This document shows, piece after piece, positions 1-64,000 of a stretch of DNA of 64,000 nt; within the stretch, counting starts at the first letter, position 1, and each line of letters opens with the position of its first letter. The notes beneath the pieces are model-generated. The model saw only the letters and a list, made by a program, of their open reading frames with translations. It was not told where the DNA came from and ran no database searches. A program made the position numbers and the translations under genes. Source of the DNA: Herbiconiux ginsengi (lineage in GTDB: Bacteria; Actinomycetota; Actinomycetes; Actinomycetales; Microbacteriaceae); NCBI RefSeq assembly GCF_900107435.1, contig NZ_FNPZ01000001.1:654960-718959 (forward strand), given 5' to 3'.

Positions 1-1132
1 TCTGGTGCAGCTGGTAGTCGAGCAGCACCTCCTCGTCGGTGTCGCTGCCGGCCGTGAACTGGCGGCGCTCGTTGCCGTAGGTGATGGCGATGGTGAGCGC
101 CACCTTCGCCGCGGCCACGGAGGCGCCGTCGAGCGACACGCGCCCTTGCACCAGGGTGCCGAGCATGGTGAAGAAGCGGCGCCCGGGGCTCTCGATGGAG
201 CTCGAGTAGGTGCCGTCCTCGGCCACGTCGCCGTAGCGGTTGAGCAGATTCAGGCGCGGGATGCGCACCTGGTCGAAGTGCAAGCGGCCGTTGTCGATGC
301 CGTTCAGCCCGCCCTTCAGGCCATCATCCTCTCCGCCGACGCCGGGCAGGAATTCGCCGGTCACCGCATCCCGGATCGGCACGTAGAAGGCGTGCACGCC
401 GTGGTTCACATTCTTGGTCACGAGCTGCGCGAACACCACCGCCGCGATGCCGTCGACGGCGGCGTTGCCGAGGTAGTCCTTCCAGGCCCCGCGGAACGGC
501 GTGTGCAGCACGAACTCGCCGGCGGACTCGTCGTAGGTGGCCGTGGTGCCGATGGCCGCGACGTCCGACCCGTGTCCGGTCTCGGTCATCGCGAAGGCGC
601 CGGGCACCTCGAGGCTCATGATCGCGGGCAGGAACGCCTTGTGGTGGTACTCCGTGCCGAGGTGGAGCACCGCGGCGCCGAACAGGCCCCACTGCACGCC
701 CGACTTGATCTGCAACGACGGATCGGCGAGCACCAGCTCCTCGAAGCCGGCGATGTTGCCGCCGTGGTCGTCGGCCCCGCCGACCGACTCGGGGAAGGCG
801 CGGTGCACCTGCCCGTGCTCCACGAGCAACTTCAGCTGGCCCGAGACGCGGGCGCGGTGCTCATCGAGCGTCTGGCCGTCGATGCGCTGCAGGTCGGGAC
901 GGGCGCTGAGCTCACGCGCGCCGAGGCGCACGTCGGCCCAGGTGCCGAGCAAGTACTGACCGAGCCACTCCACGTCGGTGCGGGCCACCACCACGTCGCT
1001 CGTCGACGCGCGGCCGGAGCGCTTCGGGATCCGGGCGGAGGCGTCGAGCTCGCTCTCGATCGCATCCGCCTGCACCGCGTCGTCTTCACGGCGGGCGGAA
1101 GGGGAGTTCGTGGTGTCGACCGTGTGCGTCAT
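1..1132 (-). CDS. Acyl-CoA oxidase/dehydrogenase family protein (3' part outside window)
   Basis: The first 377 codons of a flavoprotein read leftwards off the window edge. The motif MTETGHGSDV near residue 181 and the LFGAAVLHLGTEYH segment before it match the acyl-CoA oxidase branch of the acyl-CoA dehydrogenase superfamily, in which FAD-dependent alpha,beta-dehydrogenation of acyl-CoA passes electrons to oxygen. The N-terminal ~50 residues form a charged leader as in ACOX-like actinobacterial proteins. The chosen ATG has a GAGGA motif seven bases upstream; an in-frame ATG four codons earlier is possible. Substrate and electron acceptor cannot be told because the C-terminal half is missing. 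No partner gene is visible on the right; the neighbouring MFS gene ends 150 bases away on the same strand. Confidence 0.85.
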   Translation of the reverse strand, partial: MTHTVDTTNSPSARREDDAVQADAIESELDASARIPKRSGRASTSDVVVARTDVEWLGQYLLGTWADVRLGARELSARPDLQRIDGQTLDEHRARVSGQLKLLVEHGQVHRAFPESVGGADDHGGNIAGFEELVLADPSLQIKSGVQWGLFGAAVLHLGTEYHHKAFLPAIMSLEVPGAFAMTETGHGSDVAAIGTTATYDESAGEFVLHTPFRGAWKDYLGNAAVDGIAAVVFAQLVTKNVNHGVHAFYVPIRDAVTGEFLPGVGGEDDGLKGGLNGIDNGRLHFDQVRIPRLNLLNRYGDVAEDGTYSSSIESPGRRFFTMLGTLVQGRVSLDGASVAAAKVALTIAITYGNERRQFTAGSDTDEEVLLDYQLHQ

Positions 1133-1281
1133 TGTCGTCCTCATCGTCGTGGCACGCCCAACCGGGGCACGCCGAGCCGATTCCTACGCTAGAACGCGGG
1201 CCGGGACCGGTGACAATCCGCCGTTCGCCGCCTACAAAAGAGGCCGGAGACGTGCGAAGTCGCACTGTGGACATCCCACAG

Positions 1282-2517
1282 TCAGGCGTGGGTTTGTACT
1301 ACGGAGGCCGACAAAGCGGAGGCCCGTCGACGACCAACCGCGAGGTCCACCGCGGCGAGCGTGACAGCCCCCGCCGCGAGCACGCCCACCAGCGGCGCCA
1401 GCACGTCGACTGCCGGCCCGAGGCCGAGCGCCGTGGCGAGCGCGCCCGCGCCGATCGCGGTGATCGCCTGCAGCAGGTAGGAGAACAGGTAGAGCATCGA
1501 GAGCGTCGCGCCGCGGTGGCGCGCGGGCGCTGCACGGTTCACGAGACCGAGGCCGCCGGTGAAGGCGAAGGAGTAGCCGACGCCGCCCACAACGCACCAG
1601 GCGAGGAAGAGCGCGACCGACCCGGATGCCGCGGCGCCTGCCATGAGGCCCAGCCCCGCGAGCGAGATCACCCCGCCGATGATGATCGTGACGTGCGCCG
1701 GCACCTTGCCGAGGAAGAGGGCCGTGACGCCGATCGCGATGGAGGAGATGCCGAGCAGTGCGCCCACCACCAGGAGGTTCGTGGTGCCCGTGAAGTCGCG
1801 GGCCATCTGGGAGCCGAGCGAGAGGAAGATCGCGCCCACGCTGTAGGCCAGCGAGACCGAGGTGGTCGCCGCGATGAACGCGAGCAGGATGCCGCGGGGC
1901 AGCTTGAGGGGCTTCGGCCGCCACGTCGGGCGGCCGAGACCCGCGGTGTCGGAGGGCGTCAGCCAGACGGCGAGGAAGGCCACGCCGCCGAGAACGAAGA
2001 GCACGGCGAAGCTCAGGAACAAGGGCAACGGCGCGTACTGCGCGAGCACGCCCGACACCAGCAGGGCGAGCGTCAGCCCGGTGGCCGTCGAGGCAGTGGT
2101 GAGAGTGCTCGCGATGCGCGGGTTCGACGAGGTGTTGTTCTCGACCAGGGCGGCGCTCGCGGCGCCGAGGGCGAAACCGGTGCCCACCCCCTGCAGCAGA
2201 CGCCCGAGGTAGAGCCAGCCCACGTTCGGCGCGAACGCGAAGGCCAGCGCGGCCACGGCGATCAGCCCGATGCCGAGCAGCATGGCGCGACGACGTCCGA
2301 TGCTGTCGGAAAGCCCGCCGAAGAAGAGCAGGACGATCAGGAGCGCGAGCGGATAGGTGCCGAAGACCGAGGTGGTGACGACGGCGGGCAGGTGCCACTC
2401 GGCCGCGTAGACCGGATAGAGCACGCTCGGCGCGCCGCTGGCCCACAGACACAGGGCGAGCACGGCCGAGGCCGACCAGAATGTGCCGCGCCGCGACAGG
2501 CTCCACTTTTTCGTCAT
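1282..2517 (-). CDS. MFS transporter, drug-efflux type
   Basis: A 411-aa hydrophobic protein with about twelve membrane spans. The loop SDSIGRRRAM after the second span is the classic major facilitator motif (D-x-x-GRR), so it is a proton-coupled membrane transporter; the substrate is unknown. The longest frame begins upstream, but the start at MTKKWSLSRR is preferred: it puts a positively charged N-terminus before the first span and lies seven bases after a TACTGT -10-like hexamer, so the message may be leaderless. The gene is transcribed away from an HxlR-type regulator starting 67 bases from it, the usual arrangement of an efflux pump and its local repressor or activator. Substrate assignment would be a guess. 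Confidence 0.85.
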   Translation of the reverse strand: MTKKWSLSRRGTFWSASAVLALCLWASGAPSVLYPVYAAEWHLPAVVTTSVFGTYPLALLIVLLFFGGLSDSIGRRRAMLLGIGLIAVAALAFAFAPNVGWLYLGRLLQGVGTGFALGAASAALVENNTSSNPRIASTLTTASTATGLTLALLVSGVLAQYAPLPLFLSFAVLFVLGGVAFLAVWLTPSDTAGLGRPTWRPKPLKLPRGILLAFIAATTSVSLAYSVGAIFLSLGSQMARDFTGTTNLLVVGALLGISSIAIGVTALFLGKVPAHVTIIIGGVISLAGLGLMAGAAASGSVALFLAWCVVGGVGYSFAFTGGLGLVNRAAPARHRGATLSMLYLFSYLLQAITAIGAGALATALGLGPAVDVLAPLVGVLAAGAVTLAAVDLAVGRRRASALSASVVQTHA

Positions 2518-2541
2518 GCCGGCCACAGTACGCCCTCTCGG

Positions 2542-2556
2542 TTGGAATTGCCAATT
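2542..2556. promoter_or_regulatory. Candidate operator between MFS and HxlR genes
   Basis: The 67-base divergent intergenic region contains two overlapping imperfect palindromes, TTGG-N5-CCAA at 2542-2554 and AATTGCCAATT at 2546-2556. It is AT-rich compared with its surroundings and lies between the two start codons and their -10-like hexamers, so it is the natural binding site for the adjacent winged-helix regulator. This is an inference from position and symmetry only. Confidence 0.45.
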
Positions 2557-2584
2557 TAGCCATCTTCGGCGTACCCTGGGGCGC

Positions 2585-3067
2585 ATGGGACAGTTGAAGG
2601 ATGCGCAAGCCGGCACCGACTCCGAAGCCCGCTGCCAGATCGTGCGCTCGCTCGACATCGTCGGCGAGAAGTGGTCGCTGCTGATCGTGCGCGATGCACT
2701 GCGCGGAAACACGCGCTTCTCGGAGTTCCGCGATTCGCTCGGAGCACCCAGCGACATCCTCGCCACCCGGCTCGCGAAGCTCGTCGAAGCGGGAGTGCTC
2801 GAGAAGCGGGCCTACCGCGAGCCCGGATCGCGCGAGCGCTCGAGCTACCACCTCACCGAGAGCGGCCAGGGCCTCGCGCTGGTGATCGGCGCGCTCGTGC
2901 AGTGGGGAGACGAGTTCCACCCCTACTCGGGCGGGGCCAGCTCGCGCATGGTCGACGCGCACGACCGCGAGCCCGTGGAGCTCGCCTTCGTGACCGCGTC
3001 GGGCGAAGCCCTCGGCCCCGACGAGGTGTCCTTCGTGCCCGGCCCCGCGGCTCGCGTCACCTGGTAG
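2585..3067 (+). CDS. HxlR family transcriptional regulator
   Basis: A 160-aa protein with the HxlR winged-helix domain: RSLDIVGEKWSLLIVRDAL at about residues 20-38, then the RFSEFRDSLG recognition-helix region and the LVEAGVLEKRAYRE wing. HxlR proteins bind DNA as dimers and often react to electrophiles or oxidants, but the single Cys (near residue 17) is the only obvious sensing candidate here. The ATG lies seven bases after TACCCT, giving a likely leaderless mRNA; no Shine-Dalgarno is seen. It is divergent from the MFS gene at 1282-2517, which is its most likely target. The C-terminal ~45 residues extend beyond the usual ~115-aa HxlR core. Confidence 0.9.
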   Translation: MGQLKDAQAGTDSEARCQIVRSLDIVGEKWSLLIVRDALRGNTRFSEFRDSLGAPSDILATRLAKLVEAGVLEKRAYREPGSRERSSYHLTESGQGLALVIGALVQWGDEFHPYSGGASSRMVDAHDREPVELAFVTASGEALGPDEVSFVPGPAARVTW

Positions 3068-3071
3068 CTAC

Positions 3072-3146
3072 CCCGCCCCGACTCGTCCCGAATTGTGCCA
3101 GACGCCGGGTTTTGGGCCGTTTTGGGACGAGTCGCGCGGGGCGGGC
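3072..3146. repeat. Long intergenic inverted repeat between convergent genes
   Basis: GACTCGTCCC (3080-3089) pairs perfectly with GGGACGAGTC (3124-3133); outside it CCCCGCCCC faces GGGGCGGG with a four-base bulge. The interior contains GCCAGACGCC and two runs of TTTTGGG/GTTTTGGG. It fills the gap between the convergent HxlR and acyltransferase genes, so it can act as a bidirectional terminator, but no long T-tract follows either arm. Two analogous structures lie at 43696-43768 and 59443-59496. Confidence 0.6.
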
Positions 3147-3151
3147 GCGGG

Positions 3152-3862
3152 TCAGCTCGGGTCGTTGCGATGCAGGGCGCGGCGCATCCGCTCGACCACG
3201 TTCGCCGGCGGGGGTTCGTTGTAGGCGCCCGCGAGTTCCTGGCGTGACATCGCGCCGATGGCGGTCATCACGTCGTCGGTGAGGCGGCGGCGGGCCCTCG
3301 CCGAGGATGCTTCGCCGTAAGAAGCCGAGTCGATGGGCTGGCCGAACTGGATCGTGACCGGCCGGATGCGCGGAACCCTCGCTCCCACGGGCAACAGGTC
3401 CGGAGTTCCGGTCAGGGCGACCGGAACGATCGGGCACCGGGTGGTGAGCCCGAGCCAGGCGACCCCGGTGCGACCCTTGTAGAGGCGGCCGTCGCGGGAG
3501 CGGGTGCCCTCGGGGTAGATGGCGAACGCCCCGGCCTCCTCGAGCACTTCGCGGCCGCGCTCGAGGGAGTCCTGGGCGGCGGTGTTGCTCTCGCGATCGA
3601 CCGGGATCGCGCCGATCGACTCGAAGAACGCCTTCGACAGCGCGCCGCGGGCTCCGCTCCCGGTGAAGTACTCGGCCTTGGCGAGGAAGCGGACGTCGCG
3701 CGGCGCGACGACCGTGATCACGACACTGTCGATGAAGCTCAGGTGATTGCTCGCGAAGAGCACCGGGCCTTGACGAGGCACGTTCTCGCGGCCGGTGATC
3801 GTCGGCCGGTAGACGACCCTCGAGACGGGGCGAGCCACCGCGCGCGCGACCGACTTGAACAT
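3152..3862 (-). CDS. 1-acyl-sn-glycerol-3-phosphate acyltransferase (PlsC-like)
   Basis: A 236-aa membrane-associated acyltransferase. The catalytic block NHLSFID (HxxxxD type, near residue 39) and the substrate-binding block YPEGTRSRDG (near residue 116) are both intact, as is the FGQP segment of block IV. The family transfers an acyl chain to lysophosphatidic acid in phospholipid synthesis; several paralogues with other lyso-lipid substrates are common in Actinobacteria, so the substrate is probable rather than proven. It is a single gene, convergent with the HxlR gene and divergent from the DUF3105 gene. The C-terminus ends with an NEPPPANVVERMRRA tail typical of actinobacterial members. 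Confidence 0.88.
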   Translation of the reverse strand: MFKSVARAVARPVSRVVYRPTITGRENVPRQGPVLFASNHLSFIDSVVITVVAPRDVRFLAKAEYFTGSGARGALSKAFFESIGAIPVDRESNTAAQDSLERGREVLEEAGAFAIYPEGTRSRDGRLYKGRTGVAWLGLTTRCPIVPVALTGTPDLLPVGARVPRIRPVTIQFGQPIDSASYGEASSARARRRLTDDVMTAIGAMSRQELAGAYNEPPPANVVERMRRALHRNDPS

Positions 3863-3985
3863 CCACCGATCCTCACACGCGGCATATGCCCGCTCGGCTA
3901 TACCCTGCCTCGTTGCGCATACATGGATCTTCCAGGCATCCTGGAGATAGTTGTAGCGTCAACTCCCTTGCTCGCCGCCATCGAA

Positions 3986-4705
3986 ATGAGAGCCGTGCCT
4001 CCCCGTTCCGATCCCCAGCGTCCGTCGAATTCCGTTCCGCCGAAGGCGAAGGAACAGGCCAAGAAACTCACGGTCAAGCAAGAGCGGGATGCCCGCCGCG
4101 CCGAGAAGGTGGCGGCGATGGTCGCCCAGCAGAAGCGGCAGCGGCGCAACCGCCTGATCGGCTGGATCATCGGCGGCGTCGCCGGCGTGGCGGCGATCGC
4201 CCTGCTCGTGACGTTCGTGGTCACGAGCAACACTCCGAAGGCCGATCCATCGGCGATCTCGATCGAAGGCCTGCAGACCTACCCCGGCCTCACCGCGAAC
4301 CACGTCGACGGCACCGTCGACTATGCGCAGACCCCACCCGCCGGCGGCGACCACAACGGCGTCTGGCTCAACTGCGGCGTCTACTCCGAGCCGGTTCCCA
4401 ACGAGAACGCCGTGCACGACCTCGAGCACGGTGCCGTCTGGGTCACCTACGATCCGGCCCAGGTCGACGCAGGAGGAATCGAGACGCTGCGGTCGCAGCT
4501 GCCCGACACCTACGTGGTGCTCTCGCCCTTCGAGGGCCTGAGTGCGCCGGTCGTCGCCTCCGCCTGGGGCAACCAGGTATTCCTTGACGGCGTCGACGAC
4601 CCGCGCCTGAAGGACTTCGTGGCGAAGTTCTGGAAGTCGGCCGACGCGCCCGAGCCGGGAGCCCCCTGCACCGGCGGTCTGGACGCGCCCGGCAAGGTCG
4701 CGTGA
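3986..4705 (+). CDS. DUF3105 domain membrane-anchored protein
   Basis: About 239 aa: a Lys/Arg/Glu-rich cytoplasmic N-terminus, one membrane span near residues 58-80, then an extracellular DUF3105 domain with the diagnostic NCGVYSEPVPNENAVHDLEHGAVW stretch split around Cys, HDLEHG and a final Cys (APCTGG). The conserved Cys and His residues suggest metal or redox chemistry, but no activity is established. The start is uncertain: ATG 3986 is listed; in-frame ATG 3923, TTG 3968 (eight bases after a TAGCGT hexamer) and GTG 3995 are alternatives. The stop overlaps the start of the DUF305 gene by four bases (GTGA), so the two are translationally coupled and probably work together in the envelope. 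Confidence 0.8.
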   Translation: MRAVPPRSDPQRPSNSVPPKAKEQAKKLTVKQERDARRAEKVAAMVAQQKRQRRNRLIGWIIGGVAGVAAIALLVTFVVTSNTPKADPSAISIEGLQTYPGLTANHVDGTVDYAQTPPAGGDHNGVWLNCGVYSEPVPNENAVHDLEHGAVWVTYDPAQVDAGGIETLRSQLPDTYVVLSPFEGLSAPVVASAWGNQVFLDGVDDPRLKDFVAKFWKSADAPEPGAPCTGGLDAPGKVA

Positions 4706-5469
4706 CCGACGAGGGCACAGCGCGCTCCGCCGAGGCGACCTCTGCGGAGCCCGGCCCGCTGGACTCGCCTGACCCCACCGCGCCACCGCGTCGCCCCCGC
4801 GGGCGTGTCGTGATCGCCGGCGTCATCGCCGCGGTGCTCGTGGCCGTGGTGGCTTTCGCGGCAGGATGGCTCGCCGCGCCCCGGACGGCCACCCCCTCCG
4901 ACACCAGTGTCGAGGCCGGCTTCGCCCGCGACATGCAGCAGCACCACGACCAGGCGGTGCAGATGGCCATGATCGTGCGTGAGCAGACCGACGATCCTGA
5001 CATCCGACAGCTCGCTTATGACATCGCCACGACGCAGGCTCAGCAGTCGGGGCAGATGTACGCGTGGCTGAACTCCTGGAACCTGCCGCAGGCATCCTCG
5101 CAGCCCGCGATGACCTGGATGACGCAGCCGACGCTCTCGGGCGCCGGCTCCGACTCACACGAGCACGGCGGGGTCTCGGCCACGACGGGCGCGATCGATT
5201 CGAGCGGGATGAAGCCGGGCGACCCGATGCCCGGCATGGCCTCGGCCGACGACCTCGCGCGACTCTCGCAACTGACCGGTGTCGACGCCGAGCGTCTCTT
5301 CCTCCAGCTGATGATCGCGCACCACCTCGGCGGGGTCGAGATGGCCGAAGCCGTGCTCGACCGCACGACGAATCCGCTCGTCGTGCCCCTGGCGAAGGCC
5401 ATGACCTTCGCGCAGACGGGCGAGATCGACTACATGCGTCAACTCCTGGCCGCCCGCGGCGGCGCGTAG
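4702..5469 (+). CDS. DUF305 family envelope protein (ferritin-like fold)
   Basis: A 255-aa protein with a short cytoplasmic head, one membrane span near residues 33-55 and an extracellular DUF305 domain. The two His-rich motifs MQQHHDQAV (near residue 74) and IAHHLGGVEMA (near residue 205) are present, with Asp/Met-rich linkers. DUF305 proteins are four-helix ferritin-like proteins often found with copper-handling genes; metal binding is plausible but untested. It begins with GTG inside the stop region of the DUF3105 gene (GTGA overlap), a pairing seen repeatedly in actinobacterial genomes. It is convergent with the WxLIP-like gene, with only 20 bases between. Confidence 0.85.
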   Translation: MTDEGTARSAEATSAEPGPLDSPDPTAPPRRPRGRVVIAGVIAAVLVAVVAFAAGWLAAPRTATPSDTSVEAGFARDMQQHHDQAVQMAMIVREQTDDPDIRQLAYDIATTQAQQSGQMYAWLNSWNLPQASSQPAMTWMTQPTLSGAGSDSHEHGGVSATTGAIDSSGMKPGDPMPGMASADDLARLSQLTGVDAERLFLQLMIAHHLGGVEMAEAVLDRTTNPLVVPLAKAMTFAQTGEIDYMRQLLAARGGA

Positions 5470-5489
5470 CGCCTCGGCCGAGACCGGCG

Positions 5490-6572
5490 TCAGGCCGAGT
5501 GGGTCACCTCGGCGGAGGCCTTCGTCGCGGCGAGCGCCTGCTCCACCGCCTCCTGCACCCGTGCGTCTTCACGGGCCTTGCGTGCGGCCCGAGTGCGGCG
5601 GCGCACGATCACCGCGAGCACGATCAGCGCCGCGAGCACGAGCACGAGGATGACCAGGGTCCACGGCACCGCCCACCCGTTCGCGCTCGCCGTCACCGGG
5701 TCGAGACTGGTCGTCGATCCGGATGCGTCGAGCACGATCGGCCCGACCGTCGCGGTCGCGGTCAGCAGGAAGACCGGCGGCACGCCTGTCACCGGCACGC
5801 TCACCGTCCACGACTCGCCGGGGAGGAGCTGCGGCGGGGCCTCCACCTCGCCCGCATCACTCGGGAACCAGCCGAACGGCCCCGTGACTCCGGCGGCCTG
5901 CTGGGCCGAGACGACGGCATTGCCGGTGTTGTGCAGGGTGTAGCCGATCACGGCGTCGCCCGCCGCGAACGGCAGCCATCCGCCGTCGTAGTCGACATGC
6001 ATGTTCTCGATGGCGAGCGCCGGGGCGAGATCGCCGCCGATGCGCAGGGAGATCTTGATGCCGAGGCGCCGGTCGACGTTGATGCCCTGCTCGTCGTCGG
6101 CCTGGGTGAGCGAGGTGACGATGGCGCCCGCGTAGTCGCCCGGGGTGGCATTCTGCGGAATGGTCAGGGTGAACGGCACATCGGCGGTGGCGCCGGGCTC
6201 GAGGTGCACCGTGGGATTCGCGGTGTGCACCCAGGCGCCGATGGCGGTCGACTCGGCCCCGCCGACGACCACGTCGAACTGGCCGCTGTCGGTGGTGTAG
6301 CCGTCGGCGGCGTAGACGCCGAGATCGAGCGGTGTCGTGCCGTGGTTCGTGACGACGAGGGTGTCGTCGACGGCTGCGCCCGGGTCGAGCGCGAACGTGT
6401 AGCTGGTGCGGTCTGTGCCCTGGTCGGTCGTCGCCGTGCGCACCGCCCAGTCGGCGTCGCCGTCGGCCGCGTGCGCCGGCATCGCGGGCAGGAGCAGGGC
6501 GCCCAGCGCGACGGCCGCGGTGGCGGCCAGAGCGAGAGCGGCGCGGGTGGAACGGGCCAGAGACACGGTCAT
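5490..6572 (-). CDS. WxLIP-like (DUF916-type) cell-surface membrane protein
   Basis: A 360-aa protein with a signal peptide ending at PAHA, two extracellular beta-sandwich domains (about residues 38-165 and 170-285), a single membrane span near residues 296-320 (LVILVLVLAALIVLAVIV) and a charged cytoplasmic tail. Segments such as DDTLVVTNHGTTPLDLGVYA and LEPGATADVPFTLTIP in the first domain match the peptidoglycan-binding domain of WxL-interacting proteins; the overall order is that of WxLIPs, which in Firmicutes hold WxL-domain proteins at the wall. It lies 94 bases downstream of a phosphatase ending in a WxL-like domain on the same strand, which supports that role. The pairing is inferred, not shown. 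Confidence 0.75.
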   Translation of the reverse strand: MTVSLARSTRAALALAATAAVALGALLLPAMPAHAADGDADWAVRTATTDQGTDRTSYTFALDPGAAVDDTLVVTNHGTTPLDLGVYAADGYTTDSGQFDVVVGGAESTAIGAWVHTANPTVHLEPGATADVPFTLTIPQNATPGDYAGAIVTSLTQADDEQGINVDRRLGIKISLRIGGDLAPALAIENMHVDYDGGWLPFAAGDAVIGYTLHNTGNAVVSAQQAAGVTGPFGWFPSDAGEVEAPPQLLPGESWTVSVPVTGVPPVFLLTATATVGPIVLDASGSTTSLDPVTASANGWAVPWTLVILVLVLAALIVLAVIVRRRTRAARKAREDARVQEAVEQALAATKASAEVTHSA

Positions 6573-6666
6573 GGAATCCTCGTCGGGTGGGTTGGTGGGT
6601 GGAACGGGATCGTGCCGGATGGCGCGGGGCTGGTGGCCGCCGCACCATCCGGCACGCGGTTCACGC

Positions 6667-8661
6667 CTAGCTGCTCAGCGCAGTCAGGGTGAGGGTGGCG
6701 CGGTAGCTGCCCGAGTCGACCAGACCGGGGATCTTCAGCGCCAGGTCGGCGCCGACCTTCGCGGTGCCACGCTCGTGGCCCTCGTCGGCGAACGACAGGC
6801 CGCGGGAGACCGACAGGCCCTGTCCGCTGTCGTAGCCCGTCGGGATCGCGGCGCCGGCGGTGGCGCCCGCACCCTGCTCGATCACCTTCGGGGTCCAGCC
6901 GAGGTACTTGCCGGAGAAGGTGTTCGTGCCGTCGCGGAAGTCGCCGACCGAGGCCGAGATCGACCACGGAGCGAGCGACTGGCGGGTGTCGGTGACGACG
7001 ATCGGGTTGATCTGCCCGTTCGCCTCGAAGTAGTCGCCGTCGTGGTCCACGGCGGTGCCGAGGTCGACGAGCGTGTTGCGGCCGTCGATCTTCCAGCCGA
7101 ATTCACCGGGGGCGGCCGTGGGCACGGTCACCGCGATCTCCTGGTTGTCACCGTGGTTCTGGTGGATGGTGACCGCGTCGACGACGGAGCCGACCGGCTG
7201 GGCCGGGGTGGCGCCGCTGTCCGGCCCGCACCACGGCACGTTGCCGAGCTCGACCGCGGCGTTGGGGGCGTCGCACGTGCCGCTGCGGATGTTCTCGACC
7301 ACGAGCTGGTCCTTCTGCACCTGCACCTTGACGTAGCTGCGCACGTGCTCCTGGTTCTGCACCGAGTTGTACCAGTAGCTCTGCGGGTTCAGCGGGTCGG
7401 CGCCGTTCCCGGCTCCCGAGGTGCCGCTGTCGTCGGGCGCGGTGATGTCGTAGTACTTCGAGCCGGAGGCCGAGTTCGCGGTGACGTAGATGACTCCGCC
7501 GGGGCCGGGGAAGACCTCGTTCTGGCCGGGCTGCTCATCCGGGTTCGCCTTGGCGCCGTTCTTGATCTCGTAGCTGCGCGAGTAGCTGTGGTCGTGGCCC
7601 TGGAGAACCAGGTCGACGCCGAGGTTCGAGAACACGGTGGGGAAGTCGATCTTGCGCTGCTTGTTGTCGCCGTCCTTCGCGTGCGCGGCCGGCGAGTAGA
7701 TCGAGTGGTGGTACACGAGCACGGTGTACTTGGCCTCGGCGCCGTGCTGGTTCACGACGTCGGTGACGTAGCCGACGTGGGCGTCGTCTCCGCCCCCGCC
7801 CTGCGAGGTCTTGTAGCTGTTGCTGTTGAGGTCGATGAACAGCACGTCCTTGTAGATGTACCAGTAGTCGCCACCCGAGGTGTTCGAGGTCGGCTGGCCG
7901 TTGGAGTAGTAGGCGGCCGAACGGTCGGTGTTCGGCGTGAACAGGTGCTGCTCGTACGCCTTTCCACCCACGTCGTGGTTTCCGATCGTGGCGGCCCAGG
8001 GGTACTGGCGCAGCTTGTCGGGGGCGAGGAACGCGTCCCACTGGATCTCGGTGTTGGCGGTCTCGACCTGGTCGCCGCCCGACACGAGGAGTTCGGCGTT
8101 CGGGTTGGCGGCCAGCGACACGTCGAGCGTGTCGGTCCAGCCGGCCTGGTCCTTCGCGAGGTTGCCCGACGAACCGATCTGCGGGTCGCCGTAGAACAGG
8201 AAGTCGTAGTCGCCGTCGAAGGTGCGGGTGTTGAAGGTGTAGGCCTGCGACCAGCCGTCGACCGAGCCGACGCGGTAGGAGTACGCGGTGTTCTCGGTCA
8301 GGTCGGTGATGGTGGCGTGACGGTTGAAACCACCGCTGGAGGCGATGTTCGCTGCGCCGAGAGCCGAGAAGGTCTTGGCGTCGGCGGGGAACTGGCCGTT
8401 GGAGACCGCTGCCGTCGGCGCGAGCTGCACGACCTGCGTCGTGTCGGCCGAGGAGTACCAGGTGACGATGCGCTGTGATTCGTCTGCACCGACGCCGAGG
8501 ATGATGCCGGTCAGGTTGACCGGATCGGCGGCGTGAGCCGGGGTGGCCGCGAAGGCGCCCACCAGGGCCGAAGTGCAGAGCGCAGCTGCCGCAAGCCACG
8601 CGGTCGCGCGGGTGGCCGCGCGCCGGGGTCGTGCAGGTGCAGTGAGAGTTGACATTCTCAT
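6667..8661 (-). CDS. Secreted purple-acid-phosphatase-like metallophosphoesterase with WxL-like C-terminus
   Basis: 664 aa: signal peptide (cleavage after THAAHA-type AHA), an N-terminal fibronectin-like PAP domain (about 30-165), a metallophosphoesterase domain (about 170-470) and a C-terminal ~170-aa beta domain. Metal-binding motifs are complete: GDPQ, GGDQVE, GNHD, VYHHSIY and GHDHSYSRS. The enzyme probably removes phosphate from extracellular phosphomonoesters. The tail, with APWSISASVGDF, YLGWTPKV and ending SGSYRATLTLTALS, resembles WxL domains rather than carrying a sortase signal or membrane anchor. The gene is followed by the WxLIP-like gene. Two in-frame ATGs (8661 and 8655) are possible starts. 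Possible alternative: a 2',3'-cyclic-nucleotide phosphodiesterase-like enzyme. Confidence 0.85.
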   Translation of the reverse strand: MRMSTLTAPARPRRAATRATAWLAAAALCTSALVGAFAATPAHAADPVNLTGIILGVGADESQRIVTWYSSADTTQVVQLAPTAAVSNGQFPADAKTFSALGAANIASSGGFNRHATITDLTENTAYSYRVGSVDGWSQAYTFNTRTFDGDYDFLFYGDPQIGSSGNLAKDQAGWTDTLDVSLAANPNAELLVSGGDQVETANTEIQWDAFLAPDKLRQYPWAATIGNHDVGGKAYEQHLFTPNTDRSAAYYSNGQPTSNTSGGDYWYIYKDVLFIDLNSNSYKTSQGGGGDDAHVGYVTDVVNQHGAEAKYTVLVYHHSIYSPAAHAKDGDNKQRKIDFPTVFSNLGVDLVLQGHDHSYSRSYEIKNGAKANPDEQPGQNEVFPGPGGVIYVTANSASGSKYYDITAPDDSGTSGAGNGADPLNPQSYWYNSVQNQEHVRSYVKVQVQKDQLVVENIRSGTCDAPNAAVELGNVPWCGPDSGATPAQPVGSVVDAVTIHQNHGDNQEIAVTVPTAAPGEFGWKIDGRNTLVDLGTAVDHDGDYFEANGQINPIVVTDTRQSLAPWSISASVGDFRDGTNTFSGKYLGWTPKVIEQGAGATAGAAIPTGYDSGQGLSVSRGLSFADEGHERGTAKVGADLALKIPGLVDSGSYRATLTLTALSS

Positions 8662-8823
8662 CCGTTCTCGTGATCACGATGTCCCACGGGGCGTGGGCGT
8701 TTCACATGATTCGCGCGGGAGGAGAATTCGACATGAACGTCGACTGCCGTACGCGTTTCCGACCCGGGAATGGTTCTCGGCGAATTCTCAGCTTTGTGAG
8801 TTTGCTTCATGTGCAGCAACTTT

Positions 8824-10044
8824 CTAACCGATCCCGAGAAGGCGCTGTACGAACCAGATCAGTCCGGCCACGGTCACCGAGACGGCCAGCGCCCCGGTGG
8901 CCCAGAGACCGAGCCGGGGGGCGCGCCGACGCAGCAGCACGAGCAACGGGAACACGATGGCGATGATCGTCAGCTGCACCACCTCGATGCCCACGTTGAA
9001 CACCAGCAGCGACCAGAGCAGCGTCCACGACCAAGGCTGATCGATGCCGAGTGCGCTCGCGAAACCGAGCCCGTGCACCAAGCCGAAGGCGAAGACGACG
9101 AGCAGCCGCAACCAGCCGGCTCGATCGAGGCCGAGCGGGCCGCTGGTCGAGTCGAGCTCGGTGGCGGCGGCACCACGGCGCCAGAGCCGCCAGAGATACC
9201 AGGCAGCCACGATCGAGATGGAGATGGCGATGATCGGCTCGATGATCGCGGCCGGCACCGTGACCACGCCCGTCGCGGCCAGGATGAACGTGACCGAGTG
9301 CGCGATCGTGAACGCGGTCGCAGCCAGCACGACTTCGCGCAAGCGACGCGATCCGGCGATCAGTGCGAGCAGGAAGAGGATGTGGTCGATGCCGGTGAGC
9401 AGGTGCTCGGCGCCGAGATGGAAGAACTCCCAGAACCGCTCGAAGAAGCTCTGACCGGTCGAGAACGAGGGCTGAGCGGCGTCGAGCGACGCGCTGCCCG
9501 TGCGCCCGTCGATGTCGTAGGAGACGATGGTCTTGGTGCCGGTCACGTACTGTTCGGAATCGGGGAACAGCGCCGAGCGGATCACGTGACCATCGCCGGA
9601 ATCGGTGCAGCGGAGATCGAGCACGAGCACCGCGTAGGGCGCGCCTTCTTCTTCGGTCATGGTGATCGGCTCGGTGACCGCGGTGTCGCACACCTCTCCG
9701 GAGGGTGTCGCGACCGTGAAGCGCTCGTCGACGTAGGCGAGCACGGAATCGAGGTGACCCTCCAGCGCCTCGATCTCGGCATCGGGATCGCCTGCGTCGA
9801 ATGCATCGGTGCCGGCCCGGAACAACGGGTCGTCGCCCTCGGCATCCGCGGCGGAGACGACGAGCAGGTCGTATTCGAGCCGCAACTCCGCCTGGAGGTC
9901 TCCAGCGTCATCGGTGCCGAGGTCGACCAGCACCACCGAGGAGAAGCCGTGCGCCGATGCCGCGGCGGGAGCGCCGGCCAGGGCGGCGAGCCCGATCAGG
10001 GCCGCCGCCAGGAGGAGCAACGGTCTGCTCGCGTGCTTGCTCAT
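8824..10044 (-). CDS. HupE/UreJ family membrane protein
   Basis: A 406-aa protein: signal peptide, ~170-aa extracellular domain rich in Asp/Glu (two Cys in CDTAVTE and LRCTD may pair), then about six membrane spans with the HupE/UreJ_2 signature motifs HLGAEHLLTGIDHILFLLAL, FTIAHSVTF and FGLVHGLGFA. Conserved His/Asp/Glu in these spans are thought to bind a divalent metal; family members are linked to nickel, cobalt or copper handling. No hydrogenase or urease gene is in the window, so a specific nickel role is not supported. It is upstream of the PAP gene on the same strand with 162 bases between, and divergent from a lipoprotein gene. Confidence 0.85.
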   Translation of the reverse strand: MSKHASRPLLLLAAALIGLAALAGAPAAASAHGFSSVVLVDLGTDDAGDLQAELRLEYDLLVVSAADAEGDDPLFRAGTDAFDAGDPDAEIEALEGHLDSVLAYVDERFTVATPSGEVCDTAVTEPITMTEEEGAPYAVLVLDLRCTDSGDGHVIRSALFPDSEQYVTGTKTIVSYDIDGRTGSASLDAAQPSFSTGQSFFERFWEFFHLGAEHLLTGIDHILFLLALIAGSRRLREVVLAATAFTIAHSVTFILAATGVVTVPAAIIEPIIAISISIVAAWYLWRLWRRGAAATELDSTSGPLGLDRAGWLRLLVVFAFGLVHGLGFASALGIDQPWSWTLLWSLLVFNVGIEVVQLTIIAIVFPLLVLLRRRAPRLGLWATGALAVSVTVAGLIWFVQRLLGIG

Positions 10045-10248
10045 GGGTGCCCTTCTGCCGATCCGCGACGTTCAGGCTGACCTCAGGTGGTGAACGGATT
10101 GCCGACCGAAGAGGAACGTCGCGCGAACAGTCGACCGTCGGCAGGAGGACACGACCTGTCGTGCGCCAGGCTGGGGTGCGACCGGCGGCTGCTGTCCCCT
10201 GCTGTCCGCCACCGTTCGATCCCGTCCGCCATCGGAGGAAGAATCCCG

Positions 10249-10911
10249 TTGCGCCCGCACCCGAAGACTCTCGCATCTCTCACGGTCTCCCTCCTGCTCG
10301 CCGCGTTCCTGAGCGGATGCTCGGCCGGCGACTGGAGTCAGCCGCACGCGATGCCCACCGCCGTCGGTGCGCTGGGCGACGGCTTCCTGCCGGCCGACCC
10401 GCCCAGCCCCGAGGCGACCATCGATCCCACCGAGGGTTCGTGGAACGACGTGCATCCCTCAGCCGGCCTACGGGTGGTGCTGCTCTGGGCCGGCGACGGC
10501 GATGCCGAGGACGCCATGACCGGTGCAGTGCGCTCCTGGGCCCACGACGAGCAGGTCGACCTCCGGGAGGTCGAGGCGGGAGCGAACCCCATCGATTCCG
10601 TCGTCGAAGCGATGCAGATGCAGCCCGACCTCATCATCAGCGCCGGCAACGACCTCATCGATCCGCTGGCCGCCGTCACGGCGAGTCACCTCGATCAGCA
10701 ATTCCTCGTCATCGGGGCCGAACTCGCCGAGCCGACGGAGAACGTCACCGCCGTGGACTGGACCGGGGCGGCGTTCCGCGGTGAAGGGCTCGGTGCGTCG
10801 TCGCACTACGACCCCGCGACGTTCACTCCCGAGCGGTGCGCGGCCGCGGTGCGGGCGGGGATGGCCGCCGTGCTGCACGACGAGACCGGCATCGTCATCT
10901 GGATCGACTGA
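10249..10911 (+). CDS. Lipoprotein with BMP/periplasmic-binding-like fold
   Basis: The TTG at 10249 is chosen because GGAGGAAG lies just upstream and because the protein then starts with a normal lipoprotein signal: charged MRPHPK, a hydrophobic stretch, and the lipobox LSGC (Cys near residue 24). The 220-aa mature part has a half-Rossmann pattern (LRVVLLWAGDGDAEDAM, PDLIISAGNDLIDPLAAVTA, QFLVIGAEL) like the BMP family of type 1 periplasmic binding proteins, although shorter than transporters' binding proteins (~330 aa). No permease genes are adjacent, so an ABC transport role is not supported. It is divergent from the HupE gene. Function unknown. Confidence 0.75.
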   Translation: MRPHPKTLASLTVSLLLAAFLSGCSAGDWSQPHAMPTAVGALGDGFLPADPPSPEATIDPTEGSWNDVHPSAGLRVVLLWAGDGDAEDAMTGAVRSWAHDEQVDLREVEAGANPIDSVVEAMQMQPDLIISAGNDLIDPLAAVTASHLDQQFLVIGAELAEPTENVTAVDWTGAAFRGEGLGASSHYDPATFTPERCAAAVRAGMAAVLHDETGIVIWID

Positions 10912-11246
10912 CGCGCGCTGCCCAGTGCGGCTCAGCGGCCACGGTGTCTGCGGGCGCAGGGCAGCGTGCGGGGGCCAGGCGCGTCGCCGAGCGCAGCCTC
11001 AGCGCGCGACGTCAGCGCGGGGGCAGGCGCCTCACCGGGCACCGGTCAGGAGCGTCACCGGGCGCTGGTCAGGCGCGTCACCGAGCGGAGCCCCACCAGG
11101 CGCGGCCTCAGCACCCGATGTCACCAAGCGCCGGGGCGGACGCCTCACCGGGCACCGGTCAGGCGCGTCACCGAGCACGGCCACGCCAGGCGCGACGTCA
11201 GCGGACACGACTGAGCGCGTCACCGAGCTCGGGTTCGGGCGTGGGG
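10912..11246. repeat. Non-coding degenerate tandem-repeat tract
   Basis: This gap between the convergent lipoprotein and recQ genes has no credible gene. It consists of imperfect copies of a ~21-23-base unit of the form CGGTCAGGCGCGTCACCGAGC (for example at 11043-11063, 11066-11086 and 11156-11176), arranged in a higher-order copy: the stretch around 11030-11050 recurs at 11143-11163, a 113-base shift. Some copies are degraded. It could be a recombination remnant, a protein-binding array, or decayed coding repeats; none can be favoured from sequence. Confidence 0.7.
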
Positions 11247-13394
<2,148 letters not shown>

Positions 13395-13519
13395 GTGTCG
13401 AGCCTAGTTCGCGCTGCCGACATCCGGTCGCTGTCCACAGGAACGATCGGGAGGCGACATCCGCACCCCCGCTGTGCAGGAGTGGACGTCGCGTGAAGCA
13501 CCCGCGTGCGACACCGGCG

Positions 13520-15331
13520 TCAGCGCGACAGCGCGACCTCGACGATGCTCGGCCAGGCCGGCGGCGAAGCCAGCACAGACTCGAGGTCGGAACGGAAGGC
13601 GACGAGCCGGTGCTCCCAGCCGTAGGCCGAGGCGAGCGATGCCAGCGACACGCTCTGCGGGGTGTACAGCACCCGGTCGAAGGCATCCGGATCGGCCGTC
13701 GCCGCCACCTCGAGGCCGTCGAAGATGGTGCCTCCGCCGTCGTTGCCCACGACGAGCTGAATGCGCGGACGCGCCTCCCCCGGCGCCAGGAGCAGTGCGC
13801 CCACGTCGTGCAGCAGGGCAAGGTCGCCGAGGAGCACCCGGGTGGCGCCCACTCGAGTGGCACCACCGCGGCGACCCGCGGCCTGACTGGCGAGCGCGAC
13901 ACCGATCGCGGTCGAGATCGTTCCGTCGATGCCGGCCAATCCGCGGTTCGAGTGCACCGGCACCTTCTTGCCGGGTGCTGCGGCATCGAGTTCGCGGATG
14001 AGCCGCGATGCTCCGAGCACCAGTCGGTCGTGCGGCCAGCTCGCCCGCCACACCGCGAGTGCGAGCGACCGCCGCGTGATCGGCGCCCGCAACGCGGCGA
14101 GCTCGGCGCGGGCGAAATCGCGCTGCCCGGCGAGGTCTCCGGAGGCTCCCGCGTCGACGAGCGGTGCGGCCACTTCGTCGGCGGCGCCCTCGAGGAGTTC
14201 GCGGCTCGCGAAGACCCACTGTCCCGTCCAGGCGCGGGCCGCGCGATCGGATCGGTCTTCCGGATCGGTCGTCACCGCGTCGACGACCACGGCGTCCGGA
14301 TGCGGCAGTACCGCTTCTCCCGGCCCCCGCACCACCACGATCTCGACCCCGTCGCGGCGCAGCAACGCCGGAATCTGACGGCTGAGCGTCGGATGCCCGA
14401 ACACGACCGCCCGTTCGACCCGCCCTCCGAACTCGGCGTGGTCGAGCAGCTCGCGGTAGGCCGCGACGAGGTTCGGGCCGAAGCGCGCGCCGCTCGACAC
14501 CTCGGCGAGCAGCGGCCACCCCGCGGCCAGCGCCAATTCGTTGGCGGCGGGCCCCGCATCGGCACCCGCGATCACGACCGTGCGCGGCCCCTGGGCGAGA
14601 TGCAGCGAGGCGGCGGCAACAGAGCGGGCGGGGCCGCCGGAGCGCCCCGATACGCCCTGCTCGGCGGAGGCACCAGACTCGCCGAGTGCGCCTGGTTCGG
14701 GAGCGTCGGATGCGCCGGGTTCGGTGGCCGCGCCGGCGCTCCCCGATGCGGCGCTCGCGGGCCGCGCATCCGGCTCCTCCACCGTCCCGGAGAGCGGCTC
14801 CACGAACTGCAGGTTCAGGTGAACCGGGCCCGAGTCGGCGCTCGTCGCCGTCACGAACGCGAAGGCGGCCAGCTCCCGCGCATCCGGAATGCCGCCCGGC
14901 GTCGGCTGCGGCGCCGGCACGTCCCGCTCGGCGTGCACGAAACGGCCGAAGAGGCCTGGCTGCCACGTCGTCTGGTTCGAGCCCGTTCCCCGGAGGGCGG
15001 CTGGCCGGTCAGCCGTGAGCACGATCATCGGAACCCCGGAGTGGTGCGCCTCGACCACGGCGGGCAACAGGTTCGCGGCAGCGGTACCGGAGGTGGTCAC
15101 GACCAGGGCGGGCCTGCCGCTCTCCCGGGCGATACCGAGAGCCGTGAACGCCGCCACGCGCTCGTCGATGCGCACGTGCAGCGTGATCCGCCCCTGCTTC
15201 TCGAGCTCGGCGAGCGCGAGCGCGAGCGCCTGCGAGCGCGAACCGGGCGAGACCACGGCGTGCTCCACCCCGAGTTCGGCGAACGCGCGCACGAGCCGGG
15301 TGGCGAACGTCGCGGCCGGGCTGGCCGTCAC
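13520..15331 (-). CDS. menD: 2-succinyl-5-enolpyruvyl-6-hydroxy-3-cyclohexene-1-carboxylate synthase MenD
   Basis: A 603-aa thiamine-diphosphate enzyme that adds the succinyl-semialdehyde unit from 2-oxoglutarate to isochorismate, the first committed step of menaquinone synthesis. The N-terminal VVSPGSRSQALALAL segment, the SGTAAANLLPAVVEA block containing the conserved region, and the C-terminal NRGLAGIDGTISTAIG and LLGDLALLHDVG cofactor-binding segments are diagnostic. A Pro/Gly/Ala/Glu-rich insertion near residues 180-215 is a low-complexity linker. The GTG start overlaps the TGA of the upstream PLDc_N gene (GTGA), so translation is coupled. The other men genes present lie 2.3-8.5 kb to the right. 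Confidence 0.95.
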   Translation of the reverse strand: MTASPAATFATRLVRAFAELGVEHAVVSPGSRSQALALALAELEKQGRITLHVRIDERVAAFTALGIARESGRPALVVTTSGTAAANLLPAVVEAHHSGVPMIVLTADRPAALRGTGSNQTTWQPGLFGRFVHAERDVPAPQPTPGGIPDARELAAFAFVTATSADSGPVHLNLQFVEPLSGTVEEPDARPASAASGSAGAATEPGASDAPEPGALGESGASAEQGVSGRSGGPARSVAAASLHLAQGPRTVVIAGADAGPAANELALAAGWPLLAEVSSGARFGPNLVAAYRELLDHAEFGGRVERAVVFGHPTLSRQIPALLRRDGVEIVVVRGPGEAVLPHPDAVVVDAVTTDPEDRSDRAARAWTGQWVFASRELLEGAADEVAAPLVDAGASGDLAGQRDFARAELAALRAPITRRSLALAVWRASWPHDRLVLGASRLIRELDAAAPGKKVPVHSNRGLAGIDGTISTAIGVALASQAAGRRGGATRVGATRVLLGDLALLHDVGALLLAPGEARPRIQLVVGNDGGGTIFDGLEVAATADPDAFDRVLYTPQSVSLASLASAYGWEHRLVAFRSDLESVLASPPAWPSIVEVALSR

Positions 15332-15678
15332 CGCTCGGACTTGCCTTTGTCCTGCTCGTCGTCGGTCTCGGCGAGGCGCTTCTCGAGTTCGCGGATGCGC
15401 TCGTCTTCATTCGGATCGTGAATGGGCCGCATGGTGCCCAGGAAGTCGGGATCGTCGTCGGGACCGATCGCGCGCACCGCGGAAGTGGTCGCCCGGCGAC
15501 CGCGCCCGATCAGCAGCCAGAGGATGCCGCCGATGGGGGTGAACAGCAGGATGATGAAGAACCACGCCACGCGGGGAAGGGCTTTCACCCGTGTCTTCGG
15601 AAGCATCAGACAGTCGACGAGCGCGTACACCGTGAAAGCCACCACGATGATGACGAGGGCAAGGAGTACGCGAGCCAT
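15328..15678 (-). CDS. PLDc_N domain small membrane protein
   Basis: A 116-aa protein with two membrane spans, MARVLLALVIIVVAFTVYAL at the N-terminus and VAWFFIILLFTPIGGILWLLIG around residues 38-60, followed by GRGRR and an acidic, Glu/Lys-rich cytoplasmic tail with coiled-coil tendency. This is the PLD nuclease N-terminal (PLDc_N) architecture, found as a free-standing small protein in Actinobacteria; no phospholipase domain is present and no function is known. The ATG lies six bases after TACAGT. Its stop overlaps the start of menD by four bases, so it is the first gene of a menD transcript; in other Actinobacteria similar genes also sit in the men region. Confidence 0.85.
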   Translation of the reverse strand: MARVLLALVIIVVAFTVYALVDCLMLPKTRVKALPRVAWFFIILLFTPIGGILWLLIGRGRRATTSAVRAIGPDDDPDFLGTMRPIHDPNEDERIRELEKRLAETDDEQDKGKSER

Positions 15679-15839
15679 GGAGTAACTGTACCCCCGTGAT
15701 CCGGGAGTGCGCCGCGTGTTTCCAAACCGCAACCCGACCCTCAGGAGACGCACGGATCCGGGCCACGGCGGCCCTTTCCGCCCCGCTGAAATCGCCCTTT
15801 CGAGGGGGTGGTCAGGATGCGCGCCGTAGACTCGATGGT

Positions 15840-16142
15840 GTGAATCCCGGACGCACCTGGCTCGTGTACACCCTCATCCGATTGGGGTTGTTCGCCGCCG
15901 TTCTGATCCTGCTGCTCGTGCTGCAGATCACCCCCTGGCTCGCGGCCGTCATCGCGGCGTTGATCTCGCTCTGCATCTCGATCATCTTCCTGCGCAAGCC
16001 GCGCGAGGAGGCATCCAAAACCCTGTACGAAGCGCGCAACAACCGGGGGCAGGCCGCGAGTCGGCCCTCCACCGCGAGTGAAGACGAGAACGTGGAAGAC
16101 GACGCGGTCGACCACGCCGCCGGCGACGAGCAGCGCCCCTAG
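15840..16142 (+). CDS. DUF4229 domain membrane protein
   Basis: A 100-aa protein with two membrane spans (about residues 8-27 and 33-50: LGLFAAVLILLLVLQ, WLAAVIAALISLCISIIFL), then a basic FLRKPREEASKTLYEARNN linker and a poorly conserved acidic tail. This matches DUF4229, a small actinobacterial membrane family of unknown role, commonly found beside men genes. The GTG start is seven bases after TAGACT, so the message is probably leaderless. It is divergent from the menD/PLDc_N pair and precedes lpd on the same strand by 56 bases. Confidence 0.85.
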   Translation: MNPGRTWLVYTLIRLGLFAAVLILLLVLQITPWLAAVIAALISLCISIIFLRKPREEASKTLYEARNNRGQAASRPSTASEDENVEDDAVDHAAGDEQRP

Positions 16143-16198
16143 GCGAACCCACCGATCCCCCGCCGCATCCGAATCCCTGATTCCCGCAAGGAGAAACC

Positions 16199-17599
16199 AT
16201 GTCCGCACACTTCGACGTCGTCGTTCTCGGAGCAGGGCCTGGCGGCTACGTCGCCGCCATCCGTGCCGCGCAGCTCGGCAAGAGTGTGGCGGTGATCGAG
16301 CGCCAGTACTGGGGCGGGGTGTGCCTGAACGTCGGCTGCATCCCCTCGAAGGCGCTGCTGCGCAATGCCGAGCTCGCTCACATCTTCACCCACCAGGCCG
16401 AGCAGTTCGGCATCTCGGGCGATGTGTCGTTCGACTTCGGCGCCGCCTTCGACCGCAGCCGCCAGGTGGCGGAGGGGCGCGTCAAGGGCGTGCACTTCTT
16501 GATGAAGAAGAACAAGATCACCGAGTTCGACGGCCACGGGGTGTTCACGGATGCCCGCACCATCGAGGTCACGCTGGCAGGCGGTCAGACCGAGACAGTC
16601 ACCTTCGACGATGTCATCATCTCGACCGGATCGACCGTGCGCCTCCTTCCCGGAGTGGAACTGAGCGACAACGTCGTGACCTATGAGACCCAGATCATGA
16701 CCCGCGACCTGCCGTCGTCGATCGTCGTGGTGGGCGCCGGGGCGATCGGGATGGAGTTCGCCTACGTGCTGAAGAACTACGGCGTCGACGTGACGATCAT
16801 CGAGTTCCTCGACCGCGCCCTGCCCAATGAAGACGCGGATGTCTCGAAGGAGATCGCGAAGCAGTACAAGAAGCTCGGCATCGACATCCTCACCTCGACC
16901 AAGGTCGAGACGGTGGTCGACGACGGCTCCTCGGTCACCGTCACCTACACGGCGAAAGACGGCACGACCGGCTCGATCTCGGCCGCGAAGGTGCTCATGT
17001 CGATCGGATTCGCGCCCCGCGTCGAGGGCTACGGCCTCGAGAACACGGGCGTCGCCCTCACCGAGCGCGGAGCGATCGCCATCGACGACTTCATGCGCAC
17101 CAACGTGCCTCACGTCTACGCGATCGGCGACGTCACGGCGAAGCTGCAGCTCGCGCACGTGGCCGAAGCACAGGGGGTGGTGGCGGCGGAGACCATCGCG
17201 GGAGCGGAGACGCAGTCGCTCGGCGACTACCGGATGATGCCGCGCGCCACCTTCTGCCAGCCGCAGGTGGCCTCGTTCGGACTCACCGAGCAGCAGGCGC
17301 GCGACGAAGGACACGACATCAAGGTGGTGTCGTTCCCGTTCCAGGCGAACGGCAAGGCCCACGGGCTCGGCGAGCCGGTGGGCTTCGTGAAGCTCGTCGC
17401 CGACTCGCAGTACGGCGAGCTCCTGGGTGCACACCTGATCGGGCCCGACGTCTCCGAGCTGCTGCCCGAGCTCACGCTGGCTCAGAAGTGGGACCTCACG
17501 GCGACCGAACTCGCGCGCAACGTGCACACGCATCCGACCCTCTCCGAGGCGCTGCAGGAGGGCTTCCACGGCCTCACCGGCCACATGATCAACTTCTAG
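16199..17599 (+). CDS. lpd: Dihydrolipoyl dehydrogenase
   Basis: A 466-aa pyridine nucleotide-disulfide oxidoreductase, the E3 component that reoxidises dihydrolipoyl groups of 2-oxoacid dehydrogenase complexes with NAD+. The FAD motif [15 protein letters not shown], the redox disulfide [13 protein letters not shown] (near residues 39-51), the NAD motif [15 protein letters not shown], the second FAD motif YAIGDVT and the C-terminal [13 protein letters not shown] with the catalytic His-Glu pair are all present. The length is normal. A strong AAGGAGA lies eight bases before the ATG. No E1/E2 genes are nearby, so it may serve several complexes. It is convergent with menA. Confidence 0.95.
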
Positions 17600-17618
17600 G
17601 GCGCCGTCTCCCCCGGCG

Positions 17619-18581
17619 CTAGTAGCCGAAGGCCAGGCCCAGGCCGATGCCGTAGAGCAAGCCGAAGAGGCTGGTGAGCTGGAGCACGGTCACGAACTCG
17701 CGCGGCTTCTTGGCCGTCAGCATGATGACGATCGCCGGACCCGTGAGCAACAGGGTGAAGAACACCAGCGGCGCGAGCGGGAACAGCAACGTGAAGAACC
17801 AGAGGATCGCGTAGGCGATGGCGAGCCACACCACGTACACGATGCGCGAAGCGGTTCGGCCGATCAGAACGGCGAAGGTGCGCTTCTTCACCAGGCGGTC
17901 CTGGTCGATGTCGCGGATGTTGTTGGCCATCAGCACCGCGCAGGCGATGGCGCCGGCGGCGATACCGGCCAGCCAGCTCTCGTCGTTGACCTCGCCGGCC
18001 AGGATGAACGTGGTTCCGGCGGTTGCGACGAGGCCGAAGAAGATGAAGACGAAGACCTCGCCCAGGCCGTAGTAGCCGTAAGGATGTTTGCCACCGGTGT
18101 AGAACCAGCCCGCGGCGATCGCGACCGCGCCCACGGCGAGGAGCCAGTACTGGCCCGTGATGATCGTGATGACGAGACCGGCGATCGCGGCCAGGCCGAA
18201 GAAGACGAGCGCCACAGCGAGCACGCGTTTCGCGGGCACGAGGCCCGATCCGGTCAGGCGCGGCGGACCGACGCGGAAGTCATCCGTGCCCCGCACGCCG
18301 TCGGAGTAGTCGTTGGCGTAGTTCACACCGATCTGGAGGAACACGGCCACGAGCAGACAGAGCGCCACGAGCAGCTTCGAGATGTCGACGGTGTCGATCA
18401 TCGCGGCTCCGGTGCCCAGCGCCACAGGCGCGATGGCGAGCGGGAGGGTGCGCAGGCGCGCGCCGGCGATCCAGGCGCCGGCGGCCGATTTCGGACCGGT
18501 CGGCTTGGCGGTGGTCGCGGCGCCGCGAGGGGCGTTGACCCGGGCAGGGTGGCCCGAAGGGCGCTTCTTCGTTTTCGACAT
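17619..18581 (-). CDS. menA: 1,4-dihydroxy-2-naphthoate polyprenyltransferase MenA
   Basis: A 320-aa UbiA-superfamily prenyltransferase that attaches the polyprenyl tail to 1,4-dihydroxy-2-naphthoate, making demethylmenaquinone in the membrane. Both aspartate-rich motifs are intact: NYANDYSDGVRGTD (near residue 85) and NNIRDIDQDR (near residue 207). About eight to nine membrane spans follow a ~38-residue basic N-terminus (KTKKRPSGHP...). The start at MSKTKK is preferred to longer frames because upstream codons overlap menE. menE ends 11 bases before this start, so menE and menA are very probably cotranscribed. The gene is convergent with lpd. Confidence 0.95.
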   Translation of the reverse strand: MSKTKKRPSGHPARVNAPRGAATTAKPTGPKSAAGAWIAGARLRTLPLAIAPVALGTGAAMIDTVDISKLLVALCLLVAVFLQIGVNYANDYSDGVRGTDDFRVGPPRLTGSGLVPAKRVLAVALVFFGLAAIAGLVITIITGQYWLLAVGAVAIAAGWFYTGGKHPYGYYGLGEVFVFIFFGLVATAGTTFILAGEVNDESWLAGIAAGAIACAVLMANNIRDIDQDRLVKKRTFAVLIGRTASRIVYVVWLAIAYAILWFFTLLFPLAPLVFFTLLLTGPAIVIMLTAKKPREFVTVLQLTSLFGLLYGIGLGLAFGY

Positions 18582-18592
18582 CGGGGCTGATT

Positions 18593-19786
18593 CTAGCCAG
18601 CGCGGCCTTGGAGCGACCTGGCGATCGCCAGGCGATCGGGCTTGCCCGACGAGAGCCTCGGCAGCTGTTCCACGTGCTGGATCTCGACCGGCGCCGCCGC
18701 CCGACCGGCCGAGTCGATGACGGCGGATCGCACCTGCTCGAGCGAGGCATCCGTCACCGGCCCGTCGGTGACGACCACGCTCACCTGGCCCCACTCCGCG
18801 CTGCGCTGGGGAACGACGACCGCCTGTTCGAAACCGGCGACGGCTTGCACCACCCGCTCGACCCGGTCGAGCGCCACTTTCACACCACCGGAGATGATCA
18901 CGTTGTCGAGCCGGCCGGTCACGCGCACCAGCCCGTCGACCACGGTTCCGCTGTCGGCGGTGCGATACCAGCGCACCCCGTCGTCGAACCGGAACTTGCG
19001 GGCCGTGAGCTCGTCGTCACCGAGGTAGCCTTCGGCCAGGGTGGGGCCCGACAGTTCGATCTCGCCACCGCTCTCGCGTGCCACGGTCTGGCCGATGGCC
19101 CGGCCGTCGTAGACGCATCCGCCGGCCGTCTCGCTCGACCCGTAGGTGCGCACGACCGGGAAGCCGGCCTCCTTCGCGCGTTCGTAGAGGGCCGCCGGCA
19201 GGGCCTGCCCGCCGATCAGGATGCTGTCGAAGCGCGCCACCGAACGGCGGATGCCGGAGTCGGCCTCGGCCGCCGTCACCAGGCGGGCCAGCTGGGCGGG
19301 CACGAGCGAGGTGAAGCGCAGCGGGGCGTCCAACTCGTCGGCGAGGCCGGCGAAGGCCGAGGCGGAGAAATGGCCGGGCGGCTGCACCACCGGAGTGGTT
19401 CCCGCGACGATCGACCGCACGAGAACTTGCACGCCCGCGATGTAGTGCGTCGGCAGGGCGAGGAGCCACTGCCCCTGGCCCCCGAGCGCGACCTCGACGG
19501 CGGCAGCGGACGCGAGCAGCGCGTCGGTGCTCAGCGCGACGCGCTTGGGCACCCCGGATGATCCCGACGTCTCGATGACGAGCGCAACCGCCCGCGGCAC
19601 CTCGGCCGGAACGGGCGCGTCGCGCGCGACCTCCGGGTCGCCGAGCGCGGGCGCGGCGTGCCGCCCGCGACCCATGCCGCCCTCCCGGGGGAGGATCGCC
19701 GGGCCGTCGTTCGACAGCGCGACACGGAGTGCGGCCGCCACGCCGGTGGCATCGGCGCCGTCGAGAACCTCGAGCGATCGGGTCAT
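18593..19786 (-). CDS. menE: o-Succinylbenzoate-CoA ligase MenE
   Basis: A 397-aa acyl-adenylate-forming enzyme that activates o-succinylbenzoate to its CoA thioester. The ATP loop ETSGSSGVPKRVAL (near residue 72), the LPTHYIAGVQVL segment typical of MenE, the YGSSETAGGC motif (near residue 215), YRTADSG and the terminal SSGKPDR lysine motif are all present. It is shorter than average because the N-terminal subdomain is reduced, as usual in actinobacterial MenE. The ATG is six bases after TAGGGT, suggesting its own leaderless promoter besides any read-through from menB. menA follows after 11 bases. Confidence 0.94.
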   Translation of the reverse strand: MTRSLEVLDGADATGVAAALRVALSNDGPAILPREGGMGRGRHAAPALGDPEVARDAPVPAEVPRAVALVIETSGSSGVPKRVALSTDALLASAAAVEVALGGQGQWLLALPTHYIAGVQVLVRSIVAGTTPVVQPPGHFSASAFAGLADELDAPLRFTSLVPAQLARLVTAAEADSGIRRSVARFDSILIGGQALPAALYERAKEAGFPVVRTYGSSETAGGCVYDGRAIGQTVARESGGEIELSGPTLAEGYLGDDELTARKFRFDDGVRWYRTADSGTVVDGLVRVTGRLDNVIISGGVKVALDRVERVVQAVAGFEQAVVVPQRSAEWGQVSVVVTDGPVTDASLEQVRSAVIDSAGRAAAPVEIQHVEQLPRLSSGKPDRLAIARSLQGRAG

Positions 19787-19887
19787 GGCATCACCCTAGA
19801 CGCCGATCGCCGCCGCAGCCTGTGCACTGTCGAGGGCGTTTCCGCGCCCTGCCGCGGCCGGGCCGCGAGGCCGAGCTCGCATCGACT

Positions 19888-19962
19888 TCTCGGGAGGAGA
19901 CTCCGCTCCTGGCGACATTCGGGAGGATGCTCCGCCCTCCCGAACGCGCATCGGCCTCCCGA
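19888..19962. repeat. Four CTCCCG/CGGGAG inverted copies between menB and menE
   Basis: In the 195-base gap between menB and menE, TTCGGGAGG (19918-19926) and CCTCCCGAA (19936-19944) form a perfect 9-bp hairpin with a 9-base loop. Further copies of the same arms flank it: CTCGGGAGGAG near 19889 and CCTCCCGAAG near 19953, so alternative pairings exist. The site is downstream of menB and upstream of the menE promoter and may terminate or attenuate the menB transcript. No T-tract is seen. Confidence 0.5.
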
Positions 19963-19981
19963 AGCTCACCACGGGCGACCA

Positions 19982-20899
19982 TCAGAACTGGTAGGGGAAC
20001 GCCGACCAGTCGGGCTCGCGCTTCTCGAGGAAGGAGTCGCGACCCTCCACCGCCTCATCGCTCGCGTAGGCCAGACGCGTCGCCTCACCGGCGAAGACCT
20101 GCTGACCCACGAGCCCGTCGTCGACCGCGTTGAACGCGTATTTCAGCATACGGATGGCGGTGGGCGACTTGCCCAGGATGACCCGGGCCCAGCGCAGCGC
20201 CTCCCGCTCGAGTTCAGCGTGGGGCACCACCGCGTTCACCGTGCCCATCTCGTAGGCCCGCTGAGCGCTGTACTCCTCGGCCAGGAAGAAGATCTCGCGT
20301 GCGACCTTCTGCCCCACCTGACGAGCCAGATAGGCGCTGCCGTATCCGCCGTCGAAGGAGCCGACATCCGCATCGGTCTGCTTGAAGCGGCCGTGCTCCG
20401 CGCTCGCGATGGTGAGGTCGCAGATGACGTGCAGCGAATGCCCGCCGCCGGCGGCCCAGCCCGGCACCACGGCGATGACGACCTTCGACATGAAGCGGAT
20501 GAGTCGCTGCACCTCGAGGATGTGCAGCCGGCCGACGCGAGCGGTGTCGATGCCCTTCGCCGTCTCCTCGCTGGAGTACCTGTATCCGTCGCGGCCCCGG
20601 ATGCGCTGGTCGCCTCCGCTGCAGAACGCCCACCCACCGTCTTTCGGGCTCGGCCCGTTGCCGGTGAGGAGCACCACCCCCACCCGCGGATTCTGCCGCG
20701 CGTCGTCGAGTGCCGCATACAACTCGTCGACCGTCTTGGGGCGGAAGGCGTTGCGCACCTCCGGGCGGTCGAAGGCGATGCGCGCCACCCGGCCCTCGCG
20801 ATCGAGGTGATAGGTGATGTCGGTGAAGCCTTCGGAGCCGGGCGCGACGACCCATTCGGTGGGATCGAAGATGTCGGAGACGGTGGTGCGATCGGTCAT
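19982..20899 (-). CDS. menB: 1,4-dihydroxy-2-naphthoyl-CoA synthase MenB
   Basis: A 305-aa crotonase-fold enzyme that cyclises o-succinylbenzoyl-CoA in menaquinone synthesis. Diagnostic features are FRPKTVDELYAALDDAR, CSGGDQRIRG (oxyanion hole region near residue 105), the WAAGGGHSLHVICDLTIAS block and the SFDGGYGSAYLAR segment with the MenB-specific residues, and the C-terminal SFLEKREPDWSAFPYQF typical of the family. A longer frame extends upstream, but MTDRTTVSD is chosen: it starts six bases after TACCCT. It is divergent from menC by 83 bases, and menE and menA follow in the same direction. Confidence 0.95.
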   Translation of the reverse strand: MTDRTTVSDIFDPTEWVVAPGSEGFTDITYHLDREGRVARIAFDRPEVRNAFRPKTVDELYAALDDARQNPRVGVVLLTGNGPSPKDGGWAFCSGGDQRIRGRDGYRYSSEETAKGIDTARVGRLHILEVQRLIRFMSKVVIAVVPGWAAGGGHSLHVICDLTIASAEHGRFKQTDADVGSFDGGYGSAYLARQVGQKVAREIFFLAEEYSAQRAYEMGTVNAVVPHAELEREALRWARVILGKSPTAIRMLKYAFNAVDDGLVGQQVFAGEATRLAYASDEAVEGRDSFLEKREPDWSAFPYQF

Positions 20900-20982
20900 G
20901 CTGCAAGGGTACGCGCTGGGCGCATCCGGGCTCGGGCATGGGGTGAATTGTGGATGAGTGCTAGCGGGTCGAGACTTGTGGA

Positions 20983-22002
20983 GTGATAGTCGACGACGCC
21001 GCGAGGCTGCCCGGGCTCGATGAGATCCTCGACCGCGTGCGGGTGGTGGCGATTCCGTTGCATACGCGCTTCCGTGGCCAGGCGCTGCGCGAGATCGCGC
21101 TGTTCGAGGGACCGGAGGGCTGGACCGAGTTCTCCCCCTTCCTCGAGTACGAGGATGCGGAGGCCGCCGCCTGGCTGCGCGGCGCGATCGAGTTCGGCTG
21201 GTCACCGACGCCCGGATCGTCTGCCGGCCGCACCGAGATCATGGTCAACGCCACCCTTCCGGCCGTGCCGGCCGACCAGGTCGAGCGGGTGCTGGCGCAC
21301 TACGACGGCTGCCGCACCGTCAAGGTGAAGGTGGCCGAGCGCGGCCAGACGATCGACGACGACGTCGCCCGGGTGCGCGCGACCCGCGCGATGCTGGGGG
21401 CGGAGGGGCGCATCCGGATCGACGCGAACGGCGCCTGGAACGTCGACGAGGCCGAACACGCCATCCACTCGCTCTGCGAGTTCGACCTGGAATACGTGGA
21501 GCAGCCCTGCGCGAGCGTCGAGGAGCTGGCCGAGATCCGGTCGCGCGTGAAGTACATGGGCATCCCGATCGCCGCCGACGAGAGCGTGCGCAAGGCGAGC
21601 GACCCGTTGGCGGTCGCGCGAGCCGGAGCCGCGGACATCCTGATCGTCAAGGCGCAGCCCCTGGGCGGAGTGGCCCGAGCGCTCGCCATCGTGCGGGAGG
21701 CCGGACTCCCCGCCGTCGTCTCGTCGGCGCTGGAGAGCTCGGTGGGCATCGCGATGGGCGCGTACCTCGCGGCGGCTCTGCCGACGCTCGACTACGACTG
21801 CGGACTCGCCACGGTCGACCTCTTCGACGGAGACGTCGTGCCTCCCGACCAGAGCCTCGTGCCCCGCGGCGGCCGCATCCCCGTGCGGCGCCCCGACGTC
21901 GACCCGGAGCTCCTCGAGCGTCACCGTGCCTACGCCGACCGCATCGAGTGGTGGCGCGCCCGCATCACCCGCTGCCACGCCCTCCTGGCTGCGGGCGCGT
22001 GA
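20983..22002 (+). CDS. menC: o-Succinylbenzoate synthase MenC
   Basis: A 339-aa enolase-superfamily dehydratase converting SHCHC to o-succinylbenzoate. Catalytic Lys pair in CRTVKVKVAE (near residue 112), metal ligands Asp in RIDANGAWN, Glu in YVEQPCA and Asp in IAADES, and the second Lys in ILIVKAQPLGG are all present. The GTG start at 20983 lies six bases after GAGACT, an imperfect -10; no Shine-Dalgarno is visible. With menB, menE, menA and menD in the window, only isochorismate synthase, MenH, the DHNA-CoA thioesterase and the methyltransferase are not seen here. Confidence 0.94.
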   Translation: MIVDDAARLPGLDEILDRVRVVAIPLHTRFRGQALREIALFEGPEGWTEFSPFLEYEDAEAAAWLRGAIEFGWSPTPGSSAGRTEIMVNATLPAVPADQVERVLAHYDGCRTVKVKVAERGQTIDDDVARVRATRAMLGAEGRIRIDANGAWNVDEAEHAIHSLCEFDLEYVEQPCASVEELAEIRSRVKYMGIPIAADESVRKASDPLAVARAGAADILIVKAQPLGGVARALAIVREAGLPAVVSSALESSVGIAMGAYLAAALPTLDYDCGLATVDLFDGDVVPPDQSLVPRGGRIPVRRPDVDPELLERHRAYADRIEWWRARITRCHALLAAGA

Positions 22003-22084
22003 CGTCGCTCATCCGCACGGATTCGCGCTGTCGAGCCGCGATGAAGCGCCAAACCCTGCGGGTCAGCGGACCACCCCGCGAGGC

Positions 22085-23134
22085 CTACAGCCCCGAGTAG
22101 GCGTGCAACCCCTTGAAGAAGACGTTCACGATGCCGAAGTTGAACAGCACCGCGGCGAAGCCCACGATCGCGAGCCAGGCCGACCGCGAGCCGCGCCATC
22201 CGCGAGTCGCCCGCGCGTGGATGTAGCCGGCGTAGATGACCCAGATGATGAAGGTCCAGACCTCTTTCGTGTCCCAGCCCCAGTAGCGGCCCCAGGCCCG
22301 CTCGGCCCAGATGGCGCCGGCGATGAGCGTGAAGGTCCAGAGCACGAAGCCCACGATGTTCACCCGGTAGGCGAGGCGCTCCAGCGTCTCGGAGTCGGGC
22401 AGCGTCTTGAGGAACCGGAGCCGGAGCGCCGTCGCGATGCGCGAGACGGAATCGCCCTTGGTCTGCAGCAGCTGGATCACCGACAACGCGCCACCGAGCG
22501 AGAAGAACGCCGTTCCGATGATGGCCACCAGCACGTGGATGACGAGCCACGCCGACTGCAGCGCCGGCGGCAGCGGCGAGACGCTCACGTAGTAGTTGAC
22601 CGTCGAGATTCCGAGCAGCACGAGCACGAGACCGGTGACGAAGGTGCCGAGGAAGCGCAGGTCTTCGCGGATCAACAGCACCAGGAACACCGCCACGATC
22701 AGCAGCGTGCCGGTGATGGAGAACTCGTACATGTTCGCCCACGGCACCCGCGCGGCCGCGATGCCGCGGAGGATCACGCCGCCGAGCTGGATGACCCACG
22801 CCAGGATCGTGAACGACACTCCGAGCCGCAGCGCCATCGAGCGCCTGCCCGCCCCGTCGACTCCCGCGAGCGACACCAGGCTCGCCTCGTCGACACCCGA
22901 GCCACCGGCGCGAGCACCGGCACCGGAGTCAGCAGCCGCGACATCCGCCCCACCCGACGCGTCCGCTGCCCCTACCGCGGCCGGAACCTTCGCTTCCACG
23001 CCCGCGGTGGCCTTGCGCACGGTCGACGACCGCCGCGCCAGGTCGAGCGCGAACGCCACGAAGGCGAGCGCGTAGACACCCATGGCCGAGTAGATGAGGA
23101 TGAGGGAGATCTCGTCGAGTGCTTGCGTCGTCAC
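22085..23134 (-). CDS. ccsB: Cytochrome c biogenesis protein CcsB/CcsA (ResC)
   Basis: A 349-aa haem-handling membrane protein of system II cytochrome c maturation. About eight spans; the tryptophan-rich haem motif WGRYWGWDTKEVWTF lies near residue 283, with conserved membrane His residues in WLVIHVLVA and YIHARA. A ~60-residue Ala/Gly/Asp-rich cytoplasmic insert separates the first span from the rest, common in Actinobacteria. The GTG start is six bases after TAGGCT, hinting at an internal leaderless promoter although it follows resB by only nine bases. It forms the last gene of the tlpA-ccdA-resB-ccsB series. Confidence 0.93.
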   Translation of the reverse strand: MTTQALDEISLILIYSAMGVYALAFVAFALDLARRSSTVRKATAGVEAKVPAAVGAADASGGADVAAADSGAGARAGGSGVDEASLVSLAGVDGAGRRSMALRLGVSFTILAWVIQLGGVILRGIAAARVPWANMYEFSITGTLLIVAVFLVLLIREDLRFLGTFVTGLVLVLLGISTVNYYVSVSPLPPALQSAWLVIHVLVAIIGTAFFSLGGALSVIQLLQTKGDSVSRIATALRLRFLKTLPDSETLERLAYRVNIVGFVLWTFTLIAGAIWAERAWGRYWGWDTKEVWTFIIWVIYAGYIHARATRGWRGSRSAWLAIVGFAAVLFNFGIVNVFFKGLHAYSGL

Positions 23135-23143
23135 AGCTAGAGC

Positions 23144-24853
23144 CTAAGCCTTCGGTTCGGTCGGGGAAGAGGGAGAGACAGCAGCGGGGGCGGAATCGCC
23201 GGAGGCCCCTGTTGTGGAGGAGGAGTCCTTCGGCGACACGGCCGAGAACCCCGAAGCATGCCGATCGGCCAACGCCGCCACCGCCTCCACGAGCCGCGGA
23301 TCGTCGCCGCGCGCCAGCCCCGCGTACTCGACGTGCACCGTGCCGTCGGCCCGTGTCGCCGCCTTCACCCACACGCGGCGGCGCGGGATGAAGAGCGACG
23401 TCAGCAGCCCGCCCAGCACGAGCACCGCGAACAGCAGCACCCAGCCCTGGGTCGGATCGTGGTGCACCTCGAACGACGCGAAGCGCTTCACGCCGTCGAG
23501 GGTGACCGTGCCGAGTCCGTTCGGCAGATCCATCGTCTCGCCCGGCTTCAACTCGATCGAGTCGACTCCGGTGTCGCCGCCGGTGAGCTGCGTCATCGCA
23601 TCCGTGTCGAGCGTGTAGACGGATGCGGGCACTCCGCCGTCGAGCCCCAGGTCGCCGTCGTAGACGTTCAGCGTCAGCACCGGATACTGCAGATCGGGGA
23701 ACGACGAGTAGTAGACCCCCGAATCGGCCTGTGCCTGAGTGGGGTAGAAGAACCCGATGAGCCCCACCTGGTCGGGCAGCCCGTCGGGCACCTTCACGAC
23801 CCCGAGCGAGGTGAGGGAGGCATCCTGCGGCAGGAAGGGAACGGAGTCGGTGAACACCACGTCGCCCGCGGGGTTGCGGATCGTGATCGTGGGCGCGTAA
23901 CCGTTGCCGAGCAGGTAGACGTCGGTGCCGCCGATCTTCAGGGGGCTGTTCACCTTGATGTCGTTCGTCGAGGTGTCGCCCGAGGCATCTGTCGTCGTCA
24001 CGGCCGCGGTGTAGTCGAGCGGCTGGCCGAAGGCCTTGAGCGACTGCGTCTCGTAGCTCGCGGTGAACGAGTCGAGGGTGATGGCGTAGGGCGAGAGCTG
24101 ACTGTCGCTGAAGAACCGCCCCGGGTTGAACGAGTCGTAGGCGAGCAGCGTGTTCACGAAGGTCTGCCCCTCGACCACGACGCGGTTGCCGTTGTAACCG
24201 AAACCGCCGCCGACTCCCACGGTGATCAGGATGCCGACCAGCGCCGAGTGGAACACCAGGTTGCCGGTCTCACGCAGATAGCCGCGCTCGGCCGAGACCG
24301 ACACGGTCTCGCGGCCACTGCGCGCGTCGACGCCGGTGAACACCACGGTGCGGTAGCGCTGGCGCTTCAGCAGGGTGCGCGCCGACTCGACCACGGAGGC
24401 CGGGGTGACGGATGCGCCATCCGCGCTCCCCTGGAAGTCCCGCGTCGTGAACCCGGCGAGCCGCGACAACCGCGCCGGCGTGCGTGGCGGCTTGGCGCGC
24501 AGGGCCTCGTAGTGGTGCTTGGTGCGCGGGATCACGCATCCGATCAGCGAGATGAACAGCAGCAGGTAGATCGACGAGAACCACACCGAGGTGTAGACGT
24601 TGAAGGCCTGGAGCTTGTCGAGGAACGGCGCCAGATCGGGGTTGTCGACGAAGTATTGCGTGACGCCGTTCGGGTCGGCCGCCCGCTGCGGAACGAGCGA
24701 CCCGGGCACCGCTGCCAGTGCGAGCAGCAGCAGGAGGAACAGCGCAGTGCGCATGCTCGTGAGCTGCCGCCAGAACCAGCGCAGCCAGCCCGTGAAGCCG
24801 AGGCGCGGAAGCGTGACCTCCGCGGAGTCGAAGTGATCAGATGGGCGAGACAA
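23144..24853 (-). CDS. resB: Cytochrome c biogenesis protein ResB
   Basis: A 569-aa ResB/Ccs1 protein that, with CcsB, delivers haem to apocytochrome c on the outer face of the membrane. N-terminal spans include FWRQLTSMRTALFLLLLLAL; a large extracellular domain (about residues 225-455) sits before the last span (WVLLFAVLVLGGLLTSLFIP). The C-terminus ends in a Ser/Asp-rich tail. The likely start is TTG, overlapping the 3' end of ccdA by 17 bases, so translation is probably coupled. Length fits actinobacterial ResB. Confidence 0.93.
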   Translation of the reverse strand: MSRPSDHFDSAEVTLPRLGFTGWLRWFWRQLTSMRTALFLLLLLALAAVPGSLVPQRAADPNGVTQYFVDNPDLAPFLDKLQAFNVYTSVWFSSIYLLLFISLIGCVIPRTKHHYEALRAKPPRTPARLSRLAGFTTRDFQGSADGASVTPASVVESARTLLKRQRYRTVVFTGVDARSGRETVSVSAERGYLRETGNLVFHSALVGILITVGVGGGFGYNGNRVVVEGQTFVNTLLAYDSFNPGRFFSDSQLSPYAITLDSFTASYETQSLKAFGQPLDYTAAVTTTDASGDTSTNDIKVNSPLKIGGTDVYLLGNGYAPTITIRNPAGDVVFTDSVPFLPQDASLTSLGVVKVPDGLPDQVGLIGFFYPTQAQADSGVYYSSFPDLQYPVLTLNVYDGDLGLDGGVPASVYTLDTDAMTQLTGGDTGVDSIELKPGETMDLPNGLGTVTLDGVKRFASFEVHHDPTQGWVLLFAVLVLGGLLTSLFIPRRRVWVKAATRADGTVHVEYAGLARGDDPRLVEAVAALADRHASGFSAVSPKDSSSTTGASGDSAPAAVSPSSPTEPKA

Positions 24854-25595
24854 AGCCGTTGATCACCGCCTGCATCTCGTAGATCCAGATGGTCCAGAGG
24901 CCCGAGACCATGAGGATGCCGATGGCCACCAGAACGACGCCGCCCACGATGTTGATGGTGCGGATGTGCCGCTTCAGGAACTTCACCGAGCTGGTCACCC
25001 AGTTGAGACCGAGCGCGACGAGGAGGAACGGGAGGCCGAGGCCGATGCAGTAGAAGAGGCCGAGCAGCACGCCGCTCCAGGCCGAGCCGCTGGTGAGGCT
25101 GAGCGCCTGGATGGCGCCGAGGGTCGGGCCGATGCAGGGGGTCCAGCCGAGACCGAACACGACGCCGAGGATCGGGGCGCCCGCCAGGCCCGTCGCCGGT
25201 CGCCAGCTGGGCTTGAAGGTGCGCTGCAAGAAGCTGAACTGGCCGATGAACACGAGGCCGAGCGCGATGACCACCACGCCCATGATGCGGGTCACCAGGT
25301 CTTGCCAGACGATCAGCCAGGTGCCGAGGGCACCGAAGGCGGCCGAATAGGCGAGGAAGATGACGGAGAAGCCGAGGATGAACAGGGCGATGCCGAGGAG
25401 CATCCGCCGCCGCCCTGCCTTACGGTCGCCGGCACCGGCACCGGCCTCGGAGATGCCGCCGACGTAGGCCAGATAACCCGGCACGAGTGGGAGCACGCAC
25501 GGCGACGCGAACGAGACGAGACCGGCGAGCAGCGCGATCGGGATGGCGAGGAGCAGCTGACCGCTCAGCACGACCTCGGCGAAGGGGTTGCCCAC
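24837..25595 (-). CDS. ccdA: Cytochrome c biogenesis thiol transporter CcdA
   Basis: A 252-aa six-span membrane protein that passes reducing equivalents from cytoplasmic thioredoxin to the extracellular thioredoxin-like protein that keeps apocytochrome c reduced. The two redox Cys are in SFASPCVLPLVPGYL (span 1, near residue 32) and GLGWTPCIGPTLGAI (span 4, near residue 155). The GTG start follows the tlpA stop by four bases, and its end overlaps resB. Position and motifs leave little doubt. Confidence 0.95.
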   Translation of the reverse strand: MGNPFAEVVLSGQLLLAIPIALLAGLVSFASPCVLPLVPGYLAYVGGISEAGAGAGDRKAGRRRMLLGIALFILGFSVIFLAYSAAFGALGTWLIVWQDLVTRIMGVVVIALGLVFIGQFSFLQRTFKPSWRPATGLAGAPILGVVFGLGWTPCIGPTLGAIQALSLTSGSAWSGVLLGLFYCIGLGLPFLLVALGLNWVTSSVKFLKRHIRTINIVGGVVLVAIGILMVSGLWTIWIYEMQAVINGFVSPI

Positions 25596-25599
25596 GGCG

Positions 25600-26256
25600 T
25601 CAGCTCGATCCGTCGGGGGTCGCGGGCGCCGTCGTCGCAGACGGCTCCCCGCTGTCGCCGCCGGGCAGGTTCGACTTGATCAGCGTGTCGAGGATCGACG
25701 GGTCGGTCAGTTGGCCCAGGATGCGCGCGGCGACGCGCCCTTGCGGGTCGAGCACCAGCGTGGTCGGCACGGCATTCGGTGCCACCGTGCCCGAGAAGGC
25801 GAGCTGCATCGCACCATCCGTGTCGACCACGGAGGGATAGGAGACGCCGTACTTCTCGGCGAAGGAGATCGCGGTCGGCGCCTGGTCGCGCACATTCACG
25901 CCGAGGAACGACACGTCACGCCCCGCGTACTCGCTGTTCAGCTTCTCGAGCGCGGGGGCCTCGGCACGGCACGGCGCGCAGCCGGCGTACCAGAAATTGA
26001 GCACCAGCACCTGGCCGGCATAGTCGCTCGCGGTGATCGGATCGCCGTTCTCGTCGGTGCCGGAGAACTGCACGGCGGCCCCGCGATCGGCGATCGGGAC
26101 CTCGGTGATCGACCCGTCGCCCGAGATGTAGTTCTTGTTGCTGCCCTCGAGATACTGCTGGGCGAGGGGGTCGTTCGAACAGCCCGCGAGCAGCAGCGCG
26201 CCGGCAGCGATCGCCGCGGCGGCCGCGATGCGGAACCTGGTCGACCTGCGGGTCAC
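25600..26256 (-). CDS. TlpA/ResA-like thioredoxin lipoprotein
   Basis: A 218-aa lipoprotein: GTG start, basic TRRSTRFR, hydrophobic stretch and the lipobox LLAGC (Cys near residue 25), then a thioredoxin fold with the active site NFWYAGCAPCRAEAP (CAPC near residues 101-104), the conserved cis-Pro in NAVPTTLVLDP, and a Pro/Ser/Thr tail. It is the expected thiol reductase for apocytochrome c in the resB-ccsB-ccdA operon. Its start overlaps the stop of the upstream histidine phosphatase gene by four bases (GTGA). Confidence 0.92.
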   Translation of the reverse strand: MTRRSTRFRIAAAAAIAAGALLLAGCSNDPLAQQYLEGSNKNYISGDGSITEVPIADRGAAVQFSGTDENGDPITASDYAGQVLVLNFWYAGCAPCRAEAPALEKLNSEYAGRDVSFLGVNVRDQAPTAISFAEKYGVSYPSVVDTDGAMQLAFSGTVAPNAVPTTLVLDPQGRVAARILGQLTDPSILDTLIKSNLPGGDSGEPSATTAPATPDGSS

Positions 26257-26897
26257 ACTGCCCCCACGTCGATGGCTGCGGCGGCCAGAGCGGCGGCGGG
26301 GTCGACGTAACCGACCTCCACGAAGTGGTCGCCCCGACGCTCGAAGGTGGTGATGCTGGAGAGCGCGCAGCGGCGCTTGCGCGGGTCGTGGGCCAGCTTC
26401 TCGCCCACGACGGTGCGGTGCGCCGTCCAGATCGGCAGCTGGTGGCTCACCATCACGACGTCTCCGTCGTCGACCGAGGCGTACGCATCCGTCATCGCGG
26501 CGAGCATCCGGTCGGAGATGGACGTGAAGGGCTCGCCCCAGGCCGGGCGCCACGGGTTCCAGAGGAACCGCCACATGCGCGGGTCGCGGAGGGCGCCGCC
26601 GGGGCCGCGCATCCGTCGCCCCTCGAAGGCATTGGTGGGCTCGATGATGCGGTCTTCGATGGCGGGTGTCAGTGCGAGCGCCCGGGCGATCGGCTGACCC
26701 GACTCGCGAGCACGCTGCAGAGGAGAGGTGTACAGCGCGGAGACAGGGCGCTTGCGGGCCACCAGGTCGTCGGCCGCGGCCTTCGCCATGCGGTGCCCGA
26801 GATCGGAGAGGCCGAAGTTCGGCAGTCGCCCGTAGAGCACTTCGTCGGGGTTGAAGACCTCGCCGTGACGGACGAGGTGGATCTGGCTGGCGGGCAC
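26253..26897 (-). CDS. Histidine phosphatase (phosphoglycerate mutase-like) protein
   Basis: A 214-aa member of the histidine phosphatase superfamily: catalytic LVRHGEVFNP (RHG near residue 9), the second conserved Arg in SPLQRARES, and the second His in VMVSHQLPIW (near residue 150). The GTG chosen is seven bases after TAGACT, so it is probably leaderless; a longer frame adds 17 unlikely residues. Substrate unknown. It heads the tlpA-ccdA-resB-ccsB operon, an arrangement also seen in mycobacteria, where a phosphoglycerate mutase-like gene precedes the cytochrome c maturation genes. Confidence 0.9.
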   Translation of the reverse strand: MPASQIHLVRHGEVFNPDEVLYGRLPNFGLSDLGHRMAKAAADDLVARKRPVSALYTSPLQRARESGQPIARALALTPAIEDRIIEPTNAFEGRRMRGPGGALRDPRMWRFLWNPWRPAWGEPFTSISDRMLAAMTDAYASVDDGDVVMVSHQLPIWTAHRTVVGEKLAHDPRKRRCALSSITTFERRGDHFVEVGYVDPAAALAAAAIDVGAV

Positions 26898-26941
26898 GAC
26901 ACCCAGTCTACGAGCGGCCCAGCCGCGAGAATGCCGAGAGC

Positions 26942-26955
26942 CGAACACTCGTTAG
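26942..26955. promoter_or_regulatory. Candidate LexA (SOS) box
   Basis: CGAAC-ACTC-GTTAG matches the Gram-positive LexA operator consensus (CGAAC-N4-GTTCG) at nine of ten fixed positions. It lies in an unusually AT-rich 140-base gap, 83 bases before the ATG of a 37-aa membrane protein and 45 bases upstream of the divergent histidine phosphatase start. A second short palindrome, ACAAT-TCG-ATTGT, is at 26979-26991. No binding is shown; a nine-of-ten match can occur by chance. Confidence 0.4.
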
Positions 26956-27037
26956 CTCTGCTAAATGAATCGTTAAGAACAATTCGATTGTGCTGAACAG
27001 TTATGCGAGGTCAAATAGATGTCAGAAAGGCTCACTC

Positions 27038-27151
27038 ATGACCATCATCACGCTCTCCATCTTCGCCGCCGTCGCCACCACCGGAATCGTCGCCACCATC
27101 GCCACCATGCGGCTCGACGGCTACCGCCGCGTTCCCACCCGCAAGTCCTGA
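27038..27151 (+). CDS. Small single-span membrane protein (37 aa)
   Basis: A short gene that standard length cut-offs miss. It encodes MTIITLSIFAAVATTGIVAT, about 24 hydrophobic residues in all, then a basic tail ending RLDGYRRVPTRKS. AGAAAGG lies nine bases before the ATG. The upstream region has a candidate LexA box at 26942-26955 and AT-rich promoter-like sequence. It ends 29 bases before aspS. SOS-induced small membrane proteins of this shape (YneA/SidA-like) delay cell division in other bacteria; that role here is a hypothesis only. Confidence 0.65.
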   Translation: MTIITLSIFAAVATTGIVATIATMRLDGYRRVPTRKS

Positions 27152-27180
27152 TCGGCGCCCCGCGGGTAGACTCTCTACCC

Positions 27181-28491
27181 GTGACCGAACGCACCCTCGT
27201 CAAGAACCTTGCCGCATCGCCCGATGGGCCCGTCGCCGTCTCCGGCTGGGTCGATACGGTGCGCGATCAGAAGAAGGTGCAGTTCGTCGTTCTCCGCGAC
27301 GAGTCGGGCGCCGTTCAGCTGGTGAACCCGCGAACCGACGAGACCGAAGAGGTGGCCGAGATCATCTCCGGCCTCTCGCAGGGCTCGTTCATCACGGTCA
27401 CCGGCGAGCTGAAGCACGACGAGCGTGTGAAGCTCGGCGGCATCGAGGTCAAGCTCGCGACCCTCGTGGTCGAGACCGCTGCCATCCCGGAGACGCCGAT
27501 CGCGGCCGATTCCGGCATCGACAAGCGCATGGACTGGCGCTTCCTCGACCTGCGCCGCCCCGAGCAGAACCTCGTCTTCCGCGTGCAGACCACGCTCGAG
27601 CACGCCTGGCGCACCTACTGGGTCGAGCACGACTTCATCGAGATCCACACCCCGAAGCTCATGGCCTCGGCGAGCGAGTCGCGCGCCGAGCTCTTCGAGG
27701 TCGACTACTTCGAGGGCAAGGCCTACCTGGCGCAGAGCCCGCAGTTCTTCAAGCAGATGGCGCAGCCGGCCGGATTCGGCAAGGTGTTCGAGGTCGGGCC
27801 CGCGTTCCGCGCCGACCCCTCCTTCACGAGCCGCCACGCCACCGAGTTCACCAGCGTCGACGCCGAGATCTCCTGGATCGACTCCCACGAAGACGTCATG
27901 CAGCTGCACGAAGAGCTCATGGTGGCCGGTCTCCGTGCCGTCAAGGAGAAGCACGGCGAGGAGATCCTCGCCCTGTTCGGTGTGGAGCTCGAGGTGCCGA
28001 CGCAGCCGTTCCCGCGCATCCCGCTCGCCGAGGCGAAGCGCATCGTCGCCGAGCGCGGCTACGTCGTGCCCCGCGAAGACGACGACATGGACCCGGAGGG
28101 CGAGCGCCAGATCGCGGCCTACGTCAAGGAGACCTACGGGCACGACTTCGTGTTCCTCACCGACTACGCGGCGAGCATCCGGCCGTTCTACCACATGCGC
28201 CACGCCGACGACGTGACGCTCACGAACAGCTACGACCTCATCTACAACGGGGTCGAGATCTCCACCGGTGCGCAGCGCGAACACCGCGTCGAGGTCCTGA
28301 TCGAGCAGGCGAAGGAGAAGGGCCTCGACCCGGAGGAGCTCGACTTCTACCTCGACTTCTTCCGCTACGGCGTGCCGCCGCACGGCGGGTTCGGCATGGG
28401 CCTGTCGCGGGTGCTCATGCTGATGCTGCACCAGACGAACCTCCGCGAGGTCGTGTACTTGTTCCGCGGGCCGACGCGCCTGCTGCCGTAA
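27181..28491 (+). CDS. aspS: Aspartate-tRNA ligase, archaeal/eukaryal type
   Basis: A 436-aa class IIb aminoacyl-tRNA synthetase: OB-fold anticodon domain (residues 1-100, VAVSGWVDTVRDQKKVQFVVLRD), then the catalytic domain with motif 2 VGPAFRADPSFTSRHATEF and motif 3 GFGMGLSRVLMLML. It lacks the ~100-aa GAD insertion of bacterial AspRS (~590 aa), so it belongs to the archaeal genre, often non-discriminating and able to charge tRNA-Asn in genomes with GatCAB. The GTG start is eight bases after TAGACT; the longer upstream frame is a His/Arg-rich shadow of the 37-aa gene. A strong terminator follows at 28512-28561. Confidence 0.93.
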   Translation: MTERTLVKNLAASPDGPVAVSGWVDTVRDQKKVQFVVLRDESGAVQLVNPRTDETEEVAEIISGLSQGSFITVTGELKHDERVKLGGIEVKLATLVVETAAIPETPIAADSGIDKRMDWRFLDLRRPEQNLVFRVQTTLEHAWRTYWVEHDFIEIHTPKLMASASESRAELFEVDYFEGKAYLAQSPQFFKQMAQPAGFGKVFEVGPAFRADPSFTSRHATEFTSVDAEISWIDSHEDVMQLHEELMVAGLRAVKEKHGEEILALFGVELEVPTQPFPRIPLAEAKRIVAERGYVVPREDDDMDPEGERQIAAYVKETYGHDFVFLTDYAASIRPFYHMRHADDVTLTNSYDLIYNGVEISTGAQREHRVEVLIEQAKEKGLDPEELDFYLDFFRYGVPPHGGFGMGLSRVLMLMLHQTNLREVVYLFRGPTRLLP

Positions 28492-28511
28492 CCCGAGCCA
28501 CTAGTTTTTGT

Positions 28512-28561
28512 GCAAATGAGGAGGACCGACCCCGTATAGGGCGTCGGTCCTCCTCATTTGC
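28512..28561 (+). terminator. Intrinsic terminator after aspS
   Basis: A perfect 19-bp stem (28512-28530 with 28543-28561, arms beginning GCAAATGAGG) encloses a 12-base loop and is followed on the + strand by GTATTTTCT. It separates aspS from the convergent GNAT gene. Confidence 0.85.
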
Positions 28562-28568
28562 GTATTTT

Positions 28569-29066
28569 CTAGTCGGTCGCCCTCAGGTCCAACGTGAGCT
28601 CGCGAACGTCGGGGCGCTTCCCTGGGCGCGAAGAAGGCGTGAAACCCAGCCCGGCGTAGATCCGTTCGGCCGGGGCGTTGCCTGCGATCACTGCGAGCTC
28701 CACGCGGGCCGCCCCGAGCTCGCGCGCCTTCTCCACGGCGAGCGCTGCGAGCTTGCCGCCGAGACCGCGCCCACGCCGAGCCGGCGAGACGAGCACTCGT
28801 GAGATCCGGGCGGTCGGCGGGTCGTCAGGCCCGTCGACGAAGGCCAGTTCGACGTGACCGAGCGGCACCAGCGGAGCGGATGCCTCGACCATCGTCCAAT
28901 CGGTCCACCGCGGCGTCGCGGCGAGCGACTCCAGCTGCTGCAGCGTGAGCGGCCAGGTGAGACGGGTGCCGGTGAACAGATAGAGCTCGGCGGCATCCGG
29001 AATCCAGTCGAGAATGGCCCGGTAGTCGGCCTCCACGCACCGGCGCAGTGCGAGCCGTGCCGTCAT
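28569..29066 (-). CDS. GNAT family N-acetyltransferase
   Basis: A 165-aa GCN5-related acetyltransferase. The acetyl-CoA motif A is ISRVLVSPARRGRGLGGKLAALAVEKAR (R-G-x-G-L-G pyrophosphate loop near residue 106), followed by VELAVIAGNAPAERIYAGLGF, the motif B region. The N-terminal YLFTGTRLTWPLT segment resembles RimI-like/other small-molecule acetyltransferases, but no substrate can be assigned. The start MTARLALRR is 20 bases after the Dabb stop. It is the last gene in the bldC-bS22-glutaredoxin direction, convergent with aspS. Confidence 0.88.
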   Translation of the reverse strand: MTARLALRRCVEADYRAILDWIPDAAELYLFTGTRLTWPLTLQQLESLAATPRWTDWTMVEASAPLVPLGHVELAFVDGPDDPPTARISRVLVSPARRGRGLGGKLAALAVEKARELGAARVELAVIAGNAPAERIYAGLGFTPSSRPGKRPDVRELTLDLRATD

Positions 29067-29085
29067 CGTGTGGGCGGCCTGCCCG

Positions 29086-29385
29086 TCAGAGCTCGATGTC
29101 GACCGCGGCGCGCTCGGCGGCCAAGGCGCGGATCTGCGGCACGACCTCGAGATGCGCCGGATGCGTCTGGTAGGCGTCGAGCCCGGCCAGGTCGGCGTAG
29201 TCGGCGACCAGCACGACGTCCCAGTTCGACTCGAAGTACGCCATGTTCGGGCCCACGCTGAGCGACACGATCGACGGCACCACTCCGACCAGGCCCGAGA
29301 GCAAGCGCGTGATCTCGGCGGCATCGGCCGCCTTCTGTGCCGGCTCGGTCGCGGCGAGCTTCCACGCGACGACGTGACGGATCAT
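29086..29385 (-). CDS. Dabb (stress-responsive A/B barrel) family protein
   Basis: A 99-aa protein with the dimeric alpha/beta-barrel (Dabb) pattern: MIRHVVAWKL at the start, a helical middle, FESNWDVVLVADYADLAGL and DAYQTHPAHLEVV, which carries the conserved Y-x-x-HPxH. Members form small dimeric barrels; a few are enzymes, most have no known role. Its ATG overlaps the stop of the glutaredoxin-like gene by four bases (ATGA). Confidence 0.88.
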   Translation of the reverse strand: MIRHVVAWKLAATEPAQKAADAAEITRLLSGLVGVVPSIVSLSVGPNMAYFESNWDVVLVADYADLAGLDAYQTHPAHLEVVPQIRALAAERAAVDIEL

Positions 29386-29639
29386 TCGGATGCCTCCAGG
29401 AGAGCGGTGCGGAGGCGGGCCGGTTCGACCCGCCAGATGGTGTGCACCCGGCCGTCGAGCATGACCACGGGGATCTCCTCGGCGAACTCGTCCATCAGCG
29501 CCGGGTTGTCGAGGATCGACAGTTCCGTCACGGTCACGGAGACCTCCGGAACGGTGTCGAGCACCTCGCGGATCACTCCTCGAGCGTCATCGCAGAGGTG
29601 ACACCCGGGCTTTCCGATGAGGGTCAGGGAGACGGGCAC
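29382..29639 (-). CDS. Glutaredoxin family protein (DUF836-like)
   Basis: An 85-aa thioredoxin-fold protein with the redox motif KPGCHLCDDAR (CxxC near residues 13-16) and the cis-Pro segment EEIPVVMLDGRV. It probably exchanges disulfides in the cytoplasm; Actinobacteria of this kind use mycothiol and mycoredoxins, so the true reductant is unclear. GTG start. It lies just after the bS22 terminator and overlaps the Dabb gene by four bases. Confidence 0.9.
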   Translation of the reverse strand: MPVSLTLIGKPGCHLCDDARGVIREVLDTVPEVSVTVTELSILDNPALMDEFAEEIPVVMLDGRVHTIWRVEPARLRTALLEASE

Positions 29640-29660
29640 CCCACAACTCTACCGACACAG

Positions 29661-29690
29661 CAAAAAGCGCCAGACACGTTGTCTGGCGCT
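29661..29690 (-). terminator. Intrinsic terminator of bS22 transcript
   Basis: On the minus strand an 11-bp perfect stem AGCGCCAGACA/TGTCTGGCGCT with a 3-base loop (29666-29690) is followed by TTTTTG. It is 30 bases after the bS22 stop, so it ends the bldC/bS22 message before the glutaredoxin gene. Confidence 0.9.
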
Positions 29691-29719
29691 CTGCTCGCGT
29701 AGCGAGACCTAGGGTCTGG

Positions 29720-29818
29720 CTACTTCTTGTTGCGACGCTGGTGACGAGTCTTGCGAAGCAGCTTGCGGTGCTTCTTCTTCGCCATGCGCTTGCGACGCTT
29801 CTTGATTACAGAACCCAC
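29720..29818 (-). CDS. Ribosomal small-subunit protein bS22 (AURKAIP1/COX24 domain)
   Basis: A 32-aa, extremely basic protein starting with GTG: MGSVIKKRRKRMAKKKHRK, then LLRKTRHQRRNKK. It matches the actinobacterial bS22 protein first seen in mycobacterial 30S ribosomes, which contacts 16S rRNA near the decoding region. It lies 81 bases after bldC and before its own terminator; a bldC-like gene next to bS22 and near proC is a conserved actinobacterial order (as in mycobacteria). Its size keeps it below most gene-calling limits. Confidence 0.95.
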   Translation of the reverse strand: MGSVIKKRRKRMAKKKHRKLLRKTRHQRRNKK

Positions 29819-29899
29819 ACAAACCTCACACGTATCAGGATGACCACGCCGAAAACCGGCGGCCGGCCAAAGGGCCTCGGAGAAGTGTACCAGCTACTC

Positions 29900-30106
29900 T
29901 CAGGCCGAATCGGCGGCCCGGTCGGCCACGTGGTTCTCCACAGCCGACGCCACGGCCGACTCCGGCACCCGGAACGAGCGGCCGAAACGGATCGCCGGAA
30001 GCTCACCGGAGTGCACGAGACGGTAGACGGTCATCTTCGACACCCGCATCATCTCGGCCACCTCGGCGACCGTGAGGAATCTCACGTCATCCAGGTCCGC
30101 AGCCAT
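29900..30106 (-). CDS. bldC: BldC-like MerR-type HTH regulator
   Basis: A 68-aa DNA-binding protein: FLTVAEVAEMMRVSKMTVYRLVHSGELPAIRFGRSFRVPE is the compact MerR/excisionase winged helix almost identical in pattern to BldC, which polymerises along direct repeats to regulate development and other genes in Streptomyces. In this non-sporulating-looking lineage the role is unknown. The ATG is six bases after TAGGGT, suggesting a leaderless message. bS22 follows on the same strand. Confidence 0.92.
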   Translation of the reverse strand: MAADLDDVRFLTVAEVAEMMRVSKMTVYRLVHSGELPAIRFGRSFRVPESAVASAVENHVADRAADSA

Positions 30107-30168
30107 GGCGAAACCCTAGCGGCTGGATGGCCCCACGAGCAACAGCAGTCACTCGAGCCTCACGCGGC

Positions 30169-30630
30169 TCAGCGCCGGAGCTTCGACACCAGGTCGTCGG
30201 CCACCGACTTCACCGCATGCGACGTGGCCGCAGCGCGACGCCCCACGTTCTGCCCGAAGGTCGCCGCCGCCGACTTGACGGCGTCGGACGCGTTGTCCCA
30301 CAACTCGTCGGATGCGGCCTCGTCGAAATCGGCGGAGAGGAACGGGATGATCCAGTCCTCCACATCCTCCAGCGGCGACACGTCGATCTTGTAGAAACGG
30401 TGCTGGCCCTCTTCGCGCACCATCACGAGCCCCGCATCCCGCAGCACCTTCAGGTGCTTGGAGACGGTGGGCTGGCTGAGTTCGAGCTGCGACACCAACT
30501 CCGAGACGCTGAACTCCCCTTCGCCCGCACCGGATGCGCTGGGGCTGTCGGAAGAGACGTAACGCTCGAGCAGCAACGACAGGAGCTGACGCCTGGTGGG
30601 GTCAGCGATCACTGAGAAGATGTCGGCCAT
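30169..30630 (-). CDS. ArsR-type winged-helix regulator
   Basis: A 153-aa protein with an ArsR/SmtB-like domain: MADIFSVIADPTRRQLLSLL, FSVSELVSQLELSQPTVSKHLKVLRDAGLVMVREEGQHRFYKI (recognition helix near residues 55-70), then a ~60-residue helical extension rich in Ala/Asp. There are no Cys or clustered His, so a metal-sensing site is not evident; the 'SRPBCC-linked' ArsR type is a better fit. A short Ser/Ala/Glu insert sits in the wing. ATG six bases after TACCCT. It is divergent from the TrkH gene and upstream of bldC by 62 bases. Confidence 0.88.
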   Translation of the reverse strand: MADIFSVIADPTRRQLLSLLLERYVSSDSPSASGAGEGEFSVSELVSQLELSQPTVSKHLKVLRDAGLVMVREEGQHRFYKIDVSPLEDVEDWIIPFLSADFDEAASDELWDNASDAVKSAAATFGQNVGRRAAATSHAVKSVADDLVSKLRR

Positions 30631-30732
30631 GCGTCCAGGGTAGTGGTGCACCACCGCATTCGCGCCACCCCGGGTAGCATTGCAGCGTTCACACAGGGCT
30701 GCCCGGACGCCCGCCCGAAGCGAGGATCAGGG

Positions 30733-32217
30733 ATGAGCATCGGCAGCACCGCGTTCTCGCGCAATCCCCTGTTCCGCAGCCGCACGTGGTTCGGCCGCGT
30801 GCGCGACGCGATGCGCGAATTCTCCGAGCGTTCGCCCTCGCGGTTCGCGATCCTCATCTTCGCCTCGCTGGTGCTGATCTTCACGGTGCTGTTCTCACTG
30901 CCGATCTCCAGCGCCACCGGCAAGGCGACCGGCTTGGCCGATTCCCTCTTCACGGCCGTCTCGGTCATCTGCGTCACCGGCCTCTCCACGGTCGACATGG
31001 CCACCCACTGGTCGGTGTTCGGCCATGTGGTCGTCTACATCGGTGTGCAGATCGGCGCGGTCGGTGTGCTAACCCTGGCGAGCATCCTGGGCCTGGTCAT
31101 CTCGCGCCGTCTGGGCCTCCGAGCCCGCCTCATCGCGGCGAGCGACACGAATCCGCTCCGGATGCACCACGGCCCGGTCGCCGAAGGCCAAGCGGTGCGG
31201 CTCGGCGAGATCGGCTCGCTGCTCGCCACGGTCGCGATCAGCGCCTTGGTGATCGAGCTCGCCCTCGCGGTGCTGCTGCTGCCCCGGATGCTCATCGACG
31301 GCATCCCGATCGGCGAAGCGGTGTGGTTCGCGCTGTATTACTCGGCGATGGCCTTCACGAACACCGGATTCGCCCCGAACGCCGAGGGGCTGACGCCGTT
31401 CGCGAACGACTACTTCTTCCTCACGATCCTGATGATCGGTGTCTTTCTCGGCAGCATCGGCTTCCCGATCATCTACACCCTCTCGCGCAGCCTCAAGGGC
31501 TGGAAGCTGCGCCGCAAGCACAAGAAGCTGAATCGGCCACCGCGCTGGTCGGTGCACGTGAAGCTGACGCTCGTCACGAGTGCGCTGCTGATCGTGTTCG
31601 GGGCCGTGCTCTACATCATCCTCGAGTTCGACAACCCGAAGACCTTCGGGTCGCTGGGCGCGGGCGACACTGTCTTCCAGAGCTTCTTCCTGTCGGTGAT
31701 GACGCGATCGGGCGGATTCTCGACGATCAACATCCCCGATCTCAACGGCTCCAGTCTGCTCGTCACCGACATGCTGATGTTCATCGGCGGCGGATCGGCG
31801 TCGACGGCCGGCGGGATCAAGGTCACGACCCTGGCGGTGCTGTTCCTGGCCGCCTTCGCGGAGGCCCGCGGAAACCAGGAGATGGAAGCCTTCAGCCGGC
31901 GCATCCCGAGCGACGTGCTGCGATTGGGCGTCTCGGTCGTGCTCTGGGGCGCGACCACGGTGGCGGTCGCCAGCATCCTCATCCTGCAGATCTCGAAGGC
32001 GCCGCTGGACTTCGTGCTCTTCGACGTGATCTCCGCGTTCGCGACCTCGGGGCTCACCACCGGCCTCACGGCGTCCTTGCCCGATGTCGGCGTCTACATC
32101 ATGGCCGCCACCATGTTCATGGGGCGCGTTGGTACAGTGACACTCGCCGCCGCCCTGGCCGCGAGCCAGCGGCAGCAGCTCTACAAGCGCCCGGAAGAGA
32201 GGCCCATCGTTGGTTGA
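30733..32217 (+). CDS. Trk/Ktr potassium transporter membrane subunit (TrkH family)
   Basis: A 494-aa K+ translocating subunit with four repeated pore units; selectivity-loop sequences include SVICVTGLSTVD near residue 75, AFTNTGFAPN, SVMTRSGGFSTINI and FATSGLTTGL. Charged loops such as GWKLRRKHKK face the cytoplasm. Start MSIGS is chosen with GAGGATCAGGG upstream; a longer frame adds 30 residues that overlap the divergent ArsR gene's promoter. The partner regulatory subunit gene overlaps its 3' end by eight bases, so the pair is one unit for K+ uptake. Confidence 0.92.
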   Translation: MSIGSTAFSRNPLFRSRTWFGRVRDAMREFSERSPSRFAILIFASLVLIFTVLFSLPISSATGKATGLADSLFTAVSVICVTGLSTVDMATHWSVFGHVVVYIGVQIGAVGVLTLASILGLVISRRLGLRARLIAASDTNPLRMHHGPVAEGQAVRLGEIGSLLATVAISALVIELALAVLLLPRMLIDGIPIGEAVWFALYYSAMAFTNTGFAPNAEGLTPFANDYFFLTILMIGVFLGSIGFPIIYTLSRSLKGWKLRRKHKKLNRPPRWSVHVKLTLVTSALLIVFGAVLYIILEFDNPKTFGSLGAGDTVFQSFFLSVMTRSGGFSTINIPDLNGSSLLVTDMLMFIGGGSASTAGGIKVTTLAVLFLAAFAEARGNQEMEAFSRRIPSDVLRLGVSVVLWGATTVAVASILILQISKAPLDFVLFDVISAFATSGLTTGLTASLPDVGVYIMAATMFMGRVGTVTLAAALAASQRQQLYKRPEERPIVG

Positions 32218-32881
32218 CCGGATCAAACACGACGCCCCGGTTCTCGTGATCGGGCTGGGCCGCTTCGGCGCGGCGACGGCCGGCGAGCTGGACCGGCTGG
32301 GCCGCGAGGTGCTCGCGATCGACGAGAACGAGGGTCTCGTGCAGAAGTGGTCGGAGCGGGTGACGCACACCGTGCAGGCCGACGCGAAGAACATCGAAGC
32401 GCTGCGGCAGATCGGAGCGGGCGAGTTCCAGATCGCGGTCGTGGCCGTGGGGTCGTCGATCGAGGCGTCGGTGCTCATCACGGCGAACCTCGTCGATCTG
32501 CGTGTGCCGCAGATCTGGGCGAAGGCCATCTCGCGCTCGCACGGAAAGATCCTCGAGCGCATCGGCGCGAACCACGTCATCTACCCCGAGGCCGAGGCCG
32601 GTGAGCGGGTGGCGCACCTGGTGTCGGGCCGCATGCTCGACTTCATCGAGTTCGACGACGACTTCGCCCTGGTGAAGATGTATCCGCCGAAGCCGATCCG
32701 AGGGCTCAACCTCACCGAGTCGGGCGTGCGCACGAAGTACCACGTGACCGTGGTGGGCGTGAAGAGCCCGGGCAAGCCGTTCACCTACGCGACGGAGTCG
32801 ACGGTGGTCTCGAATCACGACCTCATCATCGTGTCGGGCAAGAGCTCCGACATCGAGACGTTCGCCGCCCTCGGCAACTGA
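32210..32881 (+). CDS. Trk/Ktr potassium transporter regulatory subunit (TrkA/KtrA)
   Basis: A 223-aa cytoplasmic RCK protein: RCK_N Rossmann domain with VLVIGLGRFGAATAGEL and LAIDENEGLVQ, then a TrkA_C domain (about residues 140-220). It gates the TrkH channel in response to nucleotides. A TTG start inside the trkH stop region gives an eight-base overlap; GGAAGAGAGG lies upstream. Single RCK_N/TrkA_C copy, as in KtrA, not the doubled form of E. coli TrkA. Confidence 0.93.
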   Translation: MVDRIKHDAPVLVIGLGRFGAATAGELDRLGREVLAIDENEGLVQKWSERVTHTVQADAKNIEALRQIGAGEFQIAVVAVGSSIEASVLITANLVDLRVPQIWAKAISRSHGKILERIGANHVIYPEAEAGERVAHLVSGRMLDFIEFDDDFALVKMYPPKPIRGLNLTESGVRTKYHVTVVGVKSPGKPFTYATESTVVSNHDLIIVSGKSSDIETFAALGN

Positions 32882-32925
32882 GGTCTCGTTCCCGTGAGTT
32901 CATGCCGCGGTGGGATGATCCCGCT

Positions 32926-33792
32926 GTGACGTTGTTCGAGGATGACGGCTCGCGGATCTTCCGCGAGCCCGGTGCGGGGCAGGGCGGACGGAAGCCGAGG
33001 AATCGGGTGGCGTTCTGGATGAGCGTGCTCGCGGTGGTGGCGACCGGGCTCTTCGTCCTCACCACCCTTCCCTCGAGCCCGCTGTCCTGGCTCACGCACT
33101 ACTCGATGTCAGCGGAGCTCACCCGGGTGGCCGACCGTATCGGCTTCACCGACGAAGGTCTCGCCATCTTCGAGGACACCGAGCCCGAGCTTCTCTCGGA
33201 CGCACCGTTCCGGGAGGCGTGCGTCGACGACAGCGAGGCCGGCGACGACGGTGACGGATCGGGATCGACGGTGGGCTGCTACTACGGCATCGGCGACACC
33301 GGCCGTATCGCGATCTTCGAGCCCTCCGACGACCGGCTCGCCGATCAGGTGGCGGTGACCGCGGCGCACGAGTTCCTGCACGCCGCGTACGACCGCCTGA
33401 CGAGCGGGGATCGCGACCGGCTCGACGTCCTCCTCGCCGATCGCTGGGCGCAGGTGCCCGCCGACGATCCGCTCCGCGACAACCTCGAAATGTCGGCGCA
33501 GGGTCATGCCGACGCCGTGGGAACAGAAGAGTTCGCCTACCTCGGCTCCGAGATCGCGGACGCCGGTCCCGAGCTCGAGGCCTACTACGCCCCCTACTTC
33601 CGAGACCGTCAGGCCGTGGTGGCGATCGACGCCGCCGATGAGGCGATGTGGGCGTCCGTCGACGCCGACTACCGAGCGGCGGTCGACGCTCTCGCCGCTG
33701 CCGATGAAGCGGACGCGGCGGCGCGTCGCGCCGAGGTCGACCGCCTCGACGCCGACTACGAGGCACTCATCGCGGCGTCCACTCCCCACTAG
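32926..33792 (+). CDS. Membrane-anchored protein with HExxH-type motif, unknown function
   Basis: 288 aa from GTG 32926 (six bases after GATGAT); ATG 32902 is an in-frame alternative. One span near residues 30-52 (VAFWMSVLAVVATGLFVLTTL), then an extracellular domain with two Cys (EACVDDSE, VGCYYG) that may pair, and the motif TAAHEFLHAAYDRLTSG, a zinc-metalloprotease-like HExxH, near residue 148. Late acidic helical region (ADEADAAARRAEVDRLDADYEAL) suggests a coiled coil. I do not recognise the family; a secreted peptidase is possible. No operon partners: trkA ends 44 bases upstream, proC is convergent. Confidence 0.8.
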   Translation: MTLFEDDGSRIFREPGAGQGGRKPRNRVAFWMSVLAVVATGLFVLTTLPSSPLSWLTHYSMSAELTRVADRIGFTDEGLAIFEDTEPELLSDAPFREACVDDSEAGDDGDGSGSTVGCYYGIGDTGRIAIFEPSDDRLADQVAVTAAHEFLHAAYDRLTSGDRDRLDVLLADRWAQVPADDPLRDNLEMSAQGHADAVGTEEFAYLGSEIADAGPELEAYYAPYFRDRQAVVAIDAADEAMWASVDADYRAAVDALAAADEADAAARRAEVDRLDADYEALIAASTPH

Positions 33793-33852
33793 GCGCCGTG
33801 TCGCCGAGTCGCATGTCGACTCGGCGCGGGATGGCGGCCGCGGGTGCGGTCT

Positions 33853-34701
33853 TCAGCCGGCAGCGAGTTCTTTCGCCCGCGCCAACGCGGCATCCGTGGC
33901 GGCCGTGAAGAGGGCCGGGAGGTCGGCACCCTGGAGCACGGCGATCGCCCGTTCCGTGGTGCCTTTGGGGCTCGTCACCTGGATGCGGAGCTCGGTCGGG
34001 GTCTTGCCGGAGGCCACGAGGAGTTCGGATGCGCCGGCGAAGGTGCCGTTCACGAGCTCGGCCGCCTGTTCCTCGCTGAACCCCTTCTCCACAGCCGCAA
34101 CGGTCAGCGCTTCTATCAACAGAAACACGTAGGCCGGACCCGAACCCGAGATCGTGCTGAGAGCATCGAGCTGTGATTCCGGAACCTCGACAACCGTCCC
34201 CACCGTCTCGAACAGCGAGCGCACGAGCGCGAGATCGGCCTCGCTCGAACGCGTTCCGGCCGAGAGCCCCGTGACGGCGCGGCCGACCACGGCGGGCGTG
34301 TTCGGCATCGACCGCAGCACCGACACCGTGGAGGGCAGGTGAGCCTCGAAGGTCGCCACCGTGACGCCCGCCGCCACGCTCACCACGATCGCGCCGGGCT
34401 CGAGCGACGACGCGATCTCGTCGAGCAGCTCGGGCACCATCGCGGGCTTCACGGCCACGATCACGATCGCCGCTCCCGCGACCGCACGCCGGTTCGCCTC
34501 GGGGTCGTCGTCGGTCGCGAATGCGGTCACGCCCGGAGTGCCGGCCAATTCGGCGGCGCGTGCAGCCGAGCGGTTCGTCACCCGGATGCCGCCGACCACC
34601 TCGACCGTCGGAGCGAGCAAGCCGCTCAGCACGGCCCGGCCCATCGAGCCGGCGCCGAGCAGCGCGATGGAGGGAAGCTGGGTGGAGTCGGCGTGGGTCA
34701 T
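33853..34701 (-). CDS. proC: Pyrroline-5-carboxylate reductase
   Basis: A 282-aa NAD(P)H-dependent enzyme catalysing the last step of proline synthesis. The Rossmann motif IALLGAGSMGRAVLSGLL at the N-terminus, VKPAMVPELL, the VLRSMPNTPAVVG block and the C-terminal signature ISGSGPAYVFLLIEALTVAAVEKG plus TSPKGTTERAIAVL are intact. The length is typical. ATG is six bases after TAGGAT. The conserved proximity of proC, bldC-like and bS22 genes in Actinobacteria is partly kept: they lie about 4 kb apart here. Confidence 0.95.
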   Translation of the reverse strand: MTHADSTQLPSIALLGAGSMGRAVLSGLLAPTVEVVGGIRVTNRSAARAAELAGTPGVTAFATDDDPEANRRAVAGAAIVIVAVKPAMVPELLDEIASSLEPGAIVVSVAAGVTVATFEAHLPSTVSVLRSMPNTPAVVGRAVTGLSAGTRSSEADLALVRSLFETVGTVVEVPESQLDALSTISGSGPAYVFLLIEALTVAAVEKGFSEEQAAELVNGTFAGASELLVASGKTPTELRIQVTSPKGTTERAIAVLQGADLPALFTAATDAALARAKELAAG

Positions 34702-34750
34702 CAGACCATCCTAGGATTGGCGGCAGCGGCGCAACGGAAAGAGGGCATTC

Positions 34751-35713
34751 GTGAGCACTTCAGGTGGCAACAAGGCGATTCTCGCGGCCCTGGGCGCCAA
34801 CCTCGGCATCGCGCTCACGAAGTTCATCGCGTTCTTCTTCTCCGGTTCCTCCTCGATGCTCGCCGAGGGTGTGCACTCCCTCGCCGACTCCGGCAACCAG
34901 CTGCTCCTCTTGCTCGGAGGCCGCCAGGCGAAGAAGAAGGCCGACAAGGAGCATCCCTTCGGTTACGGGCGCGAACGCTACGTCTACGCCTTCGTGGTGT
35001 CGATCATCCTGTTCTCCGTCGGAGGCGTGTTCTCGATCTACGAGGGCATCGAGAAGCTGGCGGCGCCGCACCCGATCGAGAACGCCTGGCTGCCGATCCT
35101 GGTGCTCGTCATCGCAATGGTGCTCGAAGGCTTCTCGCTGCGCACCGCGGTGCGCGAGAGCAACCACTCCCGCGGCAAGCAGAGCTGGGTGCAGTTCGTG
35201 CGGCGCGCCAAGGCACCCGAGTTGCCGGTGGTGCTCCTCGAAGACACCGCGGCGCTGCTCGGCCTCGCCTTCGCGTTCATCGGCGTCGTGCTCTCGGTGA
35301 TCACGGGCAACGGAACGTGGGACGGCATCGGAACCCTGTTCATCGGCGCCCTGCTCGTCGCGGTGGCGGTCGTGCTCGGCATGGAGACGAAGAGCCTGCT
35401 GGTGGGCGAGGGCGCGAGCGATGCCGACACCGCCGCCATCATCGGCGCGATCGAGGCCACGCCGAACGTCGACCGGCTCATCCACATGAAGTCGCTCTAC
35501 CTCGGTCCCGACGAACTGCTCGTCGCCGCCAAGATCGCGCTGCCGCCCGAGAGCGAGTTGCGCGATGTGGCGGCCACAATCGACCAGGTGGAGGAGAACA
35601 TCCGCTCGGCCGTACCGATCGCACGCGTCATCTACATCGAGCCCGACGTCTACGTCGCTCCGGTCGAGATCGAGACCTCGACCGAGGCGATCATCATCAA
35701 GAGCACCGACTGA
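34751..35713 (+). CDS. Cation diffusion facilitator transporter
   Basis: A 320-aa CDF protein with about six spans and a cytoplasmic C-terminal ferredoxin-like domain (residues ~225-310, NVDRLIHMKSLYLGPDELLVAAKI). Metal-site motifs are HSLADSGNQ in span 2 (HxxxD type) and LEDTAALLG in span 5, where the usual His-Asp is Glu-Asp, as in the MMT/ZnT9-like branch. It exports a divalent metal (zinc, iron, manganese or cobalt not distinguishable). A long, charged loop HPFGYGRERYVYAF follows span 2. GTG start. An amidotransferase gene follows after 11 bases. Confidence 0.9.
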   Translation: MSTSGGNKAILAALGANLGIALTKFIAFFFSGSSSMLAEGVHSLADSGNQLLLLLGGRQAKKKADKEHPFGYGRERYVYAFVVSIILFSVGGVFSIYEGIEKLAAPHPIENAWLPILVLVIAMVLEGFSLRTAVRESNHSRGKQSWVQFVRRAKAPELPVVLLEDTAALLGLAFAFIGVVLSVITGNGTWDGIGTLFIGALLVAVAVVLGMETKSLLVGEGASDADTAAIIGAIEATPNVDRLIHMKSLYLGPDELLVAAKIALPPESELRDVAATIDQVEENIRSAVPIARVIYIEPDVYVAPVEIETSTEAIIIKSTD

Positions 35714-35724
35714 GCGAGACCGGG

Positions 35725-36468
35725 ATGCGCGCTGCTGTCATCCGGCACGAGCGGATGGTGTCGCTCGGCAACTTCGAGCCCGTGCTGCGGGCGCACGGCT
35801 ACGAGGTCGAGACCGTCGACGCGGATCTCGCCGAATCGTCGCCCGACGACTTCGCTGCCGCGTTGACCGCAGCGGCCGACGCCGAACTGCTCATCGTGCT
35901 CGGATCGGCCCGAAGTGTCCACGAGGCCGACCGCCACGCCTTCATCGCGCCCGAGATCGCCGTCGTGCGCGAGCGCCTCGCGGCCGCCCGGCCCACGCTC
36001 GGCGTCTGCTTCGGTGCGCAGCTGATCGCCGCTTCCCTCGGCGAAGAGGTGCGCCCGGGCGCCACCGTCGAGATCGGCTACCGCGAGGTGACACCGACGG
36101 AGGCCGGTCTCCACTCCCCGGTGCGGCACGTGGCCGGGGTTCCGGTGGCCGAATGGCACGGCGACACCTTCGACCTGCCGCCCGGAGTCGAGCTGCTCGC
36201 GTCGTCGTCCGCCTATGAGAACGAGGCATTCGGCATCGGAGACTGGATGCTCGCGGTGCAGTTCCATCCCGAACTCACCGACGAGATGCACGAGGAGTGG
36301 CTGGTGACCGATGCCGTCTACGTCGCCGCCGCGGGCTACGACCCCGAGGCGCTGCGGGCCGAGCGCGCCCGCTACGGCGAGGGAATGCAGGCGGCCTCAC
36401 AGCGGATGCTCGCCGAGTACCTCGAGCGCCTGCCGGCGCCCCACCCGTCGCCAGGTCGCGCGAAGTAG
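35725..36468 (+). CDS. Type 1 glutamine amidotransferase-like protein
   Basis: A 247-aa class I GATase: nucleophile Cys in LGVCFGAQLIAASLGEEV (near residue 95) and catalytic His-x-Glu in LAVQFHPELTDEM (near residue 180) are present; the first segment MVSLGNFEPVLRAHGYEVE matches stand-alone GMP-synthase-like amidotransferases. Substrate unknown; related proteins hydrolyse gamma-glutamyl compounds. A long overlapping upstream frame is a shadow of the CDF gene; ATG 35725 with a GGG just upstream is chosen. Probably cotranscribed with the CDF gene. Confidence 0.88.
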   Translation: MRAAVIRHERMVSLGNFEPVLRAHGYEVETVDADLAESSPDDFAAALTAAADAELLIVLGSARSVHEADRHAFIAPEIAVVRERLAAARPTLGVCFGAQLIAASLGEEVRPGATVEIGYREVTPTEAGLHSPVRHVAGVPVAEWHGDTFDLPPGVELLASSSAYENEAFGIGDWMLAVQFHPELTDEMHEEWLVTDAVYVAAAGYDPEALRAERARYGEGMQAASQRMLAEYLERLPAPHPSPGRAK

Positions 36469-36547
36469 GCGATACGGCATCCGCTGGAGCGACTTCGCGC
36501 TACCTCGCGCGTCGGTGGCTCGGCCCGGCGGGTGGGGCGGGCCCAAC

Positions 36548-36606
36548 GGGTGCGGCGGACGCGCTCAGCAGGGGCCAGGCGGGTGGGTGCGGCGGGCGCG
36601 GTCAGC
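36548..36606. repeat. G-rich direct repeat before tadA stop
   Basis: GGGTGCGGCGGACGCGCTCAGC (36548-36569) recurs with two changes at 36585-36606, 37 bases later, in the gap between the convergent amidotransferase and tadA genes; the second copy runs into the tadA stop. The surrounding 36520-36600 is G-rich on the + strand and low in complexity. No gene is seen here. Confidence 0.45.
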
Positions 36607-37105
36607 GCGTCGAGATCGGGCCGCGCCCGTCGCGGAAGAAGGCGGTGAGCAACTCGCCGCAGGCCTCGGCCTCGACCCCGGCCACCACCTCGACGCTGTG
36701 GTTCAGCCGCCGATCGCGCAGCACGTCGTAGACCGATCCGGCCGCGCCGGCCTTCTCGTCCCAGGCGCCGAACACCACGCGCGGGATACGCGCCGAGAGG
36801 ATCGCGCCGGCGCACATCACGCACGGCTCGAGCGTCACGATCAGGGTCGCGTCGGTGAGGTGCCAGTCGTCGAGCTTCCAGGACGCCTGGCGGATCGCGA
36901 CGATCTCGGCATGCGCCGTCGGATCCTGCCGCAGCTCGCGTTCGTTGCGGCCGACACCGATCACGGCACCCGATCCGTCGACGACGATCGCGCCGACCGG
37001 AACGTCTTCGGTCTCGAGCGCGGCGCGTGCTTCGTCGAGTGCGAGCCGCATCCAGTCGGACAAGACACCCGTTGCGGGCAGAGGGCTGGGCGACGAATCG
37101 GCCAC
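36602..37105 (-). CDS. tadA: tRNA adenosine(34) deaminase TadA
   Basis: A 167-aa zinc deaminase that makes inosine at the wobble position of tRNA-Arg(ACG). Active-site motifs are TAHAEIVAIRQA (HAE, near residue 62) and TLEPCVMCAGAI (PCxxC, near residue 92), with the RIPRVVFGAWDEKAGAAGS loop of TadA-type enzymes. GTG 37105 is chosen because GAGAGGA lies just upstream; an ATG six codons earlier is in frame. It is divergent from upp, a common neighbour in Actinobacteria. Confidence 0.93.
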   Translation of the reverse strand: MADSSPSPLPATGVLSDWMRLALDEARAALETEDVPVGAIVVDGSGAVIGVGRNERELRQDPTAHAEIVAIRQASWKLDDWHLTDATLIVTLEPCVMCAGAILSARIPRVVFGAWDEKAGAAGSVYDVLRDRRLNHSVEVVAGVEAEACGELLTAFFRDGRGPISTR

Positions 37106-37181
37106 GTCACATCCTCTCGTCATCAGGCGACAGGTTATATCGTCCTGCGGAGGAGGCGGTCGAGTCCAGTAGATTGACCGT

Positions 37182-37814
37182 ATGCGAGTACACGTTGCCG
37201 ATCACCCGCTCATCACGCACAAGCTGACGGTTCTGCGCGACGTGAACACGCCGTCGCCCACCTTCCGGTCTCTCGCCGAAGAGCTGGTGACGCTGCTCGC
37301 CTACGAGGCCACACGCAACGTGCGCGTGGAGCCGGTCACCATCCAGACGCCGGTGGCCGAAACCACGGGCGTCGCGATCAGCAGCCCGCGCCCGCTGGTG
37401 GTGCCGATCCTGCGCGCCGGTCTCGGCATGCTCGAAGGCATGGTGAAGCTGGTGCCGAGCGCCGAGGTCGGCTTCCTCGGCATGGTGCGCAATGAAGAGA
37501 CCCTCGAGCCCACCACCTATGCGGAGCGCCTGCCCGACGACCTCTCCGACCGCCAGTGCTTCGTGCTCGACCCGATGCTCGCCACCGGCGGCTCTCTGAG
37601 CGCCGCCATCGAGTTCCTCTTCAAGCGCGGAGCTCAGGATGTCACGGCCATCTGCCTCCTCGGTGCCCCCGAGGGTGTGGCGGCCCTCGAGAAGGCGACC
37701 GAGGGCCGGGATGTCACCCTCGTGCTCGGCGCCCTCGACGAGCGCCTCAACGAGAAGGGCTACATCGTCCCCGGCCTCGGCGACGCCGGCGACAGGTTGT
37801 ACGGAACCGTCTAG
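37182..37814 (+). CDS. upp: Uracil phosphoribosyltransferase
   Basis: A 210-aa enzyme salvaging uracil with PRPP to UMP. N-terminal [20 protein letters not shown], the [10 protein letters not shown] segment, the PRPP loop [16 protein letters not shown] (near residue 128) and the C-terminal [17 protein letters not shown] are diagnostic. ATG is six bases after TAGATT, so it is likely leaderless. A hairpin at 37931-37957 lies downstream. Confidence 0.96.
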
Positions 37815-37930
37815 CCGCAAGGTCGGCACTCGCCTCAAGCCCCCGGCACGAGACCGCAGGCCGCGGGCCGCGTTCAGACGACCCGGGGTGAGGGCGAGGC
37901 CGCGTCAGCGACCTCACCCGAACATGTCGC

Positions 37931-37957
37931 CTCGCGCCGCAGAAGCGGCGGCGCGAG
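37931..37957. terminator. Hairpin between convergent upp and DHA2 transporter genes
   Basis: CTCGCGCCGC (37931-37940) and GCGGCGGCGCGAG (37945-37957) pair with one small bulge around an AGAA loop, inside the 212-base gap of two converging genes. There is no T-tract, so it may be a weak bidirectional terminator. The rest of the gap holds nothing else I can identify. Confidence 0.5.
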
Positions 37958-38026
37958 CAAAGAGCGACGCGCGACCGCAGGCCGCGCATCGCGGGAACTG
38001 GCGAGGCGGTACCACCCCGAGCCCCT

Positions 38027-39562
38027 CTACTGTTCCGCACCTGCAGGGTCCGCCGTGGGCACAGCCGGCGCCGTATCCGAGTCACCCGCGTCATCCTCCG
38101 GCTCCTCGACGGCCCGCTTCCGCCGCACGAGATCCACCACCCCGATCGCCAGCGCCACCAGGATGAGTCCCAGCGTCACGAAGAACGCGTTGCGGAAGCC
38201 GTCGTGATACACCGACACGTTGTCGGCGTTCCCCGGACCCTCCCGGTAGAGCGTCGAGAAGAAGATCGACGAGGCCGCCGCCACACCCATGGCCGTGCCG
38301 ACGCGCTGCCCCACCTGCGCCATCGATCCGGCGACACCGCCCTCGGTCACCGGGATCTCGGCCAGGGTGAGCGTCTGGTTCGGCGAGATCACGAGCCCGC
38401 CCCCGGCCCCGGCGACCGCCATCGCCGCCGCCATCAGCCAGATCGACCAGCCCGCCGGCGGTAGCACCGCCGCGAGCAGCACCAGCACGAAACCGCAGAA
38501 GGCGATCACCAGCCCCAGCACCACGAGCGCCCGCCCGTAGCGGCCTACCAGCCGACCACCGATCAGCGAGGCGATCGCCGAGGTCAGCGCGAAGGAGATG
38601 CTCACCATCCCTGCGAACACCGGGGGAAAGCCCAACCCCTCCTGCAGGAACAGTGTGGTCAGCAAGAAGATGGCCGGAATGGCGGCGAAGTACGCCGTCG
38701 CCAGCAACAGTCCGTTGCGGTAGGAGCCGAGCGAGAACAATGAGAAATGGATGGCGGGCGACTTGCCGGCCGCCGCGTAGCGACGCTCCCACGCGACGAA
38801 CAGCACGACGCACACCGCGCATCCGAGCAGCCAGAACCAGCGCAAGGGGCTGTCGTCGGGCCCGCCCGTGGTGAGCACGAAGGGCAGCATGAAGCTGAAC
38901 ACGCTCGCTCCGAGCAGGAGGATGCCCACCAGGTCGAGGTTGCGCGGCCCGGGTTGATGGGGTTGCGTTCGCGGCAACAGCCGGAGGGCGAAGACGAGGG
39001 CCAGGATGCCGAGGGGCACGTTCATCCAGAACAACAGGCGCCAGCCATCCGTCTCGCCGCCGACCGCGATCAGCAGTCCACCGAGGGTGGGGCCGAACGC
39101 GGTCGCCACTCCGATCGTCGCGCCGAACATCCCGAACGCACGGCCGCGCTCCTCGCCTTGGAACAGCTGCTGCACGAGCCCCAGCACCTGCGGCATCTGC
39201 ACGCCCGCGGCGACGCCCTGCAGGATGCGAGCGATCAGGAGGATCTGGATGTTCGGCGCGATCGCGCACAGAGCGCTCGCCACGGTGAACGCGCTGAGCC
39301 CCACGACGAACATCACTTTGCGCGAATAGAGGTCGCCGAGCCGGCCCGACGGCACCAGGGCCAGGCCGAAGGCGAGCGCGTATCCCGACACGATGATCTG
39401 CAGTTCGCTCGAGCCCGCGCCCAGTGACTTCTCGATCGAGGGAAGACCGACGTTCACCTTCGACAGGTCGAGGATGGTCAGTGCCGCGACGGCTACGCAA
39501 ACGGCGAAGGCCTGCCAGCGAGCACGCCCCGACGCCGCGTTGAGCGGTGTGCTTGAAGCCAT
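38027..39562 (-). CDS. DHA2-type MFS drug transporter (EmrB/QacA-like)
   Basis: A 511-aa transporter with about fourteen spans, MFS motif A GRLGDLYSRKVM after span 2, the family-typical GRILQGVAAGVQMPQVLGLV (motif C region) and GGLVISPNQTLTLAEIP. Members are proton antiporters for cationic drugs or antibiotics; the substrate is unknown. The cytoplasmic tail is acidic (EEPEDDAGDSDTAP). ATG is seven bases after TAGATT. It is divergent from the leader-peptide promoter at 39599, which is only about 30 bases from its start, so the two promoters are back to back. Confidence 0.9.
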   Translation of the reverse strand: MASSTPLNAASGRARWQAFAVCVAVAALTILDLSKVNVGLPSIEKSLGAGSSELQIIVSGYALAFGLALVPSGRLGDLYSRKVMFVVGLSAFTVASALCAIAPNIQILLIARILQGVAAGVQMPQVLGLVQQLFQGEERGRAFGMFGATIGVATAFGPTLGGLLIAVGGETDGWRLLFWMNVPLGILALVFALRLLPRTQPHQPGPRNLDLVGILLLGASVFSFMLPFVLTTGGPDDSPLRWFWLLGCAVCVVLFVAWERRYAAAGKSPAIHFSLFSLGSYRNGLLLATAYFAAIPAIFLLTTLFLQEGLGFPPVFAGMVSISFALTSAIASLIGGRLVGRYGRALVVLGLVIAFCGFVLVLLAAVLPPAGWSIWLMAAAMAVAGAGGGLVISPNQTLTLAEIPVTEGGVAGSMAQVGQRVGTAMGVAAASSIFFSTLYREGPGNADNVSVYHDGFRNAFFVTLGLILVALAIGVVDLVRRKRAVEEPEDDAGDSDTAPAVPTADPAGAEQ

Positions 39563-39598
39563 GACGTCGAATCTATACCGAGAGCAACGATCCGGCGC

Positions 39599-39629
39599 TT
39601 GACAATTCGCCCACGCATCGGGTTAGCTT
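39599..39629 (+). promoter_or_regulatory. Sigma-A-type promoter of leaderless leader peptide
   Basis: TTGACA (39599-39604) and TAGCTT (39624-39629) are near-consensus -35 and -10 elements, with a 19-base spacer (18 if TTAGCT is used). The predicted transcription start falls on the ATG of the small ORF at 39636, implying a leaderless message. Confidence 0.7.
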
Positions 39630-39635
39630 CTGTCT

Positions 39636-39737
39636 ATGACTGACAAGGTGCACACCCTGACCTCCTTTGAGGCTCCTGGGCATGCCGGCATGATGATGGC
39701 CGGCGCCGTCGTCATGTGTTGTCGAATGTGTCGCTAA
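39636..39737 (+). CDS. Leaderless Cys-rich leader peptide (33 aa)
   Basis: A short ORF, MTDKVHTLTSFEAPGHAGMM continuing to ...MAGAVVMCCRMCR, ending with three Cys in seven residues. It starts six bases after a -10 element, so it would be translated from the first base of the mRNA. In mycobacteria, leaderless short ORFs ending in clustered Cys codons act as cysteine-responsive attenuators of downstream genes (polycysteine leaders). Here 172 bases of potentially structured RNA separate it from a winged-helix regulator gene, not a sulfur gene. Attenuation is inferred from this resemblance. Confidence 0.65.
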   Translation: MTDKVHTLTSFEAPGHAGMMMAGAVVMCCRMCR

Positions 39738-39833
39738 CGAGACAATCTCGACGAGCACCCCTCCACCTCTCAGCCTCATCCCGCTGATCGAACGGTGCAG
39801 GTGCTCCGCATCCGGAACTCTCCGGTGCAGCCC

Positions 39834-39887
39834 GGACTCTCATCGCAGTCCGTAGCCTGACACATCTCCGACCCGCTCAGACGGGTC
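39834..39887 (+). promoter_or_regulatory. Candidate attenuator hairpins before winged-helix gene
   Basis: Between the leader peptide and the regulator gene, GGACT/AGTCC (39834-39851) and GACCCG/CGGGTC (39870-39887) can form successive hairpins, the second ending 22 bases before the regulator ATG. Nearby GCATCCGG/CCGGTGC (around 39808-39828) gives an alternative pairing. They could couple leader translation to expression of the downstream gene; none has a clear T-tract. Confidence 0.4.
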
Positions 39888-39909
39888 ACTTCAGCTGAGG
39901 ACAACTCTC

Positions 39910-40608
39910 ATGTCGATCGCCCACCTCGATTCCCGCCCCGCCACCATCACGCCGATCAGCCGCGTCGGAGACGCCGCCCCGGCCGCCCCCCGCATCCGCG
40001 CCGTGCCCGAGGGCACCGAAGCCCGCGGCTTCGTGCTCTACGTCGGCATCGACGAAGACAAGGCCGCCGCCGCCGGCACCGACCTCGGTCGCATCGTCGA
40101 GGCGCTCAAGGCCCTCGCCGCCGAACTCGCTCCCTCCTCCGAGACTTACGCCGCGGTCGCCCTCGCGCCGCGCGGCGCCGGCGGCCGTGACGTCGACGTG
40201 GTGCGCCTTGCCCTCCAGGACCCGACGGCGCTCGCCAAGCACCGCCAGATTCCGGATGCGCAGGACCGCGCCCGCGACGGCGTCGTGGTCGACCTGAGCC
40301 GTAAGCGCGTGCTGCTCGACAACACCGCCGCGAACCTCACCTACAAGGAGTTCGAACTGCTGCAGTACCTCGTGCTGCGTGAGGGTCGCACCATCGAGCG
40401 CGCCGAACTGATCAGCGCGCTGTGGAGCGCCGGCGACGAAGAGGTGCCGAACGAGCGCACCATCGACGTGCACGTGCGTCGTCTGCGCTCCAAGCTCGGC
40501 GACTACGAGGACATCGTGCGCACCGTGCGCGGCGTCGGATACCGCTTCGACCGCCACGCCGACGTCTCGGTGCGCCACACCTCGACCCCCTCCCCCGACC
40601 TCTTCTGA
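39910..40608 (+). CDS. Winged-helix regulator with OmpR/PhoB output domain but no receiver
   Basis: 232 aa. The C-terminal ~100 residues are a Trans_reg_C winged helix: LTYKEFELLQYLVLREGRTI, RAELISALWS, NERTIDVHVRRLRSKLGD and TVRGVGYRFD. The N-terminal ~115 residues contain FVLYVGIDEDKAAAAGTDLG but no receiver DD...D...K set, so phosphorylation by a histidine kinase is unlikely and none is adjacent. GAGGA lies nine bases before ATG. Upstream are the leader peptide and hairpins; downstream is a sortase-anchored phosphatase, which may be its target by proximity. Its signal is unknown. Confidence 0.85.
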   Translation: MSIAHLDSRPATITPISRVGDAAPAAPRIRAVPEGTEARGFVLYVGIDEDKAAAAGTDLGRIVEALKALAAELAPSSETYAAVALAPRGAGGRDVDVVRLALQDPTALAKHRQIPDAQDRARDGVVVDLSRKRVLLDNTAANLTYKEFELLQYLVLREGRTIERAELISALWSAGDEEVPNERTIDVHVRRLRSKLGDYEDIVRTVRGVGYRFDRHADVSVRHTSTPSPDLF

Positions 40609-40744
40609 CCGCACCCCACTGTTCGACACCTGTTTCCTCCCCGCTCGGATGGGGGTGGGGCTCGGGTCTCCTTCGAGTTCGAGAGTGGAGATTCTCCGTG
40701 CACACGGATGAATCCCCGCACCGAACCGAGAGGAAACAAGGTCA

Positions 40745-43669
40745 ATGGGTTCTCCCCGAACGACCTCGCGACGACCCCTGAGAGCCGTCGCGGCGATCGC
40801 CACCGCCCTGGTCGCCGGCGTCGCTCCACTGAGCGTTGCCGCCACGGCATCCGCGTCGACGTCGACGACCACCGCACCCCGCGCATCCGTCACACCGGCC
40901 GGTCTGCTCGCCGCCACCGACGCCGGCCAGGCTGCGCCGGAGCGCGTCATCCTGACGCCACCCGAGCACCCCGACACCGAGCAGTCCTTCACCTGGCGCA
41001 CCGGTGCGAACGTGACCGACGGACAGGTGAGCATCCGCAAGGCCGGTGACACCACGTGGCGCACCGCCACCGCTCGCGCCAATGAACAGCTCGAGAGCGC
41101 CGGTGTGCCGACACGGACGCACTCGGTCACGGTCGACGGCCTGACTCCCGGAACCGAATACGAGTACTTCGTGGGCAATGGCGCCGCGGTCAGCCACACC
41201 TACCGCTTCTCCACCGCCGGCAAGGCGGGCGACCCGTTCACCTTCATCTACTTCGGCGACGCGCAGAACGACCTCGCCGAGAAGTGGACCCCGGTCGTGA
41301 AGCAGGCCTTCGACGCCTTCCCGGATGCGGTCGGCACCGTGAACGCCGGCGACCTCGTGAACACCGGCGGCAACGACGGCGAGTGGACCGAATGGTTCGG
41401 CGCGATGGACGGTTACAGCCAGTCGCGCAACGTGATCGCCGCCCCCGGCAACCACGAGTACGGCGGCGACGCCTTCCTCAAGGTGTGGAAGTCGAACTTC
41501 GAGTACGACGCGAACGGCCCGAAAGCCGACCCCGCTACCGGCGGCACCTCAGAGGGCGAGCTGCAGAAGGCCGCCTACGAGAAGCAGATGGCCAAGGCCC
41601 TCGAAGAGACCGCGTACTACACCGACTACCAGGGCGTGCGCTTCATCTCGCTCAACGCGAGCCGCGAGCAGGCCGTCGAGCTGATGACACCGACCGACCT
41701 CCCGCCCTGCCACATCGCCTGCCCGAACCCGAGCGCGCTCTGGCTCGACATGCAGAGCCGCTGGCTCGACTCGGTGCTCGCGAACAACCCCAACAAGTGG
41801 GCCGTCGCCGTGTTCCACCAGCCGGTGTTCTCCACGGCCGAGGGACGCGACGAGGTCGACGTGCGCGAATCCTGGCTCCCGGTGTTCCAGCGCAACGACA
41901 TCGATCTGGTGCTGATGGGCCACGACCACACCTACGGACGCGGCTTCGTGAACGCGGATGCGACGGACACGCCCGGCGTGACCACCGGCCCCGTCTACAC
42001 CGTCACCGTCTCCGGCCCGAAATACTACGAGCTGCAGCCCGAAGACGACAACGTCTGGACCCAGAACGGCGCCACCATGGTGACCCGCGCCGGCCACACC
42101 TCGACCTTCCAGGGCATCACGGTGACCGACGACCAGATCCGTTACGAGTCGATCGTGGCAGCGAAATGGGACGGCGAATCCACCACCGACAAGGAGGTGG
42201 GCGACACCCTCGACGCCTTCACCATCACGAAGTACGACAACGGTGAGAAGTATGTGACCGAAGACGGCGTGGCCATTCCCGCCGAAGGGTCCGGTGAGTC
42301 CACCACCGTGCCGCCGAACACGACCGAGGAGCCGGCCGGGGAGCCGGCGGATGTTCCGCTCGGCCACCAGGTCATCGGCACGTTCACCTCGCCCACCGCC
42401 GCTGAACCCGGCCCGACGACCGTGAACCCCAGCACCCACGTGGTGTATGTCGCCGACCAGGCATCCGGCAGCAAGGGAACGGTGCAGGCCATCGACCCGG
42501 TCACCGGTGAGGTCGTCGACCAGTTCGACGTGGGCGCACCCGTGCGCGACCTCGCCTACGACGCCACCTTCAACGGTGTGCTCGTCGCGATCGAGGGCGG
42601 CAAGATCGCCTCCTACCTCACCAACCCCGCCGTCTTCGGCACGCCGTACATCGAGCCGATCCCGGTCGGAGTTCCGGTGCGCTCGCTCCAGTACGAAGGC
42701 CCCACCGGCCTCGTCTTCATGGGCCTCGACAACGGCACCATCATGTGGCTCGATGCCGAGGGGTTCGACGTGAAGGGCACATTCGCCGCCGGCTCGAACC
42801 TGCGCGGCATGCGAATCGACGACGTCACGGGCGTGCTCTACGCGACCTTCGACAACCCGGATGACGACAGCGTCGGCCTCCGCCTCTACGAGACGCGGAA
42901 CGGGATGAACCTGCTCAAGGAGTACACGCTCGACCGCAGCGCCGGAGCCGTCGACATCGACATGGAGAAGGGCCTCGCCTACGTCGGTCACACCTCGACC
43001 GAAGCCGGTCACGGCGGGCTCTCGGTGGTCGACCTGATCGGTGACACCGTGACGCACTACGCCGGCGACGAGTTCGGCGGCGCCGTCAGCGGCGTCGGAG
43101 TGGATGCAGGCAAGGGGATCGCCTACCTCGCCAGCACCGCGAAGTCGCCGGCGCCGGCGATCGTCGTCGGTCGCCAGCAGGCGCCGCGGATCACGGCGTC
43201 GCCGGTCGCGCAGTACGGCGAGACGGGATCGACGGTCACGTTCTCGGCCGCCGCTCTCGGCATCCCGGCTCCGACCGTCGCCTGGGAGTCGCGAACTGCC
43301 GGCTCGAGCACCTGGGCGCCGATCGCGGGCGCGACGGGCACTTCGCTCGAGGTGGTCGCATCCGATGCCCTGCACAAGACGCAGTATCGCGCGGTGTTCA
43401 CGAACACCATCGAGGGTGTCGCCTACTCGACCGACTCGGCCACGGCGACGCTCGTGATCGCCGGATACGTCGAGCCCGGCACGCCGGAGGGCGAGGGTGA
43501 CGGCGACGGAACCGGCACGACGACGCCGGCCGACACCACCGCCGGCGGCAAGACGCTCGCGGCGACCGGCACGGAGCCGTTCCTGCCCGTGTTGGCAGGC
43601 CTCGCGCTCATGCTGCTCGGGGCCGGAGCGGCACTCTACCGCCAACGCCGCCGCGAGCAGTCCCGCTAG
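40745..43669 (+). CDS. Sortase-anchored purple-acid-phosphatase-like surface protein
   Basis: 974 aa: signal peptide (ends near VAATASAS), fibronectin-like PAP N-domain (about 55-160), metallophosphoesterase domain (about 165-420) with YFGDAQND, NAGDLVNTGG, PGNHEYGG, VFHQPVFS and MGHDHTYGRG, a Glu/Pro linker, a repeat region resembling a beta-propeller (about 540-800, e.g. VVYVADQASGSKGTVQAIDP), an Ig-like domain (about 815-905), and a C-terminal LAATG sortase signal, span and RRRREQSR tail. It is probably a wall-bound phosphatase. It differs from the PAP at 6667-8661 by its anchor. Downstream of the winged-helix regulator by 136 bases; GAGAGGAAACAAGG precedes the ATG. Confidence 0.88.
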   Translation: MGSPRTTSRRPLRAVAAIATALVAGVAPLSVAATASASTSTTTAPRASVTPAGLLAATDAGQAAPERVILTPPEHPDTEQSFTWRTGANVTDGQVSIRKAGDTTWRTATARANEQLESAGVPTRTHSVTVDGLTPGTEYEYFVGNGAAVSHTYRFSTAGKAGDPFTFIYFGDAQNDLAEKWTPVVKQAFDAFPDAVGTVNAGDLVNTGGNDGEWTEWFGAMDGYSQSRNVIAAPGNHEYGGDAFLKVWKSNFEYDANGPKADPATGGTSEGELQKAAYEKQMAKALEETAYYTDYQGVRFISLNASREQAVELMTPTDLPPCHIACPNPSALWLDMQSRWLDSVLANNPNKWAVAVFHQPVFSTAEGRDEVDVRESWLPVFQRNDIDLVLMGHDHTYGRGFVNADATDTPGVTTGPVYTVTVSGPKYYELQPEDDNVWTQNGATMVTRAGHTSTFQGITVTDDQIRYESIVAAKWDGESTTDKEVGDTLDAFTITKYDNGEKYVTEDGVAIPAEGSGESTTVPPNTTEEPAGEPADVPLGHQVIGTFTSPTAAEPGPTTVNPSTHVVYVADQASGSKGTVQAIDPVTGEVVDQFDVGAPVRDLAYDATFNGVLVAIEGGKIASYLTNPAVFGTPYIEPIPVGVPVRSLQYEGPTGLVFMGLDNGTIMWLDAEGFDVKGTFAAGSNLRGMRIDDVTGVLYATFDNPDDDSVGLRLYETRNGMNLLKEYTLDRSAGAVDIDMEKGLAYVGHTSTEAGHGGLSVVDLIGDTVTHYAGDEFGGAVSGVGVDAGKGIAYLASTAKSPAPAIVVGRQQAPRITASPVAQYGETGSTVTFSAAALGIPAPTVAWESRTAGSSTWAPIAGATGTSLEVVASDALHKTQYRAVFTNTIEGVAYSTDSATATLVIAGYVEPGTPEGEGDGDGTGTTTPADTTAGGKTLAATGTEPFLPVLAGLALMLLGAGAALYRQRRREQSR

Positions 43670-43695
43670 CGCTCCCGCGTCCCCCCCTCCCCACC

Positions 43696-43768
43696 CCTCC
43701 TCGCGAGTCGCCAGAATTCGCCCTCCCGCAAGCGATTTCGGGGCGGATTCTGGCGACTCGCGAGGAGG
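43696..43768. repeat. 28-bp-stem inverted repeat between convergent genes
   Basis: 43696-43723 pairs with 43741-43768 at 27 of 28 positions (arms contain CTCGCGAGTCGCCAGAAT), with a 17-base loop. It lies between the convergent phosphatase and catalase genes. It is the longest perfect-like stem in the window and has no T-tract on either side. Function could be transcription termination, a palindromic mobile-like unit, or a cruciform; compare 3072-3146 and 59443-59496. Confidence 0.8.
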
Positions 43769-43786
43769 AGGTCGGTGGCGCGCCGC

Positions 43787-45283
43787 CTACTCGGCGAGGC
43801 CCGGCTGCACCGCCGCCACGGCGGGCTCGGCACCCGCGTCGAGGACGGCGCGGAGCTGGGCGCCGAGCGTCGCATCCACGTTCGCCCAGTACTGGATGGC
43901 GCGCTCGCGGATGCCCGCATCCTGCACGCCGCCGACCGCACCCGAGATGGTGGCGAGGAAGCGGGCCTTCTGCGACTCGTCGAACACCTCGCGGTAGAGG
44001 GCGCCGGCCTGGCCGAAGTCGTCGTCTTCGGCGTGCAGGGTGGCGGCGGAACGCACGAGAGCGCCGTCCGACTCCCAGCTGCCCGCGCCCGCCGCGGCCG
44101 GAGAAGCCACCGGACCGCCGAAGGAGTTGGGCGCGTAGACGGGTGCCGACGCGGGCTTGAAGCCATGGCGGCCGGCGCCGTCCTGTGTGTAGCTGTGCAC
44201 CGGAGCCGCGTGCGGCGCATTCACCGGCAGCTCGGCGTAGTTGGTGCCCACGCGGTAGCGCTGCGCGTCCGGGTAGCTGAAGACGCGCGCCATGAGCATC
44301 TTGTCGGGGCTGATGTCGATGCCCGGCACCGTGTTCGCGGGCGAGAACGCCGCCTGCTCGATCTGCGCGAAGAAGTTCTCCGGGTTGCGGTCGAGGGTGA
44401 GGGTGCCGACCTTGATCAGCGGGTAGTCGGCGTGCGGCCACACCTTCGTGAGGTCGAAGGGGTTGAAGCGGTAGCCGTGCGCGTCGTCGTAGGGCATGAC
44501 CTGCACGTGCAGATCCCACGACGGGAAGTCGCCGCGCTCGATCGCCTCGTAGAGGTCGCGGCGGTAGTGGTCGGCGTCGGCACCGGCGATGAGCTCGGCC
44601 TCGGTGCCCGGCATCTCGGCGTTGCCCTGGTTGGAGCGGAAGTGGTACTTCACCCAGAAGCGCTCGCCGTCGAGGTTCGTCCACTGATAGGTGTGCGATC
44701 CGTAGCCCGGCATCTCGCGCCAGGAGCGCGGGAGTCCACGGTCGCCCATCAGGTAGGTGACCTGGTGTGCCGATTCGGGCGAGAGGGTCCAGAAGTCCCA
44801 CTGCATGTCGGCGTCGCGCAGGCCCGATCCGGGCAACCGCTTCTGCGAGTGGATGAAGTCGGGGAACTTGATGCCGTCGCGGATGAAGAAGACGGGGGTG
44901 TTGTTGCCCACGATGTCGTAGTTGCCCTCGGTCGTGTAGAACTTCACGGAGAAGCCGCGCACGTCACGCCAGGTGTCGGGCGAGCCCTGCTCACCGGCGA
45001 CGCTCGAGAAGCGGCTCAGCGTCTCGGTGACGGCACCGGGCTGGAACACGGCGGCGCGAGTGTAGCGCGAGACGTCTTCGGTCACCTCGAAGCGGCCGAA
45101 CGCTCCCCCACCCTTGGCGTGCACGATGCGCTCCGGAATCCGTTCGCGGTTGAACTGCGCCAGCTTCTCCACCAGGTAGCGGTCGTGCAGAGCGGCGACA
45201 CCGTCGGCGCCCGCGGTGAGCGAGTGCGCGTCGCTGCCGACCGGGGTGCCGGTCTGGGTGGTGGTGGGAGGTGTTTCGGACAT
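43787..45283 (-). CDS. katA: Monofunctional haem catalase (clade 3-like)
   Basis: A 498-aa catalase. Distal-side His is in [14 protein letters not shown] (near residue 53), distal Asn in [16 protein letters not shown] (near residue 127), and the haem-ligand Tyr in [14 protein letters not shown] (near residue 338). Length matches small-subunit clade 3 enzymes, with a short C-terminal helical extension rich in Ala. It decomposes H2O2 in the cytoplasm. GAAGGAGA precedes the ATG. The Fur-type regulator gene lies 92 bases upstream on the same strand, so both are probably one oxidative-stress unit. Confidence 0.96.
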
Positions 45284-45375
45284 GGTTCTCCTTCAGTGAG
45301 GTGCCCAGGGGGCGACCGGATGGCGGATCGGGTGAACAGGGGCCGGTGACCCTCGGCGGGGGTGCTGACGCGGGG

Positions 45376-45798
45376 TCAGCCGGTGGCCGCCTGGCAGGCG
45401 GGGCAGAGACCCCAGAACGTGACTTCGGCGGTCTGGATGCGGTAGCCGGCATCCGCCGACGGGCTGAGGCACGGTGCCGCACCGTGCACGCAGTCCACAT
45501 CGGCCACGGCTCCACAGTTCGTGCACACGACGTGGTGATGGTTGTCGCCGACGCGCCGCTCATAGCGGGCGGAGGAGCCGGCGGGCTCGATGCGGCGCAC
45601 GAGTCCCGCTGCCGACAGATCGGCGAGGATGTTGTGCACCGACTGGATCGACGTGTTCTCGAGCCCCGGCGCGACCGTTCGGAAGATCGCGTCCGCATCG
45701 GCGTGCGGCATGGAGCCGAGGGCGTCGAGCACCGCGATGCGCCCGGCGGTCACCCGCAGGCCCGCTTCGCGGAGTTCGGCTTCCCGTGATCCGTTCAT
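45376..45798 (-). CDS. Fur-family peroxide-type regulator (FurA/CatR-like)
   Basis: A 140-aa Fur-family protein: winged helix LREAGLRVTAGRIAVLDALGSMPHADADAIF at the N-terminus, then VGDNHHHVVCTNCGAVADVDC and GLCPACQAATG, which hold two CxxC pairs for structural zinc and the HHH metal site. Genomic linkage to katA and a palindromic operator in its own promoter fit the FurA/CatR type, a peroxide-responsive repressor of catalase. ATG is six bases after TACGGT. Iron-versus-peroxide sensing cannot be told from sequence alone, but context favours peroxide. Confidence 0.93.
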   Translation of the reverse strand: MNGSREAELREAGLRVTAGRIAVLDALGSMPHADADAIFRTVAPGLENTSIQSVHNILADLSAAGLVRRIEPAGSSARYERRVGDNHHHVVCTNCGAVADVDCVHGAAPCLSPSADAGYRIQTAEVTFWGLCPACQAATG

Positions 45799-45814
45799 GG
45801 TTCGACCGTAGCAG

Positions 45815-45837
45815 TTGTTTTGAATCATTCAAAACAA
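45815..45837. promoter_or_regulatory. Fur/PerR-type palindromic operator
   Basis: A perfect 23-base palindrome: TTGTTTTGAA, TCA, then TTCAAAACAA. It covers the -35 region of the fur-katA promoter (-10 TACGGT at 45805-45810, minus strand) and is strongly AT-rich in a GC-rich region. Similar FurA/CatR boxes are autoregulatory in other Actinobacteria. Confidence 0.85.
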
Positions 45838-45864
45838 GGCGAGCGGATGCCGGCTGCGGGCTCG

Positions 45865-46407
45865 TCAGGACAGGCCGAGCAGCTTGCCGTTCTTCGACAG
45901 CTCCGGATCGGTGCACGAGGCCAGATCGAAGCAGCACGGGCGTCGCATCCCCTTGCCGAGCTTCGACATGCTCACCTCGATGCGCCGCTCGCGGGTCTGC
46001 GGGTTCTTCGTGGCGTTGACCCAGCGCACCCACTCCCACCGCGCCGTGGGCGTGATGTCACCCCACGTCCCCTCGGCGGCCGGCGTCTCGGCCAGCGCCT
46101 CCTCGAACTCCGCCGGCACCTGCGGCTCGGGCCACGCGTCGTTCCGCTCCATCTCGACGGTCACGCTCTCGCCCTCGGCGAGGGCCAAGCCGGGCTCCAC
46201 GCCGAGCCAATGACCCCGCATCCCGTCGGGTTCCACGACGGCCTCGAATGCGAGCCCGTTCATCTCACCCGCCACCGCCACCTGCCCGCGGGAGGGCAGC
46301 TGGGCGCTCGCGTCCTGCGGCAACCGGAGGATCGGCCGGGCGCCGATCACGACGACGTCGGCCGTGAAACGGATGCGATCGCTCCGAGTCGGCGCCGTCT
46401 CGACCAT
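45865..46407 (-). CDS. YdeI/OmpD-associated, DUF1905-containing protein
   Basis: 180 aa. The N-terminal half has a DUF1905-like beta barrel (RFTADVVVIGARPILRLPQDASAQLPSRGQVAVAGEMNG), and the C-terminal half a YdeI/OmpD-associated region with PEPQVPAEFEEALAETPAA, TARWEWVRWVNATKNPQTRERRIEV and GMRRPCCFDLASCT. The role is unknown; relatives appear in stress responses. The ATG is six bases after TACACT, so it is probably leaderless. It is transcribed toward the fur-katA unit, ending just before its promoter. Confidence 0.85.
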   Translation of the reverse strand: MVETAPTRSDRIRFTADVVVIGARPILRLPQDASAQLPSRGQVAVAGEMNGLAFEAVVEPDGMRGHWLGVEPGLALAEGESVTVEMERNDAWPEPQVPAEFEEALAETPAAEGTWGDITPTARWEWVRWVNATKNPQTRERRIEVSMSKLGKGMRRPCCFDLASCTDPELSKNGKLLGLS

Positions 46408-46431
46408 GCGGACAGTGTAGTGGTCGCGCGG

Positions 46432-46890
46432 TCAGGCAGGCATCGCCTGCCCGGGTTCCTCGCCGAGGATCGCCTTCACCAGCTCCTCTGCGCCGTAGAA
46501 GGCGTAACCCTGCTCCGTGACGACCGGCGCCAGGTGCCATCGCCCGAAGCACTCATCCAATTCCGCCTGGGTGATGCACAGCAGCGTGGCGAGGTCGCCC
46601 GCGACGAGGAGCCCGCCTGGTTCGATGCGCGCGCGGGTGGCCTGCGTGTCGGTGCCGAGCACGGCCGCGATCCGTTGCAGCGAGTATCCGTTCGCATGGA
46701 CGGCGCCGATGAGGATCCGTGTGTTCCGGAACGCGACGCGCACGGACGGTCCCGTCGCTGCACGTTCGATGCGTTGAGCTGCCCGGAGCATTTCGGCGAC
46801 TCGTTCCGGCACGATCTCGTCGACCGACAGCCGTCGGTGGCGGTGGGCGGAGACGATGTCGGTCGGATCGGGGGGCGATGGTGTGGTCAT
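46432..46890 (-). CDS. Hypothetical protein with HTH-like segment
   Basis: 152 aa. A Pro-rich start (MTTPSPPDPTD) leads to a helical segment and RNTRILIGAVHANGYSLQRIAAVLGTDTQATRARIE, where SLQRIAAVLG-x-TxxATRARI looks like a helix-turn-helix; the remaining part (CITQAELDECFGRWHLAPVV, GYAFYGAEELVKAILGE) does not match a family I recognise. It lies between the terminator of the giant surface gene and the DUF1905 gene, on the same strand. ATG 46890 is preferred to a longer frame that runs into the terminator hairpin. Confidence 0.65.
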   Translation of the reverse strand: MTTPSPPDPTDIVSAHRHRRLSVDEIVPERVAEMLRAAQRIERAATGPSVRVAFRNTRILIGAVHANGYSLQRIAAVLGTDTQATRARIEPGGLLVAGDLATLLCITQAELDECFGRWHLAPVVTEQGYAFYGAEELVKAILGEEPGQAMPA

Positions 46891-46932
46891 GGTGCTTTCT
46901 CTGGTACATCCCCATGGGTGACATGGTGATCG

Positions 46933-46985
46933 GCCCGGGTGGGCCAGGACGCGTGGAGCCGGTGCGTCCTGGCCCACCCGGGCCG
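46933..46985 (-). terminator. Terminator hairpin after giant surface-protein gene
   Basis: A perfect 21-bp stem (46933-46953 with 46965-46985; arms start GGCCCGGGTGGGCC) with an 11-base loop, located 11 bases after the surface-protein stop on the minus strand. It is GC-only and lacks a T-tract, but position and stability favour termination. Confidence 0.75.
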
Positions 46986-46995
46986 GGGTGTTCCG

Positions 46996-49900
46996 TTACT
47001 GCTGTTCGGAGCTGCGTCGCCGGCGGATCAGCAGCAGGGCGAGGCCGCCCGCGATCAAGAGCCCGATCAGAGTGATCGTGCCGCCGATCGCGAGTCCGGT
47101 GTTGCCGAGCACGGCCGGTCCTCCCTCCGCGACCGGGCTGCCGGTCGAGGGGGTCGGAGTCGGGGGCGTCAGATCGAAGGTGTTCGTCGCGGTCAGCTGC
47201 AGCTCCTGCAGCGTCTCGGGGGTTCCCGAGGTGACCACGACACCGTTCTCGAACGAGTCGTGGTCGACCACGGCCTTCGCGGCGCCGCCGTCATCCGTCT
47301 CGACGCCGAAGCACACCGTTCCGAGCGGGAGCAGCACCGGCGCGTCGTTCCCATCGACGAGCGTCAGGTTCTGACCACCCTTGATGGACAGGTCTCCCGA
47401 GAACAGCGTGACGGGGTCGGCCTCGCCATCGACGGCGATCTGGCAGGTGACCAGGATCGTGAACGTCTTCGCCGTGACGACCGGGTCGGTTGCGGCCGTG
47501 CCGTCGAGCACCTTCGCCACCGAGATGGTGCCGGCGGAGAACTCGTTCACGATCCCGGCGATCACGGTGTTGTCGTCGCTGTTGGTGACGATCGTCACCG
47601 TGACCGGGGCCGGCGTGGTGTCGGCTCCGCCGCTGTCGGTCTCCGTGACGACACAGGATGCGCCGACCGGGATGCCGCCGATGCGATCACTGCGCAACGT
47701 GGTGTCGTCGCCGGTCCGCTCGAGCGACACCGTTCCGGAGTAGACGCTCTGGTCGAGATAGCTGCACTCGATGGAGAACTCGAACGGACCCGCGGCGTTC
47801 GCGACTCCGGCGCCCGTGAGATCCTTCACGATCACGAGACCGCCGACGAGCTGCACGAGACCCGCGTCGATGTCGACCCGGTTCTCATCGATGCCGAGCA
47901 CGATGTCGCCGGTGGCGCCGGTCGTCACGTTCGCGTTCGAATCGGTCTGCCCGTCGGTGCCCTGCGCTTCGAGGGTGAACGCGAAGTTGTGTGCCGCGAC
48001 CCACGCCGGGTCGAACGTCACGACATAGGTTCCGGACGCGAGATCCGCGAACAGGTAGTTGCCGTTCGCATCGGTCGTGGTGGTGGCCGAGACCGCGTTC
48101 CCGTCGACATCCGTGCCGGTCAGCGCGACCGGAACGTTCGCGACACCGGGCTCACCGGCGTCTTGGATCCCGTTGGAGTTCAGGTCGTTCCACACGACGT
48201 CGCCGAGCGACGACGCGACGACCGTCACGGCGCGCACCGCCGGCCCCACGGGCTGGGTGACGCCGACGACGCGGCCGGAGGTGCGGTTCTCGTAGACATC
48301 CGCTGCGCTGTTCCCGGAGGGGGACATCGAGACGGCGATGGTGAGCTGATCGTCCGGGGTGAAGGCGCCGGCCCGGAGGAAGCGAAGACCGGTGACCTGA
48401 GCGAGCGAGGTGGGGCAATCGGCGCTCGTTCCGGCGCCGGAGACCACCGAGCCACCGGTGGGGGCGTCACACCAGACCGTGGTTCCCGCGGATCCGTTGG
48501 TGGGGTCGGAGGGGTCGACCTGGAGCACGGCCGAGGGATCGGCCGTGTAGAGCGTCGTGATCCCGGTGGTGGCACCCGTCGGAGTGACCGCGTCGAGAGC
48601 GAGGGTTCCGGTGAAGTGGGTTCCACCGAGCCCGTTGGCGGGTAGCACGTCGATCACATCGACATCGGACACGTTCTGGGGGGAGTCGATGTTCGCGAAG
48701 TCGATGGTCCAGGTGAACCCACGTGGCGTCACGGCGCCGGCCGGGGTGACCTCGACCGTGCTCTTGTCGACTGACTTGGCGATCTTGATGCCGGTGGGAA
48801 CGACGATCTGCACCTGCGCCGTGTCGGTGCGGGCAGAGACCGGCGACGGGTCGCCGCTGGAGGTCACCAGCGTGGTGTTCGTGTAGACACCGTTGCGCAC
48901 CGTCGCCAGAACCTCGACCGTGTAGAGGATCGGGTCGATCGGGGCGTTGATCTCGTTCTGGCCGAGATCCCATTTCACGTACGTCTCGTCGGCGGCGCAC
49001 GTGATGCCGGCGCCTGCCGGAGAGCCCAGCTGCGTCACCACGGGTGTGATGGGTGCACCCGATTCCCGGGTCGACGACACGAATGACTGGTAGCCGGGCA
49101 GGCAGTCTTCGACCGTGACATCGGCGAAGGAGCCGGTGGCAGACGAGGATGCGGTCAGACTGGGATTCAAACGGTAATCGATGGCCGAACCCGCCGAGTA
49201 CTGAGGCACGGCGGTATCGGTGTAGTCACCGGAATCGGGGTTCTTCACGAACTTCTTGATACGGGCGACGGCCTGCCCGACGATGAGCCTGTCGCCCAGA
49301 CCACCGTTGTTCGTTTCAGGGGCATACGACGACACGCTGTTCGTGGCCTCAGGATCGGCGAGCACCGCATCGCGGCTCTTCACGCCCTTGGCCTCGATGA
49401 TGCTGGCCCAGTTCGGGAGGATCGTGCCCTGCGCCCCCGCGGTGGCGAGCACCGTCAGAGCGATCGAGGTGTTGACCTCGACCTGCTGGTCGGTGTTCGA
49501 AGCGGTGGTGCTGAAGCTGACCCGAACCCGGTTCACACCCTGCCAGAGCCCATTGACGAGTGTGGCGCCGGGCACCGCGGCTGCGGAGTCGTACCAGGTT
49601 CCGGTGGAGCAGTCGCTGTCGGCGCCGCTACCCGGAGTCGGGGTCGAACCGTACTGAATGGTCAGGTTCGGCAACATCGAGGTGTCGGCGTTGTAGGTCG
49701 AGTTGTTGTGGTGGTAGCCGGACACCCATACCGGCGCGCCGTTCGAGGGGATCTGAACCACGGTGTTGGTGGACCCGGCATAGGCGAAGGTCGCAGGGAG
49801 TCCGAGCTTGGTGTCGTCCCACACGTCGCAGACGATCTTGCTGGCGGAGAACTGGGTTCCGGTGTTCACGGGGATGTTCTGGGTCGAGTAGAGGTTGCTC

Positions 49901-51393
49901 AGCACGGTCTGACCCGGCAGCACGACGGTGTTGCCGTCGTGCGCGGTCGACGACCCGGGCGGGCCTTCGAACTGGTAGGCGGAGTATCCCGAAGGCTGCG
50001 CTCCCTCGGCCGTGGTGAGGGTGTTGCCGGCCTCTCCGGTGACGCCGGAGAAGAGCTTGTCGAACGTGCCGGAGCTGCGGACGTTGGTGTTACCGGCCCG
50101 AGTGTTGTTCGAGGGGTCTTCTCCTTGGTTGGGATTGCCCGCGATATCGGTGGCGACGACGTTCGTGTAGGTGTTCCGCCAGTTCAGATTCGAGACGCCG
50201 TCGACGGTGCTGCCGAGGTCGGTGACGGCTTCGAGGGGCAGTTCGAGGCGGACGGTCGTCGACACGACGAGCCCCATGTCGGCAGGAAGCGCGAGGCCGT
50301 CCTGCGACTTCGTCGGAACCGTGAAAGCGGTCGTGTCGGTGTCGGTGAACACGATGTCGACCGGGGTTCCGAGCGATGTCTGCTGGCAGGTCGCCGTGCC
50401 GTTGTTCCGGACACTGTTGACATTCGTCTCGCTGCCGCCGCTCGGGTTGGGCAGCGCGCCGTGGAGGTTTGCGACGCCGCCGTTGCAGAAGGCGAGGCGG
50501 GGTGCGTACTTGTCGAGTGCACCCGCGCCGGCCGCGAGCCAGGCGGCGGAGCTCGTGGTGCCCGGGCCGAAGAAGGCGTCGGGGCTGAGATCTTCGGTGA
50601 CGGTGATCGGCGATGCCAGAGGCGTGACCCCCTTGCCGCCGGAGGGACCATCGATGGTCAACGGGAAGTCCATGACGACGCAGGAGCGCGTGCTGTCGAA
50701 CGAGCACGCGCTGTAGTACTGGAAGAACGGACCGTCGGTGTCGCTCGCGCTGGCGAGACGCTTCGAGACGTCGAAGTCGGCCGCGGCGGACACGGTGTGC
50801 TGCACGGGCTCCGACGTCGCCGGAGTCGTGACCTGATCGCTCGTCGCCGACACCGTGACGGGGCCGAGGACGGTGCCGTTCGGAACCTCGGGGCGGACCT
50901 TCGAGAGGAAGTCGTAGTTCAACGACGTTCCCTGGTTCTGTGGTGCGACCACGCAATCGACCGATTGCGAGGGCAGCGACGTCCACGACGTCATCGTGGT
51001 CGGCACGACCGGGTCGGGAAGAGTCGCCGGAGTGAGGGTGGAGCCGGCAAGACAGAAGGGCGGCAGCGACACCAGCTCTTCACCCTGGGGCAGGCTGAAC
51101 GTCAGATGCGGCGCGGTCTGGTCGCCGCCCTCGTATCGGATTCCCACCGAATAGGTGATCGTGTCGTTCGTGCGGATGATGTCGTTGGTGGCGGACGAGT
51201 CGTGGCCGGCCGCGTCGTCGCCGTCGAAAGCCGCGGTGCCGGTGGTCTGATTCAGGGTGACGCTCAACGTCTCGCCGGCTGCGCCGGCGGGTGCGGCGAC
51301 GACGAGACTGCTGGCCGCAAGCCCCAGGATCGCGGCCGTGACGGCGACGAATCGGGGCGTTCGGTGGAGCTGTGGACGGGACGTCATAGTCAT
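46996..51393 (-). CDS. Large sortase-anchored repeat surface protein (SdrD-B, DUF5979-like)
   Basis: 1465 aa: signal peptide ending near PAGAAG, a long series of beta-rich domains (to about residue 1060) with paired Cys (e.g. FCNGG, CDVWDD, DCLPGYQ), an SdrD B-like repeat (SLGDVVWNDLNSNGIQDAGEPG, near 1065-1170), two DUF5979-like repeats (GGLVIVKDLTGAGV and AGTISVAKVLDG, to about 1410), a Pro/Thr/Ser linker, an LGNTG-type sortase signal, a span and RRRRSSEQQ. It is covalently wall-anchored, possibly an adhesin or matrix protein. AAGAAAGG precedes ATG 51393 (51387 is an alternative). Its upstream shares a two-block element with the 35-aa gene at 51679. Confidence 0.85.
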   Translation of the reverse strand: MTMTSRPQLHRTPRFVAVTAAILGLAASSLVVAAPAGAAGETLSVTLNQTTGTAAFDGDDAAGHDSSATNDIIRTNDTITYSVGIRYEGGDQTAPHLTFSLPQGEELVSLPPFCLAGSTLTPATLPDPVVPTTMTSWTSLPSQSVDCVVAPQNQGTSLNYDFLSKVRPEVPNGTVLGPVTVSATSDQVTTPATSEPVQHTVSAAADFDVSKRLASASDTDGPFFQYYSACSFDSTRSCVVMDFPLTIDGPSGGKGVTPLASPITVTEDLSPDAFFGPGTTSSAAWLAAGAGALDKYAPRLAFCNGGVANLHGALPNPSGGSETNVNSVRNNGTATCQQTSLGTPVDIVFTDTDTTAFTVPTKSQDGLALPADMGLVVSTTVRLELPLEAVTDLGSTVDGVSNLNWRNTYTNVVATDIAGNPNQGEDPSNNTRAGNTNVRSSGTFDKLFSGVTGEAGNTLTTAEGAQPSGYSAYQFEGPPGSSTAHDGNTVVLPGQTVLSNLYSTQNIPVNTGTQFSASKIVCDVWDDTKLGLPATFAYAGSTNTVVQIPSNGAPVWVSGYHHNNSTYNADTSMLPNLTIQYGSTPTPGSGADSDCSTGTWYDSAAAVPGATLVNGLWQGVNRVRVSFSTTASNTDQQVEVNTSIALTVLATAGAQGTILPNWASIIEAKGVKSRDAVLADPEATNSVSSYAPETNNGGLGDRLIVGQAVARIKKFVKNPDSGDYTDTAVPQYSAGSAIDYRLNPSLTASSSATGSFADVTVEDCLPGYQSFVSSTRESGAPITPVVTQLGSPAGAGITCAADETYVKWDLGQNEINAPIDPILYTVEVLATVRNGVYTNTTLVTSSGDPSPVSARTDTAQVQIVVPTGIKIAKSVDKSTVEVTPAGAVTPRGFTWTIDFANIDSPQNVSDVDVIDVLPANGLGGTHFTGTLALDAVTPTGATTGITTLYTADPSAVLQVDPSDPTNGSAGTTVWCDAPTGGSVVSGAGTSADCPTSLAQVTGLRFLRAGAFTPDDQLTIAVSMSPSGNSAADVYENRTSGRVVGVTQPVGPAVRAVTVVASSLGDVVWNDLNSNGIQDAGEPGVANVPVALTGTDVDGNAVSATTTTDANGNYLFADLASGTYVVTFDPAWVAAHNFAFTLEAQGTDGQTDSNANVTTGATGDIVLGIDENRVDIDAGLVQLVGGLVIVKDLTGAGVANAAGPFEFSIECSYLDQSVYSGTVSLERTGDDTTLRSDRIGGIPVGASCVVTETDSGGADTTPAPVTVTIVTNSDDNTVIAGIVNEFSAGTISVAKVLDGTAATDPVVTAKTFTILVTCQIAVDGEADPVTLFSGDLSIKGGQNLTLVDGNDAPVLLPLGTVCFGVETDDGGAAKAVVDHDSFENGVVVTSGTPETLQELQLTATNTFDLTPPTPTPSTGSPVAEGGPAVLGNTGLAIGGTITLIGLLIAGGLALLLIRRRRSSEQQ

Positions 51394-51416
51394 GCCTTTC
51401 TTGGTCCCCGACGGCG

Positions 51417-51503
51417 ACTCACATCGCCTGATATCAGCCCTCATCCTGTTGGCGGGATCGCCGGATTCGCCGATTTTCCCGGTACTCACCCCTTAATTCA
51501 CCC
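51417..51503 (-). promoter_or_regulatory. Two-block upstream element of giant surface gene
   Basis: Block A (51417-51448, minus strand starting CAGGATGAGGG, ending GATGTGAGT) and block B (51484-51503, GGTGAATT-AAG-GGGTGA) are separated by 35 bases. The same blocks, with the same spacing, occur at 51835-51919 in front of the 35-aa gene. Block B has GGTGA as a direct repeat at 11 bases spacing and lies about -55 to -75 from a likely start in block A, a usual place for an activator site. Confidence 0.6.
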
Positions 51504-51678
51504 GGTCGGGTGGAGGGGGCGGCGACGCTGCGGATGCGCGTCGCTTTCAGAACGAGGGCGAAGGGCGCGGCTCGGTCGGTGGGGGTTTCTCGTCACCGCG
51601 CCCTTCATGTGAAGAGACGGCCTGAGGGCCCGATCGTGACGCAGGATTCGCAAATCGGCGGAAAGAACGTTCGAGCGG

Positions 51679-51786
51679 CTAGCGGTGTCGGCGCAGGACC
51701 AGAGCCACGAAGGCGCCCACTGCGACCATGGGCGCGGAGACGATGGCGAGACCGAGGAACAAGCCGAGGCAGTCGTGTGGAACCAA
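51679..51786 (-). CDS. Small membrane protein (35 aa), TTG start
   Basis: MVPHDCLGLFLGLAIVSAPM followed by VAVGAFVALVLRRHR, then TAG. One hydrophobic span with a basic end and one Cys near the start. GAAGGAGA lies three to ten bases before the TTG, as strong as that of katA, which supports real translation. Its upstream region shares a two-block element with the giant surface gene, suggesting common regulation. Function unknown; small single-span proteins near surface genes may act as signal or assembly factors. Confidence 0.5.
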   Translation of the reverse strand: MVPHDCLGLFLGLAIVSAPMVAVGAFVALVLRRHR

Positions 51787-51834
51787 GACTCTCCTTCAGT
51801 GCACAACGGACGGGGAGTGATGGGGATGCGAGCG

Positions 51835-51919
51835 ACCCACATCGTCTGAATACCCTCATCCTGAAGCGTTGGTCGGTCAGCTCAAGCGAATGCGGGGCAG
51901 TCACCCCAAAATTCACCCC
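51835..51919 (-). promoter_or_regulatory. Two-block upstream element of 35-aa gene
   Basis: Block A (51835-51863) and block B (51899-51919) match those at 51417-51503 in sequence (CAGGATGAGGG...CGATGTGGGT; GGTGAATT-TTG-GGGTGACT) and in the 35-base distance between them. The conserved A/B spacing is stronger evidence than each block alone. Confidence 0.6.
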
Positions 51920-51957
51920 GATGGTGCTGCGCGGGTCGCCGAAGGGGGATGTGCGTG

Positions 51958-52164
51958 TCATCTGTGATGCCTCCGCGCGAGCTCGCGGGTGACCATCGGG
52001 CCGAGCCATTCGAGCCGCATCGCCTCGCTGCGCTCGGTGGTGGGATCTGCACGGAGGTCGAGGATGAGGTCTCGCAACCGGGACAAGTCGTCATCGGCGA
52101 TCGTGTGCAGCCGAATCTGAGTATGCGGGGTGTGGAGCACGAGCGCGGGGAGATCGACATCCAT
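51958..52164 (-). CDS. Hypothetical small protein (68 aa)
   Basis: MDVDLPALVLHTPHTQIRLHTIADDDLSRLRDLILDLRADP, then TTERSEAMRLEWLGPMVTRELARRHHR. It is soluble and charged, with no membrane segment or recognised domain; a HTIADDDLSRLRDLI stretch suggests helix. No good ribosome-binding site is visible. It lies between the LuxR-type regulator (stop 87 bases upstream) and the 35-aa gene, on the same strand. Real coding status is moderate. Confidence 0.45.
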   Translation of the reverse strand: MDVDLPALVLHTPHTQIRLHTIADDDLSRLRDLILDLRADPTTERSEAMRLEWLGPMVTRELARRHHR

Positions 52165-52250
52165 TCGCCCATCGTCTGCTCGATCGCGGTGAGGTTCTAC
52201 GGGAGGCTGGGTGAAAGATCGGGTGATCCCTTCACGGAAGAGGCCACCCG

Positions 52251-53816
52251 TCAGAGGAGCCCGTGTCGGGTGACGATGTCGATCGCCTCGGTCCGGTTCG
52301 CCGCACCGACCTTCCGGTACGCCGCCCGCAGTTGGCTCTTGACGGTGTTCTGGCTCACGTAGAGCCGCGCGCTGATCTCCGGCACCGTCGCGCCCTTGGC
52401 GAGCTCCGCGAGAACGAGTCTCTCCCGCCGACTCAATCCGCTCGGCGCGGCCGCCACGGGGAACACCCCTTGCTCACGCACCAGCGTGACCAGGGGATCC
52501 TCGTCGGAGAGACCGATGAGCTCGGCGAGATCGTCGAACGCATCTCTCGGGATCGTGGTGAACGCATACGGAATGTGCCGGTCGCGGGCGACGACCAGCG
52601 CCTGCTCCCCGGCCAAGCGCGCATCCGCGACGCGATCGGAACGCAGATACGCAACCGCCCGGAGCAGTAGCGCCTCGACCAGCACGCGCGGAACGACGGC
52701 AGCAGCCGGGAGGAGGGCATCGGCCCGCCGCGAGACCTCGGCCAGATTCCCGGCCATCAGGTCGATCTTGGCGCGCGTGACGTCGAGGAAGAACGTCGAG
52801 GGCTGGAACCGCAGGTCGACCTGATCGATGACCTCCCGCGCTCGAGCGGGCATCGCCAGCACCAGGAACAGCTCCGCCCGGCCGACAGCGAGGAACTGCG
52901 CGTTCAAACCTCTCGACACCAGCTTCGGAGGGCGGATGGTGACCGCGGTGTCGATCTCGGAGAGCACGTTCCAGGCCTGCTCGGGAGACACACAGAGCCT
53001 CGCTCGCAGGTACAGGATCGCCGCCCAGCACTCCGGGGCGGCCGAGACGTCGATGATGACGTCAAGCAGTCGCCCGGCCCCCTCGCGGTCGAGATTGTCG
53101 ATCCGGTCGAAGATGCGGGCGAGTTCGGCGGGTGCCCCATATCGTCGCGTCGCCCAGTTCGCGGTGTCCAGGGGCGGAACGCGATCGAGCCATCGCTGCG
53201 CGATCGCTTTATGTCCCCCGATCATGTGGATCCATGCGATGTTGCCTGCCGCCGTATCGCGGATGAGGTCGTTCCCGGTGACGACTGCGAGGTCGTAGGC
53301 GTCCTGGTATTCGGCGAGCGCCAACGGGAATTCTCCCGCGAGCTCGTGCACTCGACCCCATTGCGCGTGCAGATCGGGGATCGCGTAGTGCAGATCCTTG
53401 AAGCTGTCCGGGTTGGCGGCGTCGAGTTCGACGTGGGCCTCCGCGACCTCTTTCGCCGCCGCCTCGTACTCGCCCTCGCTCCGGTGCGCAGCCGCCCTGC
53501 TGGTCAGGTCGACCAGCACGTCGACCAGTTTCGTCGGTGTCGGCGCGGTGCTGAGATACCGGTATCGGTCGTTCCGGGCGGCCTCATCGACCGGAAGGTA
53601 GTTCACGTAGTTGCGAGCCGCATCCCACCGCGGATTCTCCGCGAGCACCTCGTCGGGCAATTCTCCCAGCGCTTGCCGGAGCAGAGCCGGATCCGAGAGC
53701 AGCAGCACCGACCAGTTCTCGCTCAGCAACTGCTGCAGGGTCACCCAGTCGGATGACGCCGCCGCGTGAGCGATCTGATCATGGAGGAGATGGGCATTGG
53801 TCGTCGGGTTGGCCAC
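52251..53816 (-). CDS. LuxR-type transcriptional regulator
   Basis: A 521-aa protein: long helical N-terminal region of TPR-like repeats (for example YEAAAKEVAEAHVELDAANP, LALAEYQDAYDLAVVTGN), and a C-terminal LuxR/GerE helix-turn-helix (LSRRERLVLAELAKGATVPEISARLYVSQNTVKSQLRAAYRKVG). No receiver or ATPase domain is present. GTG 53816 is preferred because GAAGG lies seven bases upstream; GTG 53888 is an alternative. It is on the same strand as the downstream 68-aa, 35-aa and giant surface genes; it is the best candidate to bind the paired upstream elements. Confidence 0.85.
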   Translation of the reverse strand: MANPTTNAHLLHDQIAHAAASSDWVTLQQLLSENWSVLLLSDPALLRQALGELPDEVLAENPRWDAARNYVNYLPVDEAARNDRYRYLSTAPTPTKLVDVLVDLTSRAAAHRSEGEYEAAAKEVAEAHVELDAANPDSFKDLHYAIPDLHAQWGRVHELAGEFPLALAEYQDAYDLAVVTGNDLIRDTAAGNIAWIHMIGGHKAIAQRWLDRVPPLDTANWATRRYGAPAELARIFDRIDNLDREGAGRLLDVIIDVSAAPECWAAILYLRARLCVSPEQAWNVLSEIDTAVTIRPPKLVSRGLNAQFLAVGRAELFLVLAMPARAREVIDQVDLRFQPSTFFLDVTRAKIDLMAGNLAEVSRRADALLPAAAVVPRVLVEALLLRAVAYLRSDRVADARLAGEQALVVARDRHIPYAFTTIPRDAFDDLAELIGLSDEDPLVTLVREQGVFPVAAAPSGLSRRERLVLAELAKGATVPEISARLYVSQNTVKSQLRAAYRKVGAANRTEAIDIVTRHGLL

Positions 53817-54037
53817 TTCTACACCTTCGGGCTCGCTCCTGCGCCCGGGGCGCGGGAAGGTCAAAAGAGCATTGACGACGTCGGTCACGACCGCGGTCTT
53901 TGCTCATGGAACCCCACCCACCGCTGCCGACTATATCCGTCGGAGGCGCATGAGCACGAGCACGAAAACGCATCCATTTCGGCAAGTTCGGTGTCCCGTG
54001 CCATCCAACCCGTCATTGGAGTGACGTACTCGCCGCT

Positions 54038-54796
54038 TCAGGTCTTTGCAACCCAGGGGGTGCCTGCTACTCCCCGGCCATGTTGCTGGCCGACCATCCG
54101 GAGCCCGAATAGAGCGCCCTGTGGATCGCGCATGATCGAGACTCCCGGTGGGCAGCTCGGCAACCGTACTGCCCCTAGCGATTCAGCCAGGTGCACATCG
54201 GACTGAACGTCCCGGCTGCCGAACTCGACGATCCAATTCGGATCCTCACGTGTGAGCGCGCCCCGATACACGCGAGCTCTTGCTCGTAAGGGAAGGTCGA
54301 GTTCGCGGCCACCCGCGCCTGCCTCGCGCGCTGTCCAGCCCAGGGCCCTCACGGAGAAGTCGATCGCCGACGAAGGATTCTGCGTGACCATCGTGATGCC
54401 GACAAAGGTTCCGGGGTTGTCGTCGATTTGCATCCCGCTGGGTTGACGAGGATGCCAGAAGCCGATTCTGGCACCGACCGGGTCGCGGATCATTGCGAAA
54501 TCACCGAGGGGCCCCGAGCTCATCGGCTCGACGACAACCTCTCCGCCCCGTTCGACACACGCTGCGACGCTGCCCGCCAGGTCGGTTGAAAGGAGGTTCG
54601 TACTCCAGAAAGGCCGGTCGGGACGACGTGAGACGCCCAAACCGGCGACCAAGCATCCGTCCAGCGACGCGAGTCGGTAGCCGCGGGAGTCTGGGTCCGT
54701 CACCGTCCAGCCGAACAGCTTTTCGTAGAACTCACGGGTCGCTGCGGGCTTCGAGGTTTCCAGATCCACCCAGTAGACGGAACTCAGCTCGTGCAA
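54038..54796 (-). CDS. VOC family protein (two glyoxalase-like domains)
   Basis: 252 aa with two betaalphabetabetabeta modules (about 1-115 and 125-240): SSVYWVDLETSKPAATREFYEKLFGWTV opens the first, TFVGITMVTQNPSSAIDFSVRALGWTAREA the second, with PVGARIGFWHP and PQGALFGLRM as their ends. Such tandem VOC proteins bind a metal and small molecules (fosfomycin, glyoxals, toxins), but the ligand is unknown. The start is TTG. It follows the YdhR-like gene on the same strand and is probably controlled by the divergent TetR regulator. Confidence 0.85.
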   Translation of the reverse strand: MHELSSVYWVDLETSKPAATREFYEKLFGWTVTDPDSRGYRLASLDGCLVAGLGVSRRPDRPFWSTNLLSTDLAGSVAACVERGGEVVVEPMSSGPLGDFAMIRDPVGARIGFWHPRQPSGMQIDDNPGTFVGITMVTQNPSSAIDFSVRALGWTAREAGAGGRELDLPLRARARVYRGALTREDPNWIVEFGSRDVQSDVHLAESLGAVRLPSCPPGVSIMRDPQGALFGLRMVGQQHGRGVAGTPWVAKT

Positions 54797-54862
54797 TTGA
54801 TCAACTTTCCTCGATTCAGATCCCCGAGGGCCGGTCGTATGTGACCGGCCCTCGACGTCTCG

Positions 54863-55171
54863 CTACTCGAAATATGGCGAATTCATGTCCACCGAGGCGT
54901 CGCGCGTCACGTCGCCGTCGAACACCTTCGTCGTCGACGTGGCTCCATTCGATCGCGCTTCGTCGGCAAAGGGCCCTTGGGCGAAGGCAAGCGCGTTCTC
55001 GATGGTGTCGAATTCGTAGAAGCCGCCGATCGTCTGAGTCCCCACCCCGGACAGCCAGGTCTTTCGAATGAAGCCGGGTGCCGCCTTGATGCTGGGGTTG
55101 ATCGACTTCCAATCCAGGTGCTCGAACGGCACGGAAGCGTGAACTTCTGTGTAGAGAAATGCTTTGACCAT
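54863..55171 (-). CDS. YdhR-like monooxygenase family protein
   Basis: 102 aa, a dimeric alpha/beta-barrel (ABM) protein: MVKAFLYTEVHASVPFEHLDW, IKAAPGFIRKTWLSGVGTQTIGGFYEFDTIENALAFAQGPFADEAR. The KTWLSG...GGFYEFDT pattern matches YdhR/monooxygenase-like proteins, which lack an evident cofactor. GGGAGAG is upstream of the ATG. Transcribed divergently from a TetR gene across a 87-base region with two palindromes, so its expression is likely regulated by that TetR. Confidence 0.85.
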   Translation of the reverse strand: MVKAFLYTEVHASVPFEHLDWKSINPSIKAAPGFIRKTWLSGVGTQTIGGFYEFDTIENALAFAQGPFADEARSNGATSTTKVFDGDVTRDASVDMNSPYFE

Positions 55172-55188
55172 GTAACTCTCCCGACTCT

Positions 55189-55206
55189 CTAGTACGGGCG
55201 TACTAG
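55189..55206. promoter_or_regulatory. TetR-type operator 1
   Basis: A perfect palindrome CTAGTACG-GG-CGTACTAG between the divergent YdhR-like and TetR genes. The half-site CGTACTAG recurs in operator 2. Confidence 0.75.
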
Positions 55207-55221
55207 ACAATCTGCACCCTA

Positions 55222-55243
55222 GACTAGGATGGTCGTACTAGTC
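55222..55243. promoter_or_regulatory. TetR-type operator 2
   Basis: GACTAG (55222-55227) and CTAGTC (55238-55243) face each other over 10 bases and overlap a second copy of CGTACTAG (55234-55241), just before the TetR start codon. Likely for autoregulation. Confidence 0.55.
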
Positions 55244-55258
55244 AAAATGAGGGAACAC

Positions 55259-55822
55259 ATGACGGATGGAACGCGACAGCGAATGATCGACGCGGCGATC
55301 CCGCTCTTGGAGCGAAAGGGACTGGCCGCCATGTCGTTCACCGACGTCCTGGCCGCGAGCGGCGCTGCCCGAGGAGGGATCTATCACCACTTTCCGGGTG
55401 GCAAGCTGCAGCTCGCGGAAGAAGCGGCACGATGGAACGGCGAGCAGATTGCGGGCTACATGCGGGCATTGACCGGCTCCAACCCACTCGAGGTGCTTGA
55501 TTCATTCCTTGAGGGAATCCGGCCCGCCGTCGAGCAATCAACTCGTGGTGCCGGGTGCGCAGTGGCCGCGATCACCGTCAACGGCGCCACCGACCAGCAA
55601 GGACAGGTGGCGCTCGGTCGCGTCGCGAATGCTGCGTTTGCAAGCTGGCAGCAGGTGCTGGCAGAGAAGTTCGAAGGCGCTGGAATGGAGCCGGAAAGGT
55701 CCGCGGAGTTCGCGGCGCTCCTCGTCGTGACGCTGGAAGGTTCGCATACGCTCAGCCGGGCAGCCGGATCGCTCGAGCCATTCGAGTCCGCAGCAGCCGC
55801 CCTTCGTCGAATGCTGCACTAA
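55259..55822 (+). CDS. TetR family transcriptional regulator
   Basis: 187 aa. The N-terminal HTH is RQRMIDAAIPLLERKGLAAMSFTDVLAASGAARGGIYHHFPGGKLQLAEEA (recognition helix GAARGGIYHHFPGGK near residues 34-48). The C-terminal ligand domain has one Cys (GCAVAAITVNG). ATG 55259 is preferred to 55247 because GAGGG lies seven bases upstream of it. The two operators in the divergent region with the YdhR-like/VOC genes make an autoregulated efflux-less detoxification unit plausible. Codon usage is less GC-biased than neighbours, hinting at more recent acquisition. Confidence 0.9.
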   Translation: MTDGTRQRMIDAAIPLLERKGLAAMSFTDVLAASGAARGGIYHHFPGGKLQLAEEAARWNGEQIAGYMRALTGSNPLEVLDSFLEGIRPAVEQSTRGAGCAVAAITVNGATDQQGQVALGRVANAAFASWQQVLAEKFEGAGMEPERSAEFAALLVVTLEGSHTLSRAAGSLEPFESAAAALRRMLH

Positions 55823-55890
55823 GACGACGAGTCGGGCGGCACCCCCCATTCGAGGCACACAGCGAATTCTCAGAAAAATAACGTTTTGAT

Positions 55891-55958
55891 AACTAGCGCT
55901 CCGTTACCGGACCGTTATATATTCATAGAGCGTTAGTTGTTTGCTGTGGCAGGTAACG
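55891..55958. other. AT-rich palindromic region
   Basis: In the 238-base gap after the TetR gene, AACTAGCGCT (55891-55900) and AGCGTTAGTT (55929-55938) are inverted at nine of ten positions and CGTTACC/GGTAACG (55902-55908 with 55952-55958) overlap them. The region is AT-rich (TTATATATTC in the middle), with a possible -10 (TTATAT, 55915-55920). It may be a promoter or a structured RNA start; no gene is seen. Confidence 0.4.
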
Positions 55959-55994
55959 CGGAATGTGATTGCAGGACACTCTTGGTGCAAGGGA

Positions 55995-56028
55995 GAGGGC
56001 CCGTCGTTAGCCTCTACGACGGGCCCTC
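55995..56028. terminator. 13-bp hairpin, bidirectional terminator candidate
   Basis: GAGGGCCCGTCGT (55995-56007) and ACGACGGGCCCTC (56016-56028) pair perfectly with an 8-base loop. On the + strand AATCATTT follows. It could end a short RNA starting near 55927 (about 100 nt) or the small minus-strand gene at 56061. Confidence 0.65.
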
Positions 56029-56060
56029 AATCATTTAACCTGCGGCAGCGGGCACGACGG

Positions 56061-56255
56061 TCAGTAGTCGGCGCGGGAGTCCTTCACGATGTCGAGTTCG
56101 CTCTCGTCGGCGGCCCAGTCGCGCAAGGCCGAGTCGAGTTGACGCCGGAGCCATTCGGCGCTCAGCGCCGCGTCGGCGAGCTGCGCGAGCTGTTTCGCCC
56201 GCTCGTCCGGCGTGCCCGTCAGATCGTCTGGCGTCGAGGGGGTTTCGCTGGTCAT
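56061..56255 (-). CDS. Small acidic hypothetical protein (64 aa)
   Basis: MTSETPSTPDDLTGTPDERA, then KQLAQLADAALSAEWLRRQLDSALRDWAADESELDIVKDSRADY. Acidic and helical, with no membrane span; unknown family. AGAAGGGA lies seven bases before the ATG, which supports translation. A terminator-like hairpin lies 33 bases after the stop. It is divergent from the amidohydrolase gene. Confidence 0.65.
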   Translation of the reverse strand: MTSETPSTPDDLTGTPDERAKQLAQLADAALSAEWLRRQLDSALRDWAADESELDIVKDSRADY

Positions 56256-56354
56256 GGGAGTCCCTTCTGGGTGGATTCGGGATCGGTTGAGTCCCGAGCG
56301 TAGGACGGAAAACCGCGCGGCACCAGGCTCTCCGCGAGCCGGTACAGTTGCGCC

Positions 56355-57965
56355 ATGAGCACGGAGATCCTCTTTCTCGGCACCATCATCACGGTCGACG
56401 AGAGCCGCCCCCGGGCCGAAGCGCTGCTCGTGCGCGACGGCCGCATCGCGGCGGTCGGCGACGCCGCCGACGTGCGCGCCGAAGCCGCTCAGGATGCACG
56501 GGTCGTCGAGCTGGGCGAGCGGGCCCTGCTCCCGGGTTTCGTCGAGGCGCACGGGCATCCGACCGACACGGCCGTGGCGCTGAGCCGGTACATGATCGAC
56601 ATCCGCCCCGTCGTGCTCGCCACCGCCGACGAGGTGATGCAGGCCATCCACGCCGGCATCGCCGCCCGGCCCGACGGCGCCGTGTTCAACGGGTGGGACG
56701 GTCTGCTGCAGACCGGGCTGAGCGACCCCACCATCCAGCAGCTCGACGACTGGGGCGGCGAGACGCCCGTCGTCATCCTGCACAACTCGGGCCACGTCGT
56801 GTACTTCAACTCCGCCGCTGCCCGCCGGGCCGGCATCGATCGCGACTCCCCCGATCCGGTGGGCTCGCACTGGGAGAAGGATGCCGCGGGCGAGCTCACC
56901 GGCAAGGGATTCGAAGTGGGCACGGTGCTCGCCCTGCTCGGCGAGACGCTGGCGACCGCGCAACGCGACCTGCCGGAACTCCTCGCAACCTATCTCGGCT
57001 CGCTCAACGCGGTCGGCATCACGACCGTGAGCGACATGAGCTGGGATGCTCAGAAGCGGCCCGCACTCGACGCTGCCCTCGCAGCCGGCGGCCTCAGCGC
57101 GCGTCTGCGCCTCTACGAGATGTCGGGGCCGGGGGTCGTCGCATCCGTCCCCCTGCACAACGGCGACGAACTCGTGCGCCAGGTAGGGATCAAGACCTGG
57201 GCCGACGGGTCACCCTGGGTCGGCAACATCCTCCTCTCCTTCCCCTACCTCGACACCCCGGCCACCCGCTCGATCGGCGTGGAACCCGGATCGCACGGCT
57301 CGGCGAACTACACCCGCGAGCAACTCGACGAGGTGGTTGAGCGATACTTCCCCGACGGCTGGCAGCTCGCCTGCCACGTGCACGGCGACCTCGCAGTCGA
57401 CCGCGTGCTCGACTGCTGGGAGGCCCTGCTCGAGCGGCATCCGCGCACCGACCACCGGCTGCGGATGGAGCACGTGGGCGCCATGACCCCCGCCCAGTTC
57501 GAGCGGGCAGCCGCACTCGGGGTGACCGCGAGCATCCTCATCGACCACGTGTACTACTGGGGCGAGGTGCTGGTCGACGACCTGTTCGGGCCCGATCACG
57601 GTGGCCCGTGGGCGAACGCGCGGGCCGCCCTCGACGCGGGGCTGCGGATCTCGTTCCACAACGACGGCACCGTCACGCCCGCCGAGCCGCTGCGCAACAT
57701 GGCGGTGGCGATGACCCGCACCACGCGGTCGGGCCGGCATCTCGAGGGCGCTGCCGGGGTCACCCTCGACGAGGCGATCCGGGCCGAGACCATCGACGCC
57801 GCGTGGCAGCTGTTCTCCGAGCACGAAGTGGGCAGTCTCGAGGTGGGCAAGTTCGCCGACCTCGTGGTGCTCTCGGCCGATCCCTACTCGGTGACTCCGG
57901 ACGACCTGCCGGGCCTCACCGTGGTCGAGACCTATCTCGCGGGCGCACGGGTGCACGGAGGCTGA
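56355..57965 (+). CDS. Amidohydrolase (YtcJ-like, amidohydrolase_3 type)
   Basis: A 536-aa metal-dependent amidohydrolase. The HxH motif is FVEAHGHPTD (near residue 65), later metal ligands are in ACHVHGDLAVDR (near residue 345), RMEHVGAMTP and the FHNDGTVTP Asp (near residue 435). The composite N- and C-terminal beta sandwiches (LFLGTIITVDE; GKFADLVVLSADPYSV) are those of YtcJ-like members. Substrate unknown, though exo-hydrolysis of N-substituted compounds is usual. ATG six bases after TACAGT, so leaderless. A MarR gene follows after 63 bases. Confidence 0.9.
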   Translation: MSTEILFLGTIITVDESRPRAEALLVRDGRIAAVGDAADVRAEAAQDARVVELGERALLPGFVEAHGHPTDTAVALSRYMIDIRPVVLATADEVMQAIHAGIAARPDGAVFNGWDGLLQTGLSDPTIQQLDDWGGETPVVILHNSGHVVYFNSAAARRAGIDRDSPDPVGSHWEKDAAGELTGKGFEVGTVLALLGETLATAQRDLPELLATYLGSLNAVGITTVSDMSWDAQKRPALDAALAAGGLSARLRLYEMSGPGVVASVPLHNGDELVRQVGIKTWADGSPWVGNILLSFPYLDTPATRSIGVEPGSHGSANYTREQLDEVVERYFPDGWQLACHVHGDLAVDRVLDCWEALLERHPRTDHRLRMEHVGAMTPAQFERAAALGVTASILIDHVYYWGEVLVDDLFGPDHGGPWANARAALDAGLRISFHNDGTVTPAEPLRNMAVAMTRTTRSGRHLEGAAGVTLDEAIRAETIDAAWQLFSEHEVGSLEVGKFADLVVLSADPYSVTPDDLPGLTVVETYLAGARVHGG

Positions 57966-58028
57966 CCCGGCACGGCACCGTGTCAGAATGAATTCCACGA
58001 ACTGAGTCGACGAGCGTCAGGAGCGGGA

Positions 58029-58472
58029 ATGGCACCGGAAGTCTCCCCTGTCGCCGCCTGGGAATCGCTCTTCCGCGCCCAGGTGACCGTGATGCGGCAG
58101 CTCGCCAGCGAGTTCCCCACCGACATCGTGTCGCTGAACGAGTACGACGTGATGTTCAACCTCTTCATCCAGCCGCGCAAGGTGCTGCGCATCCGCGACC
58201 TCGGTGAGAAGGTGCTGCTGACGCAGCCGAGCATCAGCCGGCTGGTGGATCGCCTGGTGGCGCGCGGCATCCTGGAGAAGAACGACGACCCCACCGATGG
58301 GCGCGGCACGCTCGTCGGGCTGACGGAGCACGGAGTGCAGGTCTACCGCCAGGCGGCCGTCATCCATGCCGAGTCGATCAGCGCGCACATGACCGGACAC
58401 CTCTCGCCCGACGAGCTGGACGAGCTGGCGCGACTCTGCGACAAGCTGCGCGAAGGCGTCAGCGCCAAGTAG
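58029..58472 (+). CDS. MarR family transcriptional regulator
   Basis: 147 aa with a winged helix: SLNEYDVMFNLFIQPRKVLRIRDLGEKVLLTQPSISRLVDRLVARGILEKNDDPTDGRGTLVGLTEHG, including the RDLGEKVLLTQPSISRLVDRLVARG recognition part and the DPTDGRG wing. Helices at both ends form the dimer. AGGAGCGGGA is upstream of the ATG. It is convergent with an EamA transporter, separated by two bases, and could regulate either it or the amidohydrolase upstream. Confidence 0.9.
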   Translation: MAPEVSPVAAWESLFRAQVTVMRQLASEFPTDIVSLNEYDVMFNLFIQPRKVLRIRDLGEKVLLTQPSISRLVDRLVARGILEKNDDPTDGRGTLVGLTEHGVQVYRQAAVIHAESISAHMTGHLSPDELDELARLCDKLREGVSAK

Positions 58473-58474
58473 GG

Positions 58475-59380
58475 CTAGGTCGCGGGCGACTTGGCCGGCC
58501 GGAACGCCTGCAGGTTCGCCAGGGCGACGCCGCCCAGCACGATCACGCCACCCACCACCTGGGCCACGGTGAAGGGCTGACCGAGCAGCAGCGTGAGCGC
58601 GGCCGTGAACACGGTGATGAGGTTGAGGAACACGCCCGCGCGGGCGGGCGGGATGACGCCGAGCGCGCGGTTCCAGAGCAGGTAGGAGAGCACCGAGGGG
58701 AACACCACGATGAACGCGAGCGCCCACCACACGCTCGGCGTCTGCGGGATCGCCGGCCCGCCGGTGAGCAGCGTGAGCGGCGCGAGCGCGACCACCGCGA
58801 TCACCACCTGCAATGCCGTCGACGTGATGGGCGGGATGCGCGGACCGCGCCGGCCGAGGATCGTGTAGGCGGTCCAGGCCACGATCGCGCCCACCATGAA
58901 CACGTCGCCGAGCCCGAAACCACCGTCGAAGAAGCCGTCGAGCGAGCCACGGGAGAGCACGATCAGCACGCCCAGGAGCGCCAGCAGGATGCCGATGATC
59001 GCCGTGGGCGAGAGCCGTTCGCGGAGGAACAGCACCGCCGCGACGCTGATCAGCGCCGGGTTGAAGGCGTTGATCAGCGAGGCGTTGAAGGCATCGGTGA
59101 ACTGCAGGGCGGTGTAGAGCAGCAGGGTGTAGCCCACCACGCCGGTGGCGCTCAGGGCGATGAGCCACGGCCAGGCACGGATGACGTCACGCCACCGCGG
59201 GCGCTCGATGAGATGGGCGAGCACGAGCAGAGGCACGGCCGCGAAGGCCCACCGCAGGAAGACCAGGCTGAGTGGATCGAGTTCGGCGACGGCGGCCGCG
59301 CCCACCACGTAGTTGCCGGCCCAGAACAGGGTGGCGGCGAGCAGCGAGAGCGTGGCGACGATGACGGGTTTGCGGCTCAT
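58475..59380 (-). CDS. EamA/DMT family transporter
   Basis: 301 aa, ten spans in two EamA repeats: LLAATLFWAGNYVVGAAAV opens the first, LGDVFMVGAIVAWTAYTILGRRGP the second; LGVIPPARAGVFLNLITVFTAAL closes the family signature. Members export metabolites or amino acids. The substrate is unknown. ATG 59380 has GGGACG nearby but no strong Shine-Dalgarno. Convergent with marR. Confidence 0.9.
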   Translation of the reverse strand: MSRKPVIVATLSLLAATLFWAGNYVVGAAAVAELDPLSLVFLRWAFAAVPLLVLAHLIERPRWRDVIRAWPWLIALSATGVVGYTLLLYTALQFTDAFNASLINAFNPALISVAAVLFLRERLSPTAIIGILLALLGVLIVLSRGSLDGFFDGGFGLGDVFMVGAIVAWTAYTILGRRGPRIPPITSTALQVVIAVVALAPLTLLTGGPAIPQTPSVWWALAFIVVFPSVLSYLLWNRALGVIPPARAGVFLNLITVFTAALTLLLGQPFTVAQVVGGVIVLGGVALANLQAFRPAKSPAT

Positions 59381-59442
59381 GCCACGTCCCGGCTGCTCGT
59401 CACCCGCATCCGCCCACGATACCGCCGCCGCGCCCCCCGCCA

Positions 59443-59496
59443 GATCCGTCGCCTTCGGCCCTTCCCACGCGATTGGGGGGCCGAAAGTGACGGATC
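59443..59496. repeat. Interrupted inverted repeat between divergent genes
   Basis: GATCCGTC and TTCGGCCC at 59443-59461 face GGGCCGAA and GACGGATC at 59478-59496, with a 3-base internal loop on each side and a 16-base loop. It lies upstream of both the EamA gene and photolyase, so it is not a simple terminator; it could be an operator or one of the palindromic intergenic units seen at 3072 and 43696. Confidence 0.6.
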
Positions 59497-59553
59497 CGGG
59501 GTGCGGTGGGGTGCGCCAGGGGCGAAACGGTGGGGGCAGGGTTGAATGAGAGC

Positions 59554-60981
59554 ATGAGCACCGACGGCACCACCATCGTCTGGTTCCGCGGCGACCTGCG
59601 GGTGCGCGACAACCCTGCGCTCCACGCCGCCGCGGCCAGGGGCGACGCGATCGTGTGTCTGTACGTGCTCGACGACGAGAGTGCGGGCATCCGGCCGCTC
59701 GGCGCGGCGTCGCGCTGGTGGCTGCATGGCAGCCTCACCGCGCTGGCCGGCGAGTTGCGCGAGCTCGGGCTGCCGCTCACCCTCCGTCGCGGGCCCGCCG
59801 AGGCGGTCGTGCGCGCGGTCGTCGGCGAGACGGAGGCGACCGCCGTGCTCTGGAACCGCCGCTACGGCGAGGCCGAGCGTGCGGTGGACGCCGCACTCAA
59901 GTCGTCCCTGCGCGACGACGGCCTCATGGTCGAGAGCTTCCAGGCCTCGGTGCTGTTCGAACCGTGGACCGTGCTCACCGGTCAAGGCGGCTACTACAGA
60001 GTGTTCACCCCGTTCTGGCGCTCGGTGACCTCGGGGCCGCCCCCGCGACATCCGGTGCCCGCACCTGCGGTCTCCGTGGCCCGCGGCGGTGTCGCGACCG
60101 GCGCTGTCACAGAGGCGGACGCAGACGCTCCACCGCTCCGCCACCGCCGCGTCGACTCCGACGATCTCGACTCCTGGGCCCTGCACCCCACCCGCCCCGA
60201 CTGGGCCGCCGGCCTGCGCGAGCGATGGGAACCCGGATCGGCCGGAGCCCACGAGCGCCTGCGCTCCTTTCTGCGCAGCGGCCTCGGCAGGTATGTCGAC
60301 GAGCAGGACCTCCCCGCCGAAGACGGCACCTCGGGCCTCTCCCCGCATCTGCGCTTCGGCGAGATCAGCCCGTTCGAGGTGTGGCACGCCGTGGAGCAGC
60401 ACCGGGCGCGCGTTCCCGGTGACGCGAGTGGCGCATCCGCGTTCCTCCGTCAGCTGGTGTGGCGCGAATTCGCCTACCACCTGCTGTTCCACCTGCCCTC
60501 GATCACGACGGAGAACATGCGGCCCGAGTTCGACCGCTTTCCGTGGGAAGAACCGGATGCCGCGGAACTCGAGCGGTGGCAGCAGGGGCGCACCGGCATC
60601 CCGCTCGTCGACGCGGGAATGCGGGAACTCTGGCAGACGGGCGTGATGCACAACCGGGTGCGGATGGTGGCGGCGTCGTTCCTGGTGAAGAACCTGCGCG
60701 TCGACTGGCGGGTGGGTGAGGCCTGGTTCTGGGACACGCTGGTCGACGCCGATCCCGCATCGAACGCCCTGAACTGGCAATGGGTCGCCGGGTCGGGGCC
60801 GGATGCCGCGCCCTACTTCCGGGTGTTCAACCCGGAACTGCAGGCCCGCAAGTTCGACGAGCACGGTTCCTACATCGCGCGCTACGTGCCCGAAGCGGGC
60901 ACGGATGCCTACCCCGAGCCCATGGTCGACCTCGCCGAATCGCGCCGCGCTGCCCTCGACGCCTACGCCACGATCCGCTGA
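59554..60981 (+). CDS. Deoxyribodipyrimidine photo-lyase (class I-like)
   Basis: A 475-aa flavoprotein of the photolyase/cryptochrome family. N-terminal antenna domain (TTIVWFRGDLRVRDNPALHAAAARGD, WNRRYGEAERAVD) and C-terminal FAD domain with DGTSGLSPHLRFGEISP, RQLVWREFAYHLL, RTGIPLVDAGMRELWQTGVMHNRVRMVAASFLVKNL and ALNWQWVAGSGPDAAPYFRVFNP. It uses blue light to split cyclobutane pyrimidine dimers. Length is normal. ATG 59554 lies six bases after TTGAAT; the longer frame is unsupported. Sits alone, followed by an EamA transporter. Confidence 0.94.
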   Translation: MSTDGTTIVWFRGDLRVRDNPALHAAAARGDAIVCLYVLDDESAGIRPLGAASRWWLHGSLTALAGELRELGLPLTLRRGPAEAVVRAVVGETEATAVLWNRRYGEAERAVDAALKSSLRDDGLMVESFQASVLFEPWTVLTGQGGYYRVFTPFWRSVTSGPPPRHPVPAPAVSVARGGVATGAVTEADADAPPLRHRRVDSDDLDSWALHPTRPDWAAGLRERWEPGSAGAHERLRSFLRSGLGRYVDEQDLPAEDGTSGLSPHLRFGEISPFEVWHAVEQHRARVPGDASGASAFLRQLVWREFAYHLLFHLPSITTENMRPEFDRFPWEEPDAAELERWQQGRTGIPLVDAGMRELWQTGVMHNRVRMVAASFLVKNLRVDWRVGEAWFWDTLVDADPASNALNWQWVAGSGPDAAPYFRVFNPELQARKFDEHGSYIARYVPEAGTDAYPEPMVDLAESRRAALDAYATIR

Positions 60982-61068
60982 CCCCGCCGAGCCGGCAGTT
61001 ACGGTCGCTTTGGACGGTCTATTGCGACATCAAGTGACGGGTCGGTGCGGGAAGGCCATAATGGGCGG

Positions 61069-61980
61069 ATGACTCGACGCGGACTGTTCCTGTTCGCGGC
61101 GCTGGGGATCGCCTGGGGCATCCCGTACCTCTTCATCAAGGTCGCCGTCGGAGAACTCGAACCCGCGATGGTGGTGCTGGCCCGCGCCGGGCTCGCCGCC
61201 ATCCTGCTGCTGCCGCTCGCCTTCTACCGCCGCGAGGTGGGCCGCGTGCTGCGGCACTGGAAGCCTCTGCTGGCCTACACGGTCGCCGAGATCATCCTGC
61301 CGTGGTACTTCCTGAGTTCCGCCGAGCAGCGGATTCCGAGTTCCACCGCGGGGTTGCTGCTGGCGACCGTGCCGCTCGCCGGCGTCGCGGTGGCGTTCGT
61401 GCTGGGGCGGCCGGAGAAGCTCTCGCTGCTGAACTGGCTCGGGCTCGCCGCGGGCATGGCGGGTGTCGCCATCCTCGTCGGCTTCGATCTCGCGGGCTCC
61501 GACCTCATCGGCGTGGCCGAGATGGCGGTCGTGGTGGTCGGCTATGCGGTGGGTCCCGCGATCCTGGCCCGGTGGATGTCGGAGCTGCCCGGCGTGGGCG
61601 TGGTATCGCTCTCGCTCGCGATAACCGCTGTGGTCTACATCCCGTTCGTGCTCCTCACCGGCGCGTGGCCGTCGGCGTGGCCCTCAGCGTCGGTGATCGG
61701 GGCGATCGTGGTGCTGGCCGTGGTGTGCAGCGCGCTCGCCTTCATCCTCATGCTCGCGCTGGTGGGCGAGATCGGGCCGGTGAAGGCGACGACCATCACC
61801 TACGTCAATCCCGCGGTCGCGATCATCGCAGGCGCGCTGGTGCTGGGCGAACGGGTGACGGTGTGGACGATCGTCGGCTTCGCGGTGGTGCTCGCGGGCT
61901 CGTACCTGGTGACGTTGAAGCGCCGCACCCGCATGCCGATCGCGGCCGAGGGCCCCGAGGAGGCGGCGGCGACGGAGTGA
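61069..61980 (+). CDS. EamA/DMT family transporter
   Basis: 303 aa, two EamA repeats: FLFAALGIAWGIPYLFIKVAV and LLSLLNWLGLAAGMAGVAILVGF in the first half, VKATTITYVNPAVAIIAGALVLGERVTVWTIVG in the second, the diagnostic end. Substrate unknown. ATG is six bases after CATAAT, so leaderless. It is convergent with the RnfD/FNR fusion gene; four bases separate the stops. Confidence 0.91.
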   Translation: MTRRGLFLFAALGIAWGIPYLFIKVAVGELEPAMVVLARAGLAAILLLPLAFYRREVGRVLRHWKPLLAYTVAEIILPWYFLSSAEQRIPSSTAGLLLATVPLAGVAVAFVLGRPEKLSLLNWLGLAAGMAGVAILVGFDLAGSDLIGVAEMAVVVVGYAVGPAILARWMSELPGVGVVSLSLAITAVVYIPFVLLTGAWPSAWPSASVIGAIVVLAVVCSALAFILMLALVGEIGPVKATTITYVNPAVAIIAGALVLGERVTVWTIVGFAVVLAGSYLVTLKRRTRMPIAAEGPEEAAATE

Positions 61981-61984
61981 GGGC

Positions 61985-63496
61985 TCAGTAGCCCGCGAAG
62001 GCGTCGCGGTGCAGGCCCCGCACGCCGGCGCGACGGAACTCGTGCGCCACGTGGTCGACGAAACCAGGCGGACCCGAGACATACGCCCACCGGCCGTGCA
62101 GATCGGGGATGGCGGCGGCGAGGGCCTCGGCCGAGACACGGCCCGGGCCGAGATAGTCCCAGCCCGGGGGCAGGTCGTCGGGCGCATCCGGAGCGCTCAC
62201 CAGCACGCGGATGCCCGCCGCCACGAGCTCCTCGGCGTAGGCCAGCTCCTCGGGCGAGGACACCGCATACACCAGTACCACGTCGACCGGCCGGCCCACC
62301 CCGCGCGAGCGCTCGGCGAGCTGACTCACGAACGGCGTGATGCCGATGCCGCCCGCGGCGAAGACGAGCGGCACACCCGGATCGGCCGGCAGCAGGAAGT
62401 CACCCGCCACCCCGGTCGCCCGCACGGTCGCGCCGGGCTCGAGGGTGGCGAGCGTGCGCTTGAACGAGCTCGACGGCTGGGCGAGCTTCACGCCGACGCT
62501 CAGCCGCGAGCCGTCGTCGGCCGCCGAGGTGATGCTGAACATCCGTCGCGAGCCGCGGCTGTCCACGCCGCGGTGCGGCAGCGTCAGTTCGAGGTATTGA
62601 CCCGGGCGGAAGCGCACCGGTTGCAGCGGCTCGAAGTCGAAGGCCGCACTCGTGGGCGTGAGGTCGCGGCTGCCGAGGAAACGCATCCGGATGCCCCGCC
62701 GCTGTCCGAAGGCGAAGGCCACGACGTTGCCCACCACGAGCGCGATCTCGGGTGAGGAGTAGACCGGCCCGAACTGGTAGGGAATCGAGAACACCACCGC
62801 CACGATCGCGGCGACGAGCAGTTGCTGCCGGCGTCGCGGGGGCAGGGTCAACGGCTCACTCAGCATGAATCCGGCCAGGAAGACGATCGGGAACGACCCC
62901 AGGGCGAGCGAGAGCGAATCGAGCACGGGCTGGCCGAGCACGACGAGCCGCACGGTGACGATCGCGGTGGCGATGACCACGAAGGTGAGCCCCATCGCGA
63001 GCTTGCGGGTGCGGTAGAGCACGATCAGGGCACCCACGGCGACGAACGGGAGCAGCACCGGGTTCGCCACCCACCACCCGGAGAGGTTGAGCGTGGTGAC
63101 GGTCATCACGACCGCGGCGGCGGCGACCGGGTTGAGGATGTGCCGGCCCCGGATGGCGAGCAGGTATTTCGACGCGGAGGCCACGACACCGCTCAGGGCG
63201 AGCAGGACGAGGCCCGCCGGGGCATCGGTCGGGAGGAACACCATGAAGACCAGGAGGCCCGTGATCACGGAGGACTCGAGGTGCGCGCGTGTGCGGAAGA
63301 GCAGCGCGAAGATCCAGCCCGAGAACCCGGTGGCCACGAGCGCGACCGCGAGACTCAGCACGAGCTGGAGCGGGGTGTAGAAGAGCTGCCCGAGAGCGCT
63401 CGCGATGAGCGCGACGAGGGCGATCGCGCCGAGCACGACGATCATCAGCCGATACATCGTCACGCGGCCGAGCAGGGTGTCGAGACGGGATTTCAT
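61985..63496 (-). CDS. RnfD/NqrB-like membrane domain fused to FAD/NAD(P) reductase
   Basis: 503 aa: a ~240-residue N-terminal membrane part with about nine spans holding SASKYLLAIRGRHILNPVAAAAV, the signature of RnfD/NqrB-type subunits, and a ~245-residue ferredoxin-reductase-like domain with RFRPGQYLELTLPHRG (FAD), GVKLAQPSSSFKRTL, and the NAD motif VFAAGGIGITPFVSQLAERS and YVSGPPGFVDHVAHEF. It would pass electrons from NAD(P)H across the membrane to a flavinylated acceptor. Its start overlaps the stop of apbE by four bases. No 2Fe-2S NqrF domain is present. The exact acceptor is unknown. Confidence 0.85.
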   Translation of the reverse strand: MKSRLDTLLGRVTMYRLMIVVLGAIALVALIASALGQLFYTPLQLVLSLAVALVATGFSGWIFALLFRTRAHLESSVITGLLVFMVFLPTDAPAGLVLLALSGVVASASKYLLAIRGRHILNPVAAAAVVMTVTTLNLSGWWVANPVLLPFVAVGALIVLYRTRKLAMGLTFVVIATAIVTVRLVVLGQPVLDSLSLALGSFPIVFLAGFMLSEPLTLPPRRRQQLLVAAIVAVVFSIPYQFGPVYSSPEIALVVGNVVAFAFGQRRGIRMRFLGSRDLTPTSAAFDFEPLQPVRFRPGQYLELTLPHRGVDSRGSRRMFSITSAADDGSRLSVGVKLAQPSSSFKRTLATLEPGATVRATGVAGDFLLPADPGVPLVFAAGGIGITPFVSQLAERSRGVGRPVDVVLVYAVSSPEELAYAEELVAAGIRVLVSAPDAPDDLPPGWDYLGPGRVSAEALAAAIPDLHGRWAYVSGPPGFVDHVAHEFRRAGVRGLHRDAFAGY

Positions 63497-64000
63497 GTGA
63501 ACAGTTCCCCTTGGAAATCGCGCGAGCGCTCGGCGCGTCCGTCGGCGTAGAGACGCACATAGCTGAAATGGAATGTTTCGGCGAGGCGGTGCGCGCCGGT
63601 GAAGAAGAGAGCGGTTGCGAGGCCGTCGGCGAGGGCGGTGTCGGCCGCCACCACCCAGGTGGCCACCACCTCCCGCGCCGGGTTGCCGGTGCGCCCGTCG
63701 AGTATGTGGTGCACCCCGTCTCCCCACGCCCGCCGATTGCTGGCCGACGCGCAGAGCGAGGCGTTCTGCACCTCGGCGACGCCGATCGCCTGGCCGGCGA
63801 CGAGCGGATGCTCGAGGCCCACGCGGATCGGCGCCAGGCCGGCCTGCACGAGGTCGCCACTGGCATCCACGACGTACCGATCGATGCCGGAGGCACGCAA
63901 CAGGCCCGCGACGAGGTCGACCAGGTAGCCCTTGCCGGCCGCACCGACGTCGATGACGACGGGGCGTCGGGTGATGACGACCCGGCCATCGCGCACGACG
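63493..64000 (-). CDS. ApbE-type FMN:flavin transferase (5' part outside window)
   Basis: The C-terminal ~169 residues run off the right edge. VVIDVGAAGKGYLVDLVAG is the ApbE nucleotide-binding region, followed by IDRYVVDASGDLV, VHHILDGRTGNPAREV and WVVAADTALADGLATALFFTG, the Mg-binding/active-site part in a slightly changed form. ApbE attaches FMN to Thr of RnfG/NqrC/FMN-binding domain proteins outside the membrane. The ATGA overlap with the downstream fusion reductase makes the two one unit. The flavinylated partner is not visible and is presumably outside the window. Confidence 0.85.
   Translation of the reverse strand, partial: VVRDGRVVITRRPVVIDVGAAGKGYLVDLVAGLLRASGIDRYVVDASGDLVQAGLAPIRVGLEHPLVAGQAIGVAEVQNASLCASASNRRAWGDGVHHILDGRTGNPAREVVATWVVAADTALADGLATALFFTGAHRLAETFHFSYVRLYADGRAERSRDFQGELFT

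Follow-up and report, generated by a model that had tools for sequence, protein, structure and literature searches.

The closest described systems to the locus studied here are those of LuxR-type activators and of one response regulator that also reads direct repeats. In enterobacteria, the MalT regulon is governed by a LuxR-type activator with a TPR-like body, which reads short G-rich half-sites in direct repeat, placed over the -35 region of promoters of sugar genes. The MalT core half-site is given as GGA(T/G)GA in two reports (PMC7567727, PMC9628970). As set out in the first of these, the actinobacterial MalT of Actinoplanes sp. SE50/110 (ACSP50_3915) has the half-site GGATGA, arranged there as a palindrome (TCATCC-5nt-GGATGA) that overlaps the -35, and the motif serves one 51-gene region (PMC7567727). 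The second describes the sites of the Streptomyces LAL regulator SCO6993 as inverted repeats without a consensus and LALs as acting on antibiotic genes (PMC9628970). Finally, the PHO box of actinobacteria, read by the phosphate response regulator PhoP, is described in a further report as a direct repeat of 11-nt units with the unit GTTCACC (PMC4415409).

We analyzed a stretch of 64,000 nucleotides from Herbiconiux ginsengi, a member of the Microbacteriaceae (here referred to as the window), in which a LuxR-type regulator gene, a 68-aa frame, a repeat (box 2), a 35-aa frame, a hairpin, a second repeat (box 1), and a gene for a giant surface protein follow one another on the minus strand (Table 1). 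The earlier note had reported two upstream regions here that share two sequence blocks at an identical distance of 35 bases. Both blocks are indeed present in both regions, and GGTGAATTNNNGGGTGA has two occurrences in the 4.85-Mb genome, both at this locus. The distance is likewise the same in the two copies, at 37 nt (end of GGTGA to CAGGAT) rather than 35: each GGTGAATTNNGGGGTGA lies exactly 37 nt before CAGGATGAGGG. The GGTGA repeat, said to be 11 bases apart, has its starts 12 bases apart. What had been described as a single block A exists in both copies as two blocks, CAGGAT and the following CAGNCGATGTGNGTCGC, which stand 3 nt closer together in one copy than in the other. Across the window, GGGTGAA pairs at periods of 8 to 18 reach at least 13 of 14 matching positions at period 12 only, at three places within 0.75 kb. 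The third of these, box 3, which the earlier note had not reported, is inverted and has no TAnnnT 36 to 40 nt downstream.

Table 1. Positions of features in the window and of the other loci discussed (window coordinates count from its first letter; loci outside the window have their own numbering).
Locus	Feature	Coordinates	Strand	Remarks
Window	Giant surface protein gene, 1465 codons	46996..51393	-	ATG at 51393; SdrD_B and DUF5979 domains
Window	Leader block CAGGCGATGTGAGTCGC	51414..51430	-	Second part of block A; exact only here and at 51832-51848
Window	Candidate -10 CAGGAT, giant promoter	51443..51448	-	37 nt after GGTGA, 36 nt after GGGTGAN
Window	Box 1, GGGTGAATTAAGGGGTGAG	51485..51503	-	12-bp direct repeat 5' of giant; 13/14 to GGGTGAA-N5-GGGTGAA; GGTGAATTNNGGGGTGA at 51502-51486, letters GGTGAATTAAGGGGTGA
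Window	Hairpin	51560..51606	-	Between 35-aa frame and box 1; -26.6 kcal/mol, z -5.0
Window	35-aa membrane-protein frame	51679..51786	-	TTG start, AAGGAG just upstream
Window	Leader block CAGACGATGTGGGTCGC	51832..51848	-	Exact-match partner of 51414..51430
Window	Candidate -10 CAGGAT, promoter of 35-aa frame	51858..51863	-	
Window	Box 2, GGGTGAATTTTGGGGTGAC	51900..51918	-	12-bp direct repeat 5' of 35-aa frame; 13/14; GGTGAATTNNGGGGTGA at 51917-51901, letters GGTGAATTTTGGGGTGA
Window	68-aa frame	51958..52164	-	Upstream of box 2, after the regulator gene; perhaps not a true gene
Window	Box 3, GGGTGAAAGATCGGGTGAT	52209..52227	+	Inverted; between LuxR stop and 68-aa frame; 13/14
Window	LuxR-type regulator gene	52251..53888	-	C-terminal GerE HTH (Pfam GerE, 2.3e-13), putative TPR-like helical body
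L092 (window genome)	Second, shorter copy of the C-terminal region of the giant	7816..9609		About 44 kb before the window; 58% identical to the window giant over 397 residues; gives no promoter information
L093 (G010)	Broken LuxR remnant without HTH	6194..6809		Divergent from the giant ortholog
L252	Array of at least three units at 12 bp	8019..8079		Overlaps the end of a predicted opposite-strand frame; may be a coding tandem repeat
L276	Array of at least three units at 12 bp	8001..8031		
L283 (G064)	LAL gene, box, 1741-codon LPDTG giant, sortase-like gene (by eye)	5319..13933		
G457	Short LuxR, box, giant			
G349	Short LuxR, box, LAL, large surface protein			Surface protein cut by region end
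G297	Box, giant, box, LAL, box			
G257	Box, giant, box, LuxR, then sugar transferase			
G097	Box, giant, LAL			

The box resembles the sites of the MalT regulon in its direct repeat of short G-rich half-sites and in its neighborhood to a LuxR-type protein with a possibly TPR-like body. It departs from them in that GGGTGA(A) is one base off the half-site GGA(T/G)GA, in its 12-bp period, in ending about 37 nt before the -10 where the MalT site lies over the -35, and in its targets, which are surface proteins rather than sugar genes. The Actinoplanes regulator is also an actinobacterial MalT-like LuxR protein, with a palindromic motif there and a direct repeat here, and several of the box-bearing clusters described below have regulators of the class to which the Streptomyces LALs belong.

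CAGGAT is best read as the -10 of both window promoters, so that block A would be mainly the -10 region. Scanning for sigma-70 promoters gave no hit at the locus, and no -35 was identified. We rejected block A as a general second operator: other sites have only a -10-like hexamer there, and exact matches to the CAGNCGATGTGNGTCGC leader block are confined to the two window sites (with up to two mismatches allowed, 33 matches against 19 for the reversed pattern). That confinement is what a local duplication would give, and the pair could be a duplicated promoter of no special function, or a chance resemblance. Against this, the 37-nt linkers of the two copies are identical at only 12 of 37 positions, their middles having diverged while ends and spacing are kept, and the same geometry is found in many genera. 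We consider duplication or chance an extremely improbable account.

The giant encoded behind box 1, read by eye from its translation, has an N-terminal hydrophobic stretch, a C-terminal LGNTG (a variant motif), a hydrophobic span, and an RRRR tail. It has the predicted makeup of a sortase-anchored surface protein, with signal peptide, LPXTG-like motif, hydrophobic span, and basic tail. Behind box 2, the 35-aa frame has a GC3 of 0.83 against a GC2 of 0.43 and one hydrophobic span with a basic end. The view that this tiny frame is a real gene is plausible, with a box promoter, AAGGAG, and hairpin in its favor, while the loci searched held no relative of it. If the box works, a transcript of the frame is likely; the hairpin behind it perhaps acts as a terminator, and no terminator with a T-run was found there. 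The 68-aa frame has no Pfam match and no relative in the loci searched.

The gene upstream on the same strand had been called a LuxR/TPR regulator. The protein was aligned with 9 relatives. Its LuxR part is borne out by the GerE match (Table 1) and by a profile whose C-terminal end matches PDB chains of LuxR/NarL-type HTH domains; for its TPR part, there is a Pfam TPR_2 match below the cut-off, and a single-sequence model is all-helical and poor (mean pLDDT 54.9). Pfam gave no hit to an ATPase (STAND) domain, and we therefore do not file this protein as a LAL. The LuxR gene's own promoter has no box, and in the upstream regions of 24 LuxR genes, GGTGA-N7-GGTGA was present at G005 and G014 only. 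The window genome is rich in orphan regulators, with 46 GerE domains in its 4.85 Mb, and several of these GerE proteins are relatives of the window regulator (22 matches).

Beyond this genome, 149 relatives contain 11 matches to GGTGAATNNNGGGGTGA, spread over 9 of them, and a set of 398 same-family genomes contains 25, spread over 22; the reversed pattern had no match in either set. Pooled, these matches represent 28 distinct places, of which 12 were judged by eye to be promoter-like and 16 not; a LuxR HTH lies on the same strand within 12 kb at 8 of the 12 promoter-like places and at none of the 16 others, with some regions ending at contig ends. The general pattern GGGTGAA-N5-GGGTGAA (period 12) has 131 matches in 90 of the 398 genomes, and its reverse has 4. 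Period 15, which keeps the reading frame as period 12 does, gives 43 matches in 41 genomes (reversed, 10), and period 11 gives 62 in 45 (reversed, 9). The share of 3-kb loci that are intergenic-like is 24 of 29 for period 12, against 10 of 29 for period 15 and 21 of 30 for period 11, where “intergenic-like,” like “giant” below, is a heuristic based on reading frames, third-position GC, and hydrophobicity. The suggestion of a small dedicated regulon does not survive this result, since many genera of the family have the box. The repeats are head-to-tail, sometimes in arrays of at least three units at 12 bp (L252 and L276) (Table 1), and not of the inverted-repeat form of NarL/GerE-type operators.

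Spacing to a putative -10 is a second constant of these sites. Among 71 distinct intergenic-like period-12 sites, 26 have a TAnnnT that begins 36 to 40 nt after the box (15 of them at 38 nt and 8 at 39 nt), against an expectation from base composition of about 0.3 per position; none of the 71 has one at 20 to 35 nt, and 45 have none at 36 to 40 nt. The window hexamer CAGGAT sits 2 nt nearer to the box than the commonest spacing elsewhere.

This geometry bears on whether the box could be a variant PHO box bound by PhoP. The PHO unit GTTCACC is the reverse complement of GGTGAAC, making it a near-identical 7-mer in direct repeat on the other strand. PHO boxes, however, have 11-nt units, phosphate genes as targets, and no -10 at a fixed distance, whereas the window and the enriched sites have period 12. 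In the family genomes, period-11 half-sites precede PiT transporters and PstS-like proteins (by eye) without a -10 at 36 to 40 nt (TAnnnT was absent there from all 21 intergenic-like period-11 loci), and no phosphate gene was seen behind period-12 sites in the target lists. Period and targets led us to reject the box as a PHO box, and the variant reading is very unlikely. The PHO boxes of the family are these period-11 GGGTGAA repeats, which a single base of spacing sets apart from the period-12 box. Such repeats before PiT- or PstS-like genes were observed at L316-L321, L326, L329, L331, L337, and L339.

To characterize the genes behind the box, we used 60 regions from the 131 matches, taken in roughly listing order with some near-duplicate genomes skipped. 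Counting units less than 40 nt apart once, they hold 64 distinct sites, 54 intergenic-like and 10 coding; because these include orthologs from related genomes, genera are stated as well. By a strict automatic test, a giant surface protein lies directly 3' of the box at 15 of the 54 intergenic-like sites, from 10 genera, and at none of the 10 coding sites. Conversely, the 60 regions hold 17 giants, 15 of them directly behind a box, and 288 kb of control regions contain no giant, the controls being 17 regions around GGTGAATNNNGGGGTGA-pattern matches, one of which (G008) is itself promoter-like. Three further giants missed by the strict test were judged real by eye (L267, L283, and L291). Domains of the scanned giants include DUF11, DUF7507, SdrD_B, SpaA, and DUF5979. 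In the GGTGAATNNNGGGGTGA set, boxes precede giants in the window, G097 (~2670 aa), G101 (1420 aa), G153 (2600 aa, with a second, looser box before a 1561-aa giant), and G257 (~1220 aa), whose domains include DUF11, SpaA, DUF5979, and bacterial Ig families. When giants were chosen by similarity alone, 17 of 20 had no box at 13 of 14 positions or better, with some starts uncertain (L298) or near a contig end (L312), and the box therefore marks a subset of giants.

Other genes are also found behind boxes: a sugar transferase gene preceded by two tandem boxes (G115), LAL LuxR genes (L245, L281, and L240), Tat-like secreted proteins (L268 and L271, by eye), and many genes without an assigned name. 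A box before a hydratase-like gene in G249 (by eye) means that not all targets are surface genes. In the window's own genome, boxes also precede genes for an 88-aa protein and a 54-aa membrane protein, with start codons 6 to 7 nt after TAGCGT. These two cases matter for the notion that the conserved blocks act in RNA, as a leader element, and not as a DNA site. A conserved block does lie in the predicted leader of both window genes, yet the box itself is upstream of the predicted start, and the two own-genome targets, starting 6 to 7 nt after the -10, have no leader left. Of all the accounts weighed here, we regard this one as the least probable.

Conservation in relatives, which the earlier note had named as a check, has a mixed outcome: the box recurs across the family, but the nearest relatives of the window giant are without it. 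The closest are in G010, at 68% identity, and in Agreia sp. Leaf283, where the best segment reaches 71%, and no box was found upstream of either. In Agreia sp. Leaf283, the neighboring LuxR gene is absent, and a DUF222/HNH gene takes its place. As two cases lacking both the box and an intact LuxR gene, G010 and Leaf283 would fit joint loss.

Who reads the box is suggested by what adjoins it. A LuxR HTH lies at most 1 kb upstream on the same strand at 6 of the 54 intergenic-like sites, in six genera, where 0.19 would be expected (Poisson P of ~6e-8) from a mean density of 7.1 per Mb, based on 232 GerE domains counted in nine genomes that were picked mostly as box carriers. Within 8 kb on either strand, the figures are hardly different, at 14 of 54 intergenic-like and 2 of 10 coding sites, and the signal is one of 1-kb adjacency. 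Regulator, box, and giant occur in one cluster in seven genera (the window, G457, G349, G297, G257, G097, and G064) (Table 1), and LAL genes with AAA hits are present in other clusters, unlike the window regulator. The cleanest cluster is that of G064, a reduced genome of 1.4 Mb with two GerE domains and one exact box, which starts 24 nt behind the LAL gene and has CAGAAT at 38 nt.

Close adjacency, shared clusters, the G064 arrangement, and a half-site one base from the MalT core make a MalT/LAL-like LuxR protein the likely reader; that the actinobacterial LAL and MalT sites reported so far are palindromic counts against such a reading of a direct-repeat box. Alternatively, the box may be a genuine activator site of one unlinked regulator outside the LuxR family, with the LuxR genes as fellow members of the regulon. 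This would accommodate the 40 of 54 intergenic-like sites that have no LuxR HTH within 8 kb, and the LuxR genes that themselves lie behind boxes. It leaves unexplained the position of the 6 boxes just behind a LuxR gene, which target status does not account for, as well as the adjoining of sole box and sole LAL gene in G064 and the resemblance of the half-site to the MalT core, and we think it rather unlikely.

We consider it likely that a MalT/LAL-like LuxR activator binds the box as its upstream site. Two HTH domains in head-to-tail orientation would each read one GGGTGAA half-site, 12 bp apart. Relative to the predicted start, the box would span about -49 to -67, a class I position. The promoter to which the bound protein would recruit RNA polymerase has a -10 (CAGGAT in the window, often TAnnnT) and no clear -35. 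In the window, the LuxR-type protein would most likely activate the giant and the 35-aa membrane protein as two transcripts, and the inverted box 3 may have a feedback role. Family-wide, the giants predicted as targets would mostly be of the sortase type; further targets would be sugar transferases, the LuxR genes, and certain secreted or small membrane proteins. At the level of sequence, the box, its 12-bp period, its spacing to the -10, and its association with giants and adjacent LuxR genes are firm; from these, we infer that LuxR proteins bind the box, that binding activates, and which regulator goes with which site. The proposal that block B is regulatory can be kept: it has the behavior of a regulatory element, is associated with LuxR regulators and with giant surface proteins, and is found again in other genomes.

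In open-access PubMed Central text, we recognized no description of this box or regulon, or of the switching of actinobacterial giant surface protein genes, and the box is probably the mark of a so far undescribed circuit that controls the bacterial surface. With our confidence evenly divided, we propose more broadly that orphan LuxR proteins of the MalT kind, some having an ATPase domain and others not, may run a family-wide surface-coat regulon. Here, a 12-bp box at a fixed distance from the -10 would switch on sortase-anchored giants and, in some species, sugar transferases, with feedback on the regulators; regulator, box, and giant would form one module, which tiny membrane proteins such as the 35-aa protein would join, and one base of spacing would separate it from the phosphate regulon. 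The box can now be told apart from the look-alike PHO box, and its defined period and fixed -10 distance make the regulon searchable in any genome of the family. G064, with its single exact box adjoined by one LAL gene and one giant, offers a simple test system, and orphan LAL and TPR-LuxR regulators gain a concrete class of likely targets.
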